From Sulfurimonas crateris (GTDB taxonomy: Bacteria; Campylobacterota; Campylobacteria; Campylobacterales; Sulfurimonadaceae): a stretch of DNA of 64,000 nucleotides. Within the stretch, counting starts at the first letter, position 1. Every line of letters starts with the position of its first letter. Under the pieces are notes generated by a model. The model was not told where the DNA came from. It was given only the letters and a program-made list of their open reading frames with translations, and searched no databases. Below are positions 1 through 64,000 of this stretch, one piece after another. Where the stretch lies: contig NZ_SZPX01000003.1 of the NCBI RefSeq assembly GCF_005217605.1, positions 186,001 to 250,000 on the forward strand, in the 5' to 3' direction. Made by a program: the position numbers and the translations under genes.

Positions 1-2457
1 TTTTGAATAAAAAATTTGATTAAAAGTATCATCACTGCTACTTCTTGCAAAGATTAAACTATAGTTATTATTTAGCAAATGTTTTCCTACTTCTTTTCTA
101 GTCCAAGAAGTTAAAATATCACTATATGTTAAATATCTATTATCAAAAGGTCTAAAGCAGTAATCTATTATTTGACTATTTAAATCACTTTTAAATGCTT
201 TTTTTCTGTTCTCTGATAATTTCCAATCTCTTGTATCTCCAATTTGAAAATTTCTACTAGTTTCTGTGAAATATTTTTGTCTTATTTCTTCATCACTTAT
301 TTTAGGATCTTGAAATTCATCATTTTTTTTAACTTGTTCTTCTTTTGTGAAAGAATGAGCAAGATAATCACGAGATGTTTGAACACCCGTTGAGTAGACT
401 TTTAATAAATTTTGTAAACTTACAAATTCTTTATATTCTTCATTTTTATTTGCATGTGTAATAAAAAAATAATATGGCTCATTACATTCCAGCTTTTTCC
501 ATGCAATATTTTTCAAGCTATTATCATTTAAAAAGTCATATTTAAACTCTCTTTTACCATATAAATCGTAGTGATAAACATCTGCTAGTTTTTTACTTTT
601 GGTAGTTTTTATAAAGATATTTATACTTACACCCTGCATAATGTCGAATACATTTTCATCTTTGCTTCCATCGGGGCAAACCTCTTTTTTCTTTGCATTG
701 CCATGTAGGTCTAAAATGTAAATCTTATCAAAACACTCTAAAAGCGATTTTCTCATCTGCCTATGCGTGATGCCGTCTATAAAAGAGTTGTTTGAGATGT
801 AGGCTAAAATTCCCTCACCATTATTTTCTACATAGTGTTGTCCATAGCGAATAAATTTTATATAATCATCATCTAAACTTATCTTTCTCTCATTTAAATT
901 TTTTTTATAATCCTGCAAAAGTTTGCTTATCCACTCGCCTTTGTTGCTAGAACTTACTGCATACGGCGGATTACCCATCACAACCATAACGGGAGTCTCT
1001 TTTTTTACCCTATCCGCCTCTTGGGATTCGGTTGCTAAAAAAGAGGCAAAGAGATTGCCTGTTTCGTCATGATGCTCTTCAAGAGAGTTTGTCAAAAAGA
1101 CTTTGAGCCTCTGCGTGGTTGTCGGCTCATAGCCTGTAAGTTTTAAGAGCAGGTCTAGTTTTAGGTGTGCCATGGCGTAACTTGCCATGACTATCTCAAA
1201 ACCGTGAAGCCTTGGAATGAGATGTTCGGTTACATAGCTGTTCCATTTGAGGTACTGCTTTTTCTCATACAAAAACTTAATGGTCTCTGCCAGAAATGTT
1301 CCCGTTCCCGTTGCAGGGTCAAGCACTTGGACTTTGTGAACTTCTTTGTCTATTTTGCCTTTTTTAGAAGGATTGTCCACTTTTATGGTTATCTTGCTTG
1401 TATCAGACAACCCTTTTGGAAGGTTAAACTCACTTGTCAGAACTTCATCGACTGCACGGACTATAAACTTTACAACAGGCTCAGGCGTGTACCAAACGCC
1501 CCTGCTTTTTCTAAGTTTTGGGTCAAACTCCGCTAAGAACTCTTCGTAAAAGTGGATAATTGGGTCATTTCTTTGTGTCGTGCTTCCAAAGTTCTCAAGC
1601 AGTTTGGTTACATCTGTTGCTAAAAATATCTTGACTAAACTATCGACTATCCATGAGATTCTGATATCTAAGTCATACCCTGCGAGTTGCTGAAAAAGCT
1701 TGCGTAAAAACGGGTTTGAATGTGGCAAAAGTTCGGCGGCTTCTTGTCTGCTAAAGGTTTGAAGTGTGGAGTCATGAAATCTAGCCGTAAACATTCCGTA
1801 AGTGATGGTTTGTGCGTACATGTCGGCAAAATCTTTGGGCGTCATATCGTGGATGAGCATCTGTTTAAATATTTTGTACTGTGAGTAAAGCTCTGTATTT
1901 TCATCCGCTTCTATATCAATTTCTATGGCTTTTAACATCACATCTGCCATAAGTTTTGCTTTATGTGCCATCATACATGCAAGACGCGACGAGGATGTAA
2001 TGCTCTGTCCGACAAAAGAGGTAAAGTCTTTGATAAGGTTTATAAACTCTGCAAAGTTTTGTGGAAGTGAGACGATTTTGCCACCAAGTATCTCGGCGAT
2101 TTTTATCGTTGTGTAGAGCTGTGCGTTTTTGTAAAATTGAAACTCCATATAGTCTGTGATAATAAGGTTTTCAAGAGCGTTTTTATAGCGTGTAAACTGC
2201 TCGTTGTAATCTTTGTGGTTTAGGTCTTTGCCTATATCTTTGGCTTCAATATGCCCTATCTCGATGTTGTCTGATTTTGTGGCGATAAGGTAGTCAGGCG
2301 CACCCGCTTTTACTCTTTTTGGCTCGTTTATGGCGATAACGTTTGCATCAATGGCTTCGACTAAATCTTTAAGATGCCCTCTGTAAGTATGCTCCGTTGC
2401 TGAGCCTGTAAGGAACTCATTTGATATTTTTGTGATGTAGTCATGAAGTTTTTGCAT
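1..2457 (-). CDS. Type IIG/ISP-like restriction enzyme-adenine methyltransferase, C-terminus cut by window start
   Basis: I read this open frame directly from an ATG at 2457, preceded by an AAAGGA ribosome-binding site, through 819 codons to the window edge without a stop. The N-terminus carries a PD-(D/E)XK nuclease-like signature: D55, then E71-A-K73. SAM-binding motif I, LDPATGTG, lies near residue 378, and the N6-adenine methylase motif IV, GNPPY, near residue 493. One polypeptide therefore combines a nuclease-like head with a DNA methylase, as in type IIG or type ISP enzymes; the helicase of type ISP proteins is not evident in the part seen. The target-recognition region would lie in the later part and beyond the window. 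It sits 10 bases downstream of rpoN on the same strand, an unusual neighbour for a restriction gene, which suggests insertion next to a housekeeping operon. Confidence 0.85.
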   Translation of the reverse strand, partial: MQKLHDYITKISNEFLTGSATEHTYRGHLKDLVEAIDANVIAINEPKRVKAGAPDYLIATKSDNIEIGHIEAKDIGKDLNHKDYNEQFTRYKNALENLIITDYMEFQFYKNAQLYTTIKIAEILGGKIVSLPQNFAEFINLIKDFTSFVGQSITSSSRLACMMAHKAKLMADVMLKAIEIDIEADENTELYSQYKIFKQMLIHDMTPKDFADMYAQTITYGMFTARFHDSTLQTFSRQEAAELLPHSNPFLRKLFQQLAGYDLDIRISWIVDSLVKIFLATDVTKLLENFGSTTQRNDPIIHFYEEFLAEFDPKLRKSRGVWYTPEPVVKFIVRAVDEVLTSEFNLPKGLSDTSKITIKVDNPSKKGKIDKEVHKVQVLDPATGTGTFLAETIKFLYEKKQYLKWNSYVTEHLIPRLHGFEIVMASYAMAHLKLDLLLKLTGYEPTTTQRLKVFLTNSLEEHHDETGNLFASFLATESQEADRVKKETPVMVVMGNPPYAVSSSNKGEWISKLLQDYKKNLNERKISLDDDYIKFIRYGQHYVENNGEGILAYISNNSFIDGITHRQMRKSLLECFDKIYILDLHGNAKKKEVCPDGSKDENVFDIMQGVSINIFIKTTKSKKLADVYHYDLYGKREFKYDFLNDNSLKNIAWKKLECNEPYYFFITHANKNEEYKEFVSLQNLLKVYSTGVQTSRDYLAHSFTKEEQVKKNDEFQDPKISDEEIRQKYFTETSRNFQIGDTRDWKLSENRKKAFKSDLNSQIIDYCFRPFDNRYLTYSDILTSWTRKEVGKHLLNNNYSLIFARSSSDDTFNQIFYSK

Positions 2458-2467
2458 GTTTTTTCCT

Positions 2468-3736
2468 TTAATGCAAATGATAAAGTTTTTTTCGCTCGCT
2501 TGATCCTGCTATGTTTAGCTGTTTTCTGTACTTTGCAATTGTGCGTCTTACCATTTGTACTTTGAACTTCTCTTGGATTAGCTCTAGGAGTTTCATGTCG
2601 CTTAGAGGTTTGGCTCTGTTCTCGTTCTTGACAAGACTTACCACAAACTCTTTTATCGCCGCATTTGAGACATCTTCATCTATTGCGGTGGTAAAGAACT
2701 CTTTCATGGCAAAAACGCCTCTGTTGCAGGCTATGTACTTATTTGCGATGGCTCTTGAGATGGTTGAGGGATTGTGTCCAAACTCATCTGCCAAAGTTTT
2801 AAGAGTTAGCGGCATAATGGAGCCGCCTGTGAAGAACTCATACTGATACTCGACTATCATAAGCCCCACTTTGTAGAGTGTCGCTTTTCTCATATCTAGC
2901 GCATCTACAAGGCTTTTTGCCTCTTTTATCTTTTGAGAGACAAACTCATGCTCGACACCGTAGTTCGTATCTATGTGGATAGTCGGGTAGTAGGCGTCAT
3001 TTAGCTTTACCTCTATCTGCTCATCTTCGTTGAAAAATATCATCAAGTCAGGTACTATCTGCGAAGACTCCTCCTGATACTCGATTGAGGGAGGATTTTT
3101 AAAAGTGCCAAGTACGCGCATAACTTCCGAAAAATTTTTCTCATCCGAATAGGCGTAAATATTCTCCAGATCTTCTATGACATTTACCGCCAAACGGTAG
3201 GCCTCATCACTTATATCGGAGCTGTCCAGCTGAAAAAGAAACGACTCTGAGAGGTTTTTTGCCCCGATGCCAACAGGTTCGACATGAGCAAAACGAAGTC
3301 GGATTTTTTCAAACTCCGCCATCTCAATGCCGTTTTTTTGGCAAAACTCTTCGCTACTGCCCTCATAGTAACCGTTCTCATCAAGATTTGCGACAACATA
3401 AGAGGCGATTTTCTGAGAGATGGGTGTAGGAAAGAGAGGAGCCTCCAACTGCTCGTCCAAAACGTCATACAGTGAGCGATTCTGAATGGTCAAAGCCTCT
3501 ATCTGCTCTGTTCTGGAGTTGCTTATAGAGGAGTTGATGATCTTTTTTGGGATTCTCTTCTCAAAATCCTCCTCATATCCGCTTGATACTTCGACAACAG
3601 GATTTGACTCGACAAACGGTGCCATTGCCTCGCCCAGATCGCTTAGGCTTGAGTGCAATATCGGAAGCCAATTGCGCAGAGTGTTTGAGAGCTTGTGCTT
3701 GTTCTCTACGCTATGTGTCTGTCTTAGAGCCGCCAT
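2468..3736 (-). CDS. rpoN: RNA polymerase sigma-54 factor
   Basis: This is the alternative sigma factor that directs RNA polymerase to -24/-12 promoters and needs AAA+ activators; in Campylobacterota it drives the middle flagellar genes. The N-terminal region I has the usual run of leucines and ends in the motif VESNPVVE (residues 43-50). A core-binding middle part follows. The RpoN box near the C-terminus, residues 396-405, reads VRRTIAKYRK. The length of 422 residues is typical of the epsilon group, where region II is short. The gene follows lptB by 14 bases, and the tsaE-lptB-rpoN order is common in this phylum. Confidence 0.96.
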   Translation of the reverse strand: MAALRQTHSVENKHKLSNTLRNWLPILHSSLSDLGEAMAPFVESNPVVEVSSGYEEDFEKRIPKKIINSSISNSRTEQIEALTIQNRSLYDVLDEQLEAPLFPTPISQKIASYVVANLDENGYYEGSSEEFCQKNGIEMAEFEKIRLRFAHVEPVGIGAKNLSESFLFQLDSSDISDEAYRLAVNVIEDLENIYAYSDEKNFSEVMRVLGTFKNPPSIEYQEESSQIVPDLMIFFNEDEQIEVKLNDAYYPTIHIDTNYGVEHEFVSQKIKEAKSLVDALDMRKATLYKVGLMIVEYQYEFFTGGSIMPLTLKTLADEFGHNPSTISRAIANKYIACNRGVFAMKEFFTTAIDEDVSNAAIKEFVVSLVKNENRAKPLSDMKLLELIQEKFKVQMVRRTIAKYRKQLNIAGSSERKKLYHLH

Positions 3737-3750
3737 ACTTTCTTAAGCCC

Positions 3751-4473
3751 CTAGAGCTTAAACTCCTCGCCAAGGTAGTGTTTACGAACATCGGCATTCT
3801 GACCTATCTCGGCACTTGTCCCGCTTGCCAGCAGTGTGCCTGATTTTATAACATAGGCTCTGTCGCAGACATCGAGGGTCTCACGCACGTTATGGTCGGT
3901 TATCAGTACGCCTATCCCATAAGATGCAAGCTGTTTTATGACCGTTTGAATATCCATAACCGCTATGGGGTCAACTCCCGCAAAAGGCTCATCCAGAAGC
4001 AAGAATTTCGGCGAATTGACCAAAGCTCTTGCGATCTCTACACGTCGTCTCTCCCCGCCGCTGAGGCTTATGCCTTTTCTATAGCGGATCGGCTCGATGT
4101 TAAACATATCAAGAAGCTCCAAGATTCTCTCCTCAGCAGCTTTTTTATCTTTTATCTTTACCTCTGCGGCGATAAGAAGATTATCCTCAACGCTTAGATC
4201 TTTAAATATCGAGGCCTCCTGAGGAAGGTAGCCTATTCCCTTTAGGGCTCTTAGATGCAGAGGCATCCCAGAGAGGTTCTCATCATCAAAAAAGACCTCG
4301 CCGCCGCTTGCTTCAACAAGACCGCAGATCATATAAAAGGTAGTGGTCTTCCCTGCTCCGTTTGGTCCTAAAAGTCCGACGACCTCGCCGCTTCTAACCT
4401 CAAGACTCACCCCTTTTACGATCTCGAGATCTTTTATCTTCTTCTTTAACTCTACTGCTTTTAGTGTGTGCAT
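3751..4473 (-). CDS. lptB: LPS export ABC transporter ATP-binding protein LptB
   Basis: This cytoplasmic ATPase powers extraction of lipopolysaccharide from the inner membrane with LptF and LptG. All ABC motifs are visible: Walker A GPNGAGKT at 36-43, signature LSGGERRR at 137-144, and Walker B FLLLDEP at 157-163 followed by an ITDHN switch histidine. Its 240 residues match the family. LptB is told apart from branched-chain amino-acid ATPases by the [14 protein letters not shown] stretch and by its place next to rpoN. Its start overlaps the end of tsaE by 13 bases, so translation is probably coupled. Confidence 0.95.
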
Positions 4474-4874
4474 ATCGTGTACTCTCTTTTATCATCAGAA
4501 ATTTTTTCTATAGTAATAGTCATATTTTTAATCTCAGCCGAGTCTAAAATCTCAGCCAACTCATCATCGCCCCACTCTACAAAGTGAAGTCCATCTCTAT
4601 CAAGCTCTTCAAGCATTCCCAAAGAGATGAAGTGTTCAAGCCCATGATTGTAGATGTCGTAGTGAAAAACTCTATCCCCGTAACAGTGCTGCAGAGAAAA
4701 AGTGGGCGATGTCACTTCATCATCAATGCCCAGATACTTGACCGCTCTCTTTACAAAGGTAGTTTTTCCAGCCGCCAACTCTCCGCGCAAAATAACTACG
4801 CCGCTTCTAAAATTTTCAACAACATCCTCAACCAAAGTGTCCAGTTCTTTTAGCGAAAGTAGATATTTTCTCAT
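4461..4874 (-). CDS. tsaE: tRNA threonylcarbamoyladenosine biosynthesis ATPase TsaE
   Basis: TsaE works with TsaB and TsaD to make the t6A37 modification on tRNAs that read ANN codons. The Walker A motif GELAAGKT is at residues 31-38, followed by the switch segment VTSPTFS and the later HYDIYN and EWGD motifs characteristic of this family. The 137-residue length is normal. It overlaps trpD upstream by 4 bases and lptB downstream by 13 bases, so it is part of a tightly packed minus-strand operon. Confidence 0.94.
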
Positions 4875-5857
4875 AATTTATTTGATATTTCAATGATTTG
4901 TTTGAGTTTTTCTTTGGCTTTTGATGTTTTGATAGCTTCTCTTGACATCTCTAATCCATCTTGAATATCACGCGCCAAGCCATCAACCATCAGAGATGCT
5001 GCGGCATTTATAAGCACTATATCTCTCTGTGCATCCGTCGCCTTGGAGTCAAGAATATTATATAAAATATGCGCATTGGCTTTAGCGTCTCCGCCGACAA
5101 TAGCGCTCAGAGGTGCTCTTTTTATGCCATACTCCTGAGGGTCGATTATAAACTCGCTTATCTTGCCATCTTTAAGGCGTGAAGCGTAAGTGATGTCGCT
5201 GATGCTTATCTCATCCATCCCCTCTTTAGAACTAACGACCATAGTTGAGACTGCTCCGTTCATTCTTAGTGCTTCTGCTATTTTTGGCACAAAAGATCTA
5301 TGAAAGACTCCCAGAAGTGACTTTCTTGCTCCCGCAGGGTTTGTTAAAGGTCCCAAGATATTAAAAATAGTCTTATCGGGGATGCTCTTTCTCACAGGCA
5401 TGATAAACTTCATAGCAGGGTGATGGTTTTGCGCAAACATAAATGTGAAACCGCTCTCTTCAAGAAGTCTTGCGCTCTGATCAATATTGAGATCTAACCT
5501 TACACCAAGCTCTTCGAACATATCTGCACTTCCTGATTTTGAAGTGACCGAGCGGCTTCCGTGCTTCGCAACCATACTTCCGCAAGAAGCTGCTAAGATC
5601 GCCACGGTTGATGATATATTGAAACTCCCAATCTTGTCTCCGCCAGTTCCTACTATGTCGATAACTTTTGAGCGCAGATCTTCTGCAATAGGCAGCTCAA
5701 CTGCGAAAGAGCGCATTACATCAGCAGCCGCAGCTATCGTTTGAATCTCCGTGTTTTCGTCAAGCTTTACACCCAGCAGAAGCTCTCTCATCTGCTCATC
5801 GTTCATCTCATGCTTAAAAAGAGAGGTAAATAGTTTTTTTGCCTCTTCGTAATTCAT
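4871..5857 (-). CDS. trpD: Anthranilate phosphoribosyltransferase
   Basis: The enzyme joins anthranilate to PRPP in the second step of tryptophan synthesis. Diagnostic motifs are GTGGDKIGSFNISS (residues 70-83, PRPP pyrophosphate binding), KHGSRSVTSKSGSAD and NILGPLTNPA. The 328 residues fit the stand-alone TrpD, without a fused glutamine amidotransferase. No other trp genes are in the window, so the pathway appears scattered. The gene starts inside the last codons of the S4 protein gene (4-base overlap) and runs into tsaE in the same way. Confidence 0.95.
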   Translation of the reverse strand: MNYEEAKKLFTSLFKHEMNDEQMRELLLGVKLDENTEIQTIAAAADVMRSFAVELPIAEDLRSKVIDIVGTGGDKIGSFNISSTVAILAASCGSMVAKHGSRSVTSKSGSADMFEELGVRLDLNIDQSARLLEESGFTFMFAQNHHPAMKFIMPVRKSIPDKTIFNILGPLTNPAGARKSLLGVFHRSFVPKIAEALRMNGAVSTMVVSSKEGMDEISISDITYASRLKDGKISEFIIDPQEYGIKRAPLSAIVGGDAKANAHILYNILDSKATDAQRDIVLINAAASLMVDGLARDIQDGLEMSREAIKTSKAKEKLKQIIEISNKL

Positions 5858-6102
5858 GAAATCTCCTTTATATACTCTTCTTGAAGGCTTTTTGGGGTTG
5901 ATTTTGTCTGCGGGATCTGCAGTACTTTATACTTTTTTGCAGAGTTTAGATAGTTTATAGTAATAATATCCCCTACCGCAACGTTTTTACTCGCCTTTGC
6001 CACAACGTCATTTATCAGTACGACTCCATTTGCTATCATATCCTGAGATACGGAGCGTCTTTTTGTAATATTTACCGAATTTAAAAATTTATCTACTCTC
6101 AT
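5854..6102 (-). CDS. Small S4-domain RNA-binding protein
   Basis: This 82-residue protein is almost entirely one S4 RNA-binding domain: MRVDKFLNSV at the start, then the arginine-rich helix TKRRSVSQDMIANG, then the beta turn VLINDVVAKASKNVAVGD. The family includes ribosome-quality-control and heat-shock proteins (Hsp15/RqcP-like) as well as uncharacterised small S4 proteins. The start fits the domain exactly. It is the first gene of a block running into trpD with a 4-base overlap. A precise role is not assigned. Confidence 0.85.
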   Translation of the reverse strand: MRVDKFLNSVNITKRRSVSQDMIANGVVLINDVVAKASKNVAVGDIITINYLNSAKKYKVLQIPQTKSTPKSLQEEYIKEIS

Positions 6103-6213
6103 AAAACACCGTTTACATATTTTTGCATATTGTAGAGAAATAAAACTGAAATAGATGTAAGAGTTGGAACATTTTTTGCATTAAATTTTACAGGATATAG
6201 ATTTTTTAAATTT

Positions 6214-7989
6214 TTATGATGCAAATCCTGTTCTAAAACACTCTTTTTCAACAACTATTCTCTTCTGCTTCTCTTTTCTTTTTGTATCTTTTTCGACAAA
6301 TATCTTTTTACGTGTTTTTGGGTCCATCTCGGTGTAATACATCACCGCGGAGTATGTTCCGGGGGTAGGAGTAAAGACTTGCGCCTGTTCCGGGTTCATC
6401 TTTAACTCCTGTGTTGTAAAGCGCTTTAGCTCATGCATATCCTTCTCTTCGCAACCCGGATGAGCAGCGATGAGATAGTAGGTTAAAAACTGCTTTTTGC
6501 CCTCTTCCTTGTTTAATTCATCGTACATCTTTTTAAACTCGACTAAAGTCTCTTTACCCGGTTTTCCCATAAGTTCAAGTACATGCTGCTGAGTATGTTC
6601 GGGAGCTACTTTTAGCTGACCTGATATATGGTGCTTGACCATCTCTTTTAGGTATGAGTATCCATGCTTTTTATCTGCCGTTATCAAATCGTAACGCACG
6701 CCTGAGGCAATAAAGGCTTTTCTTACACCCTCTACTTCTCTTATTTTTCTAAGCAAGCTTAAGTTTCTGCCGTGATCCACATGCATAACTTTGCAGAGTC
6801 TATCGGCATCTACGCATCTGATATCGTCACACGTCCCTTTTTTGAGCTTTTTGTCGCACTCATATCCGTACATGTTGGCTGTCGGTCCGCCTACGTCGGC
6901 TATAATGCCCTTGTAATCTTTGTATTTGTTAAAATATTTCGCCTCTTGCAAAATATTCTCTTCCGTTCTGGTTCGTATCGTTCTTCCCTGATGAACTCCA
7001 ATCGCACAGAAATTGCACTCTCCCCAACACCCTTGATGTGTCATTATCGAGAACTTTATGGTCTCAAGACACTTCACTTTTCCATCTTTTGCGTAGTATG
7101 GATGAAGCTCTCTTGTAAAAGGGAGGTTTGCGTTTGCGTCCATCTCTGCCTGATTTAGATAATCACACGGCGGATTTTGGATTAAAAAGCGTGTATCTAC
7201 ACTCTGGCATAGACCTTTTGCGCTTATTGGGTCGTTATTGTCGTAAAAATCATCAAAGAGGTCTATATACTTCTCTTTCTCATCCAGACACTCCTGATGT
7301 GATGGGAGCTGTATAAACTCATAATTAGGCTCTTTTGAGATGTAGCAAAGACCGCGTATATCTCTGTAGTCTCTCCCCTCATCCAAAGCGCGAGTTAGCT
7401 GTTCTATGGCTATCTCGCCCATTCCGTAAACCAAGATGTCCGCTTTTGCATCGAACAAAATAGGCTTTTTAAGCCTGTCCGCCCAGTAGTCATAGTGTGT
7501 AACTCTTCGCAGACTCGCCTCTATTCCGCCTAAAACAAGCGGCACCGTATTTTTAAAATATCTTCTAATAAGGTTGCAGTAAACACTAAGCGCGCGGTCT
7601 GGTCTTTTGTCATTTTTTCCGCCCGGGGTGTAGTCATCCGTGCTTCTAAACTTCTTTGTCGCAGTATAGTTTGAGACCATACTGTCAACACTGCCGCCGC
7701 TCACTCCCCAGTATAGACGAGGCTCGCCAAGGCGCTTAATATCGACATCGCTGTTTATGTCTGGCTGACCTATCATCCCGACGCGATAGCCCATTCTCTC
7801 TAACATCCGCCCGACCATGGCAACGCCTATGTAAGGAGAGTCTATGTACGCATCGCCGCTTACTAAGATGATGTCGCACTGATCCCACCCCTTTGCATCC
7901 ATCTCCTCTTTTGTTGTCGGAAGAAAATCTCTTGTGCTAAATGTCAAGGTATCTCTTTTTGTATCTTTTGTTTTGTTTCTTCTGCTCAA
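6214..7989 (-). CDS. YgiQ-family radical SAM protein (UPF0313)
   Basis: This 591-residue protein has the long N-terminal B12-binding-like region of the YgiQ family (SGDAYIDSPYIGVAMVGR near residue 45) and a radical SAM cluster motif, GCWGECNFC, near residue 320. The family-specific tail with TPTPGTYSAVMYYTE is present. The three cysteines bind a 4Fe-4S cluster that splits S-adenosylmethionine. The substrate of YgiQ proteins is not known. The gene has about 110 bases of gap after it and is divergent from the FliL-like gene. Confidence 0.93.
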   Translation of the reverse strand: MSRRNKTKDTKRDTLTFSTRDFLPTTKEEMDAKGWDQCDIILVSGDAYIDSPYIGVAMVGRMLERMGYRVGMIGQPDINSDVDIKRLGEPRLYWGVSGGSVDSMVSNYTATKKFRSTDDYTPGGKNDKRPDRALSVYCNLIRRYFKNTVPLVLGGIEASLRRVTHYDYWADRLKKPILFDAKADILVYGMGEIAIEQLTRALDEGRDYRDIRGLCYISKEPNYEFIQLPSHQECLDEKEKYIDLFDDFYDNNDPISAKGLCQSVDTRFLIQNPPCDYLNQAEMDANANLPFTRELHPYYAKDGKVKCLETIKFSIMTHQGCWGECNFCAIGVHQGRTIRTRTEENILQEAKYFNKYKDYKGIIADVGGPTANMYGYECDKKLKKGTCDDIRCVDADRLCKVMHVDHGRNLSLLRKIREVEGVRKAFIASGVRYDLITADKKHGYSYLKEMVKHHISGQLKVAPEHTQQHVLELMGKPGKETLVEFKKMYDELNKEEGKKQFLTYYLIAAHPGCEEKDMHELKRFTTQELKMNPEQAQVFTPTPGTYSAVMYYTEMDPKTRKKIFVEKDTKRKEKQKRIVVEKECFRTGFAS

Positions 7990-8034
7990 TTTGTGCCCTT
8001 AAAGATGAAAAATCATATTTTTATCTTTTATTTG

Positions 8035-8040
8035 TATAAT
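8035..8040 (+). promoter_or_regulatory. Probable -10 box upstream of the fliL-like gene
   Basis: A perfect TATAAT lies about 46 bases before the next gene, in the AT-rich divergent gap after the YgiQ start. No good -35 box is visible, which is usual for vegetative promoters in this phylum. Confidence 0.5.
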
Positions 8041-8080
8041 AATACTCAATATATTTAAATTTAGAGATTATAGATAAAGT

Positions 8081-8614
8081 GTGGATATGAAAATAGAGAT
8101 AGATAGAGTAAAAATAATAAAAAACGCCATTATAATAGTGCTCTCACTAATTGCTGTTTTAGTTCTTATATTAGGTGTTTTAAGCTCAGACTTCACAAAA
8201 CTTAAAAAATATGATGTGGCTTCTAAATCTCCAAGAGAGAGCCCTTACAACCGTACAATACTATCTAGTCTGAGCAACAGCATGAATGTATCGATCAGCA
8301 GCGACTCAAAAGCAAATCTGGGTGACTTTGTTTTTAATATTTCAGGTGATAAAAAGCTTATTGCCAATATCGTCATAAAGTATAAGCCTATAAAAGATGA
8401 GAACTCTTGGTTTAGTAACAGCGATGAGATAAGGCAGGAGATACTTAAAAAAGGGGTTATTCTTAGGGATGCCACGATCAACACGATGCTTGGGTACTCC
8501 GCCGCCAATGCGAACAATGAGCAGATGAGAGAGAAACTGAAAAAGACTCTAAACAAAAACCTCTCCTCTTGCGAGATAGAAGAGGTCTATTTTAATCAGT
8601 TTATAATACAGTAG
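8081..8614 (+). CDS. fliL: FliL-family membrane protein
   Basis: The 177-residue protein has a short cytoplasmic tail, one membrane segment (about residues 12-33), and a periplasmic domain. The C-terminal half fits the FliL pattern: ILRDATINTMLG, then a helix ending in LKKTLNKNL, then VYFNQFIIQ at the very end, where FliL proteins have V-Y-F-T-x-F-V-x-Q. FliL surrounds the stator of the flagellar motor. It is either the motor protein itself, which stands apart from other flagellar genes in this phylum, or a paralogue. The GTG at 8081 is used here; an ATG two codons on (8087) is equally possible. Confidence 0.7.
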   Translation: MDMKIEIDRVKIIKNAIIIVLSLIAVLVLILGVLSSDFTKLKKYDVASKSPRESPYNRTILSSLSNSMNVSISSDSKANLGDFVFNISGDKKLIANIVIKYKPIKDENSWFSNSDEIRQEILKKGVILRDATINTMLGYSAANANNEQMREKLKKTLNKNLSSCEIEEVYFNQFIIQ

Positions 8615-8695
8615 TTTCTCTATAATAAAAACAAAAAATATGCATAAATCGTAAAATTATGTTATATTATTACCTCTATTTTCAAAGGCAAAAGT

Positions 8696-11251
8696 GTGTT
8701 CAATGTAGATTTAAATAAGAAAATTTTTTGGTTTATCGCTATACTTATTATAGCAACAAACGCTTTTTTGACATTTTATGTCTATCAACAAAAACAAGAA
8801 GCTATACAAATAAGAGCCTTTGCAAAAGGTGAAACACTTAAAGACTACTTTATTTCAATGAGATCTGTGTATCATCAGCAGTTTTTAAATAGTGGTTTAG
8901 ATATAAATGACTCTACCCTAGGCTTTTTGCCCGCTCATGCTGCTACACTGATCAGTGACAAATTTGAAAAGCTATCAAAAGACAAAGTGACCATCAGAAA
9001 TGTCACAGATAGACCAAGAAACCCAAAAAATATGGCTGATGCATCGGAGCTTGAGGCGATAAAATATTTTAAAAATAGTCCAAACGCCAAAGTATATATA
9101 CAAAAGATCAAGCAGGGTTCAAAAGATATTATTCACTATAGTGCACCGCTTATTATAGAACGGTACTGCATTGAGTGCCATGGAAAAAAAGAAGATGTTA
9201 TGCCTTCTATAATAGAGAGATATAATACCGCTTATGATTATAAAGTCGGAGATATAAGAGGTGTAACGAGCGTAAAAATTCCTGTTGAAAATCTAGAACA
9301 AAAAGCTTTAGAAACTTTTTACAATATGGTATTTTTTACTTGGTTTAGTACTCTCTTTTTATTGACTATCATCTACTTTGCCATAAAATCACTTACCAAA
9401 AAAGAGATAGAGCAAAAAGCGATACTTAGAAAAGAGGTGGAGAGAAAAACTGCCTATCTAAAAAGACAGCAGAGTGAACTACAGCACCTCTTTAGTATAT
9501 TAAAAACAGTAAAAGATTCTAACCAAATCCTTATCAAGGCCACAAGTGTTGATGAACTTATAGAGAACACCGCTTTGTCAATGCACTCAAACACATCTTT
9601 TGCAAACGTAAAGATATCACTTTGCGAGAATAAAGAGCTTGTTGTAAAGAGCTCGGTAGGTGTAGTAGAAGAGATTGAAATAACTAAGGTCGAGCGGGAT
9701 GTGTTTCAAAACAATCGCTATATTTTTCTAAAAAACTTTGATGATACTCTACATGAAGAGTGCATGGAGAAGGTAAAAAAATATGAGATTTCCGAAATAT
9801 ACTCTCTTCCACTTAGAAAAAATCACAATGCACAAGAAGCACTTGGAACAATTACTATCTACTCTACTGAAGAGAGGGGACTTAGTAAAGATGAGCGAGA
9901 TATGATAGATGAGCTAGCAGGTGATGTCGGCTTTGCCATAAACTCTTTTTATCAAAAAGAGGCGATCAATAAACTCTCATTTTATGACTCGCTTACAAAT
10001 CTTCCTAATCATACTCTTTTTGAAAAGCATATTATGCAGGCTCTTGAAAGCAGCTACAAAAATATGAAGTATGGCGCTCTTATATATATGGATATAGACA
10101 ACTTTAAAAGCGTAAATGATCTGATGGGTCAGGATGATGGAAATACCGTTTTAATAGAGACTGCCAACAGGCTGGCGATGCAGCTTAAAGATGTCTCTAT
10201 GATCTCAAGATTTGGAAGCGACAAATTTCTGGTCTTGGTAGAAAATCTATCAAGCAAGCAAGAGAGTGCGGCCGTTGTTGCAAAGGAGCTTGCAAAACAG
10301 ATTTTAGAGATCACAAAAGAGCCTTTCACTCTTAGGGATAAAACCTTTTATCTTACGTGCAGTATAGGTATTGCACTTTTCTTTGACAACGTAGAGACTG
10401 CCGCTCTACTTCTAAACCAAGCGGAATACGCTATGCGAACTGCAAAAAAAGATGGAAAAAACGTCATAAGGTTTTATAACCACTCCCTTCAAGAGACAAC
10501 AAAATCAAGATCTCTGCTAATTCAAAATATTAAAGAGGCTCTAAAAGAGAATCAGTTCTTTGTTCTTTATCAAAAACAGTTTGACATAGAGGCAAAGCCG
10601 GTAGGCGCCGAAGCGCTTATCAGATGGCAGCACCCGACTATCGGGGTAGTATCTCCTGCTGAGTTTATTCCACTTGCAGAAGAGTCTGGCGTTATTAAAG
10701 AGATAGGACATTTTGTTCTTAACAGTGCGGCAGATGAACTTCTATCTTGGGCAGAGGACGATGTAAAAAAAGAGTGGAGAATATCTGTAAACGTCAGTCC
10801 GCTTCAGTTTAGTGATGCAGGCTTTGTAGATGAGATAAAAGAGTTGATAAACACTAAGATGATAGATCCAAACAAACTTAGACTTGAACTTACAGAAGGC
10901 GTGCTAATAGACAACCAAAAGGGTGCGATGAAAAAAATTGAGGAGCTAAATGCTTTTGGCGTCTCATTATCTATTGATGATTTTGGAACAGGATACTCTA
11001 GTTTGGGATATCTTAAACATCTAGAGATAGATGAGCTTAAAATTGACCAATCATTTGTTTTTGGTCTTTTAAATAACAACTCTGATAAAACCATAGTAAA
11101 AACGATAATTTTAATGGGTAAAGAGTTTAACTTTGAAGTAATAGCCGAAGGTGTGGAGACAAAAGAGCAGTTTGAGCTCTTAAAAGAGATGGGGTGTGAC
11201 CTCTTCCAAGGCTACTACTTAGCAAAACCCTGCAGAGCAGAGGATCTTTAA
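8696..11251 (+). CDS. Membrane haem-sensor protein with GAF, degenerate GGDEF and EAL domains
   Basis: In order this 851-residue protein has a membrane anchor (9-29), a periplasmic DUF3365-like domain with a c-type haem motif CIECH near residue 160, a second membrane segment (about 208-232), a coiled coil, a GAF-like domain (about 260-420), GGDEF and EAL. The GGDEF signature is GSDKF, so the cyclase is probably dead. The EAL domain keeps its metal and catalytic motifs: EALIRW, ELTEG, DDFGTGYSSL, KIDQSF and AEGVE. The likely activity is cyclic-di-GMP hydrolysis controlled by redox, NO or another haem ligand. It starts at GTG after AAAGGCAAAA, 81 bases downstream of the FliL-like gene. Confidence 0.9.
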   Translation: MFNVDLNKKIFWFIAILIIATNAFLTFYVYQQKQEAIQIRAFAKGETLKDYFISMRSVYHQQFLNSGLDINDSTLGFLPAHAATLISDKFEKLSKDKVTIRNVTDRPRNPKNMADASELEAIKYFKNSPNAKVYIQKIKQGSKDIIHYSAPLIIERYCIECHGKKEDVMPSIIERYNTAYDYKVGDIRGVTSVKIPVENLEQKALETFYNMVFFTWFSTLFLLTIIYFAIKSLTKKEIEQKAILRKEVERKTAYLKRQQSELQHLFSILKTVKDSNQILIKATSVDELIENTALSMHSNTSFANVKISLCENKELVVKSSVGVVEEIEITKVERDVFQNNRYIFLKNFDDTLHEECMEKVKKYEISEIYSLPLRKNHNAQEALGTITIYSTEERGLSKDERDMIDELAGDVGFAINSFYQKEAINKLSFYDSLTNLPNHTLFEKHIMQALESSYKNMKYGALIYMDIDNFKSVNDLMGQDDGNTVLIETANRLAMQLKDVSMISRFGSDKFLVLVENLSSKQESAAVVAKELAKQILEITKEPFTLRDKTFYLTCSIGIALFFDNVETAALLLNQAEYAMRTAKKDGKNVIRFYNHSLQETTKSRSLLIQNIKEALKENQFFVLYQKQFDIEAKPVGAEALIRWQHPTIGVVSPAEFIPLAEESGVIKEIGHFVLNSAADELLSWAEDDVKKEWRISVNVSPLQFSDAGFVDEIKELINTKMIDPNKLRLELTEGVLIDNQKGAMKKIEELNAFGVSLSIDDFGTGYSSLGYLKHLEIDELKIDQSFVFGLLNNNSDKTIVKTIILMGKEFNFEVIAEGVETKEQFELLKEMGCDLFQGYYLAKPCRAEDL

Positions 11252-11255
11252 ATAG

Positions 11256-12173
11256 TTAAAACTGCGGCTGCAGAAATGGTATAACCTGCTTTTTACGGCT
11301 AAGAACACCGTCAAGCCATGCCTGATTGTCTTGGAGCTTTGTATTGAACGCTTTTTCAACTTTGCTTGCATCATCACTAACGACAAGAAGTTGAGAACCC
11401 TCTTTCATTATATCTGTCAAGAGGATCATTATTGTATGTAATCCATCCTCTTGCTTCATGAGTTTCATATCTGCAAAGAGGTCACCTATTCTGTCGTTAA
11501 GTACAGATATATCAACCATCTCCAACTGTCCTACTCCGACTTTTGTACCGTTCATATCAAACGCTTTGTAGTCTCTTGTGTTTAGGTTTCTAGCAGTTGC
11601 ACCCTCAACGGCAGACTTTGCTATGAACATCTCCATTGCGAGAGCTTTGTAATCTTCGATGCCGCAAATTTGAGAGAGCTCTTTGACCGCTTTTGTGTCT
11701 ATTTTTGTACATGTTGGAGATTTAAAGATAACGGTATCACTTAAAATCGCGCACATCATCATTCCTGCTATATCTTTTGGAATCTCAACTCCGTGATAGT
11801 CATACATCTCTTTTATAACGGTATTTGAGCAACCTATCGGACGAATCCAGCACTCAAGAGGAGTATCTGTAGTAATATCGCCTAGTTTGTGGTGATCGAC
11901 TATGCCCAGTATTGTCGCTTCTTTTATATCTTTTGGAGCCTGTGCAAGATCTGAAAAATCTACTAGATAGACCTTTTCACCTGCATAAGATGTTTTAAGC
12001 TCCGGTGCCTCTGCTCCAAATCTGTTAAGTATAAACTCTGTCTCAGGAGAGATATCGCCTTGGCGGGTCGGTACACAATCCTCGCCTAGCTTGTTTTTTA
12101 AATATGCAAGAGATATTGCACCTACTATTGAGTCTGAATCGGGATTAGTGTGACCAAAAATATATGTTGACAT
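11256..12173 (-). CDS. ppaC: Manganese-dependent inorganic pyrophosphatase (class II)
   Basis: The enzyme hydrolyses pyrophosphate to phosphate and belongs to the DHH phosphoesterases. Metal ligands are visible in GHTNPDSDS (7-15), VDFSD (71-75) and VDHHKLGD (92-99). The C-terminal DHHA2 part ends with the SRKKQ substrate-binding motif near residue 290. The length of 305 residues is normal. It converges with the EAL protein, leaving only 4 bases between the stops. Confidence 0.95.
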   Translation of the reverse strand: MSTYIFGHTNPDSDSIVGAISLAYLKNKLGEDCVPTRQGDISPETEFILNRFGAEAPELKTSYAGEKVYLVDFSDLAQAPKDIKEATILGIVDHHKLGDITTDTPLECWIRPIGCSNTVIKEMYDYHGVEIPKDIAGMMMCAILSDTVIFKSPTCTKIDTKAVKELSQICGIEDYKALAMEMFIAKSAVEGATARNLNTRDYKAFDMNGTKVGVGQLEMVDISVLNDRIGDLFADMKLMKQEDGLHTIMILLTDIMKEGSQLLVVSDDASKVEKAFNTKLQDNQAWLDGVLSRKKQVIPFLQPQF

Positions 12174-12232
12174 GTCTGCAGCCTTTAAAGTTTTTTGTAA
12201 TTATACTAAATTTTTGTGTTGTAAAATAACGA

Positions 12233-12238
12233 TATAAT
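12233..12238 (+). promoter_or_regulatory. -10 box abutting the cardiolipin synthase start
   Basis: TATAAT ends six bases before the ATG at 12245, so the transcript would be expected to begin at or within a base or two of the start codon. No ribosome-binding site is visible before that ATG. Confidence 0.5.
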
Positions 12239-12244
12239 TTTGCA

Positions 12245-13645
12245 ATGGATGAAATAAGCAACTACATAAGCACAGATATATTTTTTTACCACTCCCTTAT
12301 AGTCTCAGGTGCTCTTTTAATAATAATGGTTTTGATCCATATGCTCTACAACAGACGATCTGCAAACAGCATAACCGCTTGGCTGCTCTTTATAATCCTA
12401 CTCCCTTACGTAGCAGTAGCTTTATATTTTATAATAGGCTCTAGAAAAAGGGAAAAAAGATACAAAAAAGAGACTCTTACTCTTAAAAACAGAACTACCG
12501 ATGGCAATATACAAAGCAGCATTGACAAGATGTTAAGAGAGTACGGCATTGCCGATGCCTCAAAAAACAGCGAGTTTAAACTTCTCTTAGATCCGCTAGA
12601 GACATACAATGAGCTTCTCAAATCCATCAACGGTGCAAAAAAATCGATCTTTATCAGTGCATATATTTTCAAATATGACAGAGTTACCAAGGAGATCCTC
12701 AAGGCTCTTGTTGAAAAAGCAAAAGATGGAGTGGAGATAAAGATCCTTATAGATTCTCTGGGTTCACTCCCTCTGTATCTATTTCGCCACAGATTAGAGA
12801 AGCTAAAAGAGAGCGGCGCGAAAGTGGAGTTTTTTATGCCTGTCTTTGAGATGCCATTTAGAAACTACATAAACCTTAGAAACCACAGAAAAATATATAT
12901 ATTTGACAACGAGAAGGTCTTAAGCGGAGGAGCAAACCTATCAAAAGAGTACCTTGGTCCAAAAGATAACAAAAATAGATGGCAAGATATTATGTTTTTC
13001 ATCAAAGGTGCTTCTGTAGAGCACTTTTTTGAGATATTCGCCTCAGACTGGCAATATGCTTCCGGTGAGCAGATAGAGTATATAAAAAGTAACACACAAG
13101 AGGATGGAGAGATCTTTCTACAGGTGGTTCCATCAGGTCCAGATGTCGATAAGGATATTTTATATGAGGTTTTACTCTCGGCAATATATGGAGCAAAAGA
13201 GAATATATACATCATAACACCATACTTTATTCCAAATGAGACACTCATACAAGCACTTATAATCGCACATCACAGAGGAGTAGATGTAAAGCTTATCACA
13301 CCAAAAGAGGCAAATCACACCATCGTAAATCTGGTAAGAAGCTCATACATGAGAGAGCTTGAAGAGGCGGGTATAAAGATATATCTGCATAGCGGTGCTA
13401 TGCTTCACGCAAAAGCGATCATCTTTGATAGTGAGAGTCTCCTTCTTGGAAGCGTGAACTTTGATAACAGAAGCCTATTTCTAAACTATGAGGTGGGAAC
13501 TTTTATCTACTCAAAAAAGATCATAAATGAAGTTGAACTTTGGGCGCAAAATCTTATAGAGAGCTCCTCGTTCGGAACTAAAAACGTCTCTGCTCCAAAG
13601 AGGATCTTTGAAAATCTTCTACGCATACTAGCTCCGCAGCTCTAA
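12245..13645 (+). CDS. cls: Cardiolipin synthase-type phospholipase D protein
   Basis: It makes cardiolipin from two phosphatidylglycerols, or performs a related phosphatidyl transfer, at the inner membrane. Two N-terminal membrane segments (about 15-35 and 43-64) precede two HKD motifs: HRKIYIFD near residue 213 and HAKAIIFD near residue 389, each followed by the G-G/S-x-N turn (SGGANLS and LGSVNFD). The length of 466 residues is typical of bacterial Cls. The start lies right after a TATAAT box without a visible ribosome-binding site. The following endonuclease-family gene begins 10 bases after the stop. Confidence 0.93.
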   Translation: MDEISNYISTDIFFYHSLIVSGALLIIMVLIHMLYNRRSANSITAWLLFIILLPYVAVALYFIIGSRKREKRYKKETLTLKNRTTDGNIQSSIDKMLREYGIADASKNSEFKLLLDPLETYNELLKSINGAKKSIFISAYIFKYDRVTKEILKALVEKAKDGVEIKILIDSLGSLPLYLFRHRLEKLKESGAKVEFFMPVFEMPFRNYINLRNHRKIYIFDNEKVLSGGANLSKEYLGPKDNKNRWQDIMFFIKGASVEHFFEIFASDWQYASGEQIEYIKSNTQEDGEIFLQVVPSGPDVDKDILYEVLLSAIYGAKENIYIITPYFIPNETLIQALIIAHHRGVDVKLITPKEANHTIVNLVRSSYMRELEEAGIKIYLHSGAMLHAKAIIFDSESLLLGSVNFDNRSLFLNYEVGTFIYSKKIINEVELWAQNLIESSSFGTKNVSAPKRIFENLLRILAPQL

Positions 13646-13654
13646 GGTCTTGTC

Positions 13655-14389
13655 ATGTTTATACCAAGCAGTTTTTTAAAATCCCTGAGACATCAAGAGG
13701 AGAGCTTAAGAGTAGAGTTCAGCCTTCTATGCTGGAACGTGGCAAAACTCACAATGAGCAGCTCCTACAAAGAGTTTATAGAAGCACTCATACAAAACCA
13801 TGATTTTGACCTGATGCTGCTTCAAGAGGTCAAGAAGAGCATATCTCATGAACTCGACATTCATGACTACTCATACGTGCTCTCCCCAAATATCGAGACA
13901 AAAAAGCATATTTTCGGTGTTTTGAGCGCTTTTAAATCATCATGCGAAGATGAGTTCGCCCTGCTTAGTAAAAAACGTGAACTTAGATATGCGACACACA
14001 AGGTCTCGCTTATCACACATCACAAAATGCCAAACAACGACATACTTCTTGTAGTAAACCTGCACGCTATAAACTTTGTAAACAACAGCGCATTTAAGAA
14101 TGAGCTTGATTATCTCTATGAATCTCTAAGAGCTCATAAGGGAGCGATGATAGTAGCGGGTGATTTTAATACTTGGAATCTCAAAAGGGTACAGTTTTTA
14201 AACGAGTTTACGCACAATCTATCGCTAAAAAAAGTTGAGTTCGGTGACGACAAACATATCAAGAAAATTTTTACAAACTCTCTGGATCACATATTTTACA
14301 GAGATCTAAGCCTTACATACTCCGAGGTTATAGACAGCAAAAAGATCTCCGACCATAACCCCATCATCGCAAAGTTCTCTACTCTATAA
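13655..14389 (+). CDS. Endonuclease/exonuclease/phosphatase-family protein
   Basis: The 244-residue protein has the landmarks of the DNase I-like phosphohydrolase fold: the N-terminal WNVAK, the metal-binding LLQEVKK, AGDFNTWN in the middle, LDHIFYRD, and the C-terminal SDHNPI catalytic histidine motif. No signal peptide is present, so it should act in the cytoplasm. Substrates in this superfamily include DNA, sphingolipids and inositol phosphates. Its place behind cardiolipin synthase could hint at lipid headgroup work, but this is only inference. The stop overlaps the convergent nitroreductase gene by 11 bases. Confidence 0.85.
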   Translation: MFIPSSFLKSLRHQEESLRVEFSLLCWNVAKLTMSSSYKEFIEALIQNHDFDLMLLQEVKKSISHELDIHDYSYVLSPNIETKKHIFGVLSAFKSSCEDEFALLSKKRELRYATHKVSLITHHKMPNNDILLVVNLHAINFVNNSAFKNELDYLYESLRAHKGAMIVAGDFNTWNLKRVQFLNEFTHNLSLKKVEFGDDKHIKKIFTNSLDHIFYRDLSLTYSEVIDSKKISDHNPIIAKFSTL

Positions 14390-15008
14390 ACTCTACAACA
14401 TCTTCGTAAGGCAATCTCAGTTGAGATGACTGCTCATTTACTCTATATCCAAAGGGGAGTATCAATGAGAGTTGATATTTTTTAGTATCAAGCCCCAGTA
14501 CCGTCTCTACATCCTCTTTGTCAAACCCTTCTATAGGGCAGCTGTCGATGCCAAGCGTTGCCGCGCAGGTCATCATATTTGCCGCGGCGATGTATGTCTG
14601 TCTTGCAGTCCAGCAGAGTATATTTTCATCACTGCTTAGCGTTTTGCTCAGATGAGTCGCATACTTATCCATATAAAAATCAAGCATCTCACTCGGCATC
14701 TCTCTTCTTGAAAATCTCTTTTTTACTACTCCACTCTCCGGTTTTACGCTCTCTATGGCAGCGAGTATTACTACCAGATGAGAAGAAGTTGTAATTTGGG
14801 GCTGATTCCAGCAGTGAGGTCTTATCTTAGCCTTTAGCTCCTCATTTGTTATAACTAAGAACTTCCAAGGCTCCATGCCAAATGATGATGGAGATTTACG
14901 TCCCGCTTCGAGTATCTCTCTTATCTCTTTTGCTGAAATTTTTCTCTTCTCATCAAAAAGCTTGCAGGCGTGTCTGAAATCCATCGCCTCTTTAAATGTT
15001 TTGCTCAT
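14379..15008 (-). CDS. Nitroreductase-family NAD(P)H-dependent oxidoreductase
   Basis: The 209-residue protein fits the FMN-dependent nitroreductase fold: FRHACKLFDEKRKIS at the N-terminus with the FMN phosphate-binding arginine, then SPSSFGMEPWKFLVI, and a C-terminal region with CPIEGFDKEDV and LILPFGYR. Such enzymes reduce nitro compounds, quinones or flavins with NAD(P)H; the true substrate is open. The gene overlaps the tail of its convergent neighbour and stands alone on its strand. Confidence 0.9.
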   Translation of the reverse strand: MSKTFKEAMDFRHACKLFDEKRKISAKEIREILEAGRKSPSSFGMEPWKFLVITNEELKAKIRPHCWNQPQITTSSHLVVILAAIESVKPESGVVKKRFSRREMPSEMLDFYMDKYATHLSKTLSSDENILCWTARQTYIAAANMMTCAATLGIDSCPIEGFDKEDVETVLGLDTKKYQLSLILPFGYRVNEQSSQLRLPYEDVVEFIE

Positions 15009-15103
15009 AACTTCTCCTCTTGTAGTCTCTATTTAAATAAAAGATTATATACTTCCAAAATTAACAAAACTCCTTTTGAAAGAATAATAAAAGAAACGAC
15101 AGC

Positions 15104-16003
15104 ATGGAAAGCTTTGCACTTATTTTTAGCGCCATTTTTATTGGGTACATTTTAAGTAAATCCGATCTTTTCCCCAAAGAGACGCCGCTTATACTAAATC
15201 AATTTATTCTATACATCTCTGCGCCAGCTCTTGTTCTGCTTAAAATTCCAAAACTAAGCTTCTCACTTGATGCGCTCATCCCTGTTTTCATCGCTTGGAG
15301 CGTTATGAGTGTGAGCGCCATAGCTGTCTTTTACCTCTCAAAACTATTTTCATTTACAAAAGAGGTGACCGGCTCTTTGATGCTTGTGGCGGTTTTAGGC
15401 AACACCACCTATCTTGGTATCCCAATTGTCAGCGCCTATTTTGGAGAGGATGCTCTCGGCTATGTCTTGATGTATGACCAGCTTGGCACCTTTATAGCGC
15501 TATCTACCTACGGAACCTTTGTCTCTGTCTACTACTCAAGCACAAAAGAGGTAGATATACGCGCACTTTTTTTAAAGATTCTCTATTTTCCGCCTTTTTT
15601 AGCCCTTATAGTCGCGCTTTTTTTAATGGGCACCTCTTTTCATCCCGTCATAGAGAGCGTGCTCGCTTCGCTTGCTAGCACGATTGTCCCTTTAGCGCTT
15701 GTAGCTGTCGGTCTTCAGCTGCGCTTTAGGCTCCCAAAAGATGAGATAAAACCATTTTCCGTTGCTCTGGCAATCAAACTTGTCTTTGCTCCGCTTGTCG
15801 CTATTTTTATCTGCAGAATCTTTGGATGGGATTCAGAGGCGGCACTTGTCTCGATCATGGAGTCCTCTATGGCGCCTATGATAACGGCGGCGGCTGTTGC
15901 TTCCATGGCAGGTCTAGCTCCGCGTCTTAGCTCTGCCATTGTGGGGTATGGGATCCTCTTATCGTTTGCAACAACGTGGATCTTTTATCATTTAATTACA
16001 TAA
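15104..16003 (+). CDS. AEC-family (auxin efflux carrier-like) membrane transporter
   Basis: The 299-residue protein is hydrophobic throughout, with about ten membrane segments in two halves. Typical AEC features are the start FALIFSAIFIGYIL, the N-terminal-half segment LVAVLGNTTYLGIP and the C-terminal-half ESSMAPMITAAAVA. Characterised members export malate or other small organic acids. No substrate can be named here. The YchJ-like gene follows after 10 bases with its own AGGGAGAAAA ribosome-binding site. Confidence 0.9.
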   Translation: MESFALIFSAIFIGYILSKSDLFPKETPLILNQFILYISAPALVLLKIPKLSFSLDALIPVFIAWSVMSVSAIAVFYLSKLFSFTKEVTGSLMLVAVLGNTTYLGIPIVSAYFGEDALGYVLMYDQLGTFIALSTYGTFVSVYYSSTKEVDIRALFLKILYFPPFLALIVALFLMGTSFHPVIESVLASLASTIVPLALVAVGLQLRFRLPKDEIKPFSVALAIKLVFAPLVAIFICRIFGWDSEAALVSIMESSMAPMITAAAVASMAGLAPRLSSAIVGYGILLSFATTWIFYHLIT

Positions 16004-16013
16004 AGGGAGAAAA

Positions 16014-16466
16014 ATGGAGTGTTATTGCGGCAGTAAAAAAGAGTTTAATGAGTGTTGTGAACCGTTTTTAGATGGTGATTCAAAACCGAGCACACCCGAA
16101 GAGCTTATGCGAAGCAGATACAGCGCTTATGTTATTGGCAATGTTGAGTACATAATAAATACGGCCGTAGAAGAGAACCGATACCCTGATGATGCAGTGC
16201 TTATAGAGGAGTTCTCAAGAACTGTTTCGTGGCTAAAACTAGAAGTGTTGCAGGCAAAAGAGAGTATGGTTGAGTTTAAAGCTTACTATAGAGACAATGA
16301 GGGTATAAAGGTTCAGCATGAGAGAAGCATCTTTGTTTATGAGGATGGTGTTTGGCTCTACAAGGATGGGAAACACTTCAACTCTAAGATAGAGCGCAAT
16401 GAACCCTGCCCGTGCGGGAGCGGTAAAAAATATAAAAAGTGCTGTGAGACAAAGCAAAACAATTAA
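16014..16466 (+). CDS. YchJ-like SEC-C motif protein
   Basis: The 150-residue protein has a cysteine motif at each end: CYCGSKKEFNECCEPFLDG at residues 3-21, and the SEC-C zinc finger EPCPCGSGKKYKKCC at the C-terminus. Between them is the YchJ middle domain, starting with TPEELMRSRYSAYV. SEC-C fingers resemble the one of SecA that binds SecB and ribosomes. The function of YchJ proteins is unknown. It is probably co-transcribed with the AEC transporter. Confidence 0.9.
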   Translation: MECYCGSKKEFNECCEPFLDGDSKPSTPEELMRSRYSAYVIGNVEYIINTAVEENRYPDDAVLIEEFSRTVSWLKLEVLQAKESMVEFKAYYRDNEGIKVQHERSIFVYEDGVWLYKDGKHFNSKIERNEPCPCGSGKKYKKCCETKQNN

Positions 16467-16526
16467 TATGTTAAAATTCCATCATAAAATTTTTATAATA
16501 GATAATTATTACAAACAGGAAAACAG

Positions 16527-17717
16527 ATGCAAAATATCATCGCAAGTATAGATTTCGAGGCTCTTTTTAAACTCTCTTCAATTATAGGTCTAAGCATAAT
16601 CACTTCAATAATCGCCTATTTCGTATCAAAAAAATATATTATAAAGATCATTCATAAGCTGATATTTAAAACAAAATCGAGCTGGGATGACAGTTTTATA
16701 AAAACAGGATTTTTTGAGCAGCTTTCCCATCTTATTCCGCCGCTTGTCATCCTCTACTTCTCTAGTATGTACCCTCAAAATATGCAAGATGCGCTCTCAC
16801 AGATAGTCGGTTTTTGGATAGCTATCGTAATTATTAAGAGCATAGACAGGTTTCTATCTGCTCTTTTGGATATATACAACTCTTTGGAAGTTTCAAAAGA
16901 TAAGCCTATAAAAGGGTATATCCAGCTACTTAAGATGTTTGTATATATCTTAGGTTTTATCATAGCCGTATGTCTTTTAGTCGGTGTTTCTCCGTGGGGC
17001 GTTCTAAGTGGTGTGGGTGCATTTACCGCGGTACTTATGTTCATCTTCAAAGATACCATCCTCTCACTTGTCGCAAGCGTGCAGATCGTGGCTAACGACC
17101 TCTTTAAGGTAGGCGACTGGATAGAGGCTCCAAATTTTGGAGCAGATGGAGAGGTAATTGATATCGCCCTGCACTCCGTAAAGGTGCAAAACTGGGACAA
17201 AACTATTGTGACTATACCTACTTACAAGTTTATGGAGAACTCCTTTAAGAACTGGCGCGGGATGAGCGATAGCGGCGGCAGACGTATAAAAAGAGCTCTT
17301 TTTATAGATGTAAACTCCATAAAGTTCTGCACTCCTCAGCTTTTGGAAAAACTGAATAAAATAGAGATAATAAAAGATTATCTGCAAGAGAAGCAAAAAG
17401 TAGTAGATACTACGGATGAGATAACTCTAAACAAGAGAAAGCTCACAAATATAGGTACTTTTAGAGAGTATGTAAAGAGATACCTGCAAAACAATCCAAA
17501 TATTGACAGCAAAAACTTCACATTTATAGTCAGACAGCTTCAACCGACTTCAAAAGGCGTGCCTCTTGAGATCTACGCTTTTAGCAACAAAAACAAGTGG
17601 GCGGAGTATGAGGATATACAGTCGGATATATTTGACCATCTTCTTGTCGCTCTAAAAGAGTTTGACCTAAAACTATATCAAGAACCATCGGGAGAGTTTA
17701 GCTCGATTAAACAATAG
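16527..17717 (+). CDS. MscS-family mechanosensitive channel (YbdG-like)
   Basis: This 396-residue membrane protein has three or four N-terminal membrane segments, a pore-lining helix near residues 155-185, and a soluble beta domain with [18 protein letters not shown], then [19 protein letters not shown]. The NWRGM element and extended C-terminal domain resemble the YbdG subgroup rather than small MscS. It should release solutes on osmotic downshock. A TATAAT box lies at 16494-16499 and a CAGGAAAAC ribosome-binding site precedes the ATG. It converges with selU, overlapping by 11 bases. Confidence 0.9.
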
Positions 17718-18795
17718 ACTTTATATACTCATGAACCTCTTTGGCGTCTCCTCTAAAAGCGACCAGATGAGAGCGCTTTTGTATCTGATAGTCATACATC
17801 GGGTCGTAATACTCACGTAGCAGATACTCTACCCACTCCTTGTACTTCTCATAAGAGCCGCTTCTCTTCTGCTCCCCAAGCGCATCTTCAAAAATAGCAG
17901 ATACTTCCCTGTATCTCTGGTCTCCAAGCCGCCTTTTTATTCGCTCCATCGCACTTTTAATATCCAGCTGCCACGCCTCAAAAGCATCCACGTACTCTGC
18001 ACCCTCGTACGTTTTTTGAGCATCAACGACATACTCGTTTAGTGTTATCTCTATGCGCTCATCCATCGGTGTCTCAAGTATGACCAGAGGCGCCTTTGGC
18101 AATATCTCAATAAAGCTCTCAGGCATAAAGACGCTGCCGACATGCTTTCCCTCATCTTCAAAGACAAGCGTCTTAAACCCCTCTTCTGCCTTTTGAACTA
18201 TTTTATATATCATGTTATTCTCAAAATCTATCTGCGTGGTCTGCTGCGTTATCTTCTGCCCAAAGGAGGAGCCTCTATGGTTTGCCAATCCCTCAAGGTC
18301 GATAGCATTTTGCATCTTTTTTAGCTCTATGGTCTTTCCACTTCCTGTTCTGCCGCCAAGAAGCAGAGGTTTGAAATGGTTATAGGAGTTCTCAAGCTCA
18401 TCCAATAGATAGCTTCTAAACGCTTTGTAACCACCCTTTAGACGCACTATCTCTCTGCCTCTCTCACCAATCCACTCTTGAGCGATCCTAGAGCGCTGAC
18501 CGCCTCTAAAGCAGTATAGAAGTGTATCTGGGTTTGCATCCATAAAGCTGAGCCAAGCCTGAACCCGCTGCTCTTTGATCTCTCCGCTAACAAGCTCATG
18601 TCCAAGTTCTATCGCCTTTGCATTTCCCTTGTTTTTATAGCATATCCCCACTTCATGTCGCTCTTCATCGCTCATAATAGGGAGATTTACTGCATTTAAA
18701 AACGCGCCTTTTTTAAACTCAACGGGTGCACGCACATCGATAAGAGGAGTGTTGTTTAAGACAATAGACTTAAAATCATCAAAGAGTTTGGACAC
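17707..18795 (-). CDS. selU: tRNA 2-selenouridine synthase
   Basis: SelU (MnmH) replaces sulfur with selenium in 2-thiouridine at the wobble position of some tRNAs, using selenophosphate. The N-terminal rhodanese domain ends in the active-site loop YCFRGGQRS (cysteine near residue 94), and the C-terminal half has a P-loop GGRTGSGKT near residue 148 that binds the prenyl donor or nucleotide. The 362-residue length is normal. It begins directly after the selD stop with no spacer, so the enzyme and its selenium donor are made together. Confidence 0.95.
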
Positions 18796-19827
18796 CTACA
18801 GAACCTCTACTAAATGTTTGCCTTGCGCCACCGTCTCACCGATCGGCTCAAGCTCTAAACCTTCTGAACGTGCAACGCTGTAAAACTCTTCCAGAGCATC
18901 TTTTTTAACAAGCACCAAAAGCCCGCCTGATGTCTGCGCATCGCAGAGTATCTCTCTTTGTCTGTCATCCATCTGAGATATCTTATGACCGTAGCTCATA
19001 AAGTTTTTGCGAGATCCGCCCGGTATGCAGCCTAAAGCTCTATATTTTTCAACATTTGGCAAAAGCGGGACTTTATCAAACCAGATATTGGCACTTATTT
19101 CACTTGCCTCGCACACTTCGCTCAAATGTCCTAAAAGACCAAATCCGGTAACGTCGGTCATGCTTACGACACTCTTCAAGCTTGCCAATGCGCTGCCTGA
19201 CTTGTTAAGTGTAACCATCGCATTAACTGCCGCATCTATATGTGTGTCTTCTATCTTCTTTTGTTTTTGCGCCGTTGTAAGTATCCCTATGCCGATGGGC
19301 TTTGTGAGAAATATATAGCAATCCTCTTCACCGCCGCTGTTTTTCATAAGGTTTTCATTCTCGACCAAGCCCGTAACCGCAAGCCCGAAGATAGGCTCGG
19401 GAGAGTCTATGGAGTGTCCGCCCGCAAGAGGAATTCCTGCCTCTTCGCAAACCGCGCGTCCTCCATCTATAACTTGCTGTGCCACATCCGCACTTAACTT
19501 GTCAATAGGCCAACCAAAGATTGAGATTGCCATAAGAGGCTTCCCTCCCATTGCATAAATATCACTTAGCGCATTTGTAGCAGCGATGCGCCCGAAAGTA
19601 AAAGGATCATCCACGATAGGCATAAAAAAGTCTGTGGTCGAGAGAACCGATGTTCCATTACCCAAATCATAAGCCGCCGCATCATCTTTATGCTCGTTTC
19701 CAACAAGAAGCTGAGGGTACAGAGCAGTTGAAATATTGGTTTTTAGTATCTCATCAAGAAGCATCGGGGAGATCTTGCATCCGCACCCTGCTCCATGACT
19801 ATATTCGGTAAGTTTTATTTGTTCCAT
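18796..19827 (-). CDS. selD: Selenophosphate synthetase (selenide, water dikinase)
   Basis: The enzyme makes selenophosphate from selenide and ATP. The N-terminal catalytic motif is HGAGCGCK at residues 11-18, with cysteine rather than selenocysteine and the catalytic lysine at 18. TTDFF and TNALSDIYAMGG metal and ATP motifs follow. The length of 343 residues is normal. The immediate partner is selU; selA, selB and the selenocysteine tRNA are not in this window, so only the tRNA-selenouridine branch is evident here. Confidence 0.96.
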   Translation of the reverse strand: MEQIKLTEYSHGAGCGCKISPMLLDEILKTNISTALYPQLLVGNEHKDDAAAYDLGNGTSVLSTTDFFMPIVDDPFTFGRIAATNALSDIYAMGGKPLMAISIFGWPIDKLSADVAQQVIDGGRAVCEEAGIPLAGGHSIDSPEPIFGLAVTGLVENENLMKNSGGEEDCYIFLTKPIGIGILTTAQKQKKIEDTHIDAAVNAMVTLNKSGSALASLKSVVSMTDVTGFGLLGHLSEVCEASEISANIWFDKVPLLPNVEKYRALGCIPGGSRKNFMSYGHKISQMDDRQREILCDAQTSGGLLVLVKKDALEEFYSVARSEGLELEPIGETVAQGKHLVEVL

Positions 19828-19850
19828 TATTTTCCTTGAAAATAGCGATA

Positions 19851-22679
19851 CTACTTATGCAGCGCTAGCTCTTTTTTTAGATATTCGCCCGTATAAGAGC
19901 CTGTTTTCTTATGCTCATCTGCGACCTTTTCAGGGCTTCCCTCAGCGATAATAAGACCGCCGCCGCTTCCGCCCTCAGGTCCCATGTCTATGATATAGTC
20001 GGCATTTTTTATCATATCTAGGTTGTGTTCAATAATAAGCACAGAGTTGCCAAGCTCTACGAACTTGTGAAGAACACCCGTGAGTCTATCCACATCTGCA
20101 AAATGAAGCCCTGTCGTCGGTTCATCAAGTATATAGAGCGTCTTGCCGGTATCTTTGCGGCTAAGCTCCTTTGAGAGCTTGATTCTTTGTGCCTCACCGC
20201 CTGATAGCGTTACTGCATTTTGACCTAGAGTTATGTAGCCAAGCCCAACATCTACAAGCGTGGACATGATCTGGTTTATCTTTGGGATGGGCTTAAAAAA
20301 CTCATACGCCTCATCGACGCTCATCCTTAAGACATCCGATATATTTTTGCCCTTATAAAAGACCTCTAATGTCTGTTGGTTGTAGCGCGTGCCTTTACAT
20401 GTGTCACACTTGACCATGATGTCCGGTAAAAAGTGCATCTCGATCTTGTTTTCGCCCTCACCTTGACACTTCTCACATCTTCCGCCTTTGACATTGAAAC
20501 TAAATCTAGAACTTGTATAGCCTCTTATCTGTGCCTCTTTTGTCTGTGCAAAGAGATTTCTTATCTCGTCCATGACACCCGTATATGTAGCAGGATTTGA
20601 GCGAGGAGTTCGCCCAATCGGGCTTTGGTCAAGATAGATCACTTTGTCCACATGTTCAAGCCCCGTTATCTCGACACCGGCAACTTTGTTGACCTTTCTT
20701 GCATGATTTAAAAGCTCTCTTGCTGTAGGAAGGAGTGTCTGAAGCATCAAAGAGCTCTTTCCGCTTCCGCTCACACCCGTTATACAGACAAAGTTATTTA
20801 GAGGTATCTTTGCGCTTAAATCGTTTATATTGTTGAGCGTAACATTCTTTATCTCTATAAATTTATCCTGTTTACGTCTGTAAAAATACTCAATCTTTTT
20901 TCTGCCGTAAAGATAATCAGCTGTGAGAGTTTTTGCCTTTTTTAACTTGTCAAGAGTTCCTGCAAAAACAACATCTCCGCCAAATTTTCCTGCACCCGCT
21001 CCAATATCTACGATAAAGTCTGCATTCTCTATGGTCTCTTTGTCATGTTCGACGACTATAACACTGTTTCCCTTCTCTTGCAGGCTTCTAAGTGTTCTAA
21101 TAAGTTTTAGCGTATCTCTCTCATGCAGTCCGATGCTAGGCTCGTCCAGAACATACAAAACACCCGTTAAACCGCTGCCGATCTGCGAAGCTATGCGGAT
21201 TCTCTGCGCCTCTCCCCCACTTATGGTTCTTGCGTCACGCCCAAGGGTAATATAGCCAAGCCCGACATCAAACAAAAAGTAGAGTCTCTCTCGTATCTCA
21301 TTTAAAATAGGTGCAGATATCTGTTCATTCTGCTTTGAAAGAGATGAAAAGTTCTCCTCCTCTTTGAACCACTCATAGCTCTTTGCAATAGGCATATCCA
21401 AAATATCAGCAATACCTTTGCTTGCCACTTTTACTGCGAGTGATTCTCTTTTTAGTCTGTGTCCTTTGCAGACGTTACAGATCTTCTCGCTCATATAGTC
21501 AGCGAGCTCTTTCTCATCTTTGAACATATCGTATGCTATCTTGACAATTCCAGGCCAGACTCTCTTTACCTCATGGTTTTTCCACAGAAAACTCACTTCA
21601 TCGATCCCGCCGTGGAGTATCGCTTTTTGCTTATACTCAGGCAGTTCACTATAAGGCACCGTGATGTCAATGTCGTTTGCCGCACAAAAGCCCTTTAAAA
21701 AGGTAAAGTAGTACCCTTTGTTAAAACCGTACACGATCTTTACAGCGCCCTTTTCTATGCAGAGATCTCTGTCGATTATCTTGTCTTGATCGAGTGCGTA
21801 GCGAAGTCCAAGACCGTCACACTCGCTGCAAGCTCCCTTCGGGGAGTTAAAAGAGAAAGAGAGCGGCTCTAGCGGATCAAAACTGATCTTACAGTCAAAA
21901 CATGCATTGTGCTCACTGTAGTGGATATTGGAGTTTTTAAGCCCAAGCTCTTCATGATTTAATATGTCTATCTCAAGTTCGCCGTAGCTCTCTTTTAGCG
22001 CCTTTTCAACATCTGCGGCTATTCTCTCTTTGTTCTCTTCCTTGACTACGACTCTATCTATAACGACCTTGATGGTATGTTTTTTTGTTTTGCTAAGCTC
22101 TATCTCTTCATCGAGCCTTACCATTACGCCATCAATCATGGCACGCACATACCCTTTATGCACCAAAGACTCTAAAATATCATGAAAACTTCCCTTTTTT
22201 TCACGTACCAAAGGCGCTAAAAGAACGAGCTTTGCACCATCGGGAAGTTTTGCGACCTCTGCAATAATATCAGAAGCACTCATCTGGGAGACAACCTTGC
22301 CGCACTTATGACAGTGCTGAGTGCCTATTCTGGCGTAGAGAAGTCTTAGGTAGTCATATATTTCAGTGATTGTTCCCACCGTTGAGCGTGGATTTTTAGA
22401 GGTTGTTTTTTGATCGATGGCAATTGCCGGAGTAAGTCCCTCTATCTTATCGACATCAGGCTTGCTTACACGATCTAAAAACTGTCTTGCATAAGAAGAT
22501 AGAGACTCCATATAGCGTCTCTGCCCCTCTGCGTAGAGCGTATCAAAAGCCAGAGTTGATTTTCCGCTTCCGCTAAGACCGGTAAATACGACCAGCTCAT
22601 TTTTTGGGATCTCCAACGATATATTTTTTAAGTTGTTCTCTCTTGCACCGACTATCTTTATAACATCTTTTTTTTTCAT
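19851..22679 (-). CDS. uvrA: Excinuclease ABC subunit A
   Basis: UvrA is the damage-sensing ATPase of nucleotide excision repair. The 942 residues contain two ABC modules: the first Walker A GLSGSGKS near residue 34, the second GVSGSGKSS near residue 640, and two LSGGEAQR-type signatures (ISGGEAQRIR and LSGGEAQRIK). Zinc fingers show as CFDCKIS with CSECDGLG and as CEKCQGEGE with CDTCKGTR. The gene is complete and not fused. It lies 23 bases upstream of selD and 17 bases after the TauE-type gene. Confidence 0.98.
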   Translation of the reverse strand: MKKKDVIKIVGARENNLKNISLEIPKNELVVFTGLSGSGKSTLAFDTLYAEGQRRYMESLSSYARQFLDRVSKPDVDKIEGLTPAIAIDQKTTSKNPRSTVGTITEIYDYLRLLYARIGTQHCHKCGKVVSQMSASDIIAEVAKLPDGAKLVLLAPLVREKKGSFHDILESLVHKGYVRAMIDGVMVRLDEEIELSKTKKHTIKVVIDRVVVKEENKERIAADVEKALKESYGELEIDILNHEELGLKNSNIHYSEHNACFDCKISFDPLEPLSFSFNSPKGACSECDGLGLRYALDQDKIIDRDLCIEKGAVKIVYGFNKGYYFTFLKGFCAANDIDITVPYSELPEYKQKAILHGGIDEVSFLWKNHEVKRVWPGIVKIAYDMFKDEKELADYMSEKICNVCKGHRLKRESLAVKVASKGIADILDMPIAKSYEWFKEEENFSSLSKQNEQISAPILNEIRERLYFLFDVGLGYITLGRDARTISGGEAQRIRIASQIGSGLTGVLYVLDEPSIGLHERDTLKLIRTLRSLQEKGNSVIVVEHDKETIENADFIVDIGAGAGKFGGDVVFAGTLDKLKKAKTLTADYLYGRKKIEYFYRRKQDKFIEIKNVTLNNINDLSAKIPLNNFVCITGVSGSGKSSLMLQTLLPTARELLNHARKVNKVAGVEITGLEHVDKVIYLDQSPIGRTPRSNPATYTGVMDEIRNLFAQTKEAQIRGYTSSRFSFNVKGGRCEKCQGEGENKIEMHFLPDIMVKCDTCKGTRYNQQTLEVFYKGKNISDVLRMSVDEAYEFFKPIPKINQIMSTLVDVGLGYITLGQNAVTLSGGEAQRIKLSKELSRKDTGKTLYILDEPTTGLHFADVDRLTGVLHKFVELGNSVLIIEHNLDMIKNADYIIDMGPEGGSGGGLIIAEGSPEKVADEHKKTGSYTGEYLKKELALHK

Positions 22680-22696
22680 TTATGACCTAAATTCCT

Positions 22697-23431
22697 CTAA
22701 AATAATATTCTCTGTATCAAGTATATAACAATTAATAGATAAAACCACGCTAATAGTTTCTTCTGCAAAACCGAATCTACTTTGTCTTTAAGAAAGATAC
22801 CGACGTAGACACCGATGAGAGATGCAACTCCAATAACTATTCCGCTAAAGAAGTCTATATCTCTGCTTAAAGTATGAGATATAACCCCCGACACCGATGA
22901 AAAAACCACAAAAAATAGCCCTGCAGATATCGCTTTTTTGATATCCACATGTAAAAAACTAACCAGTATCGGCACTATGATAATGCTTCCTCCAACGCCT
23001 ATGAGCATACTGATAAGACCGACAAAAACACCGATCGTAAAGAGCAGTGTTTTACTTAACTCTTTTTGAACGACACTTGCGCTTGTTTTAAAAAAGAGTC
23101 TGCTTAGAGCAAAGAGTGCAAACGCTAAAAATATCAACTCTAACGCCAAGTCACTAAATAACGAGGTTAAAAATCCACTAAAGAGCGCTCCGACAAAACC
23201 GCCGATTCCTATCGTAAATACCATAGGAACGTCGAGCGTTCCTTTTTTATTGTTAAGGTAACTTCCATACAGTGAGCTAAAGAGCATCTGTACAACAGAT
23301 ATACCGATAGCCTCTTTTATACTATAACCCAGAAGCAGAAGCAGAGGGACAAGTATGGTTCCGCCGCCGATGCCGAAAAACCCAGAGAGCAGCCCGACAC
23401 CTATACCTAAAAAAATCAACTCAATCATCAT
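22697..23431 (-). CDS. TauE/SafE-family permease
   Basis: The 244-residue protein has about eight membrane segments and the family's two repeat motifs: GLLSGFFGIGGGTILVPLLL near the N-terminus and GLISMLIGVGGSIIIVP in the second half. Members export sulfite, sulfoacetate or other sulfur anions, which would suit a sulfur-oxidising organism, but the substrate cannot be read from the sequence. It lies 17 bases before uvrA on the same strand. Confidence 0.9.
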   Translation of the reverse strand: MMIELIFLGIGVGLLSGFFGIGGGTILVPLLLLLGYSIKEAIGISVVQMLFSSLYGSYLNNKKGTLDVPMVFTIGIGGFVGALFSGFLTSLFSDLALELIFLAFALFALSRLFFKTSASVVQKELSKTLLFTIGVFVGLISMLIGVGGSIIIVPILVSFLHVDIKKAISAGLFFVVFSSVSGVISHTLSRDIDFFSGIVIGVASLIGVYVGIFLKDKVDSVLQKKLLAWFYLLIVIYLIQRILF

Positions 23432-23507
23432 AAAAACTTTTTTCGCAATTATATCATCTTAATGGCCCCACAGAAATATATTAAGAATTTTTAGAGCTAC
23501 CCTTATG

Positions 23508-23513
23508 TATAAT
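23508..23513 (+). promoter_or_regulatory. Probable -10 box of the cheX-fliN-fliO operon
   Basis: A perfect TATAAT sits about 21 bases before the first ATG, and an AAAGA ribosome-binding site lies in between. There is no clear -35 box and no sigma-54 or FliA consensus here, which suggests vegetative transcription of these flagellar genes. Confidence 0.5.
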
Positions 23514-23534
23514 TTCCCAAACAAGGGTTAAAGA

Positions 23535-23957
23535 ATGTTAAACACAATTATAGAAGCTTCAAAAAATTTCTGTATCCATCATATAAGGCTGCCTTATGAG
23601 ATGCATGATAATGTGACTAAAACGAGAACGGTTATTGCTTATATAGACATAGAGAGTATAGACGGCAACAAACATAGAGTTTATATCGGTGCAACACCCA
23701 GTTTTGCGCAGAGAATATCTACACTTCTTTTAGAAGAGGATGAGAGCGATGAGGATACTTTGATAGACATGACCCTTGAGACCGCGAACCTGATTATCGG
23801 AAGTGCAAAGGTTCTCGCAAGCCAAAATGAGTCGAAGTCGTACAATATGTCAACTCCGCATTTTGAGAAGATCGATATCTTTGACTTTAACTACGACAAT
23901 GCAAAAGTCTTAAAAGTAGAAGATGATGAGATGATTATCGCTATTAAGGAACTATAG
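23535..23957 (+). CDS. CheX-like protein next to FliN
   Basis: The 140-residue protein looks like a CheC/CheX-type chemotaxis phosphatase: RISTLLLEED, followed by the helix DMTLETANLIIGSAKVLAS, where CheX has its E-x2-N phosphatase motif (here E-T-A-N), and a strand near TPHFEKIDIF. CheX removes phosphate from CheY. The location directly before fliN supports a role at the flagellar switch. The helix and location are seen; the catalytic role is inferred. Confidence 0.65.
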   Translation: MLNTIIEASKNFCIHHIRLPYEMHDNVTKTRTVIAYIDIESIDGNKHRVYIGATPSFAQRISTLLLEEDESDEDTLIDMTLETANLIIGSAKVLASQNESKSYNMSTPHFEKIDIFDFNYDNAKVLKVEDDEMIIAIKEL

Positions 23958-24296
23958 TTGAATAAAAGAAGACGCACCTATGGAGCTAAAGAGTTTACGT
24001 TCAATCCTGAGACAGAACTCTCATGGATGGACTACTCCGGTCTACTTGACATGGAAGTTGAGTTCGTATCTGAGCTCGGAGAAACAGAACTCTCGATAGG
24101 CGATATTTTAAAACTTACAAAAGGCTCTATAATAGACCTTAAAAAACCTGCAGGCGAGAGTGTTGAGTCCTATGTAAATGGACGTATTTTAGGAAAAGGC
24201 GAGGTTATGGTCTATGAGAAGAACCTTGCTATCCGTATAAATGAGATACTTGACTCAAGCGCAGTCTTATACCATCTTGCCAAAGAGAGACTATGA
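23958..24296 (+). CDS. fliN: Flagellar motor switch protein FliN
   Basis: The 112-residue protein carries the SpoA/FliN C-terminal domain: LDMEVEFVSELGETELSIGD, then ILKLTKGSIIDLKKPAGE, then VNGRILGKGEVMVYEKNLAIRI. FliN forms the lower C-ring of the motor and helps recruit export substrates. The start is TTG, immediately after the stop of the CheX-like gene with no intervening base, so it probably relies on translational coupling. No better in-frame ATG exists nearby. Confidence 0.92.
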   Translation: MNKRRRTYGAKEFTFNPETELSWMDYSGLLDMEVEFVSELGETELSIGDILKLTKGSIIDLKKPAGESVESYVNGRILGKGEVMVYEKNLAIRINEILDSSAVLYHLAKERL

Positions 24297-25195
24297 TAAA
24301 ACTGTTCTTAATTTTTCTACTTCCACTTTGGCTATACGCTTCAAAAATTCTAAGCTATAACATTTACGACAGAACAGACAGAGTTGACGTGATGATAACT
24401 TTTGACACTCCGTATGAGGGTGTTATAAAACAGAGCTCAAGCGACTCAAACATCCTAATAAAGCTTGAAGATGCCTCTATAGAGTCCGCAAAGGTAAAAA
24501 AACTATCATCTAAATATATAAAATCTATTACCATAACTCCAATGTCCGGCTATACACAGATCTCTGCAAATGTGCCACCTTCCATAGCTCTTCAAGCATC
24601 TAAGACATCCGACTCATATGGACTAAGACTGAGATTTAGTGCGGCTGCTCAAGCACCAAAGAGCGTTAAAGAGCCGCAAAAGGCAGAAGCTCCTCTGCTT
24701 GCTTCACTTCCGACAAAGAAGAGTGACGATATAGCTCAGAGCTACTACATAGTTATAACAATTTTAATTATTGGGATAATCATACTTTTTTATATCAAAA
24801 AGAGGGTCTCAACTCAGCCAAATACAAAAAAAACATCTTCATGGCTCTTTGCAGAAAATAATAACAGCAATACGAAAGAAGCTACTAAGGTCAAACAGCC
24901 AAGCATCAATAATAATGATGTAAGCATAAGGTTCCAAAAATCGCTAAATGAGCAAAACAGCGTGGTTATGCTCGATTTTGGCGAGCAGAGCTATCTTGTA
25001 CTTATGGGTAAGAGCAATATTCTTCTTGACAGATTTACGCATAACAGACCAACGACACAGGATGATTTTGAGTCAATTTTACAAAGCAGACATCAAGAGC
25101 TGGATAATTTTTTAAATAGCGGCGGTGATGACTCCAAAGAGGAGTATCTGCAAGCATATAAAGAGAAAGCAGCTTCTGTAAGGTATGAGGTTTAG
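24293..25195 (+). CDS. fliO: FliO-like flagellar export protein with a periplasmic N-terminal domain
   Basis: The 300-residue protein starts with a signal peptide (about 1-17), has a periplasmic beta-rich domain like an AMIN domain (about 18-120), one membrane segment (about 147-167), and a cytoplasmic tail. The tail contains ISIRFQKSL-like and VVMLDFGEQSYLVLMG segments of FliO. FliO helps assemble the FliP-FliQ-FliR export gate. Epsilon FliO proteins are known to have this extra periplasmic part. The start overlaps the fliN stop as ATGA. Assignment rests on the tail, its position and the membrane layout. Confidence 0.72.
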   Translation: MIKLFLIFLLPLWLYASKILSYNIYDRTDRVDVMITFDTPYEGVIKQSSSDSNILIKLEDASIESAKVKKLSSKYIKSITITPMSGYTQISANVPPSIALQASKTSDSYGLRLRFSAAAQAPKSVKEPQKAEAPLLASLPTKKSDDIAQSYYIVITILIIGIIILFYIKKRVSTQPNTKKTSSWLFAENNNSNTKEATKVKQPSINNNDVSIRFQKSLNEQNSVVMLDFGEQSYLVLMGKSNILLDRFTHNRPTTQDDFESILQSRHQELDNFLNSGGDDSKEEYLQAYKEKAASVRYEV

Positions 25196-25210
25196 CACCT
25201 CTAAAGAGTA

Positions 25211-26347
25211 TTAAGAGGCGTCTTGGCTAGATCTGTTTTCCAAAAGCTTTTTAATCATAGCTAGATTTGCCGTAGTGAGTCTATACTTCTCATCCATCAT
25301 CTTGCTTATGTGATAGACTTCGGTTACTGTAATACCGTACGGGTCCTTCTTCTCTTTTACGACTCTATCATCCTCAAATGAGTAGAGATACAAGCTTTTT
25401 CTAGTCAGCTGTATATAGTACGTAAGCACTATCTCATCTGAGTGTTTCTTTTCAAGAGCAACGATCACTCTCTGATCATCTTTGTAGCTGTTGTCCAGCT
25501 TTAACACATCTCTCATTTCTGCCACGTCGATAAAACCTATGTAAAACTTATTGTAAAGATCGTGGTATCTCTGGATCTTCTCGCTCAGCAAAAAGTTCAT
25601 ATCGAGTATATGCTTTTTATTGCTGTTGATAGATTTTGTGATCCAAGAGATAGTGTTGTAGTATCTAAACGGATAGAGCTTTAAGGAGTGTGCCTCTATC
25701 ATCTTTGGAGACTTTATTCTCTTTTTAGGCATCAACTTTTTTGCATCGGTATCTACAATATAATCAAGTACTTCATTTGCAGAAAAACCCTCTGTCAGCC
25801 AGACGGTACAGTAAGACGGTAACTGTCTAACCCCCGTAGCTCCCTCATTTAAAATAATAAGGGCTTTTATCTCATAGTTTGGAAATATTATCTCCAGAAG
25901 TGCTTTTTTCTTTCTAAGTCTTTTTCTAAGTTTAAGCACAGATTTTACAAGCGTCATCTCCACAAAGTAGAGCTCTTTGTTTTTTGTGATAAGCATAGCG
26001 TCAAACTCGCTTATCTCTCTGCTTTTGGTTCTATATACTATCTGCTGTTTTTCACTTATCGAGAGTGTATTTGCATGAGCTTTTATCTTATCTTGATGAA
26101 AACCTTTTAAGATGAACTTCTCGATCTCTTCATTTTCTACGGCGTATATAAGAAGTTTTTCATATATGAAATTCTCAAAGACCTCACCCTCAAAAGAGCG
26201 GTATGAGCTTAAAAAATGAGGGTCATCTTTATTTACCCCTCTTCTTATCAAAGAGAGAAGATGTTTTACGTTGTAATCGTAATGTAGTAGATTATCGCCT
26301 ATGTCACTATGGTCTAATGTTTTTATTGATTTACTTATCTTTAACAA
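25211..26347 (-). CDS. Uncharacterised protein with a possible PD-(D/E)XK-like core
   Basis: I do not recognise a named family for this 378-residue soluble protein. Residues around 115-140 read SEFDAMLITKNKELYFVEMT, a D-x12-E-x-T arrangement on two strands that resembles the Card1/PD-(D/E)XK-like nuclease core, followed by a very basic helix LKLRKRLRKKKALLE. The C-terminal half is mixed helix and strand with no clear motif. It starts at TTG inside the last codons of the dus gene (7-base overlap), so it is probably translated with it. Confidence 0.7.
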   Translation of the reverse strand: MLKISKSIKTLDHSDIGDNLLHYDYNVKHLLSLIRRGVNKDDPHFLSSYRSFEGEVFENFIYEKLLIYAVENEEIEKFILKGFHQDKIKAHANTLSISEKQQIVYRTKSREISEFDAMLITKNKELYFVEMTLVKSVLKLRKRLRKKKALLEIIFPNYEIKALIILNEGATGVRQLPSYCTVWLTEGFSANEVLDYIVDTDAKKLMPKKRIKSPKMIEAHSLKLYPFRYYNTISWITKSINSNKKHILDMNFLLSEKIQRYHDLYNKFYIGFIDVAEMRDVLKLDNSYKDDQRVIVALEKKHSDEIVLTYYIQLTRKSLYLYSFEDDRVVKEKKDPYGITVTEVYHISKMMDEKYRLTTANLAMIKKLLENRSSQDAS

Positions 26348-27294
26348 ACTATCTCGCTATTACTAAAAAAGTCATCTATTACAGCGCGGTATTCTTGTAC
26401 GTCAGATATACGGTTTACACTGTCTCTAAGTGCTGATGCACCTCGGTAACCTTTAGAGTAAGTATGAGTATGTTTTCTAAACATAGGAACTCCGTGGGAG
26501 CCATAAAACTCTATCATCTTATCAAAGTGCTCCATGATTATATCATGCTTTATGTTTTTGTCAATAAATTCACTGCCGGATTTGAGCTGATGAAATATCC
26601 AAGGAGCGCCAACCGCCCCTCTTCCTATCATAACTCCGTCCGCCCCAGTGTGCTCTAAAACCCACTTAGCCTTTTCGTACGAATCTATGTCTCCGTTTGC
26701 GATCACGGGGATTTTCACAGCCTCTTTGATCTCTTTTATGGCATCATAGTCAACTGCGGCTTTAAATTTTCCAGCGCGTGTTCTGCCATGAACGGCTATA
26801 AAATCCGCGCCGCTATCCTCTACTATCTTTGCTATCTCTATATGGTTTTTTTTCTCAAAACCGAGTCTTATCTTTACGCTTGTTAGACTTTTATTTGAGG
26901 TCTCTTTGATAGTTTTTATAATATCGCCCATTAAAGGAAGGTTTAGAAGCAGAGAACTCCCGCTTCCGTGTCCAACCACCTTTGGCACCGGACAGCCGCA
27001 ATTGAGGTCAATTATATCTATCCCATCTTGCTCGTTTAGTATCTCAACCGCACCGCGAATTACATCAACTTCGGCACCTGCTATCTGTACAGAGTATGGA
27101 TCTTCGTTTGGGCTTTTTTGTATCATATGAAGTGTTTTAGCGGAACCGTGAACCAGAGCATTTGAGCTAAGCATCTCACTAACCGTCAAATCCGCCCCGA
27201 ACTTTTTAACAACGCTTCTAAAAGGCAGATCCGTATAGCCCGCTAGTGGAGCTAGTACAAAGATTGGCTTTTTAAAAGATAATTTTTCACTCAT
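26341..27294 (-). CDS. dusB: tRNA-dihydrouridine synthase (DusB-type)
   Basis: This flavoenzyme reduces uridine to dihydrouridine in tRNA D-loops. The N-terminus has the FMN-binding APLAGYTDLPFR (14-25). The catalytic cysteine lies in DLNCGCPVPKVVGHGSG, and the later VHGRTRAGKF and NGDIDSYEKA, TGADGVMIGRGAVGAPW segments complete the TIM-barrel signature. The 317-residue length is normal. Two genes follow or precede closely on the minus strand. Confidence 0.93.
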   Translation of the reverse strand: MSEKLSFKKPIFVLAPLAGYTDLPFRSVVKKFGADLTVSEMLSSNALVHGSAKTLHMIQKSPNEDPYSVQIAGAEVDVIRGAVEILNEQDGIDIIDLNCGCPVPKVVGHGSGSSLLLNLPLMGDIIKTIKETSNKSLTSVKIRLGFEKKNHIEIAKIVEDSGADFIAVHGRTRAGKFKAAVDYDAIKEIKEAVKIPVIANGDIDSYEKAKWVLEHTGADGVMIGRGAVGAPWIFHQLKSGSEFIDKNIKHDIIMEHFDKMIEFYGSHGVPMFRKHTHTYSKGYRGASALRDSVNRISDVQEYRAVIDDFFSNSEIVC

Positions 27295-27309
27295 TATAAA
27301 TTTGACGTA

Positions 27310-28326
27310 CTATACAAAGAGATTGATATCAAAATGTTTTCCGCAATCTCTAAGCGCGCTGTACGCTTTAAAAGTCAGATACTCATTAGGCTGCGATATA
27401 TCAAGTATCTCTTTTGCAGGAGAGAGCATCTCAAGATCAAAGAGAGTAAAGAGATAAGCTTCCGTTGCAGCTTCACCCTCATTACTAAGTGTTTCAAAGA
27501 GTTTGATTCTCTGCTCTGGAAGCATTGACTTGGAGAGCTTTTTTGAAGCCTCGATATACTCTTTAGAGTCAAGCTTAAGATCATGGAGCAGAGCGATAAG
27601 AGAGTCGTTAGATATCTCTAGCGTATGCTCATCTGCATTTATTCTAGATAGCACTTCAAAAAGAGCCTCTTTGCTGAGTGCATCTTTATACTTCTCTATA
27701 GCGTAAAGCGGAGCATACTTTACAAAATCAATATAGACCTCTTTACGCAGGCTGACATCGTATCTGTTTTTATCGCTCAAAATATCTTCGGCACTTATAT
27801 CGCCTTTTTTATATCTGTTTCTCTCATTTTGAATAACCAAAACATTTGATGGTTTAAGAGAGTATTTTTTCAACTCTACGGCTTCGCCGTTTCTTATACT
27901 GTTTATCAGAGTGAGAACATCTTTTAGTTTTTTGTTCTCGATATTTGCGTCGAACTCCCCAATTGGAAAAATAGTTGCATTGTCAACAAGAGAACCCAAC
28001 AGCTTGTATCTATCTGTTTTAAATGAATTTGAACGCTCCTGTTTTCCAAGATATGCATCCACAATAGCATCAACTATTCTCTCATAATCCTTATCATATT
28101 TGCGTCTTCTTAAGGTACCTAAAAATGAGTAAAAAAGCATATGGACAACGCTGGCAGCATACAATACTATCATAGGTATAACTACCCATACCGCGATAGA
28201 AAATGATGGTAGTGCTGTACCGAAGAAATCAATAGTAGTGCTCTCTTGTGTTACAAAAGCGTAAACGTACCACCCGATCAGAACAATTAATATCAGTGCT
28301 GCAATTGTGTATCTTTTAATATGCAT
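27310..28326 (-). CDS. Conserved-looking membrane protein of unknown function
   Basis: The 338-residue protein has two N-terminal membrane segments (about 8-26 and 43-68), a basic stretch LRRRKYDKDYE, and a long cytoplasmic region of helices. The soluble part has several helix pairs spaced like helical repeats (for example EALFEVLSRINADEHTLEIS). I see no enzyme motif. It lies between dusB and a DksA-like gene, both within 16 bases, so it belongs to the same minus-strand run. Confidence 0.8.
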   Translation of the reverse strand: MHIKRYTIAALILIVLIGWYVYAFVTQESTTIDFFGTALPSFSIAVWVVIPMIVLYAASVVHMLFYSFLGTLRRRKYDKDYERIVDAIVDAYLGKQERSNSFKTDRYKLLGSLVDNATIFPIGEFDANIENKKLKDVLTLINSIRNGEAVELKKYSLKPSNVLVIQNERNRYKKGDISAEDILSDKNRYDVSLRKEVYIDFVKYAPLYAIEKYKDALSKEALFEVLSRINADEHTLEISNDSLIALLHDLKLDSKEYIEASKKLSKSMLPEQRIKLFETLSNEGEAATEAYLFTLFDLEMLSPAKEILDISQPNEYLTFKAYSALRDCGKHFDINLFV

Positions 28327-28336
28327 TACATACTCC

Positions 28337-28687
28337 TTATTTAGATTTTTCTACGATCTCTCTACAATCTATACAGTATATCGCATGAGGTTTAACTTTT
28401 AATCTCTGAAACCCTATAGGGTCTTCACACATCTCACAAATTCCATAATCACCAGAGGCGATCTTTCCAAGAGTCACATTGATCTCTCTTAGCTCTTTTT
28501 CTTGCTGTCTTACAATAGCGCTCTCGACCATAGAACTGTTATCGACAGATGCATGATCGCCCTCATCATTAAGTTCTAATGAGCTTAACTGATTTAGTTC
28601 ATCATTTACACCTTTTATGTTTTTAATGATCTGGTCTTTTCTACTCTCTAAAATCTCTTTAAAGTATTTTAACTCGCTATCTTGCAC
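28337..28687 (-). CDS. DksA/TraR-type zinc-finger protein
   Basis: The 116-residue protein has an N-terminal coiled coil (about 1-75) and a C-terminal four-cysteine zinc finger: CEMCEDP, then YCIDCREIVE. DksA proteins bind in the secondary channel of RNA polymerase and alter transcription with ppGpp. The acidic tip normally formed by D-x2-D/A is represented by LNDEGDHASVDNSS in the coiled-coil turn. It is slightly shorter than E. coli DksA (151 residues) but fits epsilon DksA-like proteins. Confidence 0.9.
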   Translation of the reverse strand: MQDSELKYFKEILESRKDQIIKNIKGVNDELNQLSSLELNDEGDHASVDNSSMVESAIVRQQEKELREINVTLGKIASGDYGICEMCEDPIGFQRLKVKPHAIYCIDCREIVEKSK

Positions 28688-28696
28688 GTACTTTCC

Positions 28697-29155
28697 TTAT
28701 TTGTGATATGGGTGGTTGCTCAAAATTGAAAACCCTCTATAAATCTGCTCAAGCAAAACAGCCTTTGCAATTTTATGACTCATAGTAATATTTCCTAAAC
28801 TTATAACGGCATCGCTTTTTTTCAAAAACTCATTCTCAAAGCCGTAAGCTCCGCCTATGAAAAATTTAATCGCAATTTTACCATCTAATAGCTTACTAAA
28901 TTCATAACTATCGATTATTTTTCCATCAGGGTGCAATATTACGTTAAAACCTTTTGATATATAGGGCTCTAAAAGTTTTGAATAAGCCTGTTTTGAAGCT
29001 TCAGGTGAGATAGTGTGTGCTTTTGTTACATCTTTGTTAAAAAGTTCCGTATCGTCTACTTTAGCAAAGCGCGAAATCATCTTTATAAGTTCTTTATAGA
29101 GAGGATCATAGGTAGAGCGCTCTTTTTTTGCTATTGACACTATCTCTATATTCAT
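28697..29155 (-). CDS. rlmH: 23S rRNA (pseudouridine1915-N3)-methyltransferase RlmH
   Basis: RlmH methylates pseudouridine 1915 in helix 69 of 23S rRNA. The SPOUT knot signature is visible in FFIGGAYGF near residue 103, [20 protein letters not shown], and the C-terminal [14 protein letters not shown]. The length of 152 residues is normal. It overlaps the thiE-like gene upstream by 4 bases. Confidence 0.95.
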
Positions 29156-29715
29156 AAAATAAGCCCGCTACCTATGACATGATATGTCACATGAGAAAAT
29201 TTATCGCTCTTTTTTACGCCGCCTATTGCCGCGACAAAATGTTTTGAGTGTGAAGCGATCTCATCAAGACTCTCGCCCAAGAGAGCTGATATATCACTTT
29301 TTGTAGCAGTGCTTCTGTACGCTCCGAGACCGATATAGTTGAGATCCATCTCATTTGCCTCTAAAACTTCCTCTTTGCTGTGAGTTGAGATGCCCAGTAT
29401 CTTATCTTTTCCCGTAACACCTCTTAATATCTTTATAGCTTTTAAAGGGTCTGGGTCTATTGCTCTTAGATCATCCTGCCCGACATGCACGCCATCACAA
29501 AACTCTACAAGCTCATACGCGTCGTTTACAATTAAAAAACCGTCATACATATTTCTGATCTTAATAAGCTGGCGTTTGATTAATTGTAAATCCGCACTTT
29601 TATTGCGGTATTGGATTATCTCTGCTTTTTGCTCTTTGGCAATGCTGATATAAGCCTCTAGAGAGATCGATCTCTTATCTAGAAGCTCCTGGTCACAGAG
29701 TGCGTAAAGACGCAT
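29152..29715 (-). CDS. thiE: Thiamine-phosphate synthase-like protein
   Basis: ThiE joins the thiazole and pyrimidine halves of thiamine. The 187-residue sequence contains EIIQYRNKS (where ThiE has Q-x-R-x-K), [10 protein letters not shown], the glycine-aspartate motif GVHVGQDDL, and [12 protein letters not shown], then [12 protein letters not shown]. It is about 20 residues shorter than typical ThiE, with a compact C-terminus. The phosphate-binding glycines (AIGGV) are present. A TenI-type relative is possible because no other thiamine genes are near. The start touches the accD stop by one base. Confidence 0.85.
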
Positions 29716-30560
29716 TATGCAACTTTTAGAAGTGTTAGGAGGTCTGAGAGTGTTTTTTTAAGATTGTTTCTATTTACAACCATATCTATTGAGCCCTTTT
29801 CAAGCAAAAACTCTGCTCGCTGGAATCCATCAGGGAGAGCAGAGCCTATCGTCTGCTCTATCACTCTCTGTCCCGCAAAACCGATCAAAGCCCCCGGCTC
29901 AGCAATGATAATATCGCCAAGCGTTGCAAATGAAGCACTTACACCGCCCATTGTAGGGTCAGTAAGAACGGAGATATACGGAAGGTTGTGTTTTGCAAGT
30001 TTTGCCAAAGCGGCAGAGGTCTTGCTCATCTGAAGCAGTGAAAAAGTACTCTCCTGCATTCTAGCACCGCCGCTCGCACTAAGGATGATAAGCCCCTGTC
30101 TCTTCTGGATTGCACGATCTACCGCACGGACGATCTTCTCACCCTCAACAGATCCTAAAGAGCCGCCCATAAAAGCAAAATCAAATATTACGACTTGAGC
30201 AGGAACACCGTTCATCTCACACTCTCCGCTTACAACAGATGAAGTTTTGCCTGTTTTGGCTTCTGCGTCTTTGAGTCTCTGTTTATATGATATTTTATCG
30301 GTAAATTTAAGTGGGTCAACAGGTCTAAGATTAGAATCATACTCAACAAATGTTCCCTCATCTGCTAAAAGTTCTATTCTCTCTTTTACGCCTATTCTTA
30401 TATGATATCCGCATTTAGGGCAGACATGTTTTTGATTTTCAACCTCTTTGTAGTACATTAGGGATTGACATGATTTACACTTTACCCAATGTGCAGGAGC
30501 TTCACTTTTAACAGGTTCTTTTATGTTTTTATTTCTAGAAAAAATGCTAAGTAAATTCAA
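29715..30560 (-). CDS. accD: Acetyl-CoA carboxylase carboxyltransferase subunit beta
   Basis: With AccA it transfers the carboxyl group from biotin to acetyl-CoA in fatty-acid synthesis. A zinc ribbon at the N-terminus (CKSCQSL, then CPKCGYH) is followed by the crotonase-like domain with GGARMQE and DPTMGGVSASFA. The length of 281 residues is normal. The start is TTG with an AAGGA ribosome-binding site six bases away; I see no competing ATG. Confidence 0.96.
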   Translation of the reverse strand: MNLLSIFSRNKNIKEPVKSEAPAHWVKCKSCQSLMYYKEVENQKHVCPKCGYHIRIGVKERIELLADEGTFVEYDSNLRPVDPLKFTDKISYKQRLKDAEAKTGKTSSVVSGECEMNGVPAQVVIFDFAFMGGSLGSVEGEKIVRAVDRAIQKRQGLIILSASGGARMQESTFSLLQMSKTSAALAKLAKHNLPYISVLTDPTMGGVSASFATLGDIIIAEPGALIGFAGQRVIEQTIGSALPDGFQRAEFLLEKGSIDMVVNRNNLKKTLSDLLTLLKVA

Positions 30561-30591
30561 AAATTATCCTTTTATATATATTATGGCGGGA

Positions 30592-30597
30592 ATTATA
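30592..30597 (-). promoter_or_regulatory. Probable -10 box of accD
   Basis: Read on the minus strand this is TATAAT, about 31 bases before the accD start. A second TATAAT-like copy lies further up, next to the dispersed repeat. Confidence 0.45.
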
Positions 30598-30634
30598 TCG
30601 AATTTATACTTTAATTTTATAACCAATATTATAC

Positions 30635-30721
30635 ACTAAAACGAACGCGTCCGTTTTAGTGGCAGGGACAGATGTCCCTACAACCCCCTAAAGCTACGAA
30701 AAACTTTGTTTTTCGAGAATT
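30635..30721 (+). repeat. Dispersed three-hairpin repeat, copy 1
   Basis: This stretch holds three inverted repeats: ACTAAAACG with CGTTTTAGT (30635-30660), GGGACA with TGTCCC (30665-30678), and CGAAAAAC with GTTTTTCG (30697-30715). The segment TGTCCCTACAACCCCCTAAA joins the second and third. A close relative in the same orientation is at 50450-50534. The two copies differ in the first stem by a compensatory pair (A-T here, G-C there), so the structure appears conserved. It lies between accD and gltD. Whether it is a miniature mobile element, a REP-like unit or an RNA is not known. Confidence 0.8.
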
Positions 30722-30734
30722 ATAAAAAAGAACA

Positions 30735-32123
30735 CTATTTTTTCAGCAGTGATTTTACTATACTTCTAGCGGCTTCACGTCCGTCATACGCAGCAGTTAC
30801 TACAAGGTCGGCACCTCTATAACAATCGCCTCCCGCATATATACCTGACGTTGTAGTCTCGTGAGTCTCTTCATTTATTATGATTCCGCCCCACTTGTTG
30901 GTATCTATGCCGTTTTCAGCCAAGAATGAAGGAGCTTCAGGATCAAAACCAAGCGACATAATAACTACGTCTGCATTTACTCTGTATTCGCTCCCTTTTA
31001 CCTCTTCCATCTTTTGACGCCCGCTCTCATCTTTTGCACCAAGAGTAGTTTTAATGACTTCAACACCGACGGCATTGCCCTTGTCGTTTAAGATGATCTC
31101 TTTAGGAGAGACAAAAAATGTAAAGTCAACGCCCTCTTCCATTGCATTCTTATACTCTTTTTGGCTTCCCGGCATATTATGCGCATCACGTCTATAGAGA
31201 CAAGTAACGCTCTTCGCACCCTCTCTTTTGGCAGTTCTAAGACAATCCATTGCCGTGTCTCCGCCGCCGATAACAACTACATTTTTATCTTTAAAATCAA
31301 ACTTTTTATCGTAAGAGAGCTTGAAGTTCTTTCTCTGAATTGCCGTTAGATAATCCATCGCTTTGTAAACATTTGGTGCCTGTTCGCCGTTTATTGAAGC
31401 TTTTTTCGCTTTTGTAGCGCCTATGCCTATAAACATCGCGTCATGCTTGTCGGCTATCTCTTCAAAAGTTATATCTTTGCCCACTTCACAATTAAGCACA
31501 AGCTCCATACCTGCATCTGTAAGAAACTTTATACGTCGTTCTATTATCTTTTTATCAAGTTTGAAGTTAGGGATCCCGTAGGTCATAAGCCCGCCTGCTC
31601 TGTCGCTTCTCTCATAAACAGTAACTGCTATTCCTGAACGCAGAAGATATGTAGCAGCAGATAGTCCAGCAGGACCGCTTCCTATGATCGCCACCTTTTT
31701 GTCAGTTGTTATTCCCGGAAAATCAGGCTTAAATCCTGCTCTAAATCCCTCTTCCGTTATATGTGTCTCAACAGAGCCGATCGTAATTGCCCCATGACCG
31801 TCATTTAGAGTACAATCACCTTCGCAAAGTCTGTCATGAGGGCAGACTCTTCCCATAACTTCTGGAAACGGTGACGGCTCGTTTGAGAGCTTGAATGCGA
31901 ACTCCAGATCTTTTTCGCTCACCGCTTTTAGCCACTGTGGTATATAGTTGTGAAGCGGGCACTTATTTAGACAAAACGGGTCTCCGCACTGTATACATCT
32001 CTCGCTCTGCGTTGAGGCTTCGCTCTTATCGAAAACTTCGTAAATCTCTCCAAAATCTTTTGTTCTCTCAACGACTAATCTCTTTTTTGCTTCTACTCTT
32101 TCAATTGTTAAAAATTCTCTCAT
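30735..32123 (-). CDS. gltD: Glutamate synthase small subunit (NADPH)
   Basis: The subunit passes electrons from NAD(P)H to GltB. The N-terminus has the cysteine-rich 4Fe-4S binding region CIQCGDPFCLNKCPLHNY (about residues 40-57) and a second CPHDRLCEGDC cluster. FAD binding shows as GSGPAGLSAA, and NADPH binding as VVIGGGDTAMDCLRTA. The 462-residue length is normal. It begins 2 bases after the gltB stop, so the pair forms an operon for ammonium assimilation. Confidence 0.96.
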   Translation of the reverse strand: MREFLTIERVEAKKRLVVERTKDFGEIYEVFDKSEASTQSERCIQCGDPFCLNKCPLHNYIPQWLKAVSEKDLEFAFKLSNEPSPFPEVMGRVCPHDRLCEGDCTLNDGHGAITIGSVETHITEEGFRAGFKPDFPGITTDKKVAIIGSGPAGLSAATYLLRSGIAVTVYERSDRAGGLMTYGIPNFKLDKKIIERRIKFLTDAGMELVLNCEVGKDITFEEIADKHDAMFIGIGATKAKKASINGEQAPNVYKAMDYLTAIQRKNFKLSYDKKFDFKDKNVVVIGGGDTAMDCLRTAKREGAKSVTCLYRRDAHNMPGSQKEYKNAMEEGVDFTFFVSPKEIILNDKGNAVGVEVIKTTLGAKDESGRQKMEEVKGSEYRVNADVVIMSLGFDPEAPSFLAENGIDTNKWGGIIINEETHETTTSGIYAGGDCYRGADLVVTAAYDGREAARSIVKSLLKK

Positions 32124-32125
32124 GA

Positions 32126-35100
32126 TTAATCTCCGATCTCTAAGTTAATAGGCAGTTTAGTTAGATTTTTAGGTTTTACGAGCCAGAAGTTTCTCACCTC
32201 TATTCTAAAGTTTTCAAGCAGCGCTTTTGCCTTTTTGCTCTCAGTCTCGACAACATAATCTTTAAGAAGTTTTTTGAGGTAGTGTCTAGCCTCATCGGTC
32301 TCGTCGGTATCGATTCTTACCAGCTCTACAAGCTCACGGTTTGCATTTTCAAAAAACTTGTGCTCTTCATCATATACGAAGCTTATTCCGCCTGTCATAC
32401 CTGCACCGAAGTTTATTCCCGTGCGTCCAAGGATCACTACAACACCGCCTGTCATATACTCACATGCGTTATCTCCTGTTCCCTCGACAATTGCAAGTGC
32501 TCCGGAGTTACGAACCGCAAATCTCTCCCCTACACTTCCTGCAACATAGAGCTTTCCACCTGTTGCTCCATAAAGACATGTATTACCGCCTGCAGCAAAT
32601 TTCTCACCGCTGTTTTTAGAGGTAACGATTATCTTTCCTCCATGCATCCCTTTTCCGATGTAGTCATTTGCAACACCACTTAGGTAGATTGATACTCCAT
32701 GGATCAAAAATGCACCCAAAGCCTGTCCGCTAATACCGGTTAGGTTAATGCGGATCGTGTCAGAAGCAAGTCCTTTGTCACCGTAGTATTCAGCGATCTC
32801 TCCACTTATAAGCGCGCCGAAACTTCTGTTGACGTTCGTGATCTTTCTATTGATCTTAACAGGATATTCAGGATGTTTTATAGCGCTCATCGCCTCTTTA
32901 AGAACATCTTTTTCAAATGCGTTGTCATCAAACGGAGGATTTGTAAGCTGCTGAGAGCTGTTCACCCCCTCCTCTTGATGTAAAACAGCGCTGAAATCGA
33001 ACTTTTGAGCAAAGCTGTCATCTGTGACTTTTAGAAGATCACTTCTGCCTATCATCTCCTGCATAGTTCTAAATCCAAGCTCTGCCATGATCGAACGAAT
33101 ATCTTCAGCCAAAAGAGTAAAATAGTTTATAAGCTGATCGACATGACCTTTAAAGAACTCTTGACGCAGTTTTTCATTTTGAGTCGCAATACCGACCGAA
33201 CATTTGTTGACATGGCAGATGCGGAGCATTTTACAACCTACGATAGTTAAAACACCCGTTCCAAATCCATAGCTCTCTGCACCGAGAAGTGCAGCTTTTA
33301 CAACATCAAGTCCTGATTTTAGACCGCCGTCTGTTTGAAGCTCTACCACTCTTCTAAGGTTGTTTGCTTTTAGTGCATTGTGTGCTTCGCTAAGTCCAAG
33401 TTCCCAAGGATTTCCTGCAAACTTGATCGAGGTAAGAGGTGCGGCACCTGTTCCGCCGTCTCCGCCTGAGATAATGATCTTATCCGCATACGCTTTTGCA
33501 ACACCCGCAGCAATAGTTCCGACACCGATAGTCGATACCAGTTTCACGGCAACTCTTGCTTTTGGATTTACCTGCTTAACGTCAAAAATAAGCTGTGCCA
33601 GATCCTCGATAGAGTAGATATCGTGATGAGGAGGAGGCGAGATGAGTGTTACACCCGGAACGGTATGGCGAAGTTTTCCTATAAGCGCTGAAACCTTATG
33701 CCCAGGAAGCTGTCCACCCTCGCCCGGTTTTGCACCCTGAGCGACTTTTATCTGGATCTCTTCGGCACTTCTAAGGTATGCTGGTGTGACACCAAAACGT
33801 CCCGATGCCACCTGTTTTATCTTTGAGTTTCTCTCAGTTCCAAAGCGCTCAGGGTCTTCTCCACCCTCTCCACAGTTTGACTGTGCACCTATTCTGTTCA
33901 TTGCGATCGCAATTGTCTCGTGTGCTTCGGGACTGATAGAGCCAAGACTCATAGCAGCTGAGGCAAATCTTTTAAAGATCTCCTCTTTAGGCTCTACTTC
34001 AGAAATATTGATCGGTTTTCTGTCTGATCTTATATCAAAGAAATCACGAATAAACTTCAGACCTCTTTTGTTTACAAGGTCTCTTAGTCTCTCATAATCT
34101 TTCTTGCTTCCGCTCTGTGCGGTAGCATGGATAGCATGAATAACTTCAGGTCCGAAATCATGGTGCTCTTGTCCGCTGTAGAATTTATAGTAGCCGCCGA
34201 TATTTAGAGGAAATATTTTGTTAAAACCGTTGTTCTCGAAAGCCTGCTCATGATATTTTGTAAGTCTCTCATCTATATCACTGTAATCGAGTCCGTTTAG
34301 TGCAGAGTTTGATGCTCCAAAACACTCGCTCACCATCTCGCGGCTTAGTCCCATAACATCAAAAAGACCTGAGTTTCTATATGAAGCTATAGTAGATATA
34401 CCCATTTTGGACATTATTTTAAGGATTCCTGCATTGAGTGAACCGTGAACCGCTTTAAGCGCCACGTTACAATCCACCGTAACAGCATTTGATCTTTTTG
34501 TATGCTCTATAACGGTCTCGGCTAATAGTTTAGGGTGGATCGCATTTGCACCGTAACCTATAAGAACCGCCGCGCTGTGAGAGTCGTAAACCTCGCAGCT
34601 TACAGCGACCATAGATGCCAAATGACGAACCTTTGCTTTTAACAATGCCGAGTTAAGACGTCCTATAGCCATTGCCATAGGGATTATTTTCTTCTCTTTA
34701 CTAAATTCGCTATCATCAAGTATAATGATTCTGGTACCTTCATTTTTTACAGAGTTTACGACATTTTCAACCAAAGCATCAAGTGATTTTTTCAGATCGA
34801 TCTCATAAGCGGTAGAGAATGTTTTGTTGCGGTAAAAATCTTGATAACTAGGAGACTTCTTATCACCGAAAGATTTTAAAATAGAGAGTTTCTCGCTTGT
34901 TATGATAGGAGAGATAGATTTTAGACGATGCGCATGAAACGGCACTTCATCAAGGATGTTGTGAACCTCTCCAAAGCCCGTATTTAAACTCATAACCACT
35001 TTTTCTCTGATAGGGTCGATCGGAGGGTTTGTGACCTGAGCAAACTTCTGCTTGAAAAAGTCGCTAAATGCTCTTTGCTTATTTGAGAATGCTGCGAGCG

Positions 35101-36565
35101 GAGTATCATCACCCATTGAGCCTACAGCCTCTTTACCCTCTAAGATCATAGGCTCTATAACCTGCTCTATAACCTCATGAGTAACGTTAAAGTATCTCTG
35201 TCTTGCTATAAGCTCCTCTTTTGTATATTCGGAGTCAGACATATATTGATCGACCACGTGTTCTTGCAGGTAGATCATATGCTCGTTTAGCCACTTCATA
35301 TATGGGTTTGAGCTCTTTAGGTAGTCGTTTATGTCGCTGTTCTTTAATATTTTGCCGTTTTTAAGGTCAAGTCCAATCATCTCGCCCGACTGCAGACGGC
35401 CTCTCTCTTTTATATCCTTCTCAGGGATATCGACAACACCGTATTCACTTGCTATAAGCAGGGTGTCATCTTTTGTGATGATATATTTTGAAGGGCGAAG
35501 TCCATTTCTATCAAGTACACATCCTACATATCTTCCATCTGTCACGGAGAATGCTGCAGGTCCGTCCCACGCTTCAAAAACTGTTGAGTGATACTCATAA
35601 AATGCGCGAAGTTCAGGGTCCATATGAGGTGCGTTCTGCCAAGCAGCAGGAATGACGGCACGGACAGCTTTGAAAAAGTCCATACCGTTTACAAGCAAAA
35701 ACTCAAAAAAGTTGTCTGCCGAAGCACTATCCGATGACTTTGGCTGTAAAATAGGAAGTATTCTCTGTATCTCTTCATCTGTAAAGACCTCGCTCCTGAT
35801 CGATTCCGATTTTATCTCTACATTAAAACGGTTTCCCTCGACAGAGTTGATCTCTCCGTTGTGCGCAACCGCACGAAATGGCTGTGCAAGTCTCCACTGC
35901 GGAAGAGTGTTGGTTGAGAATCTTTGGTGAAACAGTGAAAAAGAGATCTTAAAGTTCTCATCTTGAAGGTCTACAAAGAACTCTTTGATATGCGTAGGCA
36001 TAACCAGTCCCTTGTAAGAGATCACCTTTGAGCTCATAGAAGCTATGTAAAAGTCATTGTCATCTTCAAGTCTATGCTCGCTCTCTTTGCGTGATAGATA
36101 CAAAAGCGCGTCAAATCTATTGGTTGCCATTATTGAGTTTGGAGTTATAAATAGTTGAACGATTTTAGGAAGAGTTAAAAGTGCTTGTTCTCCAAGAGCA
36201 TCAGTATTTACCGGAACAAATCTGCGAAGCACTACTTTTAAGTCATTTGCCTCACAAATCTCCTCAATAACATCTAAATATTTAAGATCTTTTGTAAATA
36301 CGCAGGCAACTGCAAACTGCTTTGGCAGCTCAATTCCCTCTTTTGAAGCCTCTTTGCGAAGAAACTCTTCAGGAAGTGAAAAAAGCAAGCCGCTGCCATC
36401 TCCTGTTTTTCCGTCTGCCGCTACGGCACCGCGGTGCATCATTCTCTCCAATGCAGTTACGGCATCATTTAAAACTTTATGTGAAGGTTTGTTTTTAATG
36501 TTTGCAACAAGCCCAAAACCACAGTTATCTTTAAATGATCTCAATAAATCATGATGTTCAACCAT
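32126..36565 (-). CDS. gltB: Glutamate synthase large subunit
   Basis: GltB converts 2-oxoglutarate and glutamine to two glutamates. The start is placed at the ATG at 36565 because TAGGAG lies six bases before it; an in-frame candidate 21 bases upstream has no such site. With this start the amidotransferase cysteine is residue 15 (DNCGFG), preceded by a short propeptide to be cleaved. Later come the FMN barrel (ISGGDGGTGAAP), the 3Fe-4S ligands CKMLRICHVNKC, and the C-terminal beta-helix with repeated G-x-x-G-x-x-x-G turns. The predicted protein has 1479 residues. Confidence 0.96.
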   Translation of the reverse strand: MVEHHDLLRSFKDNCGFGLVANIKNKPSHKVLNDAVTALERMMHRGAVAADGKTGDGSGLLFSLPEEFLRKEASKEGIELPKQFAVACVFTKDLKYLDVIEEICEANDLKVVLRRFVPVNTDALGEQALLTLPKIVQLFITPNSIMATNRFDALLYLSRKESEHRLEDDNDFYIASMSSKVISYKGLVMPTHIKEFFVDLQDENFKISFSLFHQRFSTNTLPQWRLAQPFRAVAHNGEINSVEGNRFNVEIKSESIRSEVFTDEEIQRILPILQPKSSDSASADNFFEFLLVNGMDFFKAVRAVIPAAWQNAPHMDPELRAFYEYHSTVFEAWDGPAAFSVTDGRYVGCVLDRNGLRPSKYIITKDDTLLIASEYGVVDIPEKDIKERGRLQSGEMIGLDLKNGKILKNSDINDYLKSSNPYMKWLNEHMIYLQEHVVDQYMSDSEYTKEELIARQRYFNVTHEVIEQVIEPMILEGKEAVGSMGDDTPLAAFSNKQRAFSDFFKQKFAQVTNPPIDPIREKVVMSLNTGFGEVHNILDEVPFHAHRLKSISPIITSEKLSILKSFGDKKSPSYQDFYRNKTFSTAYEIDLKKSLDALVENVVNSVKNEGTRIIILDDSEFSKEKKIIPMAMAIGRLNSALLKAKVRHLASMVAVSCEVYDSHSAAVLIGYGANAIHPKLLAETVIEHTKRSNAVTVDCNVALKAVHGSLNAGILKIMSKMGISTIASYRNSGLFDVMGLSREMVSECFGASNSALNGLDYSDIDERLTKYHEQAFENNGFNKIFPLNIGGYYKFYSGQEHHDFGPEVIHAIHATAQSGSKKDYERLRDLVNKRGLKFIRDFFDIRSDRKPINISEVEPKEEIFKRFASAAMSLGSISPEAHETIAIAMNRIGAQSNCGEGGEDPERFGTERNSKIKQVASGRFGVTPAYLRSAEEIQIKVAQGAKPGEGGQLPGHKVSALIGKLRHTVPGVTLISPPPHHDIYSIEDLAQLIFDVKQVNPKARVAVKLVSTIGVGTIAAGVAKAYADKIIISGGDGGTGAAPLTSIKFAGNPWELGLSEAHNALKANNLRRVVELQTDGGLKSGLDVVKAALLGAESYGFGTGVLTIVGCKMLRICHVNKCSVGIATQNEKLRQEFFKGHVDQLINYFTLLAEDIRSIMAELGFRTMQEMIGRSDLLKVTDDSFAQKFDFSAVLHQEEGVNSSQQLTNPPFDDNAFEKDVLKEAMSAIKHPEYPVKINRKITNVNRSFGALISGEIAEYYGDKGLASDTIRINLTGISGQALGAFLIHGVSIYLSGVANDYIGKGMHGGKIIVTSKNSGEKFAAGGNTCLYGATGGKLYVAGSVGERFAVRNSGALAIVEGTGDNACEYMTGGVVVILGRTGINFGAGMTGGISFVYDEEHKFFENANRELVELVRIDTDETDEARHYLKKLLKDYVVETESKKAKALLENFRIEVRNFWLVKPKNLTKLPINLEIGD

Positions 36566-36656
36566 ACTAACTCCTAAATTTTGCAATTTTATTGAATTTC
36601 TTTACAAATTTAATCTCTTTTTAAAGAAACTTGTCCTATTTAGAGATTGGACTTGC

Positions 36657-36662
36657 ATTATA
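36657..36662 (-). promoter_or_regulatory. Probable -10 box of gltBD
   Basis: TATAAT on the minus strand, about 90 bases before the gltB start. The leader between them is AT-rich with no riboswitch-like fold that I can recognise. Confidence 0.45.
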
Positions 36663-36744
36663 CATTTTAAAGGTTTAAAAAAATATAATATCAATAGAAT
36701 TTTTTTGAGAAAATTTAAAATATGCGTAGTAAAGAAGCAAAAAG

Positions 36745-37365
36745 ATGCAAGGATTTATTCTAAATCTTAACAAAGTCAAAGATGAAGATTTAATAGTCAC
36801 TATCATATCAAGAGAGAACTTAGATACTCTTTACAGGTTCTACGGAGCAAGGCATGGAGTGATAAATCTAGGCTTTAAAATAGACTATGAGAAAGAAGCA
36901 TCATCTAAATCGACCATATATAGATTAAAAGATGTGATACACATAGGGTTTAAATGGATAAACGATTATAAACTACTGCGAGTATGGCAGGATTTTTGCG
37001 CCCTCTTTTACAAGCATCTAAAAGATGCCGAAGAGCTTGATGAGTTCTATTTTGAACTCTTAGACTCTGCTTCAAAAAATTGGGGAAGACAGAACCCAAA
37101 AAGGGTGGCAGTAGAGTCATATATAAAACTGCTCAGGTATGAAGGTAGGCTGCATAAAGAGTTTGAGTGTTTTTTATGCTCGGCTCCTATAGTTGAAGAT
37201 GAGATATCACTTATCCGTGCATTTCTGCCGACCCACAAGGGATGCACCCATACATTTGGTATCAAAAAAGATGCGCTGCTGGAGCTATTTGAAAATGATT
37301 CAACGCTTTTTTTAAGCGATGAGGAGATAGAGAGGCTCTGGTATATCCTGCTTGAGGGATTATAA
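36745..37365 (+). CDS. recO: Recombination mediator RecO (epsilon type)
   Basis: RecO helps load RecA onto SSB-covered gaps. The 206-residue sequence begins with the OB-fold MQGFILNLNKVKDEDLIVTI and continues with RFYGARHGVINLGFKIDY, then a helical domain and a CFLC pair near residue 140. It is shorter than E. coli RecO (242), as is usual in Campylobacterota, where a special RecO N-terminal family exists. The start has no strong ribosome-binding site, and a TATAAT lies at 36684-36689. Confidence 0.85.
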   Translation: MQGFILNLNKVKDEDLIVTIISRENLDTLYRFYGARHGVINLGFKIDYEKEASSKSTIYRLKDVIHIGFKWINDYKLLRVWQDFCALFYKHLKDAEELDEFYFELLDSASKNWGRQNPKRVAVESYIKLLRYEGRLHKEFECFLCSAPIVEDEISLIRAFLPTHKGCTHTFGIKKDALLELFENDSTLFLSDEEIERLWYILLEGL

Positions 37366-37371
37366 GACCTA

Positions 37372-38586
37372 CTAAACTACTATCTCAAATACATTGAACT
37401 TTCCGTCATGATAATAGAGAAGCTCAAAACCGTGTTTATCCATAATTCTTCTAACTAGACTAAGCCCCAAACCATACCCTGACTGGTTTCTTGAGTTGTC
37501 GCCCTGAGTAAAAGCTTCACAATAGTACTCCAGAGGTTTGTCCAAAACATCACCAATGCTCTTTACGGATATGTTCGTATCTCTTACAACAACATACACC
37601 GGTTTTTGGGTTCCATATTTAAGCGCATTGTCGATTAAGTTCTTAAGAGCTATTGAGAGGTAGTTAAGGTCACCTTTTATCTTAAAGCTTGACTCTATAG
37701 TTATATCTACAAGATTTTCATCCTCTATAAAAAGTTTAGAGAGCGCCTCTCCAACTAGCGTATCGGAGCTAAAGTTCTCGATGTTTAGTTTGTTTTGATT
37801 TGCATTAAGTTTTTCAAGACATAAGAGCTCGTTTATCATCTCATCTATTTGAAAAAGTGCCTTGTTTAAGATTCTTTTGTACTTAGTATCTTCTATCATA
37901 TCAAGCGCTATCTTTGATTTTGAAATAGGGGTCTTTAGCTCATGACCGATATCGCGCAGCAGTCTCTGTCTGGATGTTATAAGATCTTGAATATTTGATG
38001 CCATAGAGTTAAATGTCTTAGCAACCTCCCCTATCTCATCTTTACACCCTGTTTTAATTCTAAGGCAGTACTCACCCTCTCCAAATTTTCTAATGATCTT
38101 TGATATATCTTTTAGTGGATATACCATCTTTAAAATTATGAGACATAGCAGTATCAAAATAAATATATCAGCCACAATCATATAGTTTAAGAACTCTTTT
38201 TTCTCAAAATTGTTATCTTGGGAGAGATCGATCACCAGCATCTCATCATCTAAATATTTCATATATAGAAGATATTTATTCTCTTTATCTCTTAATATCT
38301 TTATAGTTGAGAAATCAGTATTGTATTCATGAAGTATATGTGACTTCTCAATATATCTTCCCTTATCTTCGACAATCTCGAACTTTAGCTCTTTTAGCCT
38401 CTCTTCTAGGCTCTTTTGGTCACTGTTTGACATATATTTAAATAGCTCGCCAGAGACATGTATATACTTGTCTCTAAGTAGCATCTCAATAGTATCTTTT
38501 GTCAGTTTGTTTATCTCAATAGAGACGAAAAACATCAAAGAGAAAGTGATGAGAAAAAATATAATAACTTTATAAAAGATTGACAT
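37372..38586 (-). CDS. Two-component sensor histidine kinase (ArsS-like)
   Basis: The 404-residue kinase has two membrane segments (about 5-25 and 133-154) flanking a periplasmic sensor of about 108 residues, a HAMP domain, and a phosphoacceptor helix LLRDIGHELKTPISKSKIAL (histidine near residue 216). The ATPase domain shows LIDNALKYG and GYGLGLSLVRRIMDKHG. The D-I-G-H-E-L-K-T-P-I-S-K version is typical of the ArsS subgroup of this phylum. The periplasmic ligand is unknown. A CpxP-like gene two genes upstream suggests envelope stress. It lies 3 bases after the regulator. Confidence 0.93.
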   Translation of the reverse strand: MSIFYKVIIFFLITFSLMFFVSIEINKLTKDTIEMLLRDKYIHVSGELFKYMSNSDQKSLEERLKELKFEIVEDKGRYIEKSHILHEYNTDFSTIKILRDKENKYLLYMKYLDDEMLVIDLSQDNNFEKKEFLNYMIVADIFILILLCLIILKMVYPLKDISKIIRKFGEGEYCLRIKTGCKDEIGEVAKTFNSMASNIQDLITSRQRLLRDIGHELKTPISKSKIALDMIEDTKYKRILNKALFQIDEMINELLCLEKLNANQNKLNIENFSSDTLVGEALSKLFIEDENLVDITIESSFKIKGDLNYLSIALKNLIDNALKYGTQKPVYVVVRDTNISVKSIGDVLDKPLEYYCEAFTQGDNSRNQSGYGLGLSLVRRIMDKHGFELLYYHDGKFNVFEIVV

Positions 38587-38589
38587 CTG

Positions 38590-39258
38590 TTATCCTATAA
38601 ATTTATAGCCTATGCCCCATATAGACTTTATGTACTGAGGATCTTTAGAATCATCGCCTAATTTTTGTCTTAGATTGCTTATATGCATATCTATCGTTCT
38701 GTCTTTTGAGCTGTACTCAATTCCGCATACTGCATTTGATATTGACTCTCTGGATAAAACCTTACCGATATTAAATAAAAAAAGATGCAAAATGTCATAC
38801 TCTATCTTGGTAAGATCCAGTGTAAGCCCGTCTATCTTTATCTCATGCTTATCTTCATCTATCTCAAAGTTGTTTATAGTCTTGTTTTTACTTGTTCCTC
38901 TTCTTAAGATCGCGTTGATCCTAAGAACAAGCTCTCTAGGCTCGTAAGGTTTTGCCAAATAATCATCGGCACCCAAATCAAAGCCCAATATCTTATCGCT
39001 TATTTCACCTCTTGCCGATGAGATTATAATTGGAATAGCCGATATTTGCCTGATCTTTTTACATACATCAAAGCCATCCATTTGCGGCAGCATAAGATCA
39101 AGAACAACAAGGGAGTATTTATCGCTATGATTTTCCAGATGAGCAAGCGCCTCTTTTGGCTTAGTGAAAGCCTCTACATGCAGTTCATAGTTCTCTAAAT
39201 AGTCGCGAATCAATGTCTGCATATCCAGATCATCTTCTATAAGTAAAATATTATGCAT
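38590..39258 (-). CDS. OmpR-family response regulator
   Basis: The receiver domain has the acidic pair EDD (residues 7-9), the phosphorylation site VVLDLMLPQMDG with D near residue 53, and the conserved lysine in YLAKPYEPREL. The winged-helix output domain ends in DMHISNLRQKLGDDS and YIKSIWGIGYKF. I place the start at ATG 39258, seven bases behind GGAAG, where it overlaps the upstream stop as TAATG. A longer version would begin at TTG 39273. It is the partner of the kinase downstream. Confidence 0.93.
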   Translation of the reverse strand: MHNILLIEDDLDMQTLIRDYLENYELHVEAFTKPKEALAHLENHSDKYSLVVLDLMLPQMDGFDVCKKIRQISAIPIIISSARGEISDKILGFDLGADDYLAKPYEPRELVLRINAILRRGTSKNKTINNFEIDEDKHEIKIDGLTLDLTKIEYDILHLFLFNIGKVLSRESISNAVCGIEYSSKDRTIDMHISNLRQKLGDDSKDPQYIKSIWGIGYKFIG

Positions 39259-39632
39259 TACTTTACTTCCCAATCATCAATGTACTTTACAAAACTGATC
39301 CTCTGATCTATGCTCAAAAGAGAGTGCATTTTCGTAAGAAAGTTTTTCTCGATCTCTCTGGCCATGATATCTACACTCTTATCAAGAGTCTCTATATCAT
39401 GAATACTGAGATAATCTTTTAAAAAAAGATCCTTTTTCTTTAGCTCTGTCTCATCTTTAAATTTTTTAAACTCTTTTAGCTGAGTTCTAAATTCAAACAG
39501 GATCTCTTTTGCTGCATTGCTTTGTTCTTCTGAGAGGTTTATATGAGAGAGTTCTTTATTTATATGCTGAACTTTGTGATCTGCCATCAGCACAGCAGAT
39601 ATAGAAAATAGTAAAAAAATAATGTACTTCAA
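39258..39632 (-). CDS. CpxP/Spy-like periplasmic protein of the two-component operon
   Basis: The protein begins with a signal peptide (LKYIIFLLFSISAVLMA) and has a mature part of about 107 residues that is all helix and highly charged: INLSEEQSNAAKEILFEF, then FLTKMHSLLSIDQRISFVKY, where CpxP and Spy have paired L-T-x-x-Q motifs (here LSEEQ and LSIDQ). Such proteins sense or chaperone misfolded envelope proteins and regulate a partner kinase. I use the TTG at 39632 because AAAGGGGG lies seven bases before it; the ATG at 39653 has no such site. Confidence 0.72.
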   Translation of the reverse strand: MKYIIFLLFSISAVLMADHKVQHINKELSHINLSEEQSNAAKEILFEFRTQLKEFKKFKDETELKKKDLFLKDYLSIHDIETLDKSVDIMAREIEKNFLTKMHSLLSIDQRISFVKYIDDWEVK

Positions 39633-39699
39633 ATTAAATGCCCCCTTTAACATAAAGCGACTATTTTAATACTTTTATTATTTAATACACCTTGTTTGG

Positions 39700-41448
39700 C
39701 TATAAAACTTCTTTAACTTTTCTTATATGTTCAATAAAGAGTTCTTTCTCTTTATATCCTGATAATCGGTAGTTTTTTAACTCTCGCTTCTCTCTATCGA
39801 AAAAGATGATACCGGGGGGTCCAAAAAGAGAGAACTTTTTTAACATCTCTATATCAAAATCTGTATTCTCAGATATATCGACCTTTATTCTTTCAAACTC
39901 TTCAACTTCAAAAGCGACATCTTCCCTGCTAAGAACATCAGAATCAAGCTCTTTGCAGTTTTCACACCATTTTGCGCTAAAGTATACCATAACTGGCTTT
40001 GATGCTTGACGCAGCTCACTATCAAGCTCTCTTGCATTTATTGTTTTGAAAGTCACCTCAGATAGTGTAGAGACTGCCACCTTTGATGATACAAAAGGTT
40101 CAAGAGGAGCCTTAATGCTTTTTGCGCCGCCGATTGCCCCTACAATAAGAACCACTCCGTAGATAAGAGCGAGCATAGAGAGAAGTTTCTTGAGCTGCTG
40201 CATTCTGCTTATATCTACACTTTTGATATTTTCAAACGGGTTCATAAATATAGCCACGGCCACAAGAAGAACTCCCCATAACAGAAGTATAGTTTGAGCC
40301 TCTAGTATTCTTGAGAGAAGCCAGATAGAGAAGGCTATCATCGTAAAGCCGAAAAAGAGCTTTACGTCATCCATCCAGATGCCCGGTTTTGGCAGAAATT
40401 TACCCGCTCCCGCACCAAGCATAAGAAGAGGCACGCCCATTCCAAGGCTCATTAAAAAGAGCGACATTCCGCCTAGAAGCTCATTACCGCTCTGTCCTAT
40501 GTAGATAAGAGCACCTGCAAGAGGAGGTGCGACACACGGACCTACGATCAGTGCAGAGAGCACTCCAAGAAAGACTACGCTGTAGTACGATTTATCTCTG
40601 CCCCAAAGCGCTTTATTGTTTAAAAAAGATTGTATTTTTTTGGGCATCTGAATAGTAAAAGTGCCAAACATCGCCAAACTCAGTATAAAGAAAAGAGAAC
40701 TTACTGCTACTATGATCCAAGTCTGTTGGAAAAATGCCTGTATATTACTTCCAAGAGATGCAGCCAAAACACCTGCAAGTGCATAGACTACTGACATTGA
40801 TACCACATAAGTAAGAGATATAAAAAATCCCTGTCTCGTGCTTATGCTCTCTTTTTTGGAGATAATAACTGCAGAGAGTATAGGTATAACCGGAAGCATA
40901 CATGGAGTAAAAGCAAGAAGAAGGCCAAAACCGAAAAATGTAGCAAGTGTCAAAACTACACTACTGTTTTGAAGCATCTCCGCGATCGCATCCTGCTCAC
41001 TTTGGATATCTTTTGACTCAGAAGATAAAGCAGAGCTCTCTTTGAGAGGTTTTTCTTTAAAAAGCCTATACTCTTTTTCAAATCTATTTAATTCCGAGCA
41101 TCCATCATCCAAGGAGCAGAGCTGATAGTTGAGTATGATCTTAAACTCACTATCGCCCTCTCCTTCAAGATTTGCCTTTATATTTACGCTGCCAAAAAAA
41201 ACATCTTGCTCTTTATGTTTTGTCGCATCAGGATAAAATATGCTGCTGATAGCTACACCATCTCCTTCAACACTAAAATCGAGAGTATCATCAAGAATAT
41301 AGCTCTCATCTTCGAGAGATATACTCAGATCAAAACTGTTTTTGTTTTGAGTAACACTTATAGATGCCGAATCACTACTGCTGCTAAAAGCAATAATCGG
41401 TAAAAATATTGCGATTAAAACAAAGTGTAAAATGTAGCTCTTAAAAAT
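39700..41448 (-). CDS. dsbD: Thiol:disulfide interchange protein DsbD, apparent ATT start
   Basis: DsbD carries electrons from cytoplasmic thioredoxin to periplasmic proteins. The full frame gives 582 residues: signal peptide, N-terminal domain with its C-x5-C pair (CSLDDGC), eight membrane segments with AFTPCMLPVIP and VGPCVAPPLAG, and a C-terminal thioredoxin domain with KWCENC. In the frame that covers the N-terminal domain there is no ATG, GTG or TTG before 41112, which would delete that domain. An ATT at 41448 sits six bases after AAGGA and directly after in-frame stops, so ATT is the likely start. A homopolymer error in the T5 run is the alternative. Confidence 0.85.
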   Translation of the reverse strand: MFKSYILHFVLIAIFLPIIAFSSSSDSASISVTQNKNSFDLSISLEDESYILDDTLDFSVEGDGVAISSIFYPDATKHKEQDVFFGSVNIKANLEGEGDSEFKIILNYQLCSLDDGCSELNRFEKEYRLFKEKPLKESSALSSESKDIQSEQDAIAEMLQNSSVVLTLATFFGFGLLLAFTPCMLPVIPILSAVIISKKESISTRQGFFISLTYVVSMSVVYALAGVLAASLGSNIQAFFQQTWIIVAVSSLFFILSLAMFGTFTIQMPKKIQSFLNNKALWGRDKSYYSVVFLGVLSALIVGPCVAPPLAGALIYIGQSGNELLGGMSLFLMSLGMGVPLLMLGAGAGKFLPKPGIWMDDVKLFFGFTMIAFSIWLLSRILEAQTILLLWGVLLVAVAIFMNPFENIKSVDISRMQQLKKLLSMLALIYGVVLIVGAIGGAKSIKAPLEPFVSSKVAVSTLSEVTFKTINARELDSELRQASKPVMVYFSAKWCENCKELDSDVLSREDVAFEVEEFERIKVDISENTDFDIEMLKKFSLFGPPGIIFFDREKRELKNYRLSGYKEKELFIEHIRKVKEVL

Positions 41449-41480
41449 TCACTATCCTTGTAACACTATGATACTTAATA

Positions 41481-42059
41481 CTAATTATGTGAGCTTGCAG
41501 TTTTGATAGCCTGCATGATCTTTTTGAAATCAGGCTCATCACCGACATTTGGAACTATCTCTTGATATACTACTCTTCCATTCTTTCCTATAACGAATAC
41601 TGCTCTGATCAGCAGACCCTTAAGCTCGCCGTCAGTCACTATCACGCCATAATTTTCGCCAACTTCTCTATAGGCAAAATCAGAAGCTATGGAGATGTTT
41701 TTAATCCCATGTCCTTTACAAAAACGATCATCTGCATATGGAAGATCCATTGAAACGACAGTCATGTCAACACCATCAAACTGCTTTATCTCATCGTCAA
41801 ATCTTTTTGACTGAGCAGAACAGATAGGAGTATCAATTGATGGAACAGTAGCGATCACCTGAACTCTCTCGCTCTTTCCTCCGATCGTTTTTATTGAAAA
41901 ATCAGGCTCTGTAACACGAGCAACAGGCGCTTTTGCACCAACTATAGGAAAGTTCCCTTTAACATTAACGACCTCCCCGTTATAATTGATCGCAGCTTCT
42001 GCAGCAATCAAAGGTAGTGTTGAGAACACCATAATAAATAACAAAACTATTTTTTTCAT
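41481..42059 (-). CDS. tpx: Periplasmic thiol peroxidase
   Basis: This 192-residue peroxiredoxin removes hydrogen and alkyl peroxides. A signal peptide (MKKIVLLFIMVFSTLPLIAA) points to the periplasm; the common Tpx is cytoplasmic or unsignalled. The peroxidatic cysteine is in VPSIDTPICSAQSKRFDD and the resolving cysteine in DDRFCKGHGI. Reduction would need a periplasmic thiol donor, and dsbD begins 33 bases downstream. The C-terminus VGDEPDFKKIMQAI is typical. Confidence 0.95.
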   Translation of the reverse strand: MKKIVLLFIMVFSTLPLIAAEAAINYNGEVVNVKGNFPIVGAKAPVARVTEPDFSIKTIGGKSERVQVIATVPSIDTPICSAQSKRFDDEIKQFDGVDMTVVSMDLPYADDRFCKGHGIKNISIASDFAYREVGENYGVIVTDGELKGLLIRAVFVIGKNGRVVYQEIVPNVGDEPDFKKIMQAIKTASSHN

Positions 42060-42295
42060 CTGTATACGCCCCTTGGTATAAAAAGTATCGGATTATAACA
42101 AATTATAAACTGCTACGCAATTAAAATATAATATTTTTTTATGTTTTTAAAATTTTTCGAACGATTGCTATAACATATAGTTAAAAATATAACGAGCCTT
42201 AGTCAGTTTAACAGATCATCTTAAGGGTGGCTTAAAGCTTTATCGAAAGTTTCTTTTGCTAAGATTGTGATAATTTTATAATAGATGGAGTACAA

Positions 42296-43888
42296 ATGTT
42301 ACCGTCAGTTAGATCTCGAATAATTTTTACAATTTTATTTTTTGCCGCCCTTGCAATCGGTTCTTTATATACTTATATCTCCTATACTTTCAACAACTTT
42401 TCCAATAAAACTGCAAAACAGTCCCTTACTATGCTAAGTCAATCAATCTTTCAAACAGTAACACAAGGTATGCTGGCAGGTGATCCACAAGTTGTTCAAG
42501 AGACACTTGAAAGGGCAAGAAAAATTCAGGGTATTGAGTCACTGGATGTTTCAAAATCAGAACTGGTTTTAGAGATCTATAAAAAAGATGGCGAAACCTT
42601 TACGGCAACCCCGATGGTTAGAGATGTTTTTGCAAGTAAAGAGCCTAAAACAATTGAAAAAACACAAAATAATCACCACACAATACAACTTCTAAATCCA
42701 ATGATAGCAGACAAAAGTTGTATATCATGCCACTATAATGCAAAAGATGGAGATATTCTCGGCGTCATGAATCTTGTTGTCTCTTTGGATTCAAATGATA
42801 AAGAGATCAATGACACAAAAATAGTCTTGCTTATTACGCTTGCTGTTGCTTTTATCGCTTTTGTCATTATTATGAGCATTTTCTTCTCAAAAGAGGTTAT
42901 AGCTCCGTTAGATGAACTTCGTTCAAGAATAAGAGCCCTTGTTGATGGCGACAAAGATTTAACAAAACGAATTGAGGTTGTACGTGAAAACGAGTTTGCA
43001 CAATCTGCATATGCGGTCAATGACTTTGTAAGTTCAATACAAGACACAATAAATGACGTAAAATCTCTTGGAAGTAAAAATGTCTCAATCGCAAACACTA
43101 TCACTAATGCATCATCATTCATAAACAAAAGTATAGAAGAGGAGAGTGTCATAGTCTCTCATACTACGGAAAAAAGCAGATCTATAAAAGAGATTCTTGA
43201 CCTCTCTATTGAGATGGCAAAAGAGACACAGCAGAGAGTCTCACAGGCAAACGCAAATCTTGAATCCTCAAAAGAGGCATTAGGTGAATTGGTAAGTGAG
43301 GTTGAAGTATTTATTGAAGTAGAGCATGAACTCTCAGACCAGTTGATACACTTAAAACAAGATGCGGATCAGGTAAAGAGCGTCCTTGTTGTTATTAAAG
43401 ATATAGCAGAACAGACGAACCTTCTAGCCCTAAATGCTGCCATCGAAGCGGCGCGAGCAGGTGAACATGGACGCGGTTTTGCCGTCGTAGCAGATGAAGT
43501 GAGAAAACTCGCAGAACGTACACAAAAATCACTTACTGAGATAGAGATAAGTGTTAGTACTATTGTTCAATCCATAAACGACGTAAGCGACAAGATGAAC
43601 GAAAATGCACAAGGGATGCAGAGACTAACATCCATTTCACAAGATGTTGAGCAAAAGGTCAATGAGACATCCCTAGAGATGCAGCACTCCATTGAAGTTG
43701 CCGTTAAATCAGTAGAAGATTCAAAAATAATGGTAAAACATACGGATGAGATAATTAATCAAATTGCAGAGATAAACGCTCACTCATCTTCAAACAAAGA
43801 AAAAGTAATAAGCATCGAAAATGATTCCAAGAATCTGCTTGAAGTGGCTCACTTACTGGATTCTCGTATTAACGAATTTAAAAGCTAA
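42296..43888 (+). CDS. Methyl-accepting chemotaxis protein with c-type haem motif
   Basis: The 530-residue receptor has a membrane segment (10-30), a periplasmic domain ending in [18 protein letters not shown] with a CxxCH haem-binding site near residue 143, a second membrane segment (about 176-198), HAMP, and the signalling hairpin [20 protein letters not shown] with [18 protein letters not shown]. The periplasmic part resembles the DUF3365-type haem domains. It should steer movement by redox or gas signals. The ATG follows GGAG. Confidence 0.93.
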
Positions 43889-43894
43889 GAAAAT

Positions 43895-43916
43895 GTTCTT
43901 GCAATTTTGCAAGAAC
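43895..43916. terminator. Bidirectional terminator-like hairpin
   Basis: GTTCTTGCAA and TTGCAAGAAC form a perfect ten-base stem with a two-base loop, right between two convergent genes (stops at 43888 and 43921). Flanking A and T runs are short. Confidence 0.75.
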
Positions 43917-43920
43917 TATA

Positions 43921-44475
43921 TTAAGCTTTTTTAGCCACCAAAGAAGCGACTTTTATTCTCTCGCCTCTTAAATTTGTATCTATTTTCTCTTCATAGTAGA
44001 TGACATCAAGCCCTATAAAAGAGTGTAGAAGTTCATTTTTGCGCAGCAAGTAGTCAAGGTTTGTCGTTGGCATCTTAAAATCTCCGTGAGCGACTATAAA
44101 AGTCTCAAAAACCAAAACTCCGCCACTCTTGAGCGCCTCTTTCATCTGAGAGACCAGACGACGATTTAAGTAGTTTACATTCACGATCAGATCATATTTA
44201 TTAGGAGTTAGATTATACTTATCCAAGTCCGTATCGATCTTTTTGATCGTAGAGCTATTTTTTACACGCTCTAAAGCATAGTCTGAAATATCTACGGCAT
44301 CAACCATAAAACCCAAGTCAGCCAAATAGTGTGTATTTCTGCCCGTACCGCATGCCACGTCTATCGCCTGACCTACATTTGCATGTGAAATATACTTATC
44401 CAATAGTGCAGAGACCTCCTGCGGCATAGGATTGTCCAAATATCTCTCGTTCCATCTCTGTTTATCTTCTTTCAT
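43921..44475 (-). CDS. Class I SAM-dependent methyltransferase (TehB-like)
   Basis: The 184-residue protein starts with WNERYLDN and has the SAM-binding motif AIDVACGTGRNTHYLADLG near residue 38, then VDAVDISDYALERV and the later DLIVNVNYLNR and GGVLVFETF. The layout matches small tellurite/thiopurine-type methyltransferases. The real substrate is unknown. It is the last gene of a minus-strand run with the polyamine genes, starting 13 bases after nspC. Confidence 0.88.
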   Translation of the reverse strand: MKEDKQRWNERYLDNPMPQEVSALLDKYISHANVGQAIDVACGTGRNTHYLADLGFMVDAVDISDYALERVKNSSTIKKIDTDLDKYNLTPNKYDLIVNVNYLNRRLVSQMKEALKSGGVLVFETFIVAHGDFKMPTTNLDYLLRKNELLHSFIGLDVIYYEEKIDTNLRGERIKVASLVAKKA

Positions 44476-44487
44476 AACATATCCCCC

Positions 44488-45636
44488 TTAAGATAATCTA
44501 TTTTTGTAATCTTGATATCCAAACTCTTTAATTAACTCCAGAGTGTTATCTTCTCTTAGTATAGCCAATGAAGGTAACTTGATACCGTTGAAGGTAGTGT
44601 TTTTAACAAAAGTGTAGTGGATCTGATCTTCAAATATCACTCTATCACCCACCTGCAGCGGTTCATCAAAGGAGTAATCACCCATAATGTCTCCCGCTAA
44701 GCAGGTATTTCCGCCAAAGCGGTAGGTGTAAGGTTTCTCTCCTGCTTCACCGCTTCCTCTAACCATTGCACGATACGGCATCGCAAGCGTGTCGGGCATA
44801 TGAGCTTCTGCCGAAGTGTCCAATATGGCTATATCCATGCCGTTGTGTACAATATCTAGCACTGTGCTCACAAGTACTCCCGTCTGCCATCCGACTGCTT
44901 CTCCAGGCTCCAGATAGACATCTACATCATACTTTGCTCTAAACTCTTTTATGATGCGAATCAGCTTATCGACATCATATCCCTCTTTTGTTATATGGTG
45001 ACCTCCGCCAAAATTGATATATTTCAGCCCTTTAAAGTACTTTGAGAACTTCGCTTCAAAAGCCTGCAGTACATCCTCTAGAGCATCGACATTCTGCTCA
45101 CACAGAGCGTGAAAATTGAGTCCGTCAATATACTCTAAGACTCTCTCATCAAAATTCTCAAGTGTAGTGCCCAGACGGCTGTAGAGCCCGCATGGGTTGT
45201 AGATATCTTTTGGAGAGGAAGATTGCTCCGGATTTATTCTCAAGGAGAGGCTTATCTCTGAGTCTATCTCTTTGACTCTGTCGTAATATTTAAAAAGCTG
45301 GTTAGGTGAGTTAAAGACAATATGGTCGGATATGCGTGCAATATCTTCGATATCCTCATCTTTGTATGCAGGCGAATATGTATGCACTTCAAGATTCTCA
45401 TCATCTTTTGCAAACTCATCTCTAGCCAATAATGCTTCATGCAATCCGCTTGCAGTACACCCTTTTAGATACTCTTTTACCAAAGGAAACGTACTCCACA
45501 TAGCAAAGCCTTTAAGCGCTAGAATAACCTTTGCTCCGCTCTCTATTTGAACACGGTTTAAAATCTCAAGATTTGCACGAAGTAAAGACTCGTCGCACAT
45601 GTAATAGGGTGTAGATAACAAGTTAGAGTTTTGCAT
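44488..45636 (-). CDS. nspC: Carboxynorspermidine decarboxylase
   Basis: NspC removes CO2 from carboxynorspermidine or carboxyspermidine to give the triamine. It is a PLP enzyme of the alanine-racemase fold: PLP lysine in LALKGFAMW (K42), then NFGGGHHIT, and LEPGEAVGW. The active-site cysteine loop appears as GNTCLAGD. The start is the ATG at 45636, five bases behind GGAGA; another ATG lies 12 bases upstream. Together with the dehydrogenase gene at 46512-47696 it makes spermidine or norspermidine without the SpeE route. Confidence 0.94.
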   Translation of the reverse strand: MQNSNLLSTPYYMCDESLLRANLEILNRVQIESGAKVILALKGFAMWSTFPLVKEYLKGCTASGLHEALLARDEFAKDDENLEVHTYSPAYKDEDIEDIARISDHIVFNSPNQLFKYYDRVKEIDSEISLSLRINPEQSSSPKDIYNPCGLYSRLGTTLENFDERVLEYIDGLNFHALCEQNVDALEDVLQAFEAKFSKYFKGLKYINFGGGHHITKEGYDVDKLIRIIKEFRAKYDVDVYLEPGEAVGWQTGVLVSTVLDIVHNGMDIAILDTSAEAHMPDTLAMPYRAMVRGSGEAGEKPYTYRFGGNTCLAGDIMGDYSFDEPLQVGDRVIFEDQIHYTFVKNTTFNGIKLPSLAILREDNTLELIKEFGYQDYKNRLS

Positions 45637-45656
45637 AATGTTCTCCATGCTTTTTG

Positions 45657-46508
45657 CTATTTTTTTCTCATTCTATTTATTAGAATTTGGTTGTATTTCT
45701 CTTTTACTCTCAGAGCTATATGTTCGAAATCATCGGCATCAAGCCCCATCTCTTCAACTATTTCACAAGCCTCTTTTATTGACTCTTGTGTTAAAACGTT
45801 CCTCGGATTTACGGCAGTTCTTATAACATCTAGCGAGTCTATGTATGATTTGACTTTCGGGCTTACGTTTGTCTCAAAATCCAATCCCTTCAGTATCTCT
45901 ACATATAGAGGCTCAAGCATCCAGTGCTCAAAAAGAAGCGCGCTTAGGTAGTAGGTCGTAGTTCCAAGCAGGCTATACTCATACTCAATGACATTTTTTG
46001 AATTTCTATAACCTATTTCAAACTTCTTTGCATAGTGGCTCTTTAGAACCTCATTTGCCAGCACTAGCTTTCCAGTCTCCATTATAAGTGCCAAAGGTGA
46101 CATAAACTGAGCATGTCTAAGATCTACTCTGGAGTACCACTGCATCATTAAAGTGCTTTGGAGCTGGCATATATCGTTAAATCTCTTGTTATCTACGCCG
46201 TAGATCTCGGTATCTGTTTTAAGCTCTTTATCGACTGCGTACTTTAAGACCAGACCGTAGATCTCATCAGTTCCAAAAAGCGTTACTGCCTGAGCAATTG
46301 AGGCTATTTTTCTTGAAAAGCCGTATATAGGGGCATTTATCATCTTTAGAATATTTGCAGCGAGTGCCGCATCATCCTCTATAACCTTTACAAGTCTTAT
46401 AATATCGATATTTTGAGAGCCGCAGCTATATATCTGCTGTATTATAAACGGTGTGTTTGATAGTGGCGGCAGAGACTCTACATCTGAAATTATATGTTTA
46501 AAGGTCAT
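45657..46508 (-). CDS. HDOD-domain signalling protein
   Basis: The 283-residue protein carries the HDOD domain: PFIIQQIYSC, then EDDAALAANILKMINAPIYGF, and IASIAQAVTLFGTDEIYGLVL. It lacks the HD catalytic pair, as usual for HDOD. These proteins act in regulation, including chemotaxis, cyclic-di-GMP and stress, without known enzymatic activity. Its position between the two carboxynorspermidine genes, with gaps of 3 and 20 bases, suggests co-expression. Confidence 0.9.
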   Translation of the reverse strand: MTFKHIISDVESLPPLSNTPFIIQQIYSCGSQNIDIIRLVKVIEDDAALAANILKMINAPIYGFSRKIASIAQAVTLFGTDEIYGLVLKYAVDKELKTDTEIYGVDNKRFNDICQLQSTLMMQWYSRVDLRHAQFMSPLALIMETGKLVLANEVLKSHYAKKFEIGYRNSKNVIEYEYSLLGTTTYYLSALLFEHWMLEPLYVEILKGLDFETNVSPKVKSYIDSLDVIRTAVNPRNVLTQESIKEACEIVEEMGLDADDFEHIALRVKEKYNQILINRMRKK

Positions 46509-46511
46509 TAT

Positions 46512-47696
46512 TTACGCTTCTAGCTCTTTTATCTGCCAAGGCAGACCTTGCGTATTCATCTCTTGCATAAACGGATCAGGGTCCATCTGCTCCATATTAA
46601 ATACTCCTACTCCGCTCCAGATACCCTTTAGCATAAGTTTTGCGCCTATCATCGCAGGAACGCCGGTAGTGTATGAAACACCTTGAGAGTTTGTCTCTTT
46701 GTAGCACTCTTCATGATCTTTTACCTGATAGATATATATCTTTCTCTTCTTGCCGTCTTTAATTCCCTCTGCGACAATACCGATGTTTGTCTTTCCTTTT
46801 GTACGAGGTCCCAAAGATGCAGGGTCTGGAAGAAGTGTCTTTAAGAACTCTATAGGGACTATCTTCATCCCCTTGTGCTCAACCGGCTCAATTCCAAGCA
46901 TCCCGACATTTTCCAAGCACTTCATATGTGTAAGATAGCTCTGCCCGAAGGTCATAAAAAATCTTATACGCTTAAGCCCTTTGATGTGTTTTACAAGTGA
47001 CTCCATCTCTTCGTGGTAAAGCAGATAGCTATCTTTTGGACCTACTTCTGGATAATCCCAAACCTGCATTATCTCCATCGGCTCAGTCTCTATCCACTTA
47101 CCGTTTTCCCAATAACGCCCTTTTGAAGAGACTTCTCTTAAGTTGATCTCAGGGTTGAAGTTTGTTGCAAACGGGTATCCGTGATCGCCTGCGTTACAAT
47201 CCAAAATATCTATGGTGTGTATCTCGTCAAAATAGTGTTTTTGAGCGTATGCACAAAAAACGTTTGTCGCCCCTGGGTCAAAACCGCTACCCAAAAGCCC
47301 CATAATGCCTGCTTCTTTAAACTTATCATCTCTTGCCCACTGAAGCTTGTACTCAAACTTAGCCTCATCCGGATGCTCATAGTTCGCAGTATCAAGATAT
47401 GGTGTCTTTGTAGCTATACAGGCATCCATTATTGTCAAATCTTGATATGGAAGTGCGACGTTTATAAGAATGTCGGGCTTGCACTCGTTTATAAGCTTTA
47501 TAACTTCATCCGTGCTGTCTGCATCCACAGAAGCCACTTCAATATTTGCATTTGGAAGTTCATCTTTTATATCCTGACATCTTTGCACTGTTCTGCTTGC
47601 CAATACAATTTTCCCAAAAACATCTGCATTTTGTACACACTTATGTACAACTACACGGCTAACTCCGCCTGCACCAATTATTAATGTTGTTCTCAA
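46512..47696 (-). CDS. Carboxynorspermidine synthase (saccharopine dehydrogenase family)
   Basis: The enzyme condenses a diamine with aspartate semialdehyde and reduces the product to carboxy(nor)spermidine with NADPH. The N-terminal nucleotide-binding GAGGVSRVV (residues 8-16) and the internal NVALPYQDLTIMDACI and LGSGFDPGATNVFCAYA fit the LYS9/CANSDH group. The pairing with nspC favours the polyamine role over lysine metabolism. The start is TTG, overlapping the end of the acyltransferase gene as TTGA. Confidence 0.9.
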   Translation of the reverse strand: MRTTLIIGAGGVSRVVVHKCVQNADVFGKIVLASRTVQRCQDIKDELPNANIEVASVDADSTDEVIKLINECKPDILINVALPYQDLTIMDACIATKTPYLDTANYEHPDEAKFEYKLQWARDDKFKEAGIMGLLGSGFDPGATNVFCAYAQKHYFDEIHTIDILDCNAGDHGYPFATNFNPEINLREVSSKGRYWENGKWIETEPMEIMQVWDYPEVGPKDSYLLYHEEMESLVKHIKGLKRIRFFMTFGQSYLTHMKCLENVGMLGIEPVEHKGMKIVPIEFLKTLLPDPASLGPRTKGKTNIGIVAEGIKDGKKRKIYIYQVKDHEECYKETNSQGVSYTTGVPAMIGAKLMLKGIWSGVGVFNMEQMDPDPFMQEMNTQGLPWQIKELEA

Positions 47697-48304
47697 ATCT
47701 TCATCCTTTTCAATTTTATAACTCTATCTCTTAATTCGTCTGCCTTTATCTCATGCGAGATCGGCTTTCCGAAATAGAGAGTGATCTCCCTCTTTTTCAA
47801 AAAGCATCTTTTTGAATCGCCTTTATGCCTTGCAAAGAGACTTCCAAAAACTCCGTCTATATGAAACGGAACGATAACTGCACTGTTTCTCTCTATGTAT
47901 TCATAGCCTCTATAAAACTTTGCGATCTCGGAGCTTCTGGATATTTCGCCCTCGGGAAATATTGCTATTATTCTACCATTTTTTAATCTCTTTGAGGTTT
48001 CAATAAATGAATCTTTTGAAGCTTTTTTTGAAACGGGAATAAGCTCCGCCATCTTAAAAGCCCAGTTAAACAGCTTCCAATTGTAAATATCTTTATCTAT
48101 TATGTAATTTATTCTTTTCTTAATGGGCAGTTGAAGTATGAACCAGTCTATCCAGCTAACATGGTTGCCCAAAAGCATAACCGCCCTGTTTTTTGGAATA
48201 TTTTCTAACCCTACATAGTTAAATCTGTATCTTATTTTAAAAATAAGCTCAAAGAGCTTCCAGACAGCCATAATAAAGTAGCTTTTAAAGAGTTCTTTTT
48301 TCAC
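47693..48304 (-). CDS. PlsC-like 1-acyl-glycerol-3-phosphate acyltransferase
   Basis: The 203-residue protein has the acyltransferase motifs NHVSWID (near 48-54, catalytic His and Asp), FPEGEISRS, and a hydrophobic N-terminal segment. It would acylate lysophosphatidic acid or another lysolipid at the membrane. The start codon is GTG, 6 bases after the previous gene's stop. Substrate specificity is not clear. It overlaps the dehydrogenase by 4 bases. Confidence 0.88.
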   Translation of the reverse strand: MKKELFKSYFIMAVWKLFELIFKIRYRFNYVGLENIPKNRAVMLLGNHVSWIDWFILQLPIKKRINYIIDKDIYNWKLFNWAFKMAELIPVSKKASKDSFIETSKRLKNGRIIAIFPEGEISRSSEIAKFYRGYEYIERNSAVIVPFHIDGVFGSLFARHKGDSKRCFLKKREITLYFGKPISHEIKADELRDRVIKLKRMKI

Positions 48305-48310
48305 GAGTGA

Positions 48311-49030
48311 CTAATCGTCCTTTTGCGCCAGTGTCGTGCTCCAGCCCTCATAATAGCCATGTTCTGTTTTAATAAGCCCATAGAGCTCCTCTACAACTTT
48401 TCTAACCTCTTCTTCAGTAACCGGATGCACTTTGAGAAGTGCCACTCCATGTTCAAACTCTTCGCTGCTTACGTCATCTTTAAACTCAAACCCGTGTTCT
48501 AGCGCGTTTTTTACAAATCTCTCTTTTTGGGTAGCCGTATCAAATGATACATAGTGTTCTACATCTCTTGATATAGAGAGCTCATCACCCTCTTCTTGAA
48601 GCAGAAACATTATCTTTTGGCTCTGAATATTGTGAAACTCCAACTCTGTTGGAAAAAGATTTTTAGCGTAAAAATCCCACTTTGCATCTTTTACCACATT
48701 GCTTTCATATTTGTAACCGCTATCTTTTAACATTGCGGCACAAAGCGCTTCTAGATTTTTTGAATCTCTTGCATAAAAGTAGAACTCATGCCAACCCTCA
48801 TAAACTCTCTCTCCTACATATTTTGCCATCTTTTGATGTTCTAAAGAGATGATTATAGACTCTTTAAGTTCTAAAAACTGCTCAAAATCCAAACTATTCT
48901 CTTCTATATTGTTTGGTTTTACAAACAGACTATATAACCAAGGATAACTCTCTTCATAATCCTCTACATCAACCTCTACTTCTATATTAACCGTTGCAGA
49001 ATCTTCCACTCTGCTAAATATCTCTCTCAT
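48311..49030 (-). CDS. DUF695 and RraB-like two-domain protein
   Basis: The 239-residue protein has a DUF695-like first half (EESYPWLYSLF and YVGERVYEGWHEFYFYARD) and a second half resembling RraB (LQEEGDELSISRDVEHYVSFD, then EHGFEF and TEHGYYEGWST). E. coli RraB inhibits RNase E. Campylobacterota usually lack RNase E, so the second domain likely has a different partner. It is very acidic and has no membrane segment. Confidence 0.82.
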   Translation of the reverse strand: MREIFSRVEDSATVNIEVEVDVEDYEESYPWLYSLFVKPNNIEENSLDFEQFLELKESIIISLEHQKMAKYVGERVYEGWHEFYFYARDSKNLEALCAAMLKDSGYKYESNVVKDAKWDFYAKNLFPTELEFHNIQSQKIMFLLQEEGDELSISRDVEHYVSFDTATQKERFVKNALEHGFEFKDDVSSEEFEHGVALLKVHPVTEEEVRKVVEELYGLIKTEHGYYEGWSTTLAQKDD

Positions 49031-49098
49031 CTGCCATCTTCAACTGAATTTTTTATTATTATAACAAACATAGCTGAAAATAATTCTCCAAGTATTTC

Positions 49099-49117
49099 AA
49101 TAATGATTATCATTTTA
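49099..49117. promoter_or_regulatory. Fur box 1 upstream of the porin
   Basis: AATGAT-T-ATCATT (49102-49114) is a perfect inverted repeat matching the core of the Fur consensus, with AT-rich flanks that extend the match. It lies about 85 bases before the porin ATG, and a TACAAT -10-like box follows at 49142-49147. Confidence 0.75.
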
Positions 49118-49157
49118 ATGTTCATTTAAGAATTTTTAATCTACAATTCTGCATATT

Positions 49158-49177
49158 GATAAACGATAATGCTTATC
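49158..49177. promoter_or_regulatory. Fur box 2 in the porin leader
   Basis: GATAAAC-GATAATG-CTTATC consists of two direct GATAA units and one inverted TTATC, the three-hexamer layout of Fur sites. It sits between the predicted -10 box and the ribosome-binding site, where Fur would block transcription. Confidence 0.65.
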
Positions 49178-49200
49178 AAATTCAACTAATAGGAAAGAAG

Positions 49201-50436
49201 ATGAGAGAGTTTAAAAAGAGATTAGGATTAAGTGTAGCTGCGGCGATTATGCTCGCAAGTAGCTTACAGGCGGATACTGCTTCAGATATTGCAGAGCTTA
49301 AAAAAGAGATAGCAGCGCTTAAGGAGCAGACCAAAACCTTGGCAGATGAGACAAGCAACCTGCAGATGGGCTTTAACTACACGACTGTCGATAGTGAAAA
49401 GTCGCATAGCGGACTAGCTGCTGCGGCATCGAAGGTCTACTACTCAAAATCGCCTTTAAGCATCGGCGGTTACGGCGAGATGTACTACTCGCACACAAAC
49501 AAAGAGAGCGGCTCAAACAGCTCTAAAGTTGACGTATACAGATTTGTTCCATATATAGGCTATAAGTTTAGTGACAACATCCTACTAAACGTAGAGCTTG
49601 AGTTTGAGCACGGCGGAGTGGCAAATGACGGAGGCGCTGCAGAGGGCGGAGAGGTTATAGTCGAGTTTATCTATCTTGACTTTTTGATAAATGAAAATGC
49701 AAACATCAGAGTCGGTAATATGTTGATGCCTTTGGGGCTGATTAATGAGAGACATGAACCGACACTTTTTACTACAGTTCAGCGACCAAACACCGCAAAA
49801 CAGATTATTCCGACGACTTGGCATGAGAGCGGCGTAATGGTTTACGGAGACGTATTTGAAGGGTTGGAGTATAAAGTCATGGGAGTAACTGCCCTAAATC
49901 CGACAATAGACAGCGATACAAGCTGGTTAAGAAGTGCGCGCGGCGGCTCGTTTACCAACAATGATCCGAAACTCGGTTTTGTAGCAAGGCTTGATTATAC
50001 AGATATAAATGGGCTGCTGGTTGGGGCTTCGGCTTATATGGACTCAAAGATAAATATGTTCGATATTCACGCGGACTATAAAGTAAACGGCTTTAGAGCA
50101 TATGGCACGTACGCAGAGGCAAAACGCTCAGACGCATTTGAGTTGGCAGGTGCACTATCTCAGGTAAAAGCAAAAGGCGGCTACTTAAATCTTAGCTACG
50201 ACCTTTTAAACTTTAGTTCATCTAGCGATAAACTGCCGCTATTCGTTCAATATGAGAGCGTCAATCCTGCTGATAAACTGACCGATGGAAGCTCGCTTGA
50301 TTCTACCGATACGACGACATTCGGTATAAACTACTTCCCTCACGAGCAGGTAGTTTTAAAAGCTGACTATGCCATGCAGAAGCAAGACGGAGTTGATTCT
50401 GACACATTCAGCCTCTCAATGGGATTCATCTTTTAA
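49201..50436 (+). CDS. Iron-regulated porin-like outer-membrane protein
   Basis: The start is the ATG at 49201, which follows AGGAAAG; a longer frame beginning at 49156 would run through Fur box 2. A signal peptide of about 24 residues ends at LQA-D. A coiled coil (SDIAELKKEIAALKEQTKTL) follows, then a beta-barrel of about 350 residues ending with aromatic F-I-F at the C-terminus, as outer-membrane barrels do. The layout fits phosphate-selective or related trimeric porins (coiled coil then barrel). The substrate is unknown. Two Fur-like boxes precede it. Confidence 0.85.
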   Translation: MREFKKRLGLSVAAAIMLASSLQADTASDIAELKKEIAALKEQTKTLADETSNLQMGFNYTTVDSEKSHSGLAAAASKVYYSKSPLSIGGYGEMYYSHTNKESGSNSSKVDVYRFVPYIGYKFSDNILLNVELEFEHGGVANDGGAAEGGEVIVEFIYLDFLINENANIRVGNMLMPLGLINERHEPTLFTTVQRPNTAKQIIPTTWHESGVMVYGDVFEGLEYKVMGVTALNPTIDSDTSWLRSARGGSFTNNDPKLGFVARLDYTDINGLLVGASAYMDSKINMFDIHADYKVNGFRAYGTYAEAKRSDAFELAGALSQVKAKGGYLNLSYDLLNFSSSSDKLPLFVQYESVNPADKLTDGSSLDSTDTTTFGINYFPHEQVVLKADYAMQKQDGVDSDTFSLSMGFIF

Positions 50437-50449
50437 CTTATGTTACGCG

Positions 50450-50534
50450 CTGAAACGAACTTGTCCGTTTCAGTGGCAGCTGCTTATGTCCCTACAACCC
50501 CCTAAAGCTACGAAAAACAAGTTTTTCGAGAATT
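50450..50534 (+). repeat. Dispersed three-hairpin repeat, copy 2
   Basis: CTGAAACG pairs with CGTTTCAG (50450-50473) and CGAAAAAC with GTTTTTCG (50511-50528). The segment ATGTCCCTACAACCCCCTAA is identical to copy 1 at 30635-30721. The middle hairpin of copy 1 is not kept here; GCAGCTGC stands in its place. The stem difference A-T versus G-C keeps base pairing. It lies 14 bases after the porin stop, in a gap of 187 bases that otherwise shows only AT-rich sequence before the next gene. Confidence 0.8.
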
Positions 50535-50623
50535 TCAAGATGCTTAACGCTCTTATTGACAAAGTTCATTGACAAAAAAAATTTTATTTTATACAATCCG
50601 ACAAATTCAGGAGCCCTAACGCT

Positions 50624-51151
50624 ATGAGAAAACTTTTACTTTACCTACTTATCTTTTTGACACTGCCGCTAAGTGCGAAGATGCTTATATCTCCAATCGA
50701 TGCGATGAAGCAAAACTATGGAGTAAAGAGTGAAATTATCGAAGAGAGCATTATTCTCAGCGGTGCTGAGGCAAAGAAGATTCAAGAGGCATCACAGGTA
50801 AAACTGGGCACTAAGATATTTAAGGTTTTTAAAGCCGTGCAAGATGGCAAAACTCAAGGTTACGGAGTTTTGATCAACAGAAAGATCCGCTCAAAAAATG
50901 GTGTCGTGCTCTACATGATATCGCCAGAGTCTATTTTAAAAGGCATAGAGGTCATAGCTTTTAACGAGCCTATGGAGTATGTGCCTTCTGGAAAATGGAT
51001 GAGCCAATTTGAAAACGTAGATACTCAGACGTCGCTTATGCTCTCCAAAGATATTCCCACCATCACAGGGGCAACTCTAAGTGCGAAAAGCTTTGTAGAC
51101 GGTTCAAGAGTCGCTTTTGCTCTTTACAATGAGCTGTTAAAAGGCAAATAG
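50624..51151 (+). CDS. Exported FMN-binding domain protein
   Basis: The 175-residue protein has a signal peptide (1-18) and a single FMN-binding domain like those of RnfG, NqrC and NosR. The covalent attachment motif S/T-G-A-T appears as TITGATLSAKS near residue 146, where ApbE would link FMN to the threonine. It has no further domain and should face the periplasm. Two membrane-protein genes follow with overlapping stops and starts, and apbE faces the group, so an electron-transfer complex is likely. AGGAG precedes the ATG. Confidence 0.9.
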   Translation: MRKLLLYLLIFLTLPLSAKMLISPIDAMKQNYGVKSEIIEESIILSGAEAKKIQEASQVKLGTKIFKVFKAVQDGKTQGYGVLINRKIRSKNGVVLYMISPESILKGIEVIAFNEPMEYVPSGKWMSQFENVDTQTSLMLSKDIPTITGATLSAKSFVDGSRVAFALYNELLKGK

Positions 51152-51624
51152 TGAAATTCACCGTTATAAAAAACCTTCAAAAAGATAGCGCTATGAGCCT
51201 TATACTGAGAGGTTTTCTTCTTTTTATACTTCTTTATCTTATCTCTGACATCTTTGTTATGAAGTCAAACTTCGGCATCTCGCCCGAAACTCTGAATGCA
51301 ACACTTTTTGGAGATGAAGAGGCTTACATAGACCCGATGAACGAAGCATCTTTTTTGGAGTTTTGGCATACGCAGATATTTTTTATAATGATGATCCTGC
51401 TCACCCTTAGCTCCATCTTCATCAGAGTTGCAAAAAAAAGCAGAGCCATTCTTACAAACACCCTTATGATAAGTGCCATCCTATCACTCATCTCGCTGCC
51501 TTTGGCTTTTTACCTATCAAGCTTTTTTGTAAACATATATCTTGTAACCTATTTTCTCTGGCATCTTGTGGCTCTTTATATGATCGTCTACTCATTTTGG
51601 AAACTAAATGCAAGAAGCGTATAA
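51151..51624 (+). CDS. Membrane protein of the FMN cluster, first subunit
   Basis: The 157-residue protein has four membrane segments (about 20-38, 72-90, 101-122 and 128-149). Histidines lie at FWHTQIFF before segment two and FLWHLVALY in segment four; such pairs could bind haem b. I recognise no named family. The start is GTG, overlapping the preceding stop as TAGTG, and the following gene starts inside its last codons, so translation is coupled. Confidence 0.8.
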   Translation: MKFTVIKNLQKDSAMSLILRGFLLFILLYLISDIFVMKSNFGISPETLNATLFGDEEAYIDPMNEASFLEFWHTQIFFIMMILLTLSSIFIRVAKKSRAILTNTLMISAILSLISLPLAFYLSSFFVNIYLVTYFLWHLVALYMIVYSFWKLNARSV

Positions 51625-52054
51625 ACTATCCATCCTCCACTACTTGGCATTTTCTCTGCTTCTAATAGTTAGTGCGGTTATGCTTTTTGAACACAAGATA
51701 GGCTTTAGTTACAGCGCTGTTTTAGAGTACTACATCGGTAATGAAGAGCAGTTTATCTCTGCTCAGAGTGCAGGAGGAGTTTTAAAAATAGTATTGCCGC
51801 ACATCTTTGTGTTTGGGCTTTTTGCTATGGTGCTTTTGCACTTTTTGGTATTTACGAAGCTAAGAGAGAAAAAAAGTCTGCTTCTTCTCATCTACACTGC
51901 ATTTGGGGTGGCTATGCTTGAGATATTCTCCCCGTTTTTGATTATAAACGGATTTGAATTCTTTGCATATATAAAACTTTTTTCGTTTTTTGCTCTTTTA
52001 GCACTTATCTTATATATCTCATGGCTGCTTTTTGAGAGTATCTCTTATGAGTAG
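51608..52054 (+). CDS. Membrane protein of the FMN cluster, second subunit
   Basis: The 148-residue protein has four predicted membrane segments and histidines within or beside them (ILHYLAF, VLPHIFVF, VLLHFLVF). Its layout mirrors that of the preceding gene, so the two may have arisen by duplication or may form one split cytochrome-like unit; this is inference. The start overlaps the preceding gene by 17 bases. The last 36 bases overlap the convergent apbE. Confidence 0.8.
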   Translation: MQEAYKLSILHYLAFSLLLIVSAVMLFEHKIGFSYSAVLEYYIGNEEQFISAQSAGGVLKIVLPHIFVFGLFAMVLLHFLVFTKLREKKSLLLLIYTAFGVAMLEIFSPFLIINGFEFFAYIKLFSFFALLALILYISWLLFESISYE

Positions 52055-52972
52055 GTTCTTTGTATACTCTGATATATTTTTGCCAATAACAAGCTCGCCA
52101 TCGCTCTGCATAACGATATAACCTACTCCAAGAGCATCCAAAAACTCATAAGCCTTTTTCATCGGCATTACGCTTGCCGCAGTCGCATAAGCATCCAAGT
52201 CACTACTTGAAATCTCGCTAACAAGAGTTATAGAGACAAAGAGGCTCTGCGGCTTTTTGGTTTTTGGGTCGATTAGGTGATTATTCTTGGTTGAGGTGAC
52301 ATATCTGTTATAGTTTCCGCTAGTTGTGATACCAAGGTCATCTTTTGTAGTCTCAAACGATAACAAAACATCATCTTCTTTAAAAGGACTTTGCACCTCT
52401 ATCCTGCACAAAGAGAGACATCTTATATCTCCGCTTGCCGCTATTACAACGCTCTTTGCATCTTTGCTTCTAAAGAACTCCGCAGCTTTATCCACGCCGA
52501 AACCTTTGCCCATACCGCCGAGGTCTACTTTTGCGCTCTCCTCTAAAAAAGCCTCTTTTTCATTAAATCTCAGAGCGCCAAAGGAAACATACGCACCTGC
52601 TAACTCAGCCAAAGATGCAACACGCTCATCCTCTCCGAATCTGTAGAGATCTTTTGTGATCGAGCCGATAGTAATGTCGAAATATCCATCTGTTGCGGCA
52701 TAGTACCTTTTACTCAAAAGAAGTGCCTCATAACTAAAAGTGTCAAGCTCTGCGTGTCTGTTTTTGTTGAGTCGGTATATATTTGCATCTGGATCGTAAG
52801 ATGAGAGAGACTTCTCAATCTCTTTTATGATATCAAACCCCTCTGTTATAAGGTCGGCATCCCTCTCATCTGCAGTGATAGTGACAAGAGTGGACATAAT
52901 TACTTGAGTTCTAGAAAGAGTTTTGGCATCTAAAAAAGAGAGAAGAAGTAAAAAAAGTGTGAGTAGTTTCAA
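52019..52972 (-). CDS. apbE: FAD:protein FMN transferase ApbE
   Basis: ApbE attaches FMN covalently to threonine of FMN-binding proteins in the periplasm. The 317 residues have a signal peptide (to about residue 16) without a lipobox cysteine, then MSTLVTI, DLGGMGKGFGVDKA near residue 150, ASGDIRC and TSGNYNRY, and the C-terminal DLDAYATAASVM. The start is TTG without a strong ribosome-binding site, 17 bases after ribB. The target is probably the FMN-binding protein encoded by the facing operon. Confidence 0.95.
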   Translation of the reverse strand: MKLLTLFLLLLSFLDAKTLSRTQVIMSTLVTITADERDADLITEGFDIIKEIEKSLSSYDPDANIYRLNKNRHAELDTFSYEALLLSKRYYAATDGYFDITIGSITKDLYRFGEDERVASLAELAGAYVSFGALRFNEKEAFLEESAKVDLGGMGKGFGVDKAAEFFRSKDAKSVVIAASGDIRCLSLCRIEVQSPFKEDDVLLSFETTKDDLGITTSGNYNRYVTSTKNNHLIDPKTKKPQSLFVSITLVSEISSSDLDAYATAASVMPMKKAYEFLDALGVGYIVMQSDGELVIGKNISEYTKNLLIRDTLKKQP

Positions 52973-52989
52973 GAGAGTTTAGATATTTG

Positions 52990-54018
52990 CTAAATATCTA
53001 TAACCTCGTTTATCTCTAACCCAAAGCCGCCAAGTCCTACAAACTCGGTCGCTTTCATGGAGGTTAGCAGGTTCATCTTTGAGATGCCGAACGATTTAAG
53101 TATCTGAGCACCTATTCCAAACTCTTTCATGGCAGCGTTGTCATGGTGTGTAGGCTTGTTAATGAAGATCAAAACACCGCTGTTCTGTTTTAGGTACTCG
53201 ATAGACAAGATAAGATTGCTGTACTTTTTCTGGTTTAAGAGAAGTTCCATATCCGGTATAACGTTATGGACTCTTACGTTTGCCACAGATGCAACATTAT
53301 GAAACACTATCGCAGTATGTTCTATTTTGTCATGGTCGCTAAATGTGTACTTCTTTACCTTTGTACCGAAAAACTCAATATCTTCTACCTCAAGCTCGTT
53401 TACAAGCCTCTCGTTCGCAAGACGATACTCGACAATATCTGAGATAAAAACGGTTTTCAAGTTGTGCTTTTCGCCGAATATATCAAGATCGTCACGGCGT
53501 GCCATCGTGCCGTCCTCTTTGATTATCTCACAAATAACCGATGACTCGCTAAGTCCTGCAAGACGGCATAGATCAACAGAACCCTCAGTATGACCTGTTC
53601 TCACAAGTGTGCCGCCATCTTTTGCTATAAGAGGAAATATATGACCCGGTTTTACAAGCTCATCAGCGTGGCTGATCGGGTTTGCCAAGATCTTGATGGT
53701 ATCGTCCCTCTCCTTTGCCGAGATGCCTGTTAGAGCATTTTTTGCATCGACTGAGACCGTAAACGCCGTCTCATAAGAGGATGTGTTTGAGCTTACCATC
53801 GGGTTAAGTTCAAGTCTTGTAGCGATATTTTTGCTGATCGCCACACAGATAAGCCCTCTTGCATGCGTTGCCATAAAGTTTACATGAGCCGGCGTAGAAA
53901 AAGCGGATGCATAGACCAGATCACCCTCGTTCTCTCTATCTTCATCATCGATCATAATGACCATGTGACCCTTTTTTATCTCGTCAATCGCTTCTAGTAC
54001 TCTTTGTGTCGGTGTCAT
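52990..54018 (-). CDS. ribB: 3,4-dihydroxy-2-butanone 4-phosphate synthase with degenerate RibA domain
   Basis: The first 200 residues are a normal RibB: MIDDEDRENEGDLVYA, then SHADELVKPGHIFPL and RTGHTEGSVDLCRLAG. It makes the four-carbon unit of riboflavin from ribulose 5-phosphate. The C-terminal part aligns in layout with GTP cyclohydrolase II but lacks the cysteine trio that binds zinc and the R-x-x-x-G-H catalytic region, so only RibB activity is expected. Epsilon RibBA proteins are known to have this decay. It is followed by apbE after 17 bases. Confidence 0.93.
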   Translation of the reverse strand: MTPTQRVLEAIDEIKKGHMVIMIDDEDRENEGDLVYASAFSTPAHVNFMATHARGLICVAISKNIATRLELNPMVSSNTSSYETAFTVSVDAKNALTGISAKERDDTIKILANPISHADELVKPGHIFPLIAKDGGTLVRTGHTEGSVDLCRLAGLSESSVICEIIKEDGTMARRDDLDIFGEKHNLKTVFISDIVEYRLANERLVNELEVEDIEFFGTKVKKYTFSDHDKIEHTAIVFHNVASVANVRVHNVIPDMELLLNQKKYSNLILSIEYLKQNSGVLIFINKPTHHDNAAMKEFGIGAQILKSFGISKMNLLTSMKATEFVGLGGFGLEINEVIDI

Positions 54019-54107
54019 ATTTACTCTTTGTTTTTAATACCGCAATTGTATAGAAAAGTTGATTAATTTTAGTTCAAACCGTTTTTGTAAATTTGGCTGG
54101 GCTTTTC

Positions 54108-54136
54108 TTGACAATGAAGACGTATTTGCCTATAAT
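54108..54136 (+). promoter_or_regulatory. Consensus promoter of the tRNA cluster
   Basis: TTGACA (54108-54113), a 17-base spacer and TATAAT (54131-54136) match the sigma-70 consensus exactly. The first tRNA begins 39 bases later. No promoter-like sequence separates the three tRNAs, so they are probably transcribed together. Confidence 0.9.
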
Positions 54137-54174
54137 TCCACTCCAACAAACATATTGACCTTGTTTGTAAGTGA

Positions 54175-54251
<77 letters not shown>

Positions 54252-54271
54252 ATTCTTTCACTTTTTATTGT

Positions 54272-54346
54272 TGGGGTATAGCCAAGCGGTAAGGCAACTG
54301 GTTTTGGTCCAGTCATTCGGGGGTTCGAATCCCTCTACCCCATCCA
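54272..54346 (+). tRNA. tRNA-Gln (TTG), copy 1
   Basis: A 75-base cloverleaf with acceptor TGGGGTA and TACCCCA, anticodon TTG in the loop TTTTGGT, anticodon stem CTGG/CCAG, and encoded CCA. It reads CAA (and possibly CAG) codons. A second tRNA-Gln with a different anticodon stem is at 62138. Confidence 0.95.
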
Positions 54347-54370
54347 CAAAATCCCTATTTATAGGCATAT

Positions 54371-54447
<77 letters not shown>

Positions 54448-54503
54448 AAAACCCCAATATTTCGGACTTTCTAGCCTCTTTCAAATTCTCTTTAAAAAAG
54501 CAC

Positions 54504-54585
54504 TCGGCAAACATTCGGCAGTAACTCGGCATTTTTATTTCTCCATTTTCTTATTTAAAAGTTTACGCTCGGCAACTACTCGGCA
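54504..54585. repeat. 11-bp phased TCGGCA repeats beside tRNA-fMet (integrase arm-site scar)
   Basis: TCGGCA occurs five times, at 54504, 54515, 54526, 54569 and 54580. The copies within each cluster are exactly 11 bases apart and the two clusters are about four helical turns apart. Such phased repeats next to the 3' end of a tRNA resemble the arm-type sites of tyrosine integrases. On the minus strand an open frame runs through them into the tRNA (ending ETGFEPVTFGL). The rest of the 285-base gap up to 54732 holds only AT-rich sequence. Confidence 0.65.
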
Positions 54586-54732
54586 ATTAATTTGCATGTC
54601 TAGATCCCTCAAATTTAAAGAAGTAATTTACAGCTTATATTTCTTGCTTTACTTAGACTTTATCTTATAAAAAGTGAGGTATAACTAATAGATATTTTTT
54701 TGATACAATATAGTTTTTTGTCGGAAGATCTT

Positions 54733-55299
54733 ATGCGTAGTCTTTTTTTATCTATTTTAGTGATGATACTTTTTAATGGATATTCTAAAAATCAAGTCTC
54801 TGCTTCTAAAGAGATCTCGTTGCCGCACTACAATCCAAGTAAAGCAAATCTATACTTTGTGAATACAGATACAGACTCTCTTGGAGAGTACAAAGTGACT
54901 TATCTATGCGACAGTGAAACGATCTCCATAGTTGTTCTATCAAGACAATACTCTTATAATGAAGTAGCTGCAGGTAAATGTTCTATATCCGTAATGCCTT
55001 ACTCTACACATCCATTTCTCGAAGCAAGAAAAGATCATATTCCTTTGGAGATAAATGTTAAACCTGGAGAAAGCTATATATTTAAAATGGATAAAAATAT
55101 AGATACAAAAACAGCTTTTAAAGCGATGTTTGCTCTATTTCCCGTACAGACCGTGCTTGATCATCATTTAACTGTTATACTTGAAGATAAATCAATCGGT
55201 GCCAAAAATATACAGGAAGTAATAGACTGGAAGCCGTTTTTAGTAGATAGACTATATCCTCCTCGCGCAAACGGCAAGACTATACGAGATTATCTATAA
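54733..55299 (+). CDS. Exported protein resembling a lipoprotein without its cysteine
   Basis: From the ATG at 54733 (GGAAG before it) the protein has 188 residues. The N-terminus MRSLFLSILVMILFNGYSKN looks like a lipoprotein signal, but the lipobox position has tyrosine instead of cysteine. The body is beta-rich (LYFVNTDTDSLGEYKVTYLC, then YSYNEVAAGKCSISV, VKPGESYIFKMD) like DUF2846-type lipoproteins; this match is weak. It lies alone in the accessory patch. A start 33 bases upstream is less likely. Confidence 0.65.
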   Translation: MRSLFLSILVMILFNGYSKNQVSASKEISLPHYNPSKANLYFVNTDTDSLGEYKVTYLCDSETISIVVLSRQYSYNEVAAGKCSISVMPYSTHPFLEARKDHIPLEINVKPGESYIFKMDKNIDTKTAFKAMFALFPVQTVLDHHLTVILEDKSIGAKNIQEVIDWKPFLVDRLYPPRANGKTIRDYL

Positions 55300-55438
55300 G
55301 TTAAACTTTACAGATATTCGCCGCACAAGAACATATACTCTTTTCTCGTTCAAAGTAGAACTTTGGAGCGCATGTGTGCATAAAGTAACAAACTAATATA
55401 ATAGACTCTATGCCAAATATATTAGCGAGAGCAAGAGA

Positions 55439-55723
55439 TTATAACCTACCTTTAAGATTATCGTAAATTTTATTTTTTTCTCTTTTCCATACGCTCAGCA
55501 CAAGAACAACTATCTCTTCGTCTTTTATCTCATATGCAAGTCTATACCCAATATTTCTTAGCTTGATTTTATATACGTTTTCATATCCAGAGAGCTTGTC
55601 CTTCACTACTCTTGGACTCTCTAGCTGTTCTTGCAGTTTCTTTTTAAATTGTTCTTTTATCGTAGAGTTTAATTTTTTCCATTCTTTTAAGGCTTGAGGC
55701 ATAAATTCAAGATTATAGCTCAT
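55439..55723 (-). CDS. RelE/ParE-family toxin
   Basis: The 94-residue protein has the RelE pattern: FMPQALKEWKKLNSTIKEQF, then LSGYENVYKIKLRNIGYRLAYEI, and VVLVLSVWKREKNKIYDNL. RelE toxins cleave mRNA on the ribosome; the basic residues K-R-E-K-N-K near the end and R in NIGYRLAY are where catalytic residues lie. It overlaps the antitoxin by 11 bases, which is typical of these pairs. Confidence 0.92.
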   Translation of the reverse strand: MSYNLEFMPQALKEWKKLNSTIKEQFKKKLQEQLESPRVVKDKLSGYENVYKIKLRNIGYRLAYEIKDEEIVVLVLSVWKREKNKIYDNLKGRL

Positions 55724-55964
55724 TTACATCTACTCTAATTGGCTTTTCATCACTGTTTTTGGCTTTTTCTACTTCCAATGAAAGGTAGTAGTCATCTATA
55801 ATATCCATCATCTTCTCATAGACTTTGCTCGGAACTAGATAGGCACTGGGTATGTTATGGTTAAGTATGGCGATGGCTTCATCTCCAGCTTCACTTAAAA
55901 GCTGTGTTGGAGATTTTTTTAGCTCTGTTATGCTCGCAGTATAGTTTGATAAAATCGGTTGCAT
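55713..55964 (-). CDS. Phd/YefM-family antitoxin
   Basis: The 83-residue protein starts with the Phd fold SNYTASITELKKSPTQLLSEA, then EAIAILNHNIPSAYLVPSKVYEKM, and an acidic-helical tail that would cover the toxin. The pairing is the common Phd antitoxin with RelE toxin. Upstream there is a near-consensus promoter with a palindrome where the antitoxin would bind to repress itself. AAAGGA precedes the ATG. Confidence 0.92.
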   Translation of the reverse strand: MQPILSNYTASITELKKSPTQLLSEAGDEAIAILNHNIPSAYLVPSKVYEKMMDIIDDYYLSLEVEKAKNSDEKPIRVDVNEL

Positions 55965-55990
55965 TTTAAATCCTTTATTTAGTACTTAAT

Positions 55991-56020
55991 ATTATACTAA
56001 ATATAGTATTTATTTGTCAA
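55991..56020 (-). promoter_or_regulatory. Promoter with operator of the toxin-antitoxin pair
   Basis: On the minus strand, TTGACA (56015-56020), an 18-base spacer and TATAAT (55991-55996) form a strong promoter. The palindrome ATACTA-AATA-TAGTAT (55994-56009) overlaps the spacer and -10 box, the usual place for antitoxin repression. Confidence 0.85.
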
Positions 56021-56039
56021 ACAAGACATTTTTTAAAGC

Positions 56040-56594
56040 TCATATATTCAAATACCCTTTTATATCATCAAAATATCTCTCTATATTCTCAAAACTGTGG
56101 CTTCCGCCCTCTTCTATCGCAAACTTAGCATTAGGCAGTCTGTTTACGGCCTCTCTGTAATCAAGCAGCTCATCACCTTTTTGAAGCAACACAAAGAAGT
56201 TCTCCTGCTTTTTGGGTTCAACTCTATGCTCTTTTAACATCTCTATATGCGATTCTCTCCACTCAAAACTACTCTCATCATAAAAGTTTGGAGCAAAACC
56301 AAGCGCCTTTTTTAGTGTCTCATCCGGTTCTACAGACGGGTTGATAAGCACCGTTTTTAAGCCGTACTTCTCTGCCAGATAAATAGCGTAATAACCGCCT
56401 AAAGATGAGCCGATAAGATTGACCTTCCCGCCGTAAGACTCTATCATCTCTTCTAGCGTTTTTAGAGCCAGATGCGGAACGCATGAGAGAGAGGGAGCGA
56501 TAAATGGCTCATCTATGCTCTTGAAATATGTGCGAAAAAGCTCTGCCTTGACACCGCACCCGCTACCGCCAAAACCGTGTATGTATATAGTCAT
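56040..56594 (-). CDS. YqiA-like alpha/beta-hydrolase esterase
   Basis: The 184-residue protein begins with YIHGFGGSGCGVKAE and has the nucleophile elbow LIGSSLGGYYAIYLAEKYG (serine near residue 64), then VLINPSVEPDE. The C-terminal HSFEN supplies the histidine. This is the layout of the YqiA/YcfP group of small esterases. The natural substrate is unknown. It stands between the toxin-antitoxin pair and the Fic gene on the same strand. Confidence 0.88.
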   Translation of the reverse strand: MTIYIHGFGGSGCGVKAELFRTYFKSIDEPFIAPSLSCVPHLALKTLEEMIESYGGKVNLIGSSLGGYYAIYLAEKYGLKTVLINPSVEPDETLKKALGFAPNFYDESSFEWRESHIEMLKEHRVEPKKQENFFVLLQKGDELLDYREAVNRLPNAKFAIEEGGSHSFENIERYFDDIKGYLNI

Positions 56595-56624
56595 CTGCCT
56601 CCTCCCTAGTTTGTGTTTTTAAAT

Positions 56625-57605
56625 TTAAATTTCTTTTTCCAAAGCTTCCCAATGTCCGCCCTTAAGGCTTCCAACTCTTTGAACTCTGTTTTCATCTTTT
56701 AGTTTTTTTATAACTTTTTTCACACCGGATTCACTCATATCCAGTTGTTGACATATCTGCATGATGGTTATTTTATTATCTTGCATAATCAAATCCAAGA
56801 TTTTTTGGTCACTTTTTTGGTCACTTTTTTGGTCACTTTTTTTAGATTCTTTTATATACTCTTTTAGTGATTGCGTTATTATCTCTAACATAAACTCTAT
56901 AAAAGGTGTAGATTCTCCCGCACTTCCAGCATCTTCTAGCGCTTGATAGTATTCTAGTTGATGATTTCTTACCACACTTTCTATTGGCATATATGTAAAA
57001 ATATCTTTAAAAGATTTAAGGATTACACTCTGCCAAAGTCGTCCGATGCGTCCATTACCATCGCTAAATGGATGGATGAACTCAAACTCGTAGTGAAATA
57101 CACAACTTGCAATAAGCGGATGTTCGTCTGTACTTTGAAGCCACTCAAACAGCTCATCCATTAGTTTTGGTACTTGACTAGGCGGTGGTGCAACATGTGT
57201 TACGCCATCTTTGCCGCCGATACCTACGTTGCTGTTTCTATATGTCCCTGCATTATTTAAGAGATTTTCCATAAGGTACTTGTGCGCCTTTAATAGGTCT
57301 TTTTCATTTTTATAGCTGTATTTTTCTATATTGTCATACGCTTCAATCGCCCCTTTTACCTCTTCTATCTCTCTCATGGTTCCTAGAACTGTTTTGCCCT
57401 CTATTATGCTGGTAACTTTTGCTTCATCAAAGGTGTTTCCCTCTATTTGCAGCGTCCCTGTAATTGATCTGATCCTATTTTTTTTACGAAGTCTTAGAGT
57501 ATTATAATTTTTATCTATATATTTTATATCAGATATAAGCTCAGATATTTCACTTACTTGCTTTATGATTTTTGATGTATTAGTATATGGCGGTTTATAG
57601 CTCAT
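56625..57605 (-). CDS. Fic-family AMP-transferase with internal inhibitory helix and winged helix
   Basis: The Fic motif HPFSDGNGRIGR near residue 177 is complete, so AMPylation activity is expected. Near the N-terminus TLQIEGNTFDEAKV contains the inhibitory (S/T)-x3-E-(G/N) motif that blocks ATP binding, the class II arrangement. The C-terminus has a winged helix (ITIMQICQQLDMSESGVKK) joined by a linker with a KSDQ repeat. The target is unknown. Length 326 residues. Confidence 0.93.
   Translation of the reverse strand: MSYKPPYTNTSKIIKQVSEISELISDIKYIDKNYNTLRLRKKNRIRSITGTLQIEGNTFDEAKVTSIIEGKTVLGTMREIEEVKGAIEAYDNIEKYSYKNEKDLLKAHKYLMENLLNNAGTYRNSNVGIGGKDGVTHVAPPPSQVPKLMDELFEWLQSTDEHPLIASCVFHYEFEFIHPFSDGNGRIGRLWQSVILKSFKDIFTYMPIESVVRNHQLEYYQALEDAGSAGESTPFIEFMLEIITQSLKEYIKESKKSDQKSDQKSDQKILDLIMQDNKITIMQICQQLDMSESGVKKVIKKLKDENRVQRVGSLKGGHWEALEKEI
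56801..56836 (-). repeat. 12-bp tandem repeat within the fic gene
   Basis: Three exact copies of TTTTTTGGTCAC in direct repeat. On the coding strand they encode KSDQ units in the linker between the Fic core and the winged helix. Copy number could vary by slippage without changing the frame. Confidence 0.9.
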
Positions 57606-57747
57606 CCCAAACTCTCTCTATCTCTGTTTTTACTTTAATTGCACTTATAATGGTTTTAATGATACGATTGTTTTATTTAATTGAACCATAAACGGTGCGT
57701 GTAAACGCAATTATGCTATATTTTCGTATATAAATTAAGGTTTGAAG

Positions 57748-58098
57748 ATGAACGGATATATACTGCTCTCGCACGGTAGCAAGGTCAAGGCGTCAAATGA
57801 CGCTACAAGAGAGGTTTTAGAGAAGTTACGGGTAAATATTGAAAATATAGAACTCGCTTTTTTAGAGTTGGCTGAGCCCGATTTTGAAGATGCGGTAAAG
57901 AAGCTAAAAACGGCGGGCGTTAGCAGCGTTACTGTTTTGCCTCTCTTTTTGGCTCCGGGAAAACATGTCAGAGAAGATGTCCCACATCTGGCTTCAACAT
58001 GCTCAAAAAAATATGACATTAAAATAGAAGTTTTAGATCACATAGGTGCTAATAGCGCTTATGCAAAGATGATAGAGGATATTCTTCTTAGCAGATAG
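57748..58098 (+). CDS. CbiX/SirB-like chelatase
   Basis: The 116-residue protein has YILLSHGSKVKASN with a metal-ligand histidine and LPLFLAPGKHVREDVPH with the second. These fit the small CbiX (CbiXS)/SirB group, which insert cobalt or iron into sirohydrochlorin. One-domain forms act as dimers. The start is the ATG at 57748, seven bases after AAGG; a TTG two codons earlier is possible. No other sirohaem or cobalamin genes are near. Confidence 0.88.
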   Translation: MNGYILLSHGSKVKASNDATREVLEKLRVNIENIELAFLELAEPDFEDAVKKLKTAGVSSVTVLPLFLAPGKHVREDVPHLASTCSKKYDIKIEVLDHIGANSAYAKMIEDILLSR

Positions 58099-58104
58099 CT
58101 TTTG

Positions 58105-59139
58105 CTATTTTACTATCCAGAGATGGCTATACCAGTACCATCTGCCCTCTTCTGCCGAGGCCGTACAAGTGTATCTGTCTCTTGGAGCCTTTAGCGCTTC
58201 ATCTGCTTGAACGCTGAACTCTCTATCCGATGCCCACTCAACGGTTATCGCTTTTCCGCTGGAGAGGTAACACCCTACATTTTTTACTGGATATTTGAGC
58301 TTTATGGTGAGTTTTGGAGGATTCTGCTCTTTTACCAGAGGCTCTATCGATGAGACGCTATCTATTGGAAGAGGCAGAGTTTTAATCTTTAGAGTAAAAC
58401 CATCCATATCCGCGTACGCCTCCGACATTGCAAAGCGCGGCAGAGTCCTTGTATCACTATGCATTCCAATTGCACCAGACGTCTGAGTAATTCCGATATA
58501 TCCCAAGCTTTGAATATACTCCGCACTCTCTTTCGTATACTCTCCAAAAGGGTATGAGAATAGCTTTGGGTTTTCGTTTGTAGTCTCTCCCAGCTCCTCT
58601 TGAAGTCTCTTTTGAGCGCCCTCTATCTGCTCTTTTATGCGCTTTTTCCAGCTATGCTCATCTTCGCCCTCTTGAGGGAGCATATAGTCATGTGTTTTTG
58701 AGTGGTTCGCAAACTCCGCTCCAAAGGCTTGCATCTCACGCATCTCATCCCAGCTCATATAATTTTTTGAACCGCTATCTGCCGACGTGCTGTTTACAAA
58801 AACCGTAAAAGGGAAGTTGTACTCCTTAAACTTTGTAAACGCATTAGTGTATATGCTTTTATAAGCGTCATCTATAGTTAGTGCAACTACTTTTTTTGGG
58901 ATCTCTCTGCCCTCTATGATATGACGGACTATCTTTGAGAGGCTCCAGACCTTGTAGTCGTTTTGCGAAAGATACTGCAGATGTTTTTCAAACTGCTCCA
59001 TTCTGATATTTGTAGATGGGTATCTGCTATCGCCAAAACGGTGGTACATAAATACAACTGCGCCTTCATCGCTATTTTTGGCGCTCAACAACTCTGAAAA
59101 AAAGAGTAAAAGTAAAAAACCAAGTAACAATTTTCTCAT
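58105..59139 (-). CDS. Exported polysaccharide deacetylase-family protein
   Basis: A signal peptide (1-20) is followed by the NodB-type domain: VVALTIDDAYKS with the metal-binding aspartates near residue 87, then EFANHSKTHDYM with metal-binding histidines, and KLFSYPFGEYTKES. It removes acetyl groups from a cell-envelope sugar polymer. About 100 C-terminal residues form an additional beta-rich region. Length 344 residues. It is convergent with the CbiX gene (6 bases apart). Confidence 0.92.
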   Translation of the reverse strand: MRKLLLGFLLLLFFSELLSAKNSDEGAVVFMYHRFGDSRYPSTNIRMEQFEKHLQYLSQNDYKVWSLSKIVRHIIEGREIPKKVVALTIDDAYKSIYTNAFTKFKEYNFPFTVFVNSTSADSGSKNYMSWDEMREMQAFGAEFANHSKTHDYMLPQEGEDEHSWKKRIKEQIEGAQKRLQEELGETTNENPKLFSYPFGEYTKESAEYIQSLGYIGITQTSGAIGMHSDTRTLPRFAMSEAYADMDGFTLKIKTLPLPIDSVSSIEPLVKEQNPPKLTIKLKYPVKNVGCYLSSGKAITVEWASDREFSVQADEALKAPRDRYTCTASAEEGRWYWYSHLWIVK

Positions 59140-59164
59140 TTTAACACCCGCTTTTTTTCTTTTA

Positions 59165-60526
59165 CTATAGCAAAATTATGGTTGCCAATCCAAGAAAACT
59201 AAAAAAGCCTACAATGTCCGTAACCGTTGTAAGAAGCACGGAAGAGCCTACCGCAGGGTCGATATCTGCCTTTTGAAGAAGCAGAGGGATGAGCGAGCCG
59301 AAAAATCCCGCCGTGATTATATTTATAACCATAGAGGCAGCTATTACAACTCCAAGCAGAGGCATTGAGAACCATATCCAAGCGATGATGCCGATAGCGA
59401 CGGCAAATATTAAGCCGTTCATTAGAGCCAGATAGACCTCTTTTAAAATAGTCTCTTTGGCATCTTCGCTGCTTATGTCTCCAAGCGCCATCTGGCGTAC
59501 CGTTACGGTCAGTGTCTGCGTTCCCGCGTTTCCGCCCATAGATGCTACTATCGGCATCAGTACCGCAAGTGCGACAAGTGATTGCAGGGTCGCATCAAAA
59601 AGACCGATAACGACGGATGCCGCAATAGCCGTTATAAGGTTTATACCAAGCCAGTAAGCACGATACTTACCGATGTGAAAAAGGCTCTCCTCCTGTTCCG
59701 CATCCTCATTAACACCCGCAAGGTTATAGAGCTGTCCGGTCGCACGCTCTTCGATGATGTCGTAGATGTCATCCGAGGTTATACGTCCAAGAAGTTTGCC
59801 TTTTGCATCTGTGACAGGAATTACACCCATATCGTACTTTGATGCGACCTCTACTACATCGTGAATATCATCCGAAGCCTTGACCGAGATGGTATTTACT
59901 CCATCTTTTACAAGCTCTTTGTAATTTACGTTCGGTCCAAGAAGTATTAGATCTTCTAGTGGAATCGAGCCCAAATATTTGCGGTTCCTGGTAACCACAT
60001 AGACCTGATAGACGCTGTCTAGCTCTTTTTGGGCTTTTAAGCGTTTAAGACGGCGTATGGAGTCTCCGACCTGCTCATCTATAAATGCAGAGAAAAGCTC
60101 GGTCTGCATATAAGCACCCGCTTCATACTCATCGTATGCTATAAGAGTCTGCAGATTTTCTCTATCTTTATGCGGAAGGCTCTCTAAAACCTCTTGAGCT
60201 ATTTTTTCATCGACCTCTTCAATGTTGCGGAGAAGTTCTGCCGCATCATCGGTATCGAGCGTATTTGCCAAAGAGGCAAGTTCGCTTGGCGTGAAGTACT
60301 CTACTATCTCCTCATGACAGTGGCGGGGAAGCTCTATCATAACATGGGCTTGAAGTTCTTGCGGCAGTTTAGAGAGTTCATCTAGGTATAGTTTTTCACC
60401 TTCATCACGCAACTCAAGCAGATCTTCTGCGATATCGTAAGGGTGCAGACTAGCATCAATACCCTCTAAATATTTTTCTACTTTATCTCTAAGCGCATCA
60501 ATCAACTCTTGCAGTGACAGTTTCAT
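59165..60526 (-). CDS. mgtE: Magnesium transporter MgtE
   Basis: The 453-residue protein has the MgtE N-domain (TDDAAELLRNIEEVDEKIAQ), a pair of CBS domains (about 135-255, with RITSDDIYDIIEERATG), a plug helix, and five membrane segments at the C-terminus with MPIVASMGGNAGTQTL, which lines the Mg selectivity pore. The membrane part ends with STFLTTVTD-like VLLTTVTDIVGF. No Mg riboswitch is visible in the 9-base gap to rimI. Confidence 0.95.
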   Translation of the reverse strand: MKLSLQELIDALRDKVEKYLEGIDASLHPYDIAEDLLELRDEGEKLYLDELSKLPQELQAHVMIELPRHCHEEIVEYFTPSELASLANTLDTDDAAELLRNIEEVDEKIAQEVLESLPHKDRENLQTLIAYDEYEAGAYMQTELFSAFIDEQVGDSIRRLKRLKAQKELDSVYQVYVVTRNRKYLGSIPLEDLILLGPNVNYKELVKDGVNTISVKASDDIHDVVEVASKYDMGVIPVTDAKGKLLGRITSDDIYDIIEERATGQLYNLAGVNEDAEQEESLFHIGKYRAYWLGINLITAIAASVVIGLFDATLQSLVALAVLMPIVASMGGNAGTQTLTVTVRQMALGDISSEDAKETILKEVYLALMNGLIFAVAIGIIAWIWFSMPLLGVVIAASMVINIITAGFFGSLIPLLLQKADIDPAVGSSVLLTTVTDIVGFFSFLGLATIILL

Positions 60527-60535
60527 ATTTTCTCC

Positions 60536-60976
60536 CTATTGTTCTATCTTTAATTGCATCAGATAGGCATCACAGCCGTCTCTGTAAAAAGCTTTTAGTT
60601 TTTTGAGCTCGCTAAAGCCCATTTTCTTATATAAAGCTATTGCCGCTTCATTATCCGTTCGCACTTCAAGAAGCACTCTTTTAAAACCTAAAGCCAAGAG
60701 CTCTTCTAATGCCAGTCGAAGAAGCTCTTGCGAAATTTTTCTATTGCGGTAGGAGGTGCCCACTCCCAAAGAGTAGAGTTTGGCATCTTTTCGCTTGATA
60801 AGCACCAAGATATAGCCCGCCAAAACACCGTCTATCTCCGTAACATAGAGCAGATTGTTTTTTATGTGATATGCAAAAGAACCCCTTGAGAGAGGGAAGT
60901 TTTGCGGTAAAAACAGCTCCCCCTCCAGCGCACAAAGCGAAGAGAGGTCTGCGTTTTTGGCTTTTTTGAGTATCAT
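60536..60976 (-). CDS. rimI: Ribosomal-protein-alanine N-acetyltransferase-like GNAT protein
   Basis: The 146-residue GNAT protein has LYSLGVGTSYRNRKISQELL (acetyl-CoA pyrophosphate loop; R/Q-x-x-G/A is R-N-R-K-I-S here) and VLLEVRTDNEAAIALYKKMGF, the conserved N-x-x-A-x-x-L-Y motif. RimI acetylates ribosomal protein S18; other targets are possible. It overlaps the DUF2156 gene upstream by 4 bases. Confidence 0.85.
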   Translation of the reverse strand: MILKKAKNADLSSLCALEGELFLPQNFPLSRGSFAYHIKNNLLYVTEIDGVLAGYILVLIKRKDAKLYSLGVGTSYRNRKISQELLRLALEELLALGFKRVLLEVRTDNEAAIALYKKMGFSELKKLKAFYRDGCDAYLMQLKIEQ

Positions 60977-61953
60977 TTTTGGTAGATCGTATACTTTGGC
61001 ACAAGTTTGAACGGACGGTATGACATCTTAACCTTGCGCAGGTTCTCAAAGCCCATATCATCACCTACATTTATATAGACAATTTCATAGTGCTCTTTTA
61101 GCATCTTGGAGAACTCTCTAAAGATAAACTGAGCGCATCCCAATATCTCAAAATCGGTTTTTTCTATAATGACCGTTGCCGTATCTTTGTTGATTCTCTC
61201 ACCGACGGTAAAGCCCTTCAGCTCTCCGTTTATGTAGATTACCAAACCTATCAAAGAGAGCTCTTCGTAATATTTGAGCATCTGCTTTACCGCATGTCGC
61301 TCCTGATGAATACCCTCTAAAAAGTGTTCCGCCTCCTCTTTTGGCATATACTTGACCCTGTCGGATACCCATTTGTTAAATAGATGCATGATCTCATCTT
61401 TATGCTTTACGCTGTCTAGCTGTTCAATAACATAATCAGGATAGGACTTCATAAATTTGTTGATCTCGGTTCTTTTCGTGTGGTAACTGTTTCCGCGCAG
61501 CTCTATTAGTGCAGCCGCCTCGTAAACATAATCAACCAGTTTTTTCTCTACCAAGTAAGATTCCAGCATCTCAAACATACTTTGCGCCTCATCCGTGTTT
61601 TGGACGAACTCTTCGAGCATGGAAGATTGAACATAATCTATGCGGGAGTAGTATGGGGATGAGTTGTTCGTGTTCATGACCTTAAAACAGCTGATAATAG
61701 CATCCGTGATATGCTTTTTCTTTCCGATCGGAGGCAGAAGCATGGTCAGCTCGCCGCCCGTCATAACAAAAAGACAGAAACACTTATTTATAACTGCGTA
61801 AAATCCGCTGCTGTTAGCCAGCCAGATAAAATTGGCAGCAAAAGTGTAGTCGCTAAGATCAACATCCATCTTTGCCAAATACTCCTCCATAACGGGCTTT
61901 GTAGCTATTGTAAATCGTTTTAATTTCTGTTTGTTTACAGTTAAACTTCCCAT
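60973..61953 (-). CDS. DUF2156-family protein
   Basis: The 326-residue protein fits the DUF2156 group (the C-terminal catalytic domain of phosphatidylglycerol lysyltransferase, double-GNAT fold): DYTFAANFIWLANSSGFYAV at the N-terminus, then ELRGNSYHTKRTEINKFMKSYP, and the second-half GLVIYINGELKGFTVGERIN and NVGDDMGFENLRKVKMSYRP. It has no membrane segment, so it is not a full MprF. The substrate is unknown. AAGGAG precedes the ATG. Confidence 0.88.
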   Translation of the reverse strand: MGSLTVNKQKLKRFTIATKPVMEEYLAKMDVDLSDYTFAANFIWLANSSGFYAVINKCFCLFVMTGGELTMLLPPIGKKKHITDAIISCFKVMNTNNSSPYYSRIDYVQSSMLEEFVQNTDEAQSMFEMLESYLVEKKLVDYVYEAAALIELRGNSYHTKRTEINKFMKSYPDYVIEQLDSVKHKDEIMHLFNKWVSDRVKYMPKEEAEHFLEGIHQERHAVKQMLKYYEELSLIGLVIYINGELKGFTVGERINKDTATVIIEKTDFEILGCAQFIFREFSKMLKEHYEIVYINVGDDMGFENLRKVKMSYRPFKLVPKYTIYQK

Positions 61954-62137
61954 GCATACTCTCCTTGCTTTTATAAATTATAATGGAATCATACATCTTT
62001 TTTCACAATTTGCAACTGCTATTTTTTTACCCCTTTTAAAGAGCATATTTCAGGGTTTTTTATATACTAATTAAGGGTGTTGTAAGGGGAGTATATTTAT
62101 AATTCCATCCGTTTTAGAAAACTAATCTTTCACTTAC

Positions 62138-62212
62138 TGGGGTATCGCCAAGCGGTAAGGCCGCGGCTTTTGGTGCCGCTATTCGGGGGTTCGAATCCCT
62201 CTACCCCATCCA
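62138..62212 (+). tRNA. tRNA-Gln (TTG), copy 2
   Basis: A 75-base cloverleaf with the same acceptor and T arms as the copy at 54272 but a different anticodon stem (GCGGC/GCCGC). Anticodon TTG in TTTTGGT, CCA encoded. A TATAAT box lies at 62098-62103. The gap from 61954 to 62137 shows nothing else. Confidence 0.95.
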
Positions 62213-62239
62213 CACAAAATCCATACACAAAGATGCTCA

Positions 62240-62335
62240 ATGGAAACCTTAGATTCAACCACTATCATTATAAGAACTCTCGTTTTTGTTGCAATAGCTG
62301 TCGTCTTTTATTTCGTACTAAAATCTAAAAAGTAA
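62240..62335 (+). CDS. Possible 31-residue single-pass membrane peptide
   Basis: A short frame encodes METLDSTTIII, then a hydrophobic helix RTLVFVAIAVVFYFVL and the basic end KSKK. It starts 28 bases after tRNA-Gln. The ribosome-binding site is weak (AAAG). The layout (acidic N-terminus, helix, lysines at the end) looks like a real small membrane protein, but no homologue can be named. Confidence 0.45.
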   Translation: METLDSTTIIIRTLVFVAIAVVFYFVLKSKK

Positions 62336-62362
62336 CTATTCTCATACAAAATCACTACATTG

Positions 62363-62389
62363 TGACAACAAAATGACAATTTGTTGACA
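62363..62389 (+). promoter_or_regulatory. Three 11-bp phased TGACA repeats upstream of the TonB receptor
   Basis: TGACA at 62363, 62374 and 62385 is spaced exactly 11 bases apart with AT-rich spacers. This is the direct-repeat layout bound by PhoB/OmpR-type response regulators; in reverse it gives TGTCA, as in Pho boxes. The last copy forms TTGACA, which could be a -35 box. Confidence 0.6.
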
Positions 62390-62410
62390 TTCTTAATACA
62401 AAATTAACAC

Positions 62411-62457
62411 TCCTTAGTTAAATTTTTAAAAATATATTTAATTTTAAAAACTAAGGA
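62411..62457 (+). promoter_or_regulatory. Leader hairpin covering the ribosome-binding site
   Basis: TCCTTAGTT (62411-62419) pairs perfectly with AACTAAGGA (62449-62457). The right arm includes the AAGGA of the ribosome-binding site for the ATG at 62464, so the hairpin could hold back translation. The loop is pure A and T. Confidence 0.55.
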
Positions 62458-62463
62458 AAGAAT

Positions 62464-64000
62464 ATGAATATAAAATATTCACTAGCAGCTCTGCTGGCAA
62501 TCTCATCCATTCATGCGCAAGAAGTAAGTCTTGACTCAATAAGCGTAACGGCGACAAAAGTATCAACCGCAACAAAAGATATCTCACAATCAATTGCCGT
62601 TGTAGACGAGAAGACGATAGAAGACAACAACATCTTAAACATACAAGAGGCGATAGAGAATATCCCCGGTGTTAATGCAGAGTCCTCTACAAACTCTCCA
62701 AGTCCAAGACTTATCATAAGAGGTGCTGGGCTAAAAGCAAGATACGGTGTAAGAGAGATAATGGTAATGAAAGACGGCGTTCCTTTGACAGATCCTGACT
62801 CTTTTACAAGATTTGACTTTATAGATATGCAAGATGTTCTAAGTGTAGAGGTGCAAAAAGGGCCCGGTTCTATAAATGCCGTAAATGCTACAGGCGGCGT
62901 TATCCAGCTTGTAACAAAGTCTGTTTTTCAAGAAGATAAGAACAGAGTAAAAATAGGCATAGGCGATGACGGGCAGAAAAATATAAATCTTAAAGTAAGA
63001 GGCGAACTGAGCGAGAACGATTTTATCTCCGCAACCATAAGCAGAAGAGAGATCGAGAACAGCTGGAGAGACAACAATGAGTTTGACTCTACTCAAGCGA
63101 CTATAAAATATGGTCATATATTTCAAGACGACTCTATTATAGAGAGTGAGTTTTCCTATACAGAGTCAAATATGAACATTCCCGGATCTATGACGGCTGA
63201 AGAGTTTGAGCTCTTTAAGAGCACGGGAACACAGCACGACACAAGCTACCAGTGGCAGCACAGTGCGAGAGATTCCAAAATATTCTCCATAAACACCAAG
63301 TATGAAAAAGAGGTTGGAGATATAGTATATAAACCAAGGGTCTACTTTAACGCTTGGGAGCATTTCCATCCGGTCAGCGGAATAATAAACGACAGTGACG
63401 ACAACAAAGTCTACGGAACCGACTTGGAACTAAACTATAACCACAACCTTTTTGGAGAGAAAGCTGTTTTAGTCGCAGGGGTAACGCTAAAAGCAGATAT
63501 AACTAAAGATGCTAAAAAATATGAATATGCAGATTATATAACTCTACCCTCTTCTTCATGGCCTTTTACACCTTATATAAGCGAAACGCTATCAAACAAC
63601 AAAGGCGATCTGGCAAGCACCGAAGATAGTACTACAACGCTCTACGGCGCTTACCTTATGGAGACATTCTCTCCCACAAAAGATATAACGCTGGATATCA
63701 GCTCAAGAGTTGACAAACTAAGTTTTGACATAAGCGGAAACCAGATAACGGACTACAGCTACAGTGCAAAAAATTATGTTGCGGGGGTCGGTTTATACAA
63801 CATTGATAAATCTTACACTCTCTTTTCTGCAAAAGTGGGTGCTATTTATAAAATAACAGACAGTACAAATGCCTACATATCTGTTGCAACGGCAAATCAA
63901 GCTCCAACTACAAGCGAGCTCTCGGATAACTCATCTCTGGATAAATCAACTAGCATAAACTATGAGGTAGGATTAAAAATAAGAGCAGAAAATATATCTT
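62464..64000 (+). CDS. TonB-dependent outer-membrane receptor, C-terminus cut by window end
   Basis: The frame is open from the ATG at 62464 to the window edge (512 codons). A signal peptide ends at IHA-Q, followed by LDSISVTATKVS, which includes a TonB-box-like segment. The plug domain shows IQEAIENIPGVN, RLIIRGAGLKARYG, and VEVQKGPGSINAVNATGGVI. The barrel follows from about residue 150. Receptors of this kind take up iron complexes, cobalamin, metals or other ligands; the substrate is not evident. Its leader has phased TGACA repeats and a hairpin, and no Fur box was seen. Confidence 0.93.
   Translation, partial: MNIKYSLAALLAISSIHAQEVSLDSISVTATKVSTATKDISQSIAVVDEKTIEDNNILNIQEAIENIPGVNAESSTNSPSPRLIIRGAGLKARYGVREIMVMKDGVPLTDPDSFTRFDFIDMQDVLSVEVQKGPGSINAVNATGGVIQLVTKSVFQEDKNRVKIGIGDDGQKNINLKVRGELSENDFISATISRREIENSWRDNNEFDSTQATIKYGHIFQDDSIIESEFSYTESNMNIPGSMTAEEFELFKSTGTQHDTSYQWQHSARDSKIFSINTKYEKEVGDIVYKPRVYFNAWEHFHPVSGIINDSDDNKVYGTDLELNYNHNLFGEKAVLVAGVTLKADITKDAKKYEYADYITLPSSSWPFTPYISETLSNNKGDLASTEDSTTTLYGAYLMETFSPTKDITLDISSRVDKLSFDISGNQITDYSYSAKNYVAGVGLYNIDKSYTLFSAKVGAIYKITDSTNAYISVATANQAPTTSELSDNSSLDKSTSINYEVGLKIRAENIS

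Follow-up and report, generated by a model that had tools for sequence, protein, structure and literature searches.

The window analyzed here is a 64,000-nucleotide stretch of the Sulfurimonas crateris genome (NZ_SZPX01000003.1, positions 186,001 to 250,000). Within it, two Fur-like boxes precede a porin gene, which is followed on the same strand by genes encoding an FMN_bind protein and two membrane proteins (MP1 and MP2); apbE and a riboflavin gene face this row from the opposite strand.

49099..49117, no strand: Fur-like box 1, AATAATGATTATCATTTTA, matching 16/19 Fur consensus positions
49156..49183, no strand: Fur-like box 2, TTGATAAACGATAATGCTTATCAAATTC, 14/19 matches by hand count
49201..50436, + strand: porin, Porin_O_P-type barrel with an N-terminal coiled-coil-like segment (Pfam PF07396, E 1.6e-5, above cut-off)
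50624..51151, + strand: exported FMN_bind protein with a TGAT motif, predicted FMN-Thr151
51151..51624, + strand: MP1, four-helix membrane protein with invariant His73 (helix 2) and nearly invariant His138 (helix 4)
51608..52054, + strand: MP2, MP1 paralogue with invariant His65 and His78, both in helix 2, 13 apart
52019..52972, − strand: ApbE, FAD:protein FMN transferase (PF02424, E 9.4e-51)
52990..54018, − strand: RibB/RibA-like bifunctional riboflavin protein (NCBIfam PRK09314, 535.8 bits vs cut-off 432)

The end of the FMN gene shares one base with the start of MP1, the MP1 and MP2 genes overlap by 17 bases, and apbE overlaps the 3' end of MP2. An earlier, sequence-only reading of this DNA had given the same coordinates, gene order, and facing apbE-ribB pair, and the two Fur-like boxes it placed ahead of the porin are borne out by their consensus matches; box 2 lies 45 to 18 bases upstream of the porin start.

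Recurrence and predicted iron control of the block

Among 299 genomes of the order, 31 carry the FMN protein, and the same 31 carry MP1. At 87 of 90 distinct loci the FMN gene is immediately followed by both membrane protein genes, mostly across a gap of 0–8 bases as measured from profile edges. Where enough sequence was present, the porin gene preceded the FMN gene on the same strand (67/84 distinct loci) and apbE lay within 4.5 kb of it (70/82 loci, facing it in 65). The sequence-only reading had proposed co-occurrence in other Campylobacterota as a check, and the gene set indeed recurs, syntenic, both there and in two groups outside the phylum. Its ribB gene held up in part: the product is a RibB/RibA-like bifunctional protein, and the gene adjoins apbE at 7/8 same-genus loci but at none of the other loci in that set, placing it outside the conserved set beyond the genus. 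The hosts of the block are deep-sea and hot-spring bacteria; the cultured Sulfurimonas indica NW8N is one of the carriers.

In a genome-wide scan, box 1 was one of three places with three or fewer mismatches to the Fur consensus. Counting a box as equivalent at ≥14/19 consensus matches, we found Fur-like boxes upstream of 56 of 63 non-redundant block porins, vs 3% of 561 control upstream regions, and at about 12 of 17 loci that carry a single membrane protein gene (see below). Both Fur and FeoB are encoded in the window's genome. Judged by the conservation of the boxes, predicted control of the block by Fur and iron is strongly supported. E. coli-type Fur boxes were also looked for at Aquificota loci, and none was found; a variant operator there, TGAGAAT-N-ATTCTCA, scored only slightly above shuffles and is not claimed. 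Because these loci lack E. coli-type boxes and two of them carry a weak Cytochrome_P460-like protein, the module may serve other acceptors in Aquificota.

Neighboring genes vary. An operon for imelysin and a di-haem peroxidase (DHOR), a known Fur-linked iron-uptake set (PMC3143127), adjoins the FMN gene in nine loci; imelysin was not found in the window's genome. At one locus the block is adjoined by a gene for DUF4198, a partner of iron-tied flavinylated PepSY clusters (PMC8238504). A CxxCH multi-haem cytochrome is encoded near the block in twelve loci (repeats included), and a cytochrome b561 gene comes next after some single-gene loci.

The flavin protein and its membrane partners

Taken alone, the window's FMN protein matches FMN_bind (PF04205) at E 0.0049, under the Pfam cut-off; all 31 homologues match it at E ≤ 0.1 (best 9e-8), and the family profile matches RnfG in the PDB (3.5e-8). 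The TGAT motif pointed out in the sequence-only reading occupies residues 148–151, with G149, A150, and T151 invariant among the 31 homologues. This domain match, together with a [S/T]GA[S/T] flavinylation motif, assigns the protein to FMN_bind on sequence grounds, and a signal peptide was recognized by eye. It is the only FMN_bind-family protein found in the genome. The block's own ApbE, whose PF02424 match scores 173.3 bits vs a curated cut-off of 25.6, is likewise the only ApbE found, and this adjacent, cognate enzyme is predicted to attach FMN covalently to Thr151.

MP1 and MP2 are paralogous, one profile finding both. The sequence-only reading had allowed that they might belong to a known, unrelated family; no such family was matched. 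Neither protein has a Pfam, NCBIfam, or PDB sequence match, NqrB/RnfD-type matches were absent from Pfam and NCBIfam, and none of 61 MP1/MP2 members matched the PepSY-like, MsrQ-like, or DUF4405 Pfam profiles at E ≤ 0.1. Weak Pfam matches to YoqO, DUF3180, DUF2818, DUF3792, and others, each involving one member, were rejected. A distant MP1-like match, by eye a NicO-type transporter without an FMN gene, was set aside, and a plasmid search using MP1 gave no match. The literature we found, mostly papers available without subscription, does not describe such a membrane pair.

Modelled as separate subunits with AlphaFold2, both proteins are predicted to have four helices (mean pLDDT 91.5 for MP1 and 94.6 for MP2), in line with the overlapping, histidine-bearing four-helix proteins first noted from sequence. 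In the structure search suggested at that stage, Foldseek and VIA-align 2 returned only generic helix-bundle matches to the separate models (best Z 8.3, unspecific), and neither model convincingly matched a known cytochrome fold. The helix layout, together with an inspection by eye of which ends carry positive charge, predicts cytoplasmic N and C termini.

In Campylobacterota-type alignments, MP1 H73 is invariant in 85 rows, with H138 kept in at least 90%, and MP2 H65 and H78 are invariant in 83 rows; H138 has no counterpart outside Campylobacterota. The only conserved acidic residue in the helices is E70, near the periplasmic end. At most Aquificota loci examined MP1 and MP2 are fused, in one example as a 304-residue protein, and a third group has a single MP gene. 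This single-gene form contains all three invariant histidines in 18/18 cases, and the duplicated forms of two phyla split the triad 1+2. MP1 keeps one histidine and MP2 two, and therefore there is one complete triad per dimer. Such a partition points to a redox site assembled from both subunits, most probably one that binds haem b. In the best tree, built as a test of recent duplication within Campylobacterota, the MP1 halves of Campylobacterota and Aquificota join, as do the MP2 halves, with support of only 76%; the test did not reject separate duplications (p 0.31).

A proposed electron route and its alternatives

The sequence-only reading is, as a whole, partly supported. Its core, iron-regulated flavin electron transfer involving two histidine-bearing membrane proteins, withstood two checks that could have refuted it: those proteins match no known family, and the genes co-occur in synteny in other genomes. 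We propose that the block is a Fur-repressed system for electron export from quinol to periplasmic FMN in the service of iron acquisition, a reading to which we assign a probability of roughly 0.55. The block appears to move electrons across the inner membrane to an exported flavin protein, and the purpose of this path is probably the reduction of ferric iron for uptake. MP1 and MP2 would form an inner-membrane heterodimer, with one composite redox site built from MP1 H73 and MP2 H65 and H78 (plus MP1 H138 in Campylobacterota). The likeliest occupant would be haem b, bis-His ligated across the MP1-MP2 interface on the periplasmic side; H78 would lie toward the cytoplasmic face, where it would be part of either a second haem site or a site for (mena)quinol. 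We infer that electrons pass from the quinol pool through MP1-MP2 to FMN, which ApbE would have joined to the exported protein at Thr151. The porin would admit Fe(III) or Fe(III) complexes, the reduced flavin would reduce them, and FeoB would import the resulting Fe(II).

Several observations count against this model. Three invariant histidines fall short of two complete bis-His sites, the fourth is missing outside Campylobacterota, the separate MP models lack a convincing cytochrome-fold match, and the Aquificota loci lack E. coli-type Fur boxes, two of them carrying the weak P460-like protein. At odds somewhat short of even, we further suggest that MP1/MP2 are dimeric membrane cytochromes of a new class, present in Campylobacterota, Aquificota, and at least one other group. 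On this view an originally symmetric homodimer divided its three ligand histidines between its subunits and so turned into an asymmetric heterodimer or a fusion; one functional haem or quinol site would remain per dimer, and the cytochrome would drive Fur-controlled, flavin-based ferric reduction.

The same electron path could instead belong to respiration or detoxification, as a reductase branch whose acceptor might, for example, be organic, a metal, or a peroxide; Fur would then control it because it stands in for iron-rich cytochromes during iron shortage. Flavin-for-haem substitution in iron scarcity has been proposed (PMC8238504), and the Aquificota versions without Fur boxes near a cytochrome-like protein, the cytochrome b561 downstream at some single-gene loci, and the multi-haem cytochrome c at several Campylobacterota loci fit such a branch. 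The imelysin/DHOR operons beside nine loci and the Fur boxes conserved in two distant groups point to iron acquisition, however, and we consider the branch unlikely, if deserving of some weight. Inward flow is quite improbable: here the FMN protein would oxidize periplasmic Fe(II) and pass electrons through MP1-MP2 to quinone, a flow tied to the handling of Fe(III) in the manner of EfeUOB-like systems linked to a peroxidase. Co-location with imelysin and the di-haem peroxidase, linked to EfeB-like peroxidases (PMC3143127), favors this direction, but flavinylation-linked iron systems are taken as reductive (PMC8238504), and FeoB, for Fe(II), is encoded in the window's genome, where no imelysin was found. 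Equally improbable is that MP1-MP2 form a permease for iron or another metal bound by the membrane histidines, with the FMN protein as a reductase served by another donor; Fur control, the porin in the same gene row, and the reductase-like partner agree with this, but the linkage is strictly to FMN_bind and not to transporter partners, E70 is the sole conserved acidic residue of the helices, and FeoB is already encoded.

Relation to known systems

Electron export onto flavinylated proteins is known in many bacteria, and many apbE gene clusters have no identified membrane partner. Flavinylation-linked electron transfer is already known; what appears new, judged by the papers found, is the MP1/MP2 membrane module, a candidate class of partner for such clusters whose three histidines make a well-defined target for mutation. 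Electron export for iron acquisition would also provide a plausible reductive uptake route for vent and hot-spring chemolithoautotrophs among the Campylobacterota and Aquificota, and the module may be a natural example of how a homodimer becomes a heterodimer when its two subunits lose complementary candidate ligands.

Among iron-related systems, the ICMP-EfeB-like imelysin/DHOR operon resembles the block in being Fur-linked and adjoins the FMN gene at the nine loci above (PMC3143127), but consists of separate protein families and was not found in the window's genome. The Fur-controlled porin psp of Geobacter metallireducens, considered possibly involved in iron transport, resembles the block porin by description alone; the passages considered here name neither an FMN protein nor a partner in the membrane (Rodionov et al. 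2004, PMC545781). RnfG and NqrC belong to the same domain family as the block's FMN protein (FMN_bind, PF04205), with the flavinylation motif near the C-terminal end. Unlike them, the block's protein is apparently soluble and exported, given its signal peptide, and its partners are MP1/MP2 instead of NqrB/RnfD in a genome where no other FMN_bind protein was found. The closest parallels to MP1/MP2 may be the PepSY-like, MsrQ-like, and DUF4405/FezC cytochromes, small membrane proteins whose helix histidines are most conserved, which are encoded with apbE and flavinylated proteins and are partly Fur-regulated or iron-linked; the haem sites of FezC are modelled as formed by homodimerization (PMC8238504, PMC11334425). 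In contrast to these families, MP1 and MP2 match none of their Pfam profiles, have four helices per subunit with a histidine triad divided between paralogous subunits, and reside in a gene set of their own with a porin.

A conserved block of porin, FMN protein and paired membrane proteins

The gene set at 49099-54018 comprises two Fur-like boxes, a porin, an exported FMN_bind protein and two predicted four-helix membrane proteins (MP1 and MP2), with apbE and ribB on the opposite strand:

49099-49117, Fur-like box 1
49156-49183, Fur-like box 2
49201-50436, + strand, porin
50624-51151, + strand, FMN protein
51151-51624, + strand, MP1
51608-52054, + strand, MP2
52019-52972, - strand, apbE
52990-54018, - strand, ribB (RibB/RibA-like bifunctional protein)

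MP1 begins at the final base of the FMN gene stop codon and MP2 begins 17 bases upstream of the MP1 end, overlaps that suggest coupled translation.

An MP1 search of the 299 genomes of the Sulfurimonas crateris order matched 32, one of which (G145) was excluded as NicO-like. The remaining 31 are exactly those matched by the FMN-protein profile, bearing out the co-occurrence expected from the sequence-only reading. We tallied 98 distinct FMN loci, drawn from the order-genome hits and 80 further GTDB loci. Two MP genes directly follow the FMN gene in 87 of the 90 loci with sufficient downstream sequence; one other has a single MP gene and two have none, including L107, a second copy in isolate OB5, which carries the full block elsewhere in its genome (L093). 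The porin lies upstream on the same strand in 67/84 loci with sufficient upstream sequence, and ApbE lies within 4.5 kb of the FMN gene in 70/82, facing it in 65. ribB, which the sequence-only reading had counted as a member, is adjacent in seven of the eight loci that come from the window's genus, and no other locus in that comparison has it there; we therefore regard it as a neighbor rather than part of the block.

The porin is a Porin_O_P match exceeding the Pfam cut-off. Alone, the window's FMN protein gives a sub-threshold FMN_bind match in Pfam; all 31 aligned family members match FMN_bind at E ≤ 0.1, the family profile matches RnfG in the PDB (3.5e-8), and the GAT motif (G149-A150-T151) is invariant. 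The closest named relatives of this protein are Sulfurimonas records. Since a scan of the window's genome found one ApbE only and no second FMN_bind-type protein, this ApbE very probably serves the FMN protein of the block.

Elsewhere in the window, two small overlapping genes (55439-55964, - strand) resemble by eye a RelE/YafQ-type toxin and antitoxin, and a Fic-like protein (56625-57605, - strand) bears an HPFxDGNGRxGR motif, also noted by eye, and a repeated KSDQ stretch.

Paralogy and histidine partition in MP1 and MP2

Apart from single stray matches, neither MP1 nor MP2 matched Pfam, NCBIfam or PDB sequences. One profile retrieves both, indicating that they are paralogues. AlphaFold2 predicts confident four-helix bundles (pLDDT 91.5 for MP1 and 94.6 for MP2), and fold comparisons of the two models gave no clear match to a known fold. 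The distribution of charges, assessed by eye, places both termini in the cytoplasm and the conserved helix 1-2 loop in the periplasm. The family occurs in 71/136 genomes of Aquificota (the phylum of the Hydrogenothermaceae genome bearing L137), where most examined loci encode both halves downstream of the FMN gene in one ORF, some 304-325 residues long, and a minority have two separate genes. In the phylum of bacterium UBP10_UBA1149 (L142), 20/395 genomes matched; in the examined loci there is only one MP gene, which almost always comes after porin and FMN genes.

We compared columns 89, 91 and 104 in a joint alignment of single-gene, MP1-type and MP2-type proteins. All three are histidine in 18/18 single-gene proteins. 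MP1-type proteins keep column 89 (window H73; 30/30), have lost column 104, and have histidine at column 91 in just a few Aquificota first halves; MP2-type proteins keep columns 91 and 104 (H65 and H78; 30/30) and have lost column 89 except in a few. Across 83-85 Campylobacterota-type rows, the invariant residues are H65 and H78 in MP2, and in MP1 H73 is one of four; a fourth histidine, MP1 H138, is limited to Campylobacterota. Each dimer, whether two proteins or a fusion, thus keeps one complete histidine set, as expected if the set makes a site across the interface. In the best tree, built without the histidine columns, the MP1 halves of Campylobacterota and Aquificota group together, as do the MP2 halves, with moderate support (76%). 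This grouping is what one old duplication would give, and a tree test did not reject independent duplications.

Fur-like promoter boxes and iron-linked neighbors

For each block porin, we took the highest-scoring 19-base Fur match in its upstream region, with a threshold of at least 14. This was reached in 56/63 non-redundant porin loci versus 3% of 561 upstream regions taken as controls from these loci, and the block promoter is among only three sites within three mismatches of the Fur box in the entire window genome. Another Fur-box-like site in this genome (G000:C4:164105-164123, L174) precedes a Phenol_MetA_deg-type outer-membrane protein gene. In the distant single-gene group, Fur-like boxes precede the porin (about 12/17 reaching or exceeding the upper shuffle range) and were not found upstream of the second gene. 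This Fur box was not found in Aquificota upstream regions; an imperfect palindrome, TTGAGA-N5-TCTCAA, is frequent there (L216, L222, L223, L226, L231) and is a possible operator.

Divergent from the Fur-box porin promoter lies a gene for a DUF695 and RraB-like protein (48311-49030, - strand). Because it recurs beside the block in several same-genus loci (L031-L034), it may share the porin's predicted iron control.

In nine distinct loci (L107, L108, L109, L130, L131, L139, L141, L045, L049), the FMN gene lies next to an operon encoding imelysins together with a di-haem oxidoreductase (DHOR) and a membrane protein resembling fatty-acid hydroxylases (PF04116); imelysin operons are iron-uptake sets linked to Fur (PMC3143127). 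At one locus in a distant genome (L060:3093-6442), the FMN gene follows a DUF4198 gene, a domain tied by Meheust et al. to PepSY clusters that are flavinylated and linked to iron (PMC8238504); farther upstream is the gene for a P-type ATPase that carries a heavy-metal-associated domain. Rodionov et al. described psp, a porin under Fur control that weakly resembles PF07396, has tandem Fur boxes and has a homologue in Aquifex (PMC545781); it is plausibly the porin of this block.

A candidate electron route and its known counterparts

Beyond the synteny, fusion, histidine partition and Fur boxes established here, we infer a cofactor, donor, electron direction and substrate for MP1-MP2. Inner-membrane quinol would pass electrons to MP1-MP2, where haem b, bound between the two subunits by MP1 H73 and MP2 H65 close to the periplasmic side, would relay them to covalent FMN; the FMN protein would then reduce ferric iron entering via the porin, and Fe(II) would be taken up by FeoB, which is present in the window's genome. 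MP2 H78 lies on helix 2, in its cytoplasmic half, and may serve a second haem or a quinol site.

Some loci have a multi-haem cytochrome c beside the block; others have a cytochrome b561 or a weakly P460-like protein there. These neighbors fit an electron-transfer role, and their variety warns that acceptors may differ between lineages. An exported Cytochrome_C7/C554-like protein of ~367 residues is encoded near the block in L034, L035, L036, L037, L084, L087, L118, L120 and L122; its gene sits between MP2 and apbE in L034-L037, and the L034 copy has five CxxCH motifs.

Flavinylation-linked membrane electron transfer has already been described, including iron-linked classes and histidine-bearing DUF4405/FezC cytochromes (PMC8238504, PMC11334425). 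MP1 and MP2 follow the logic of these systems, but at the sequence level they have no detectable membership in these families.
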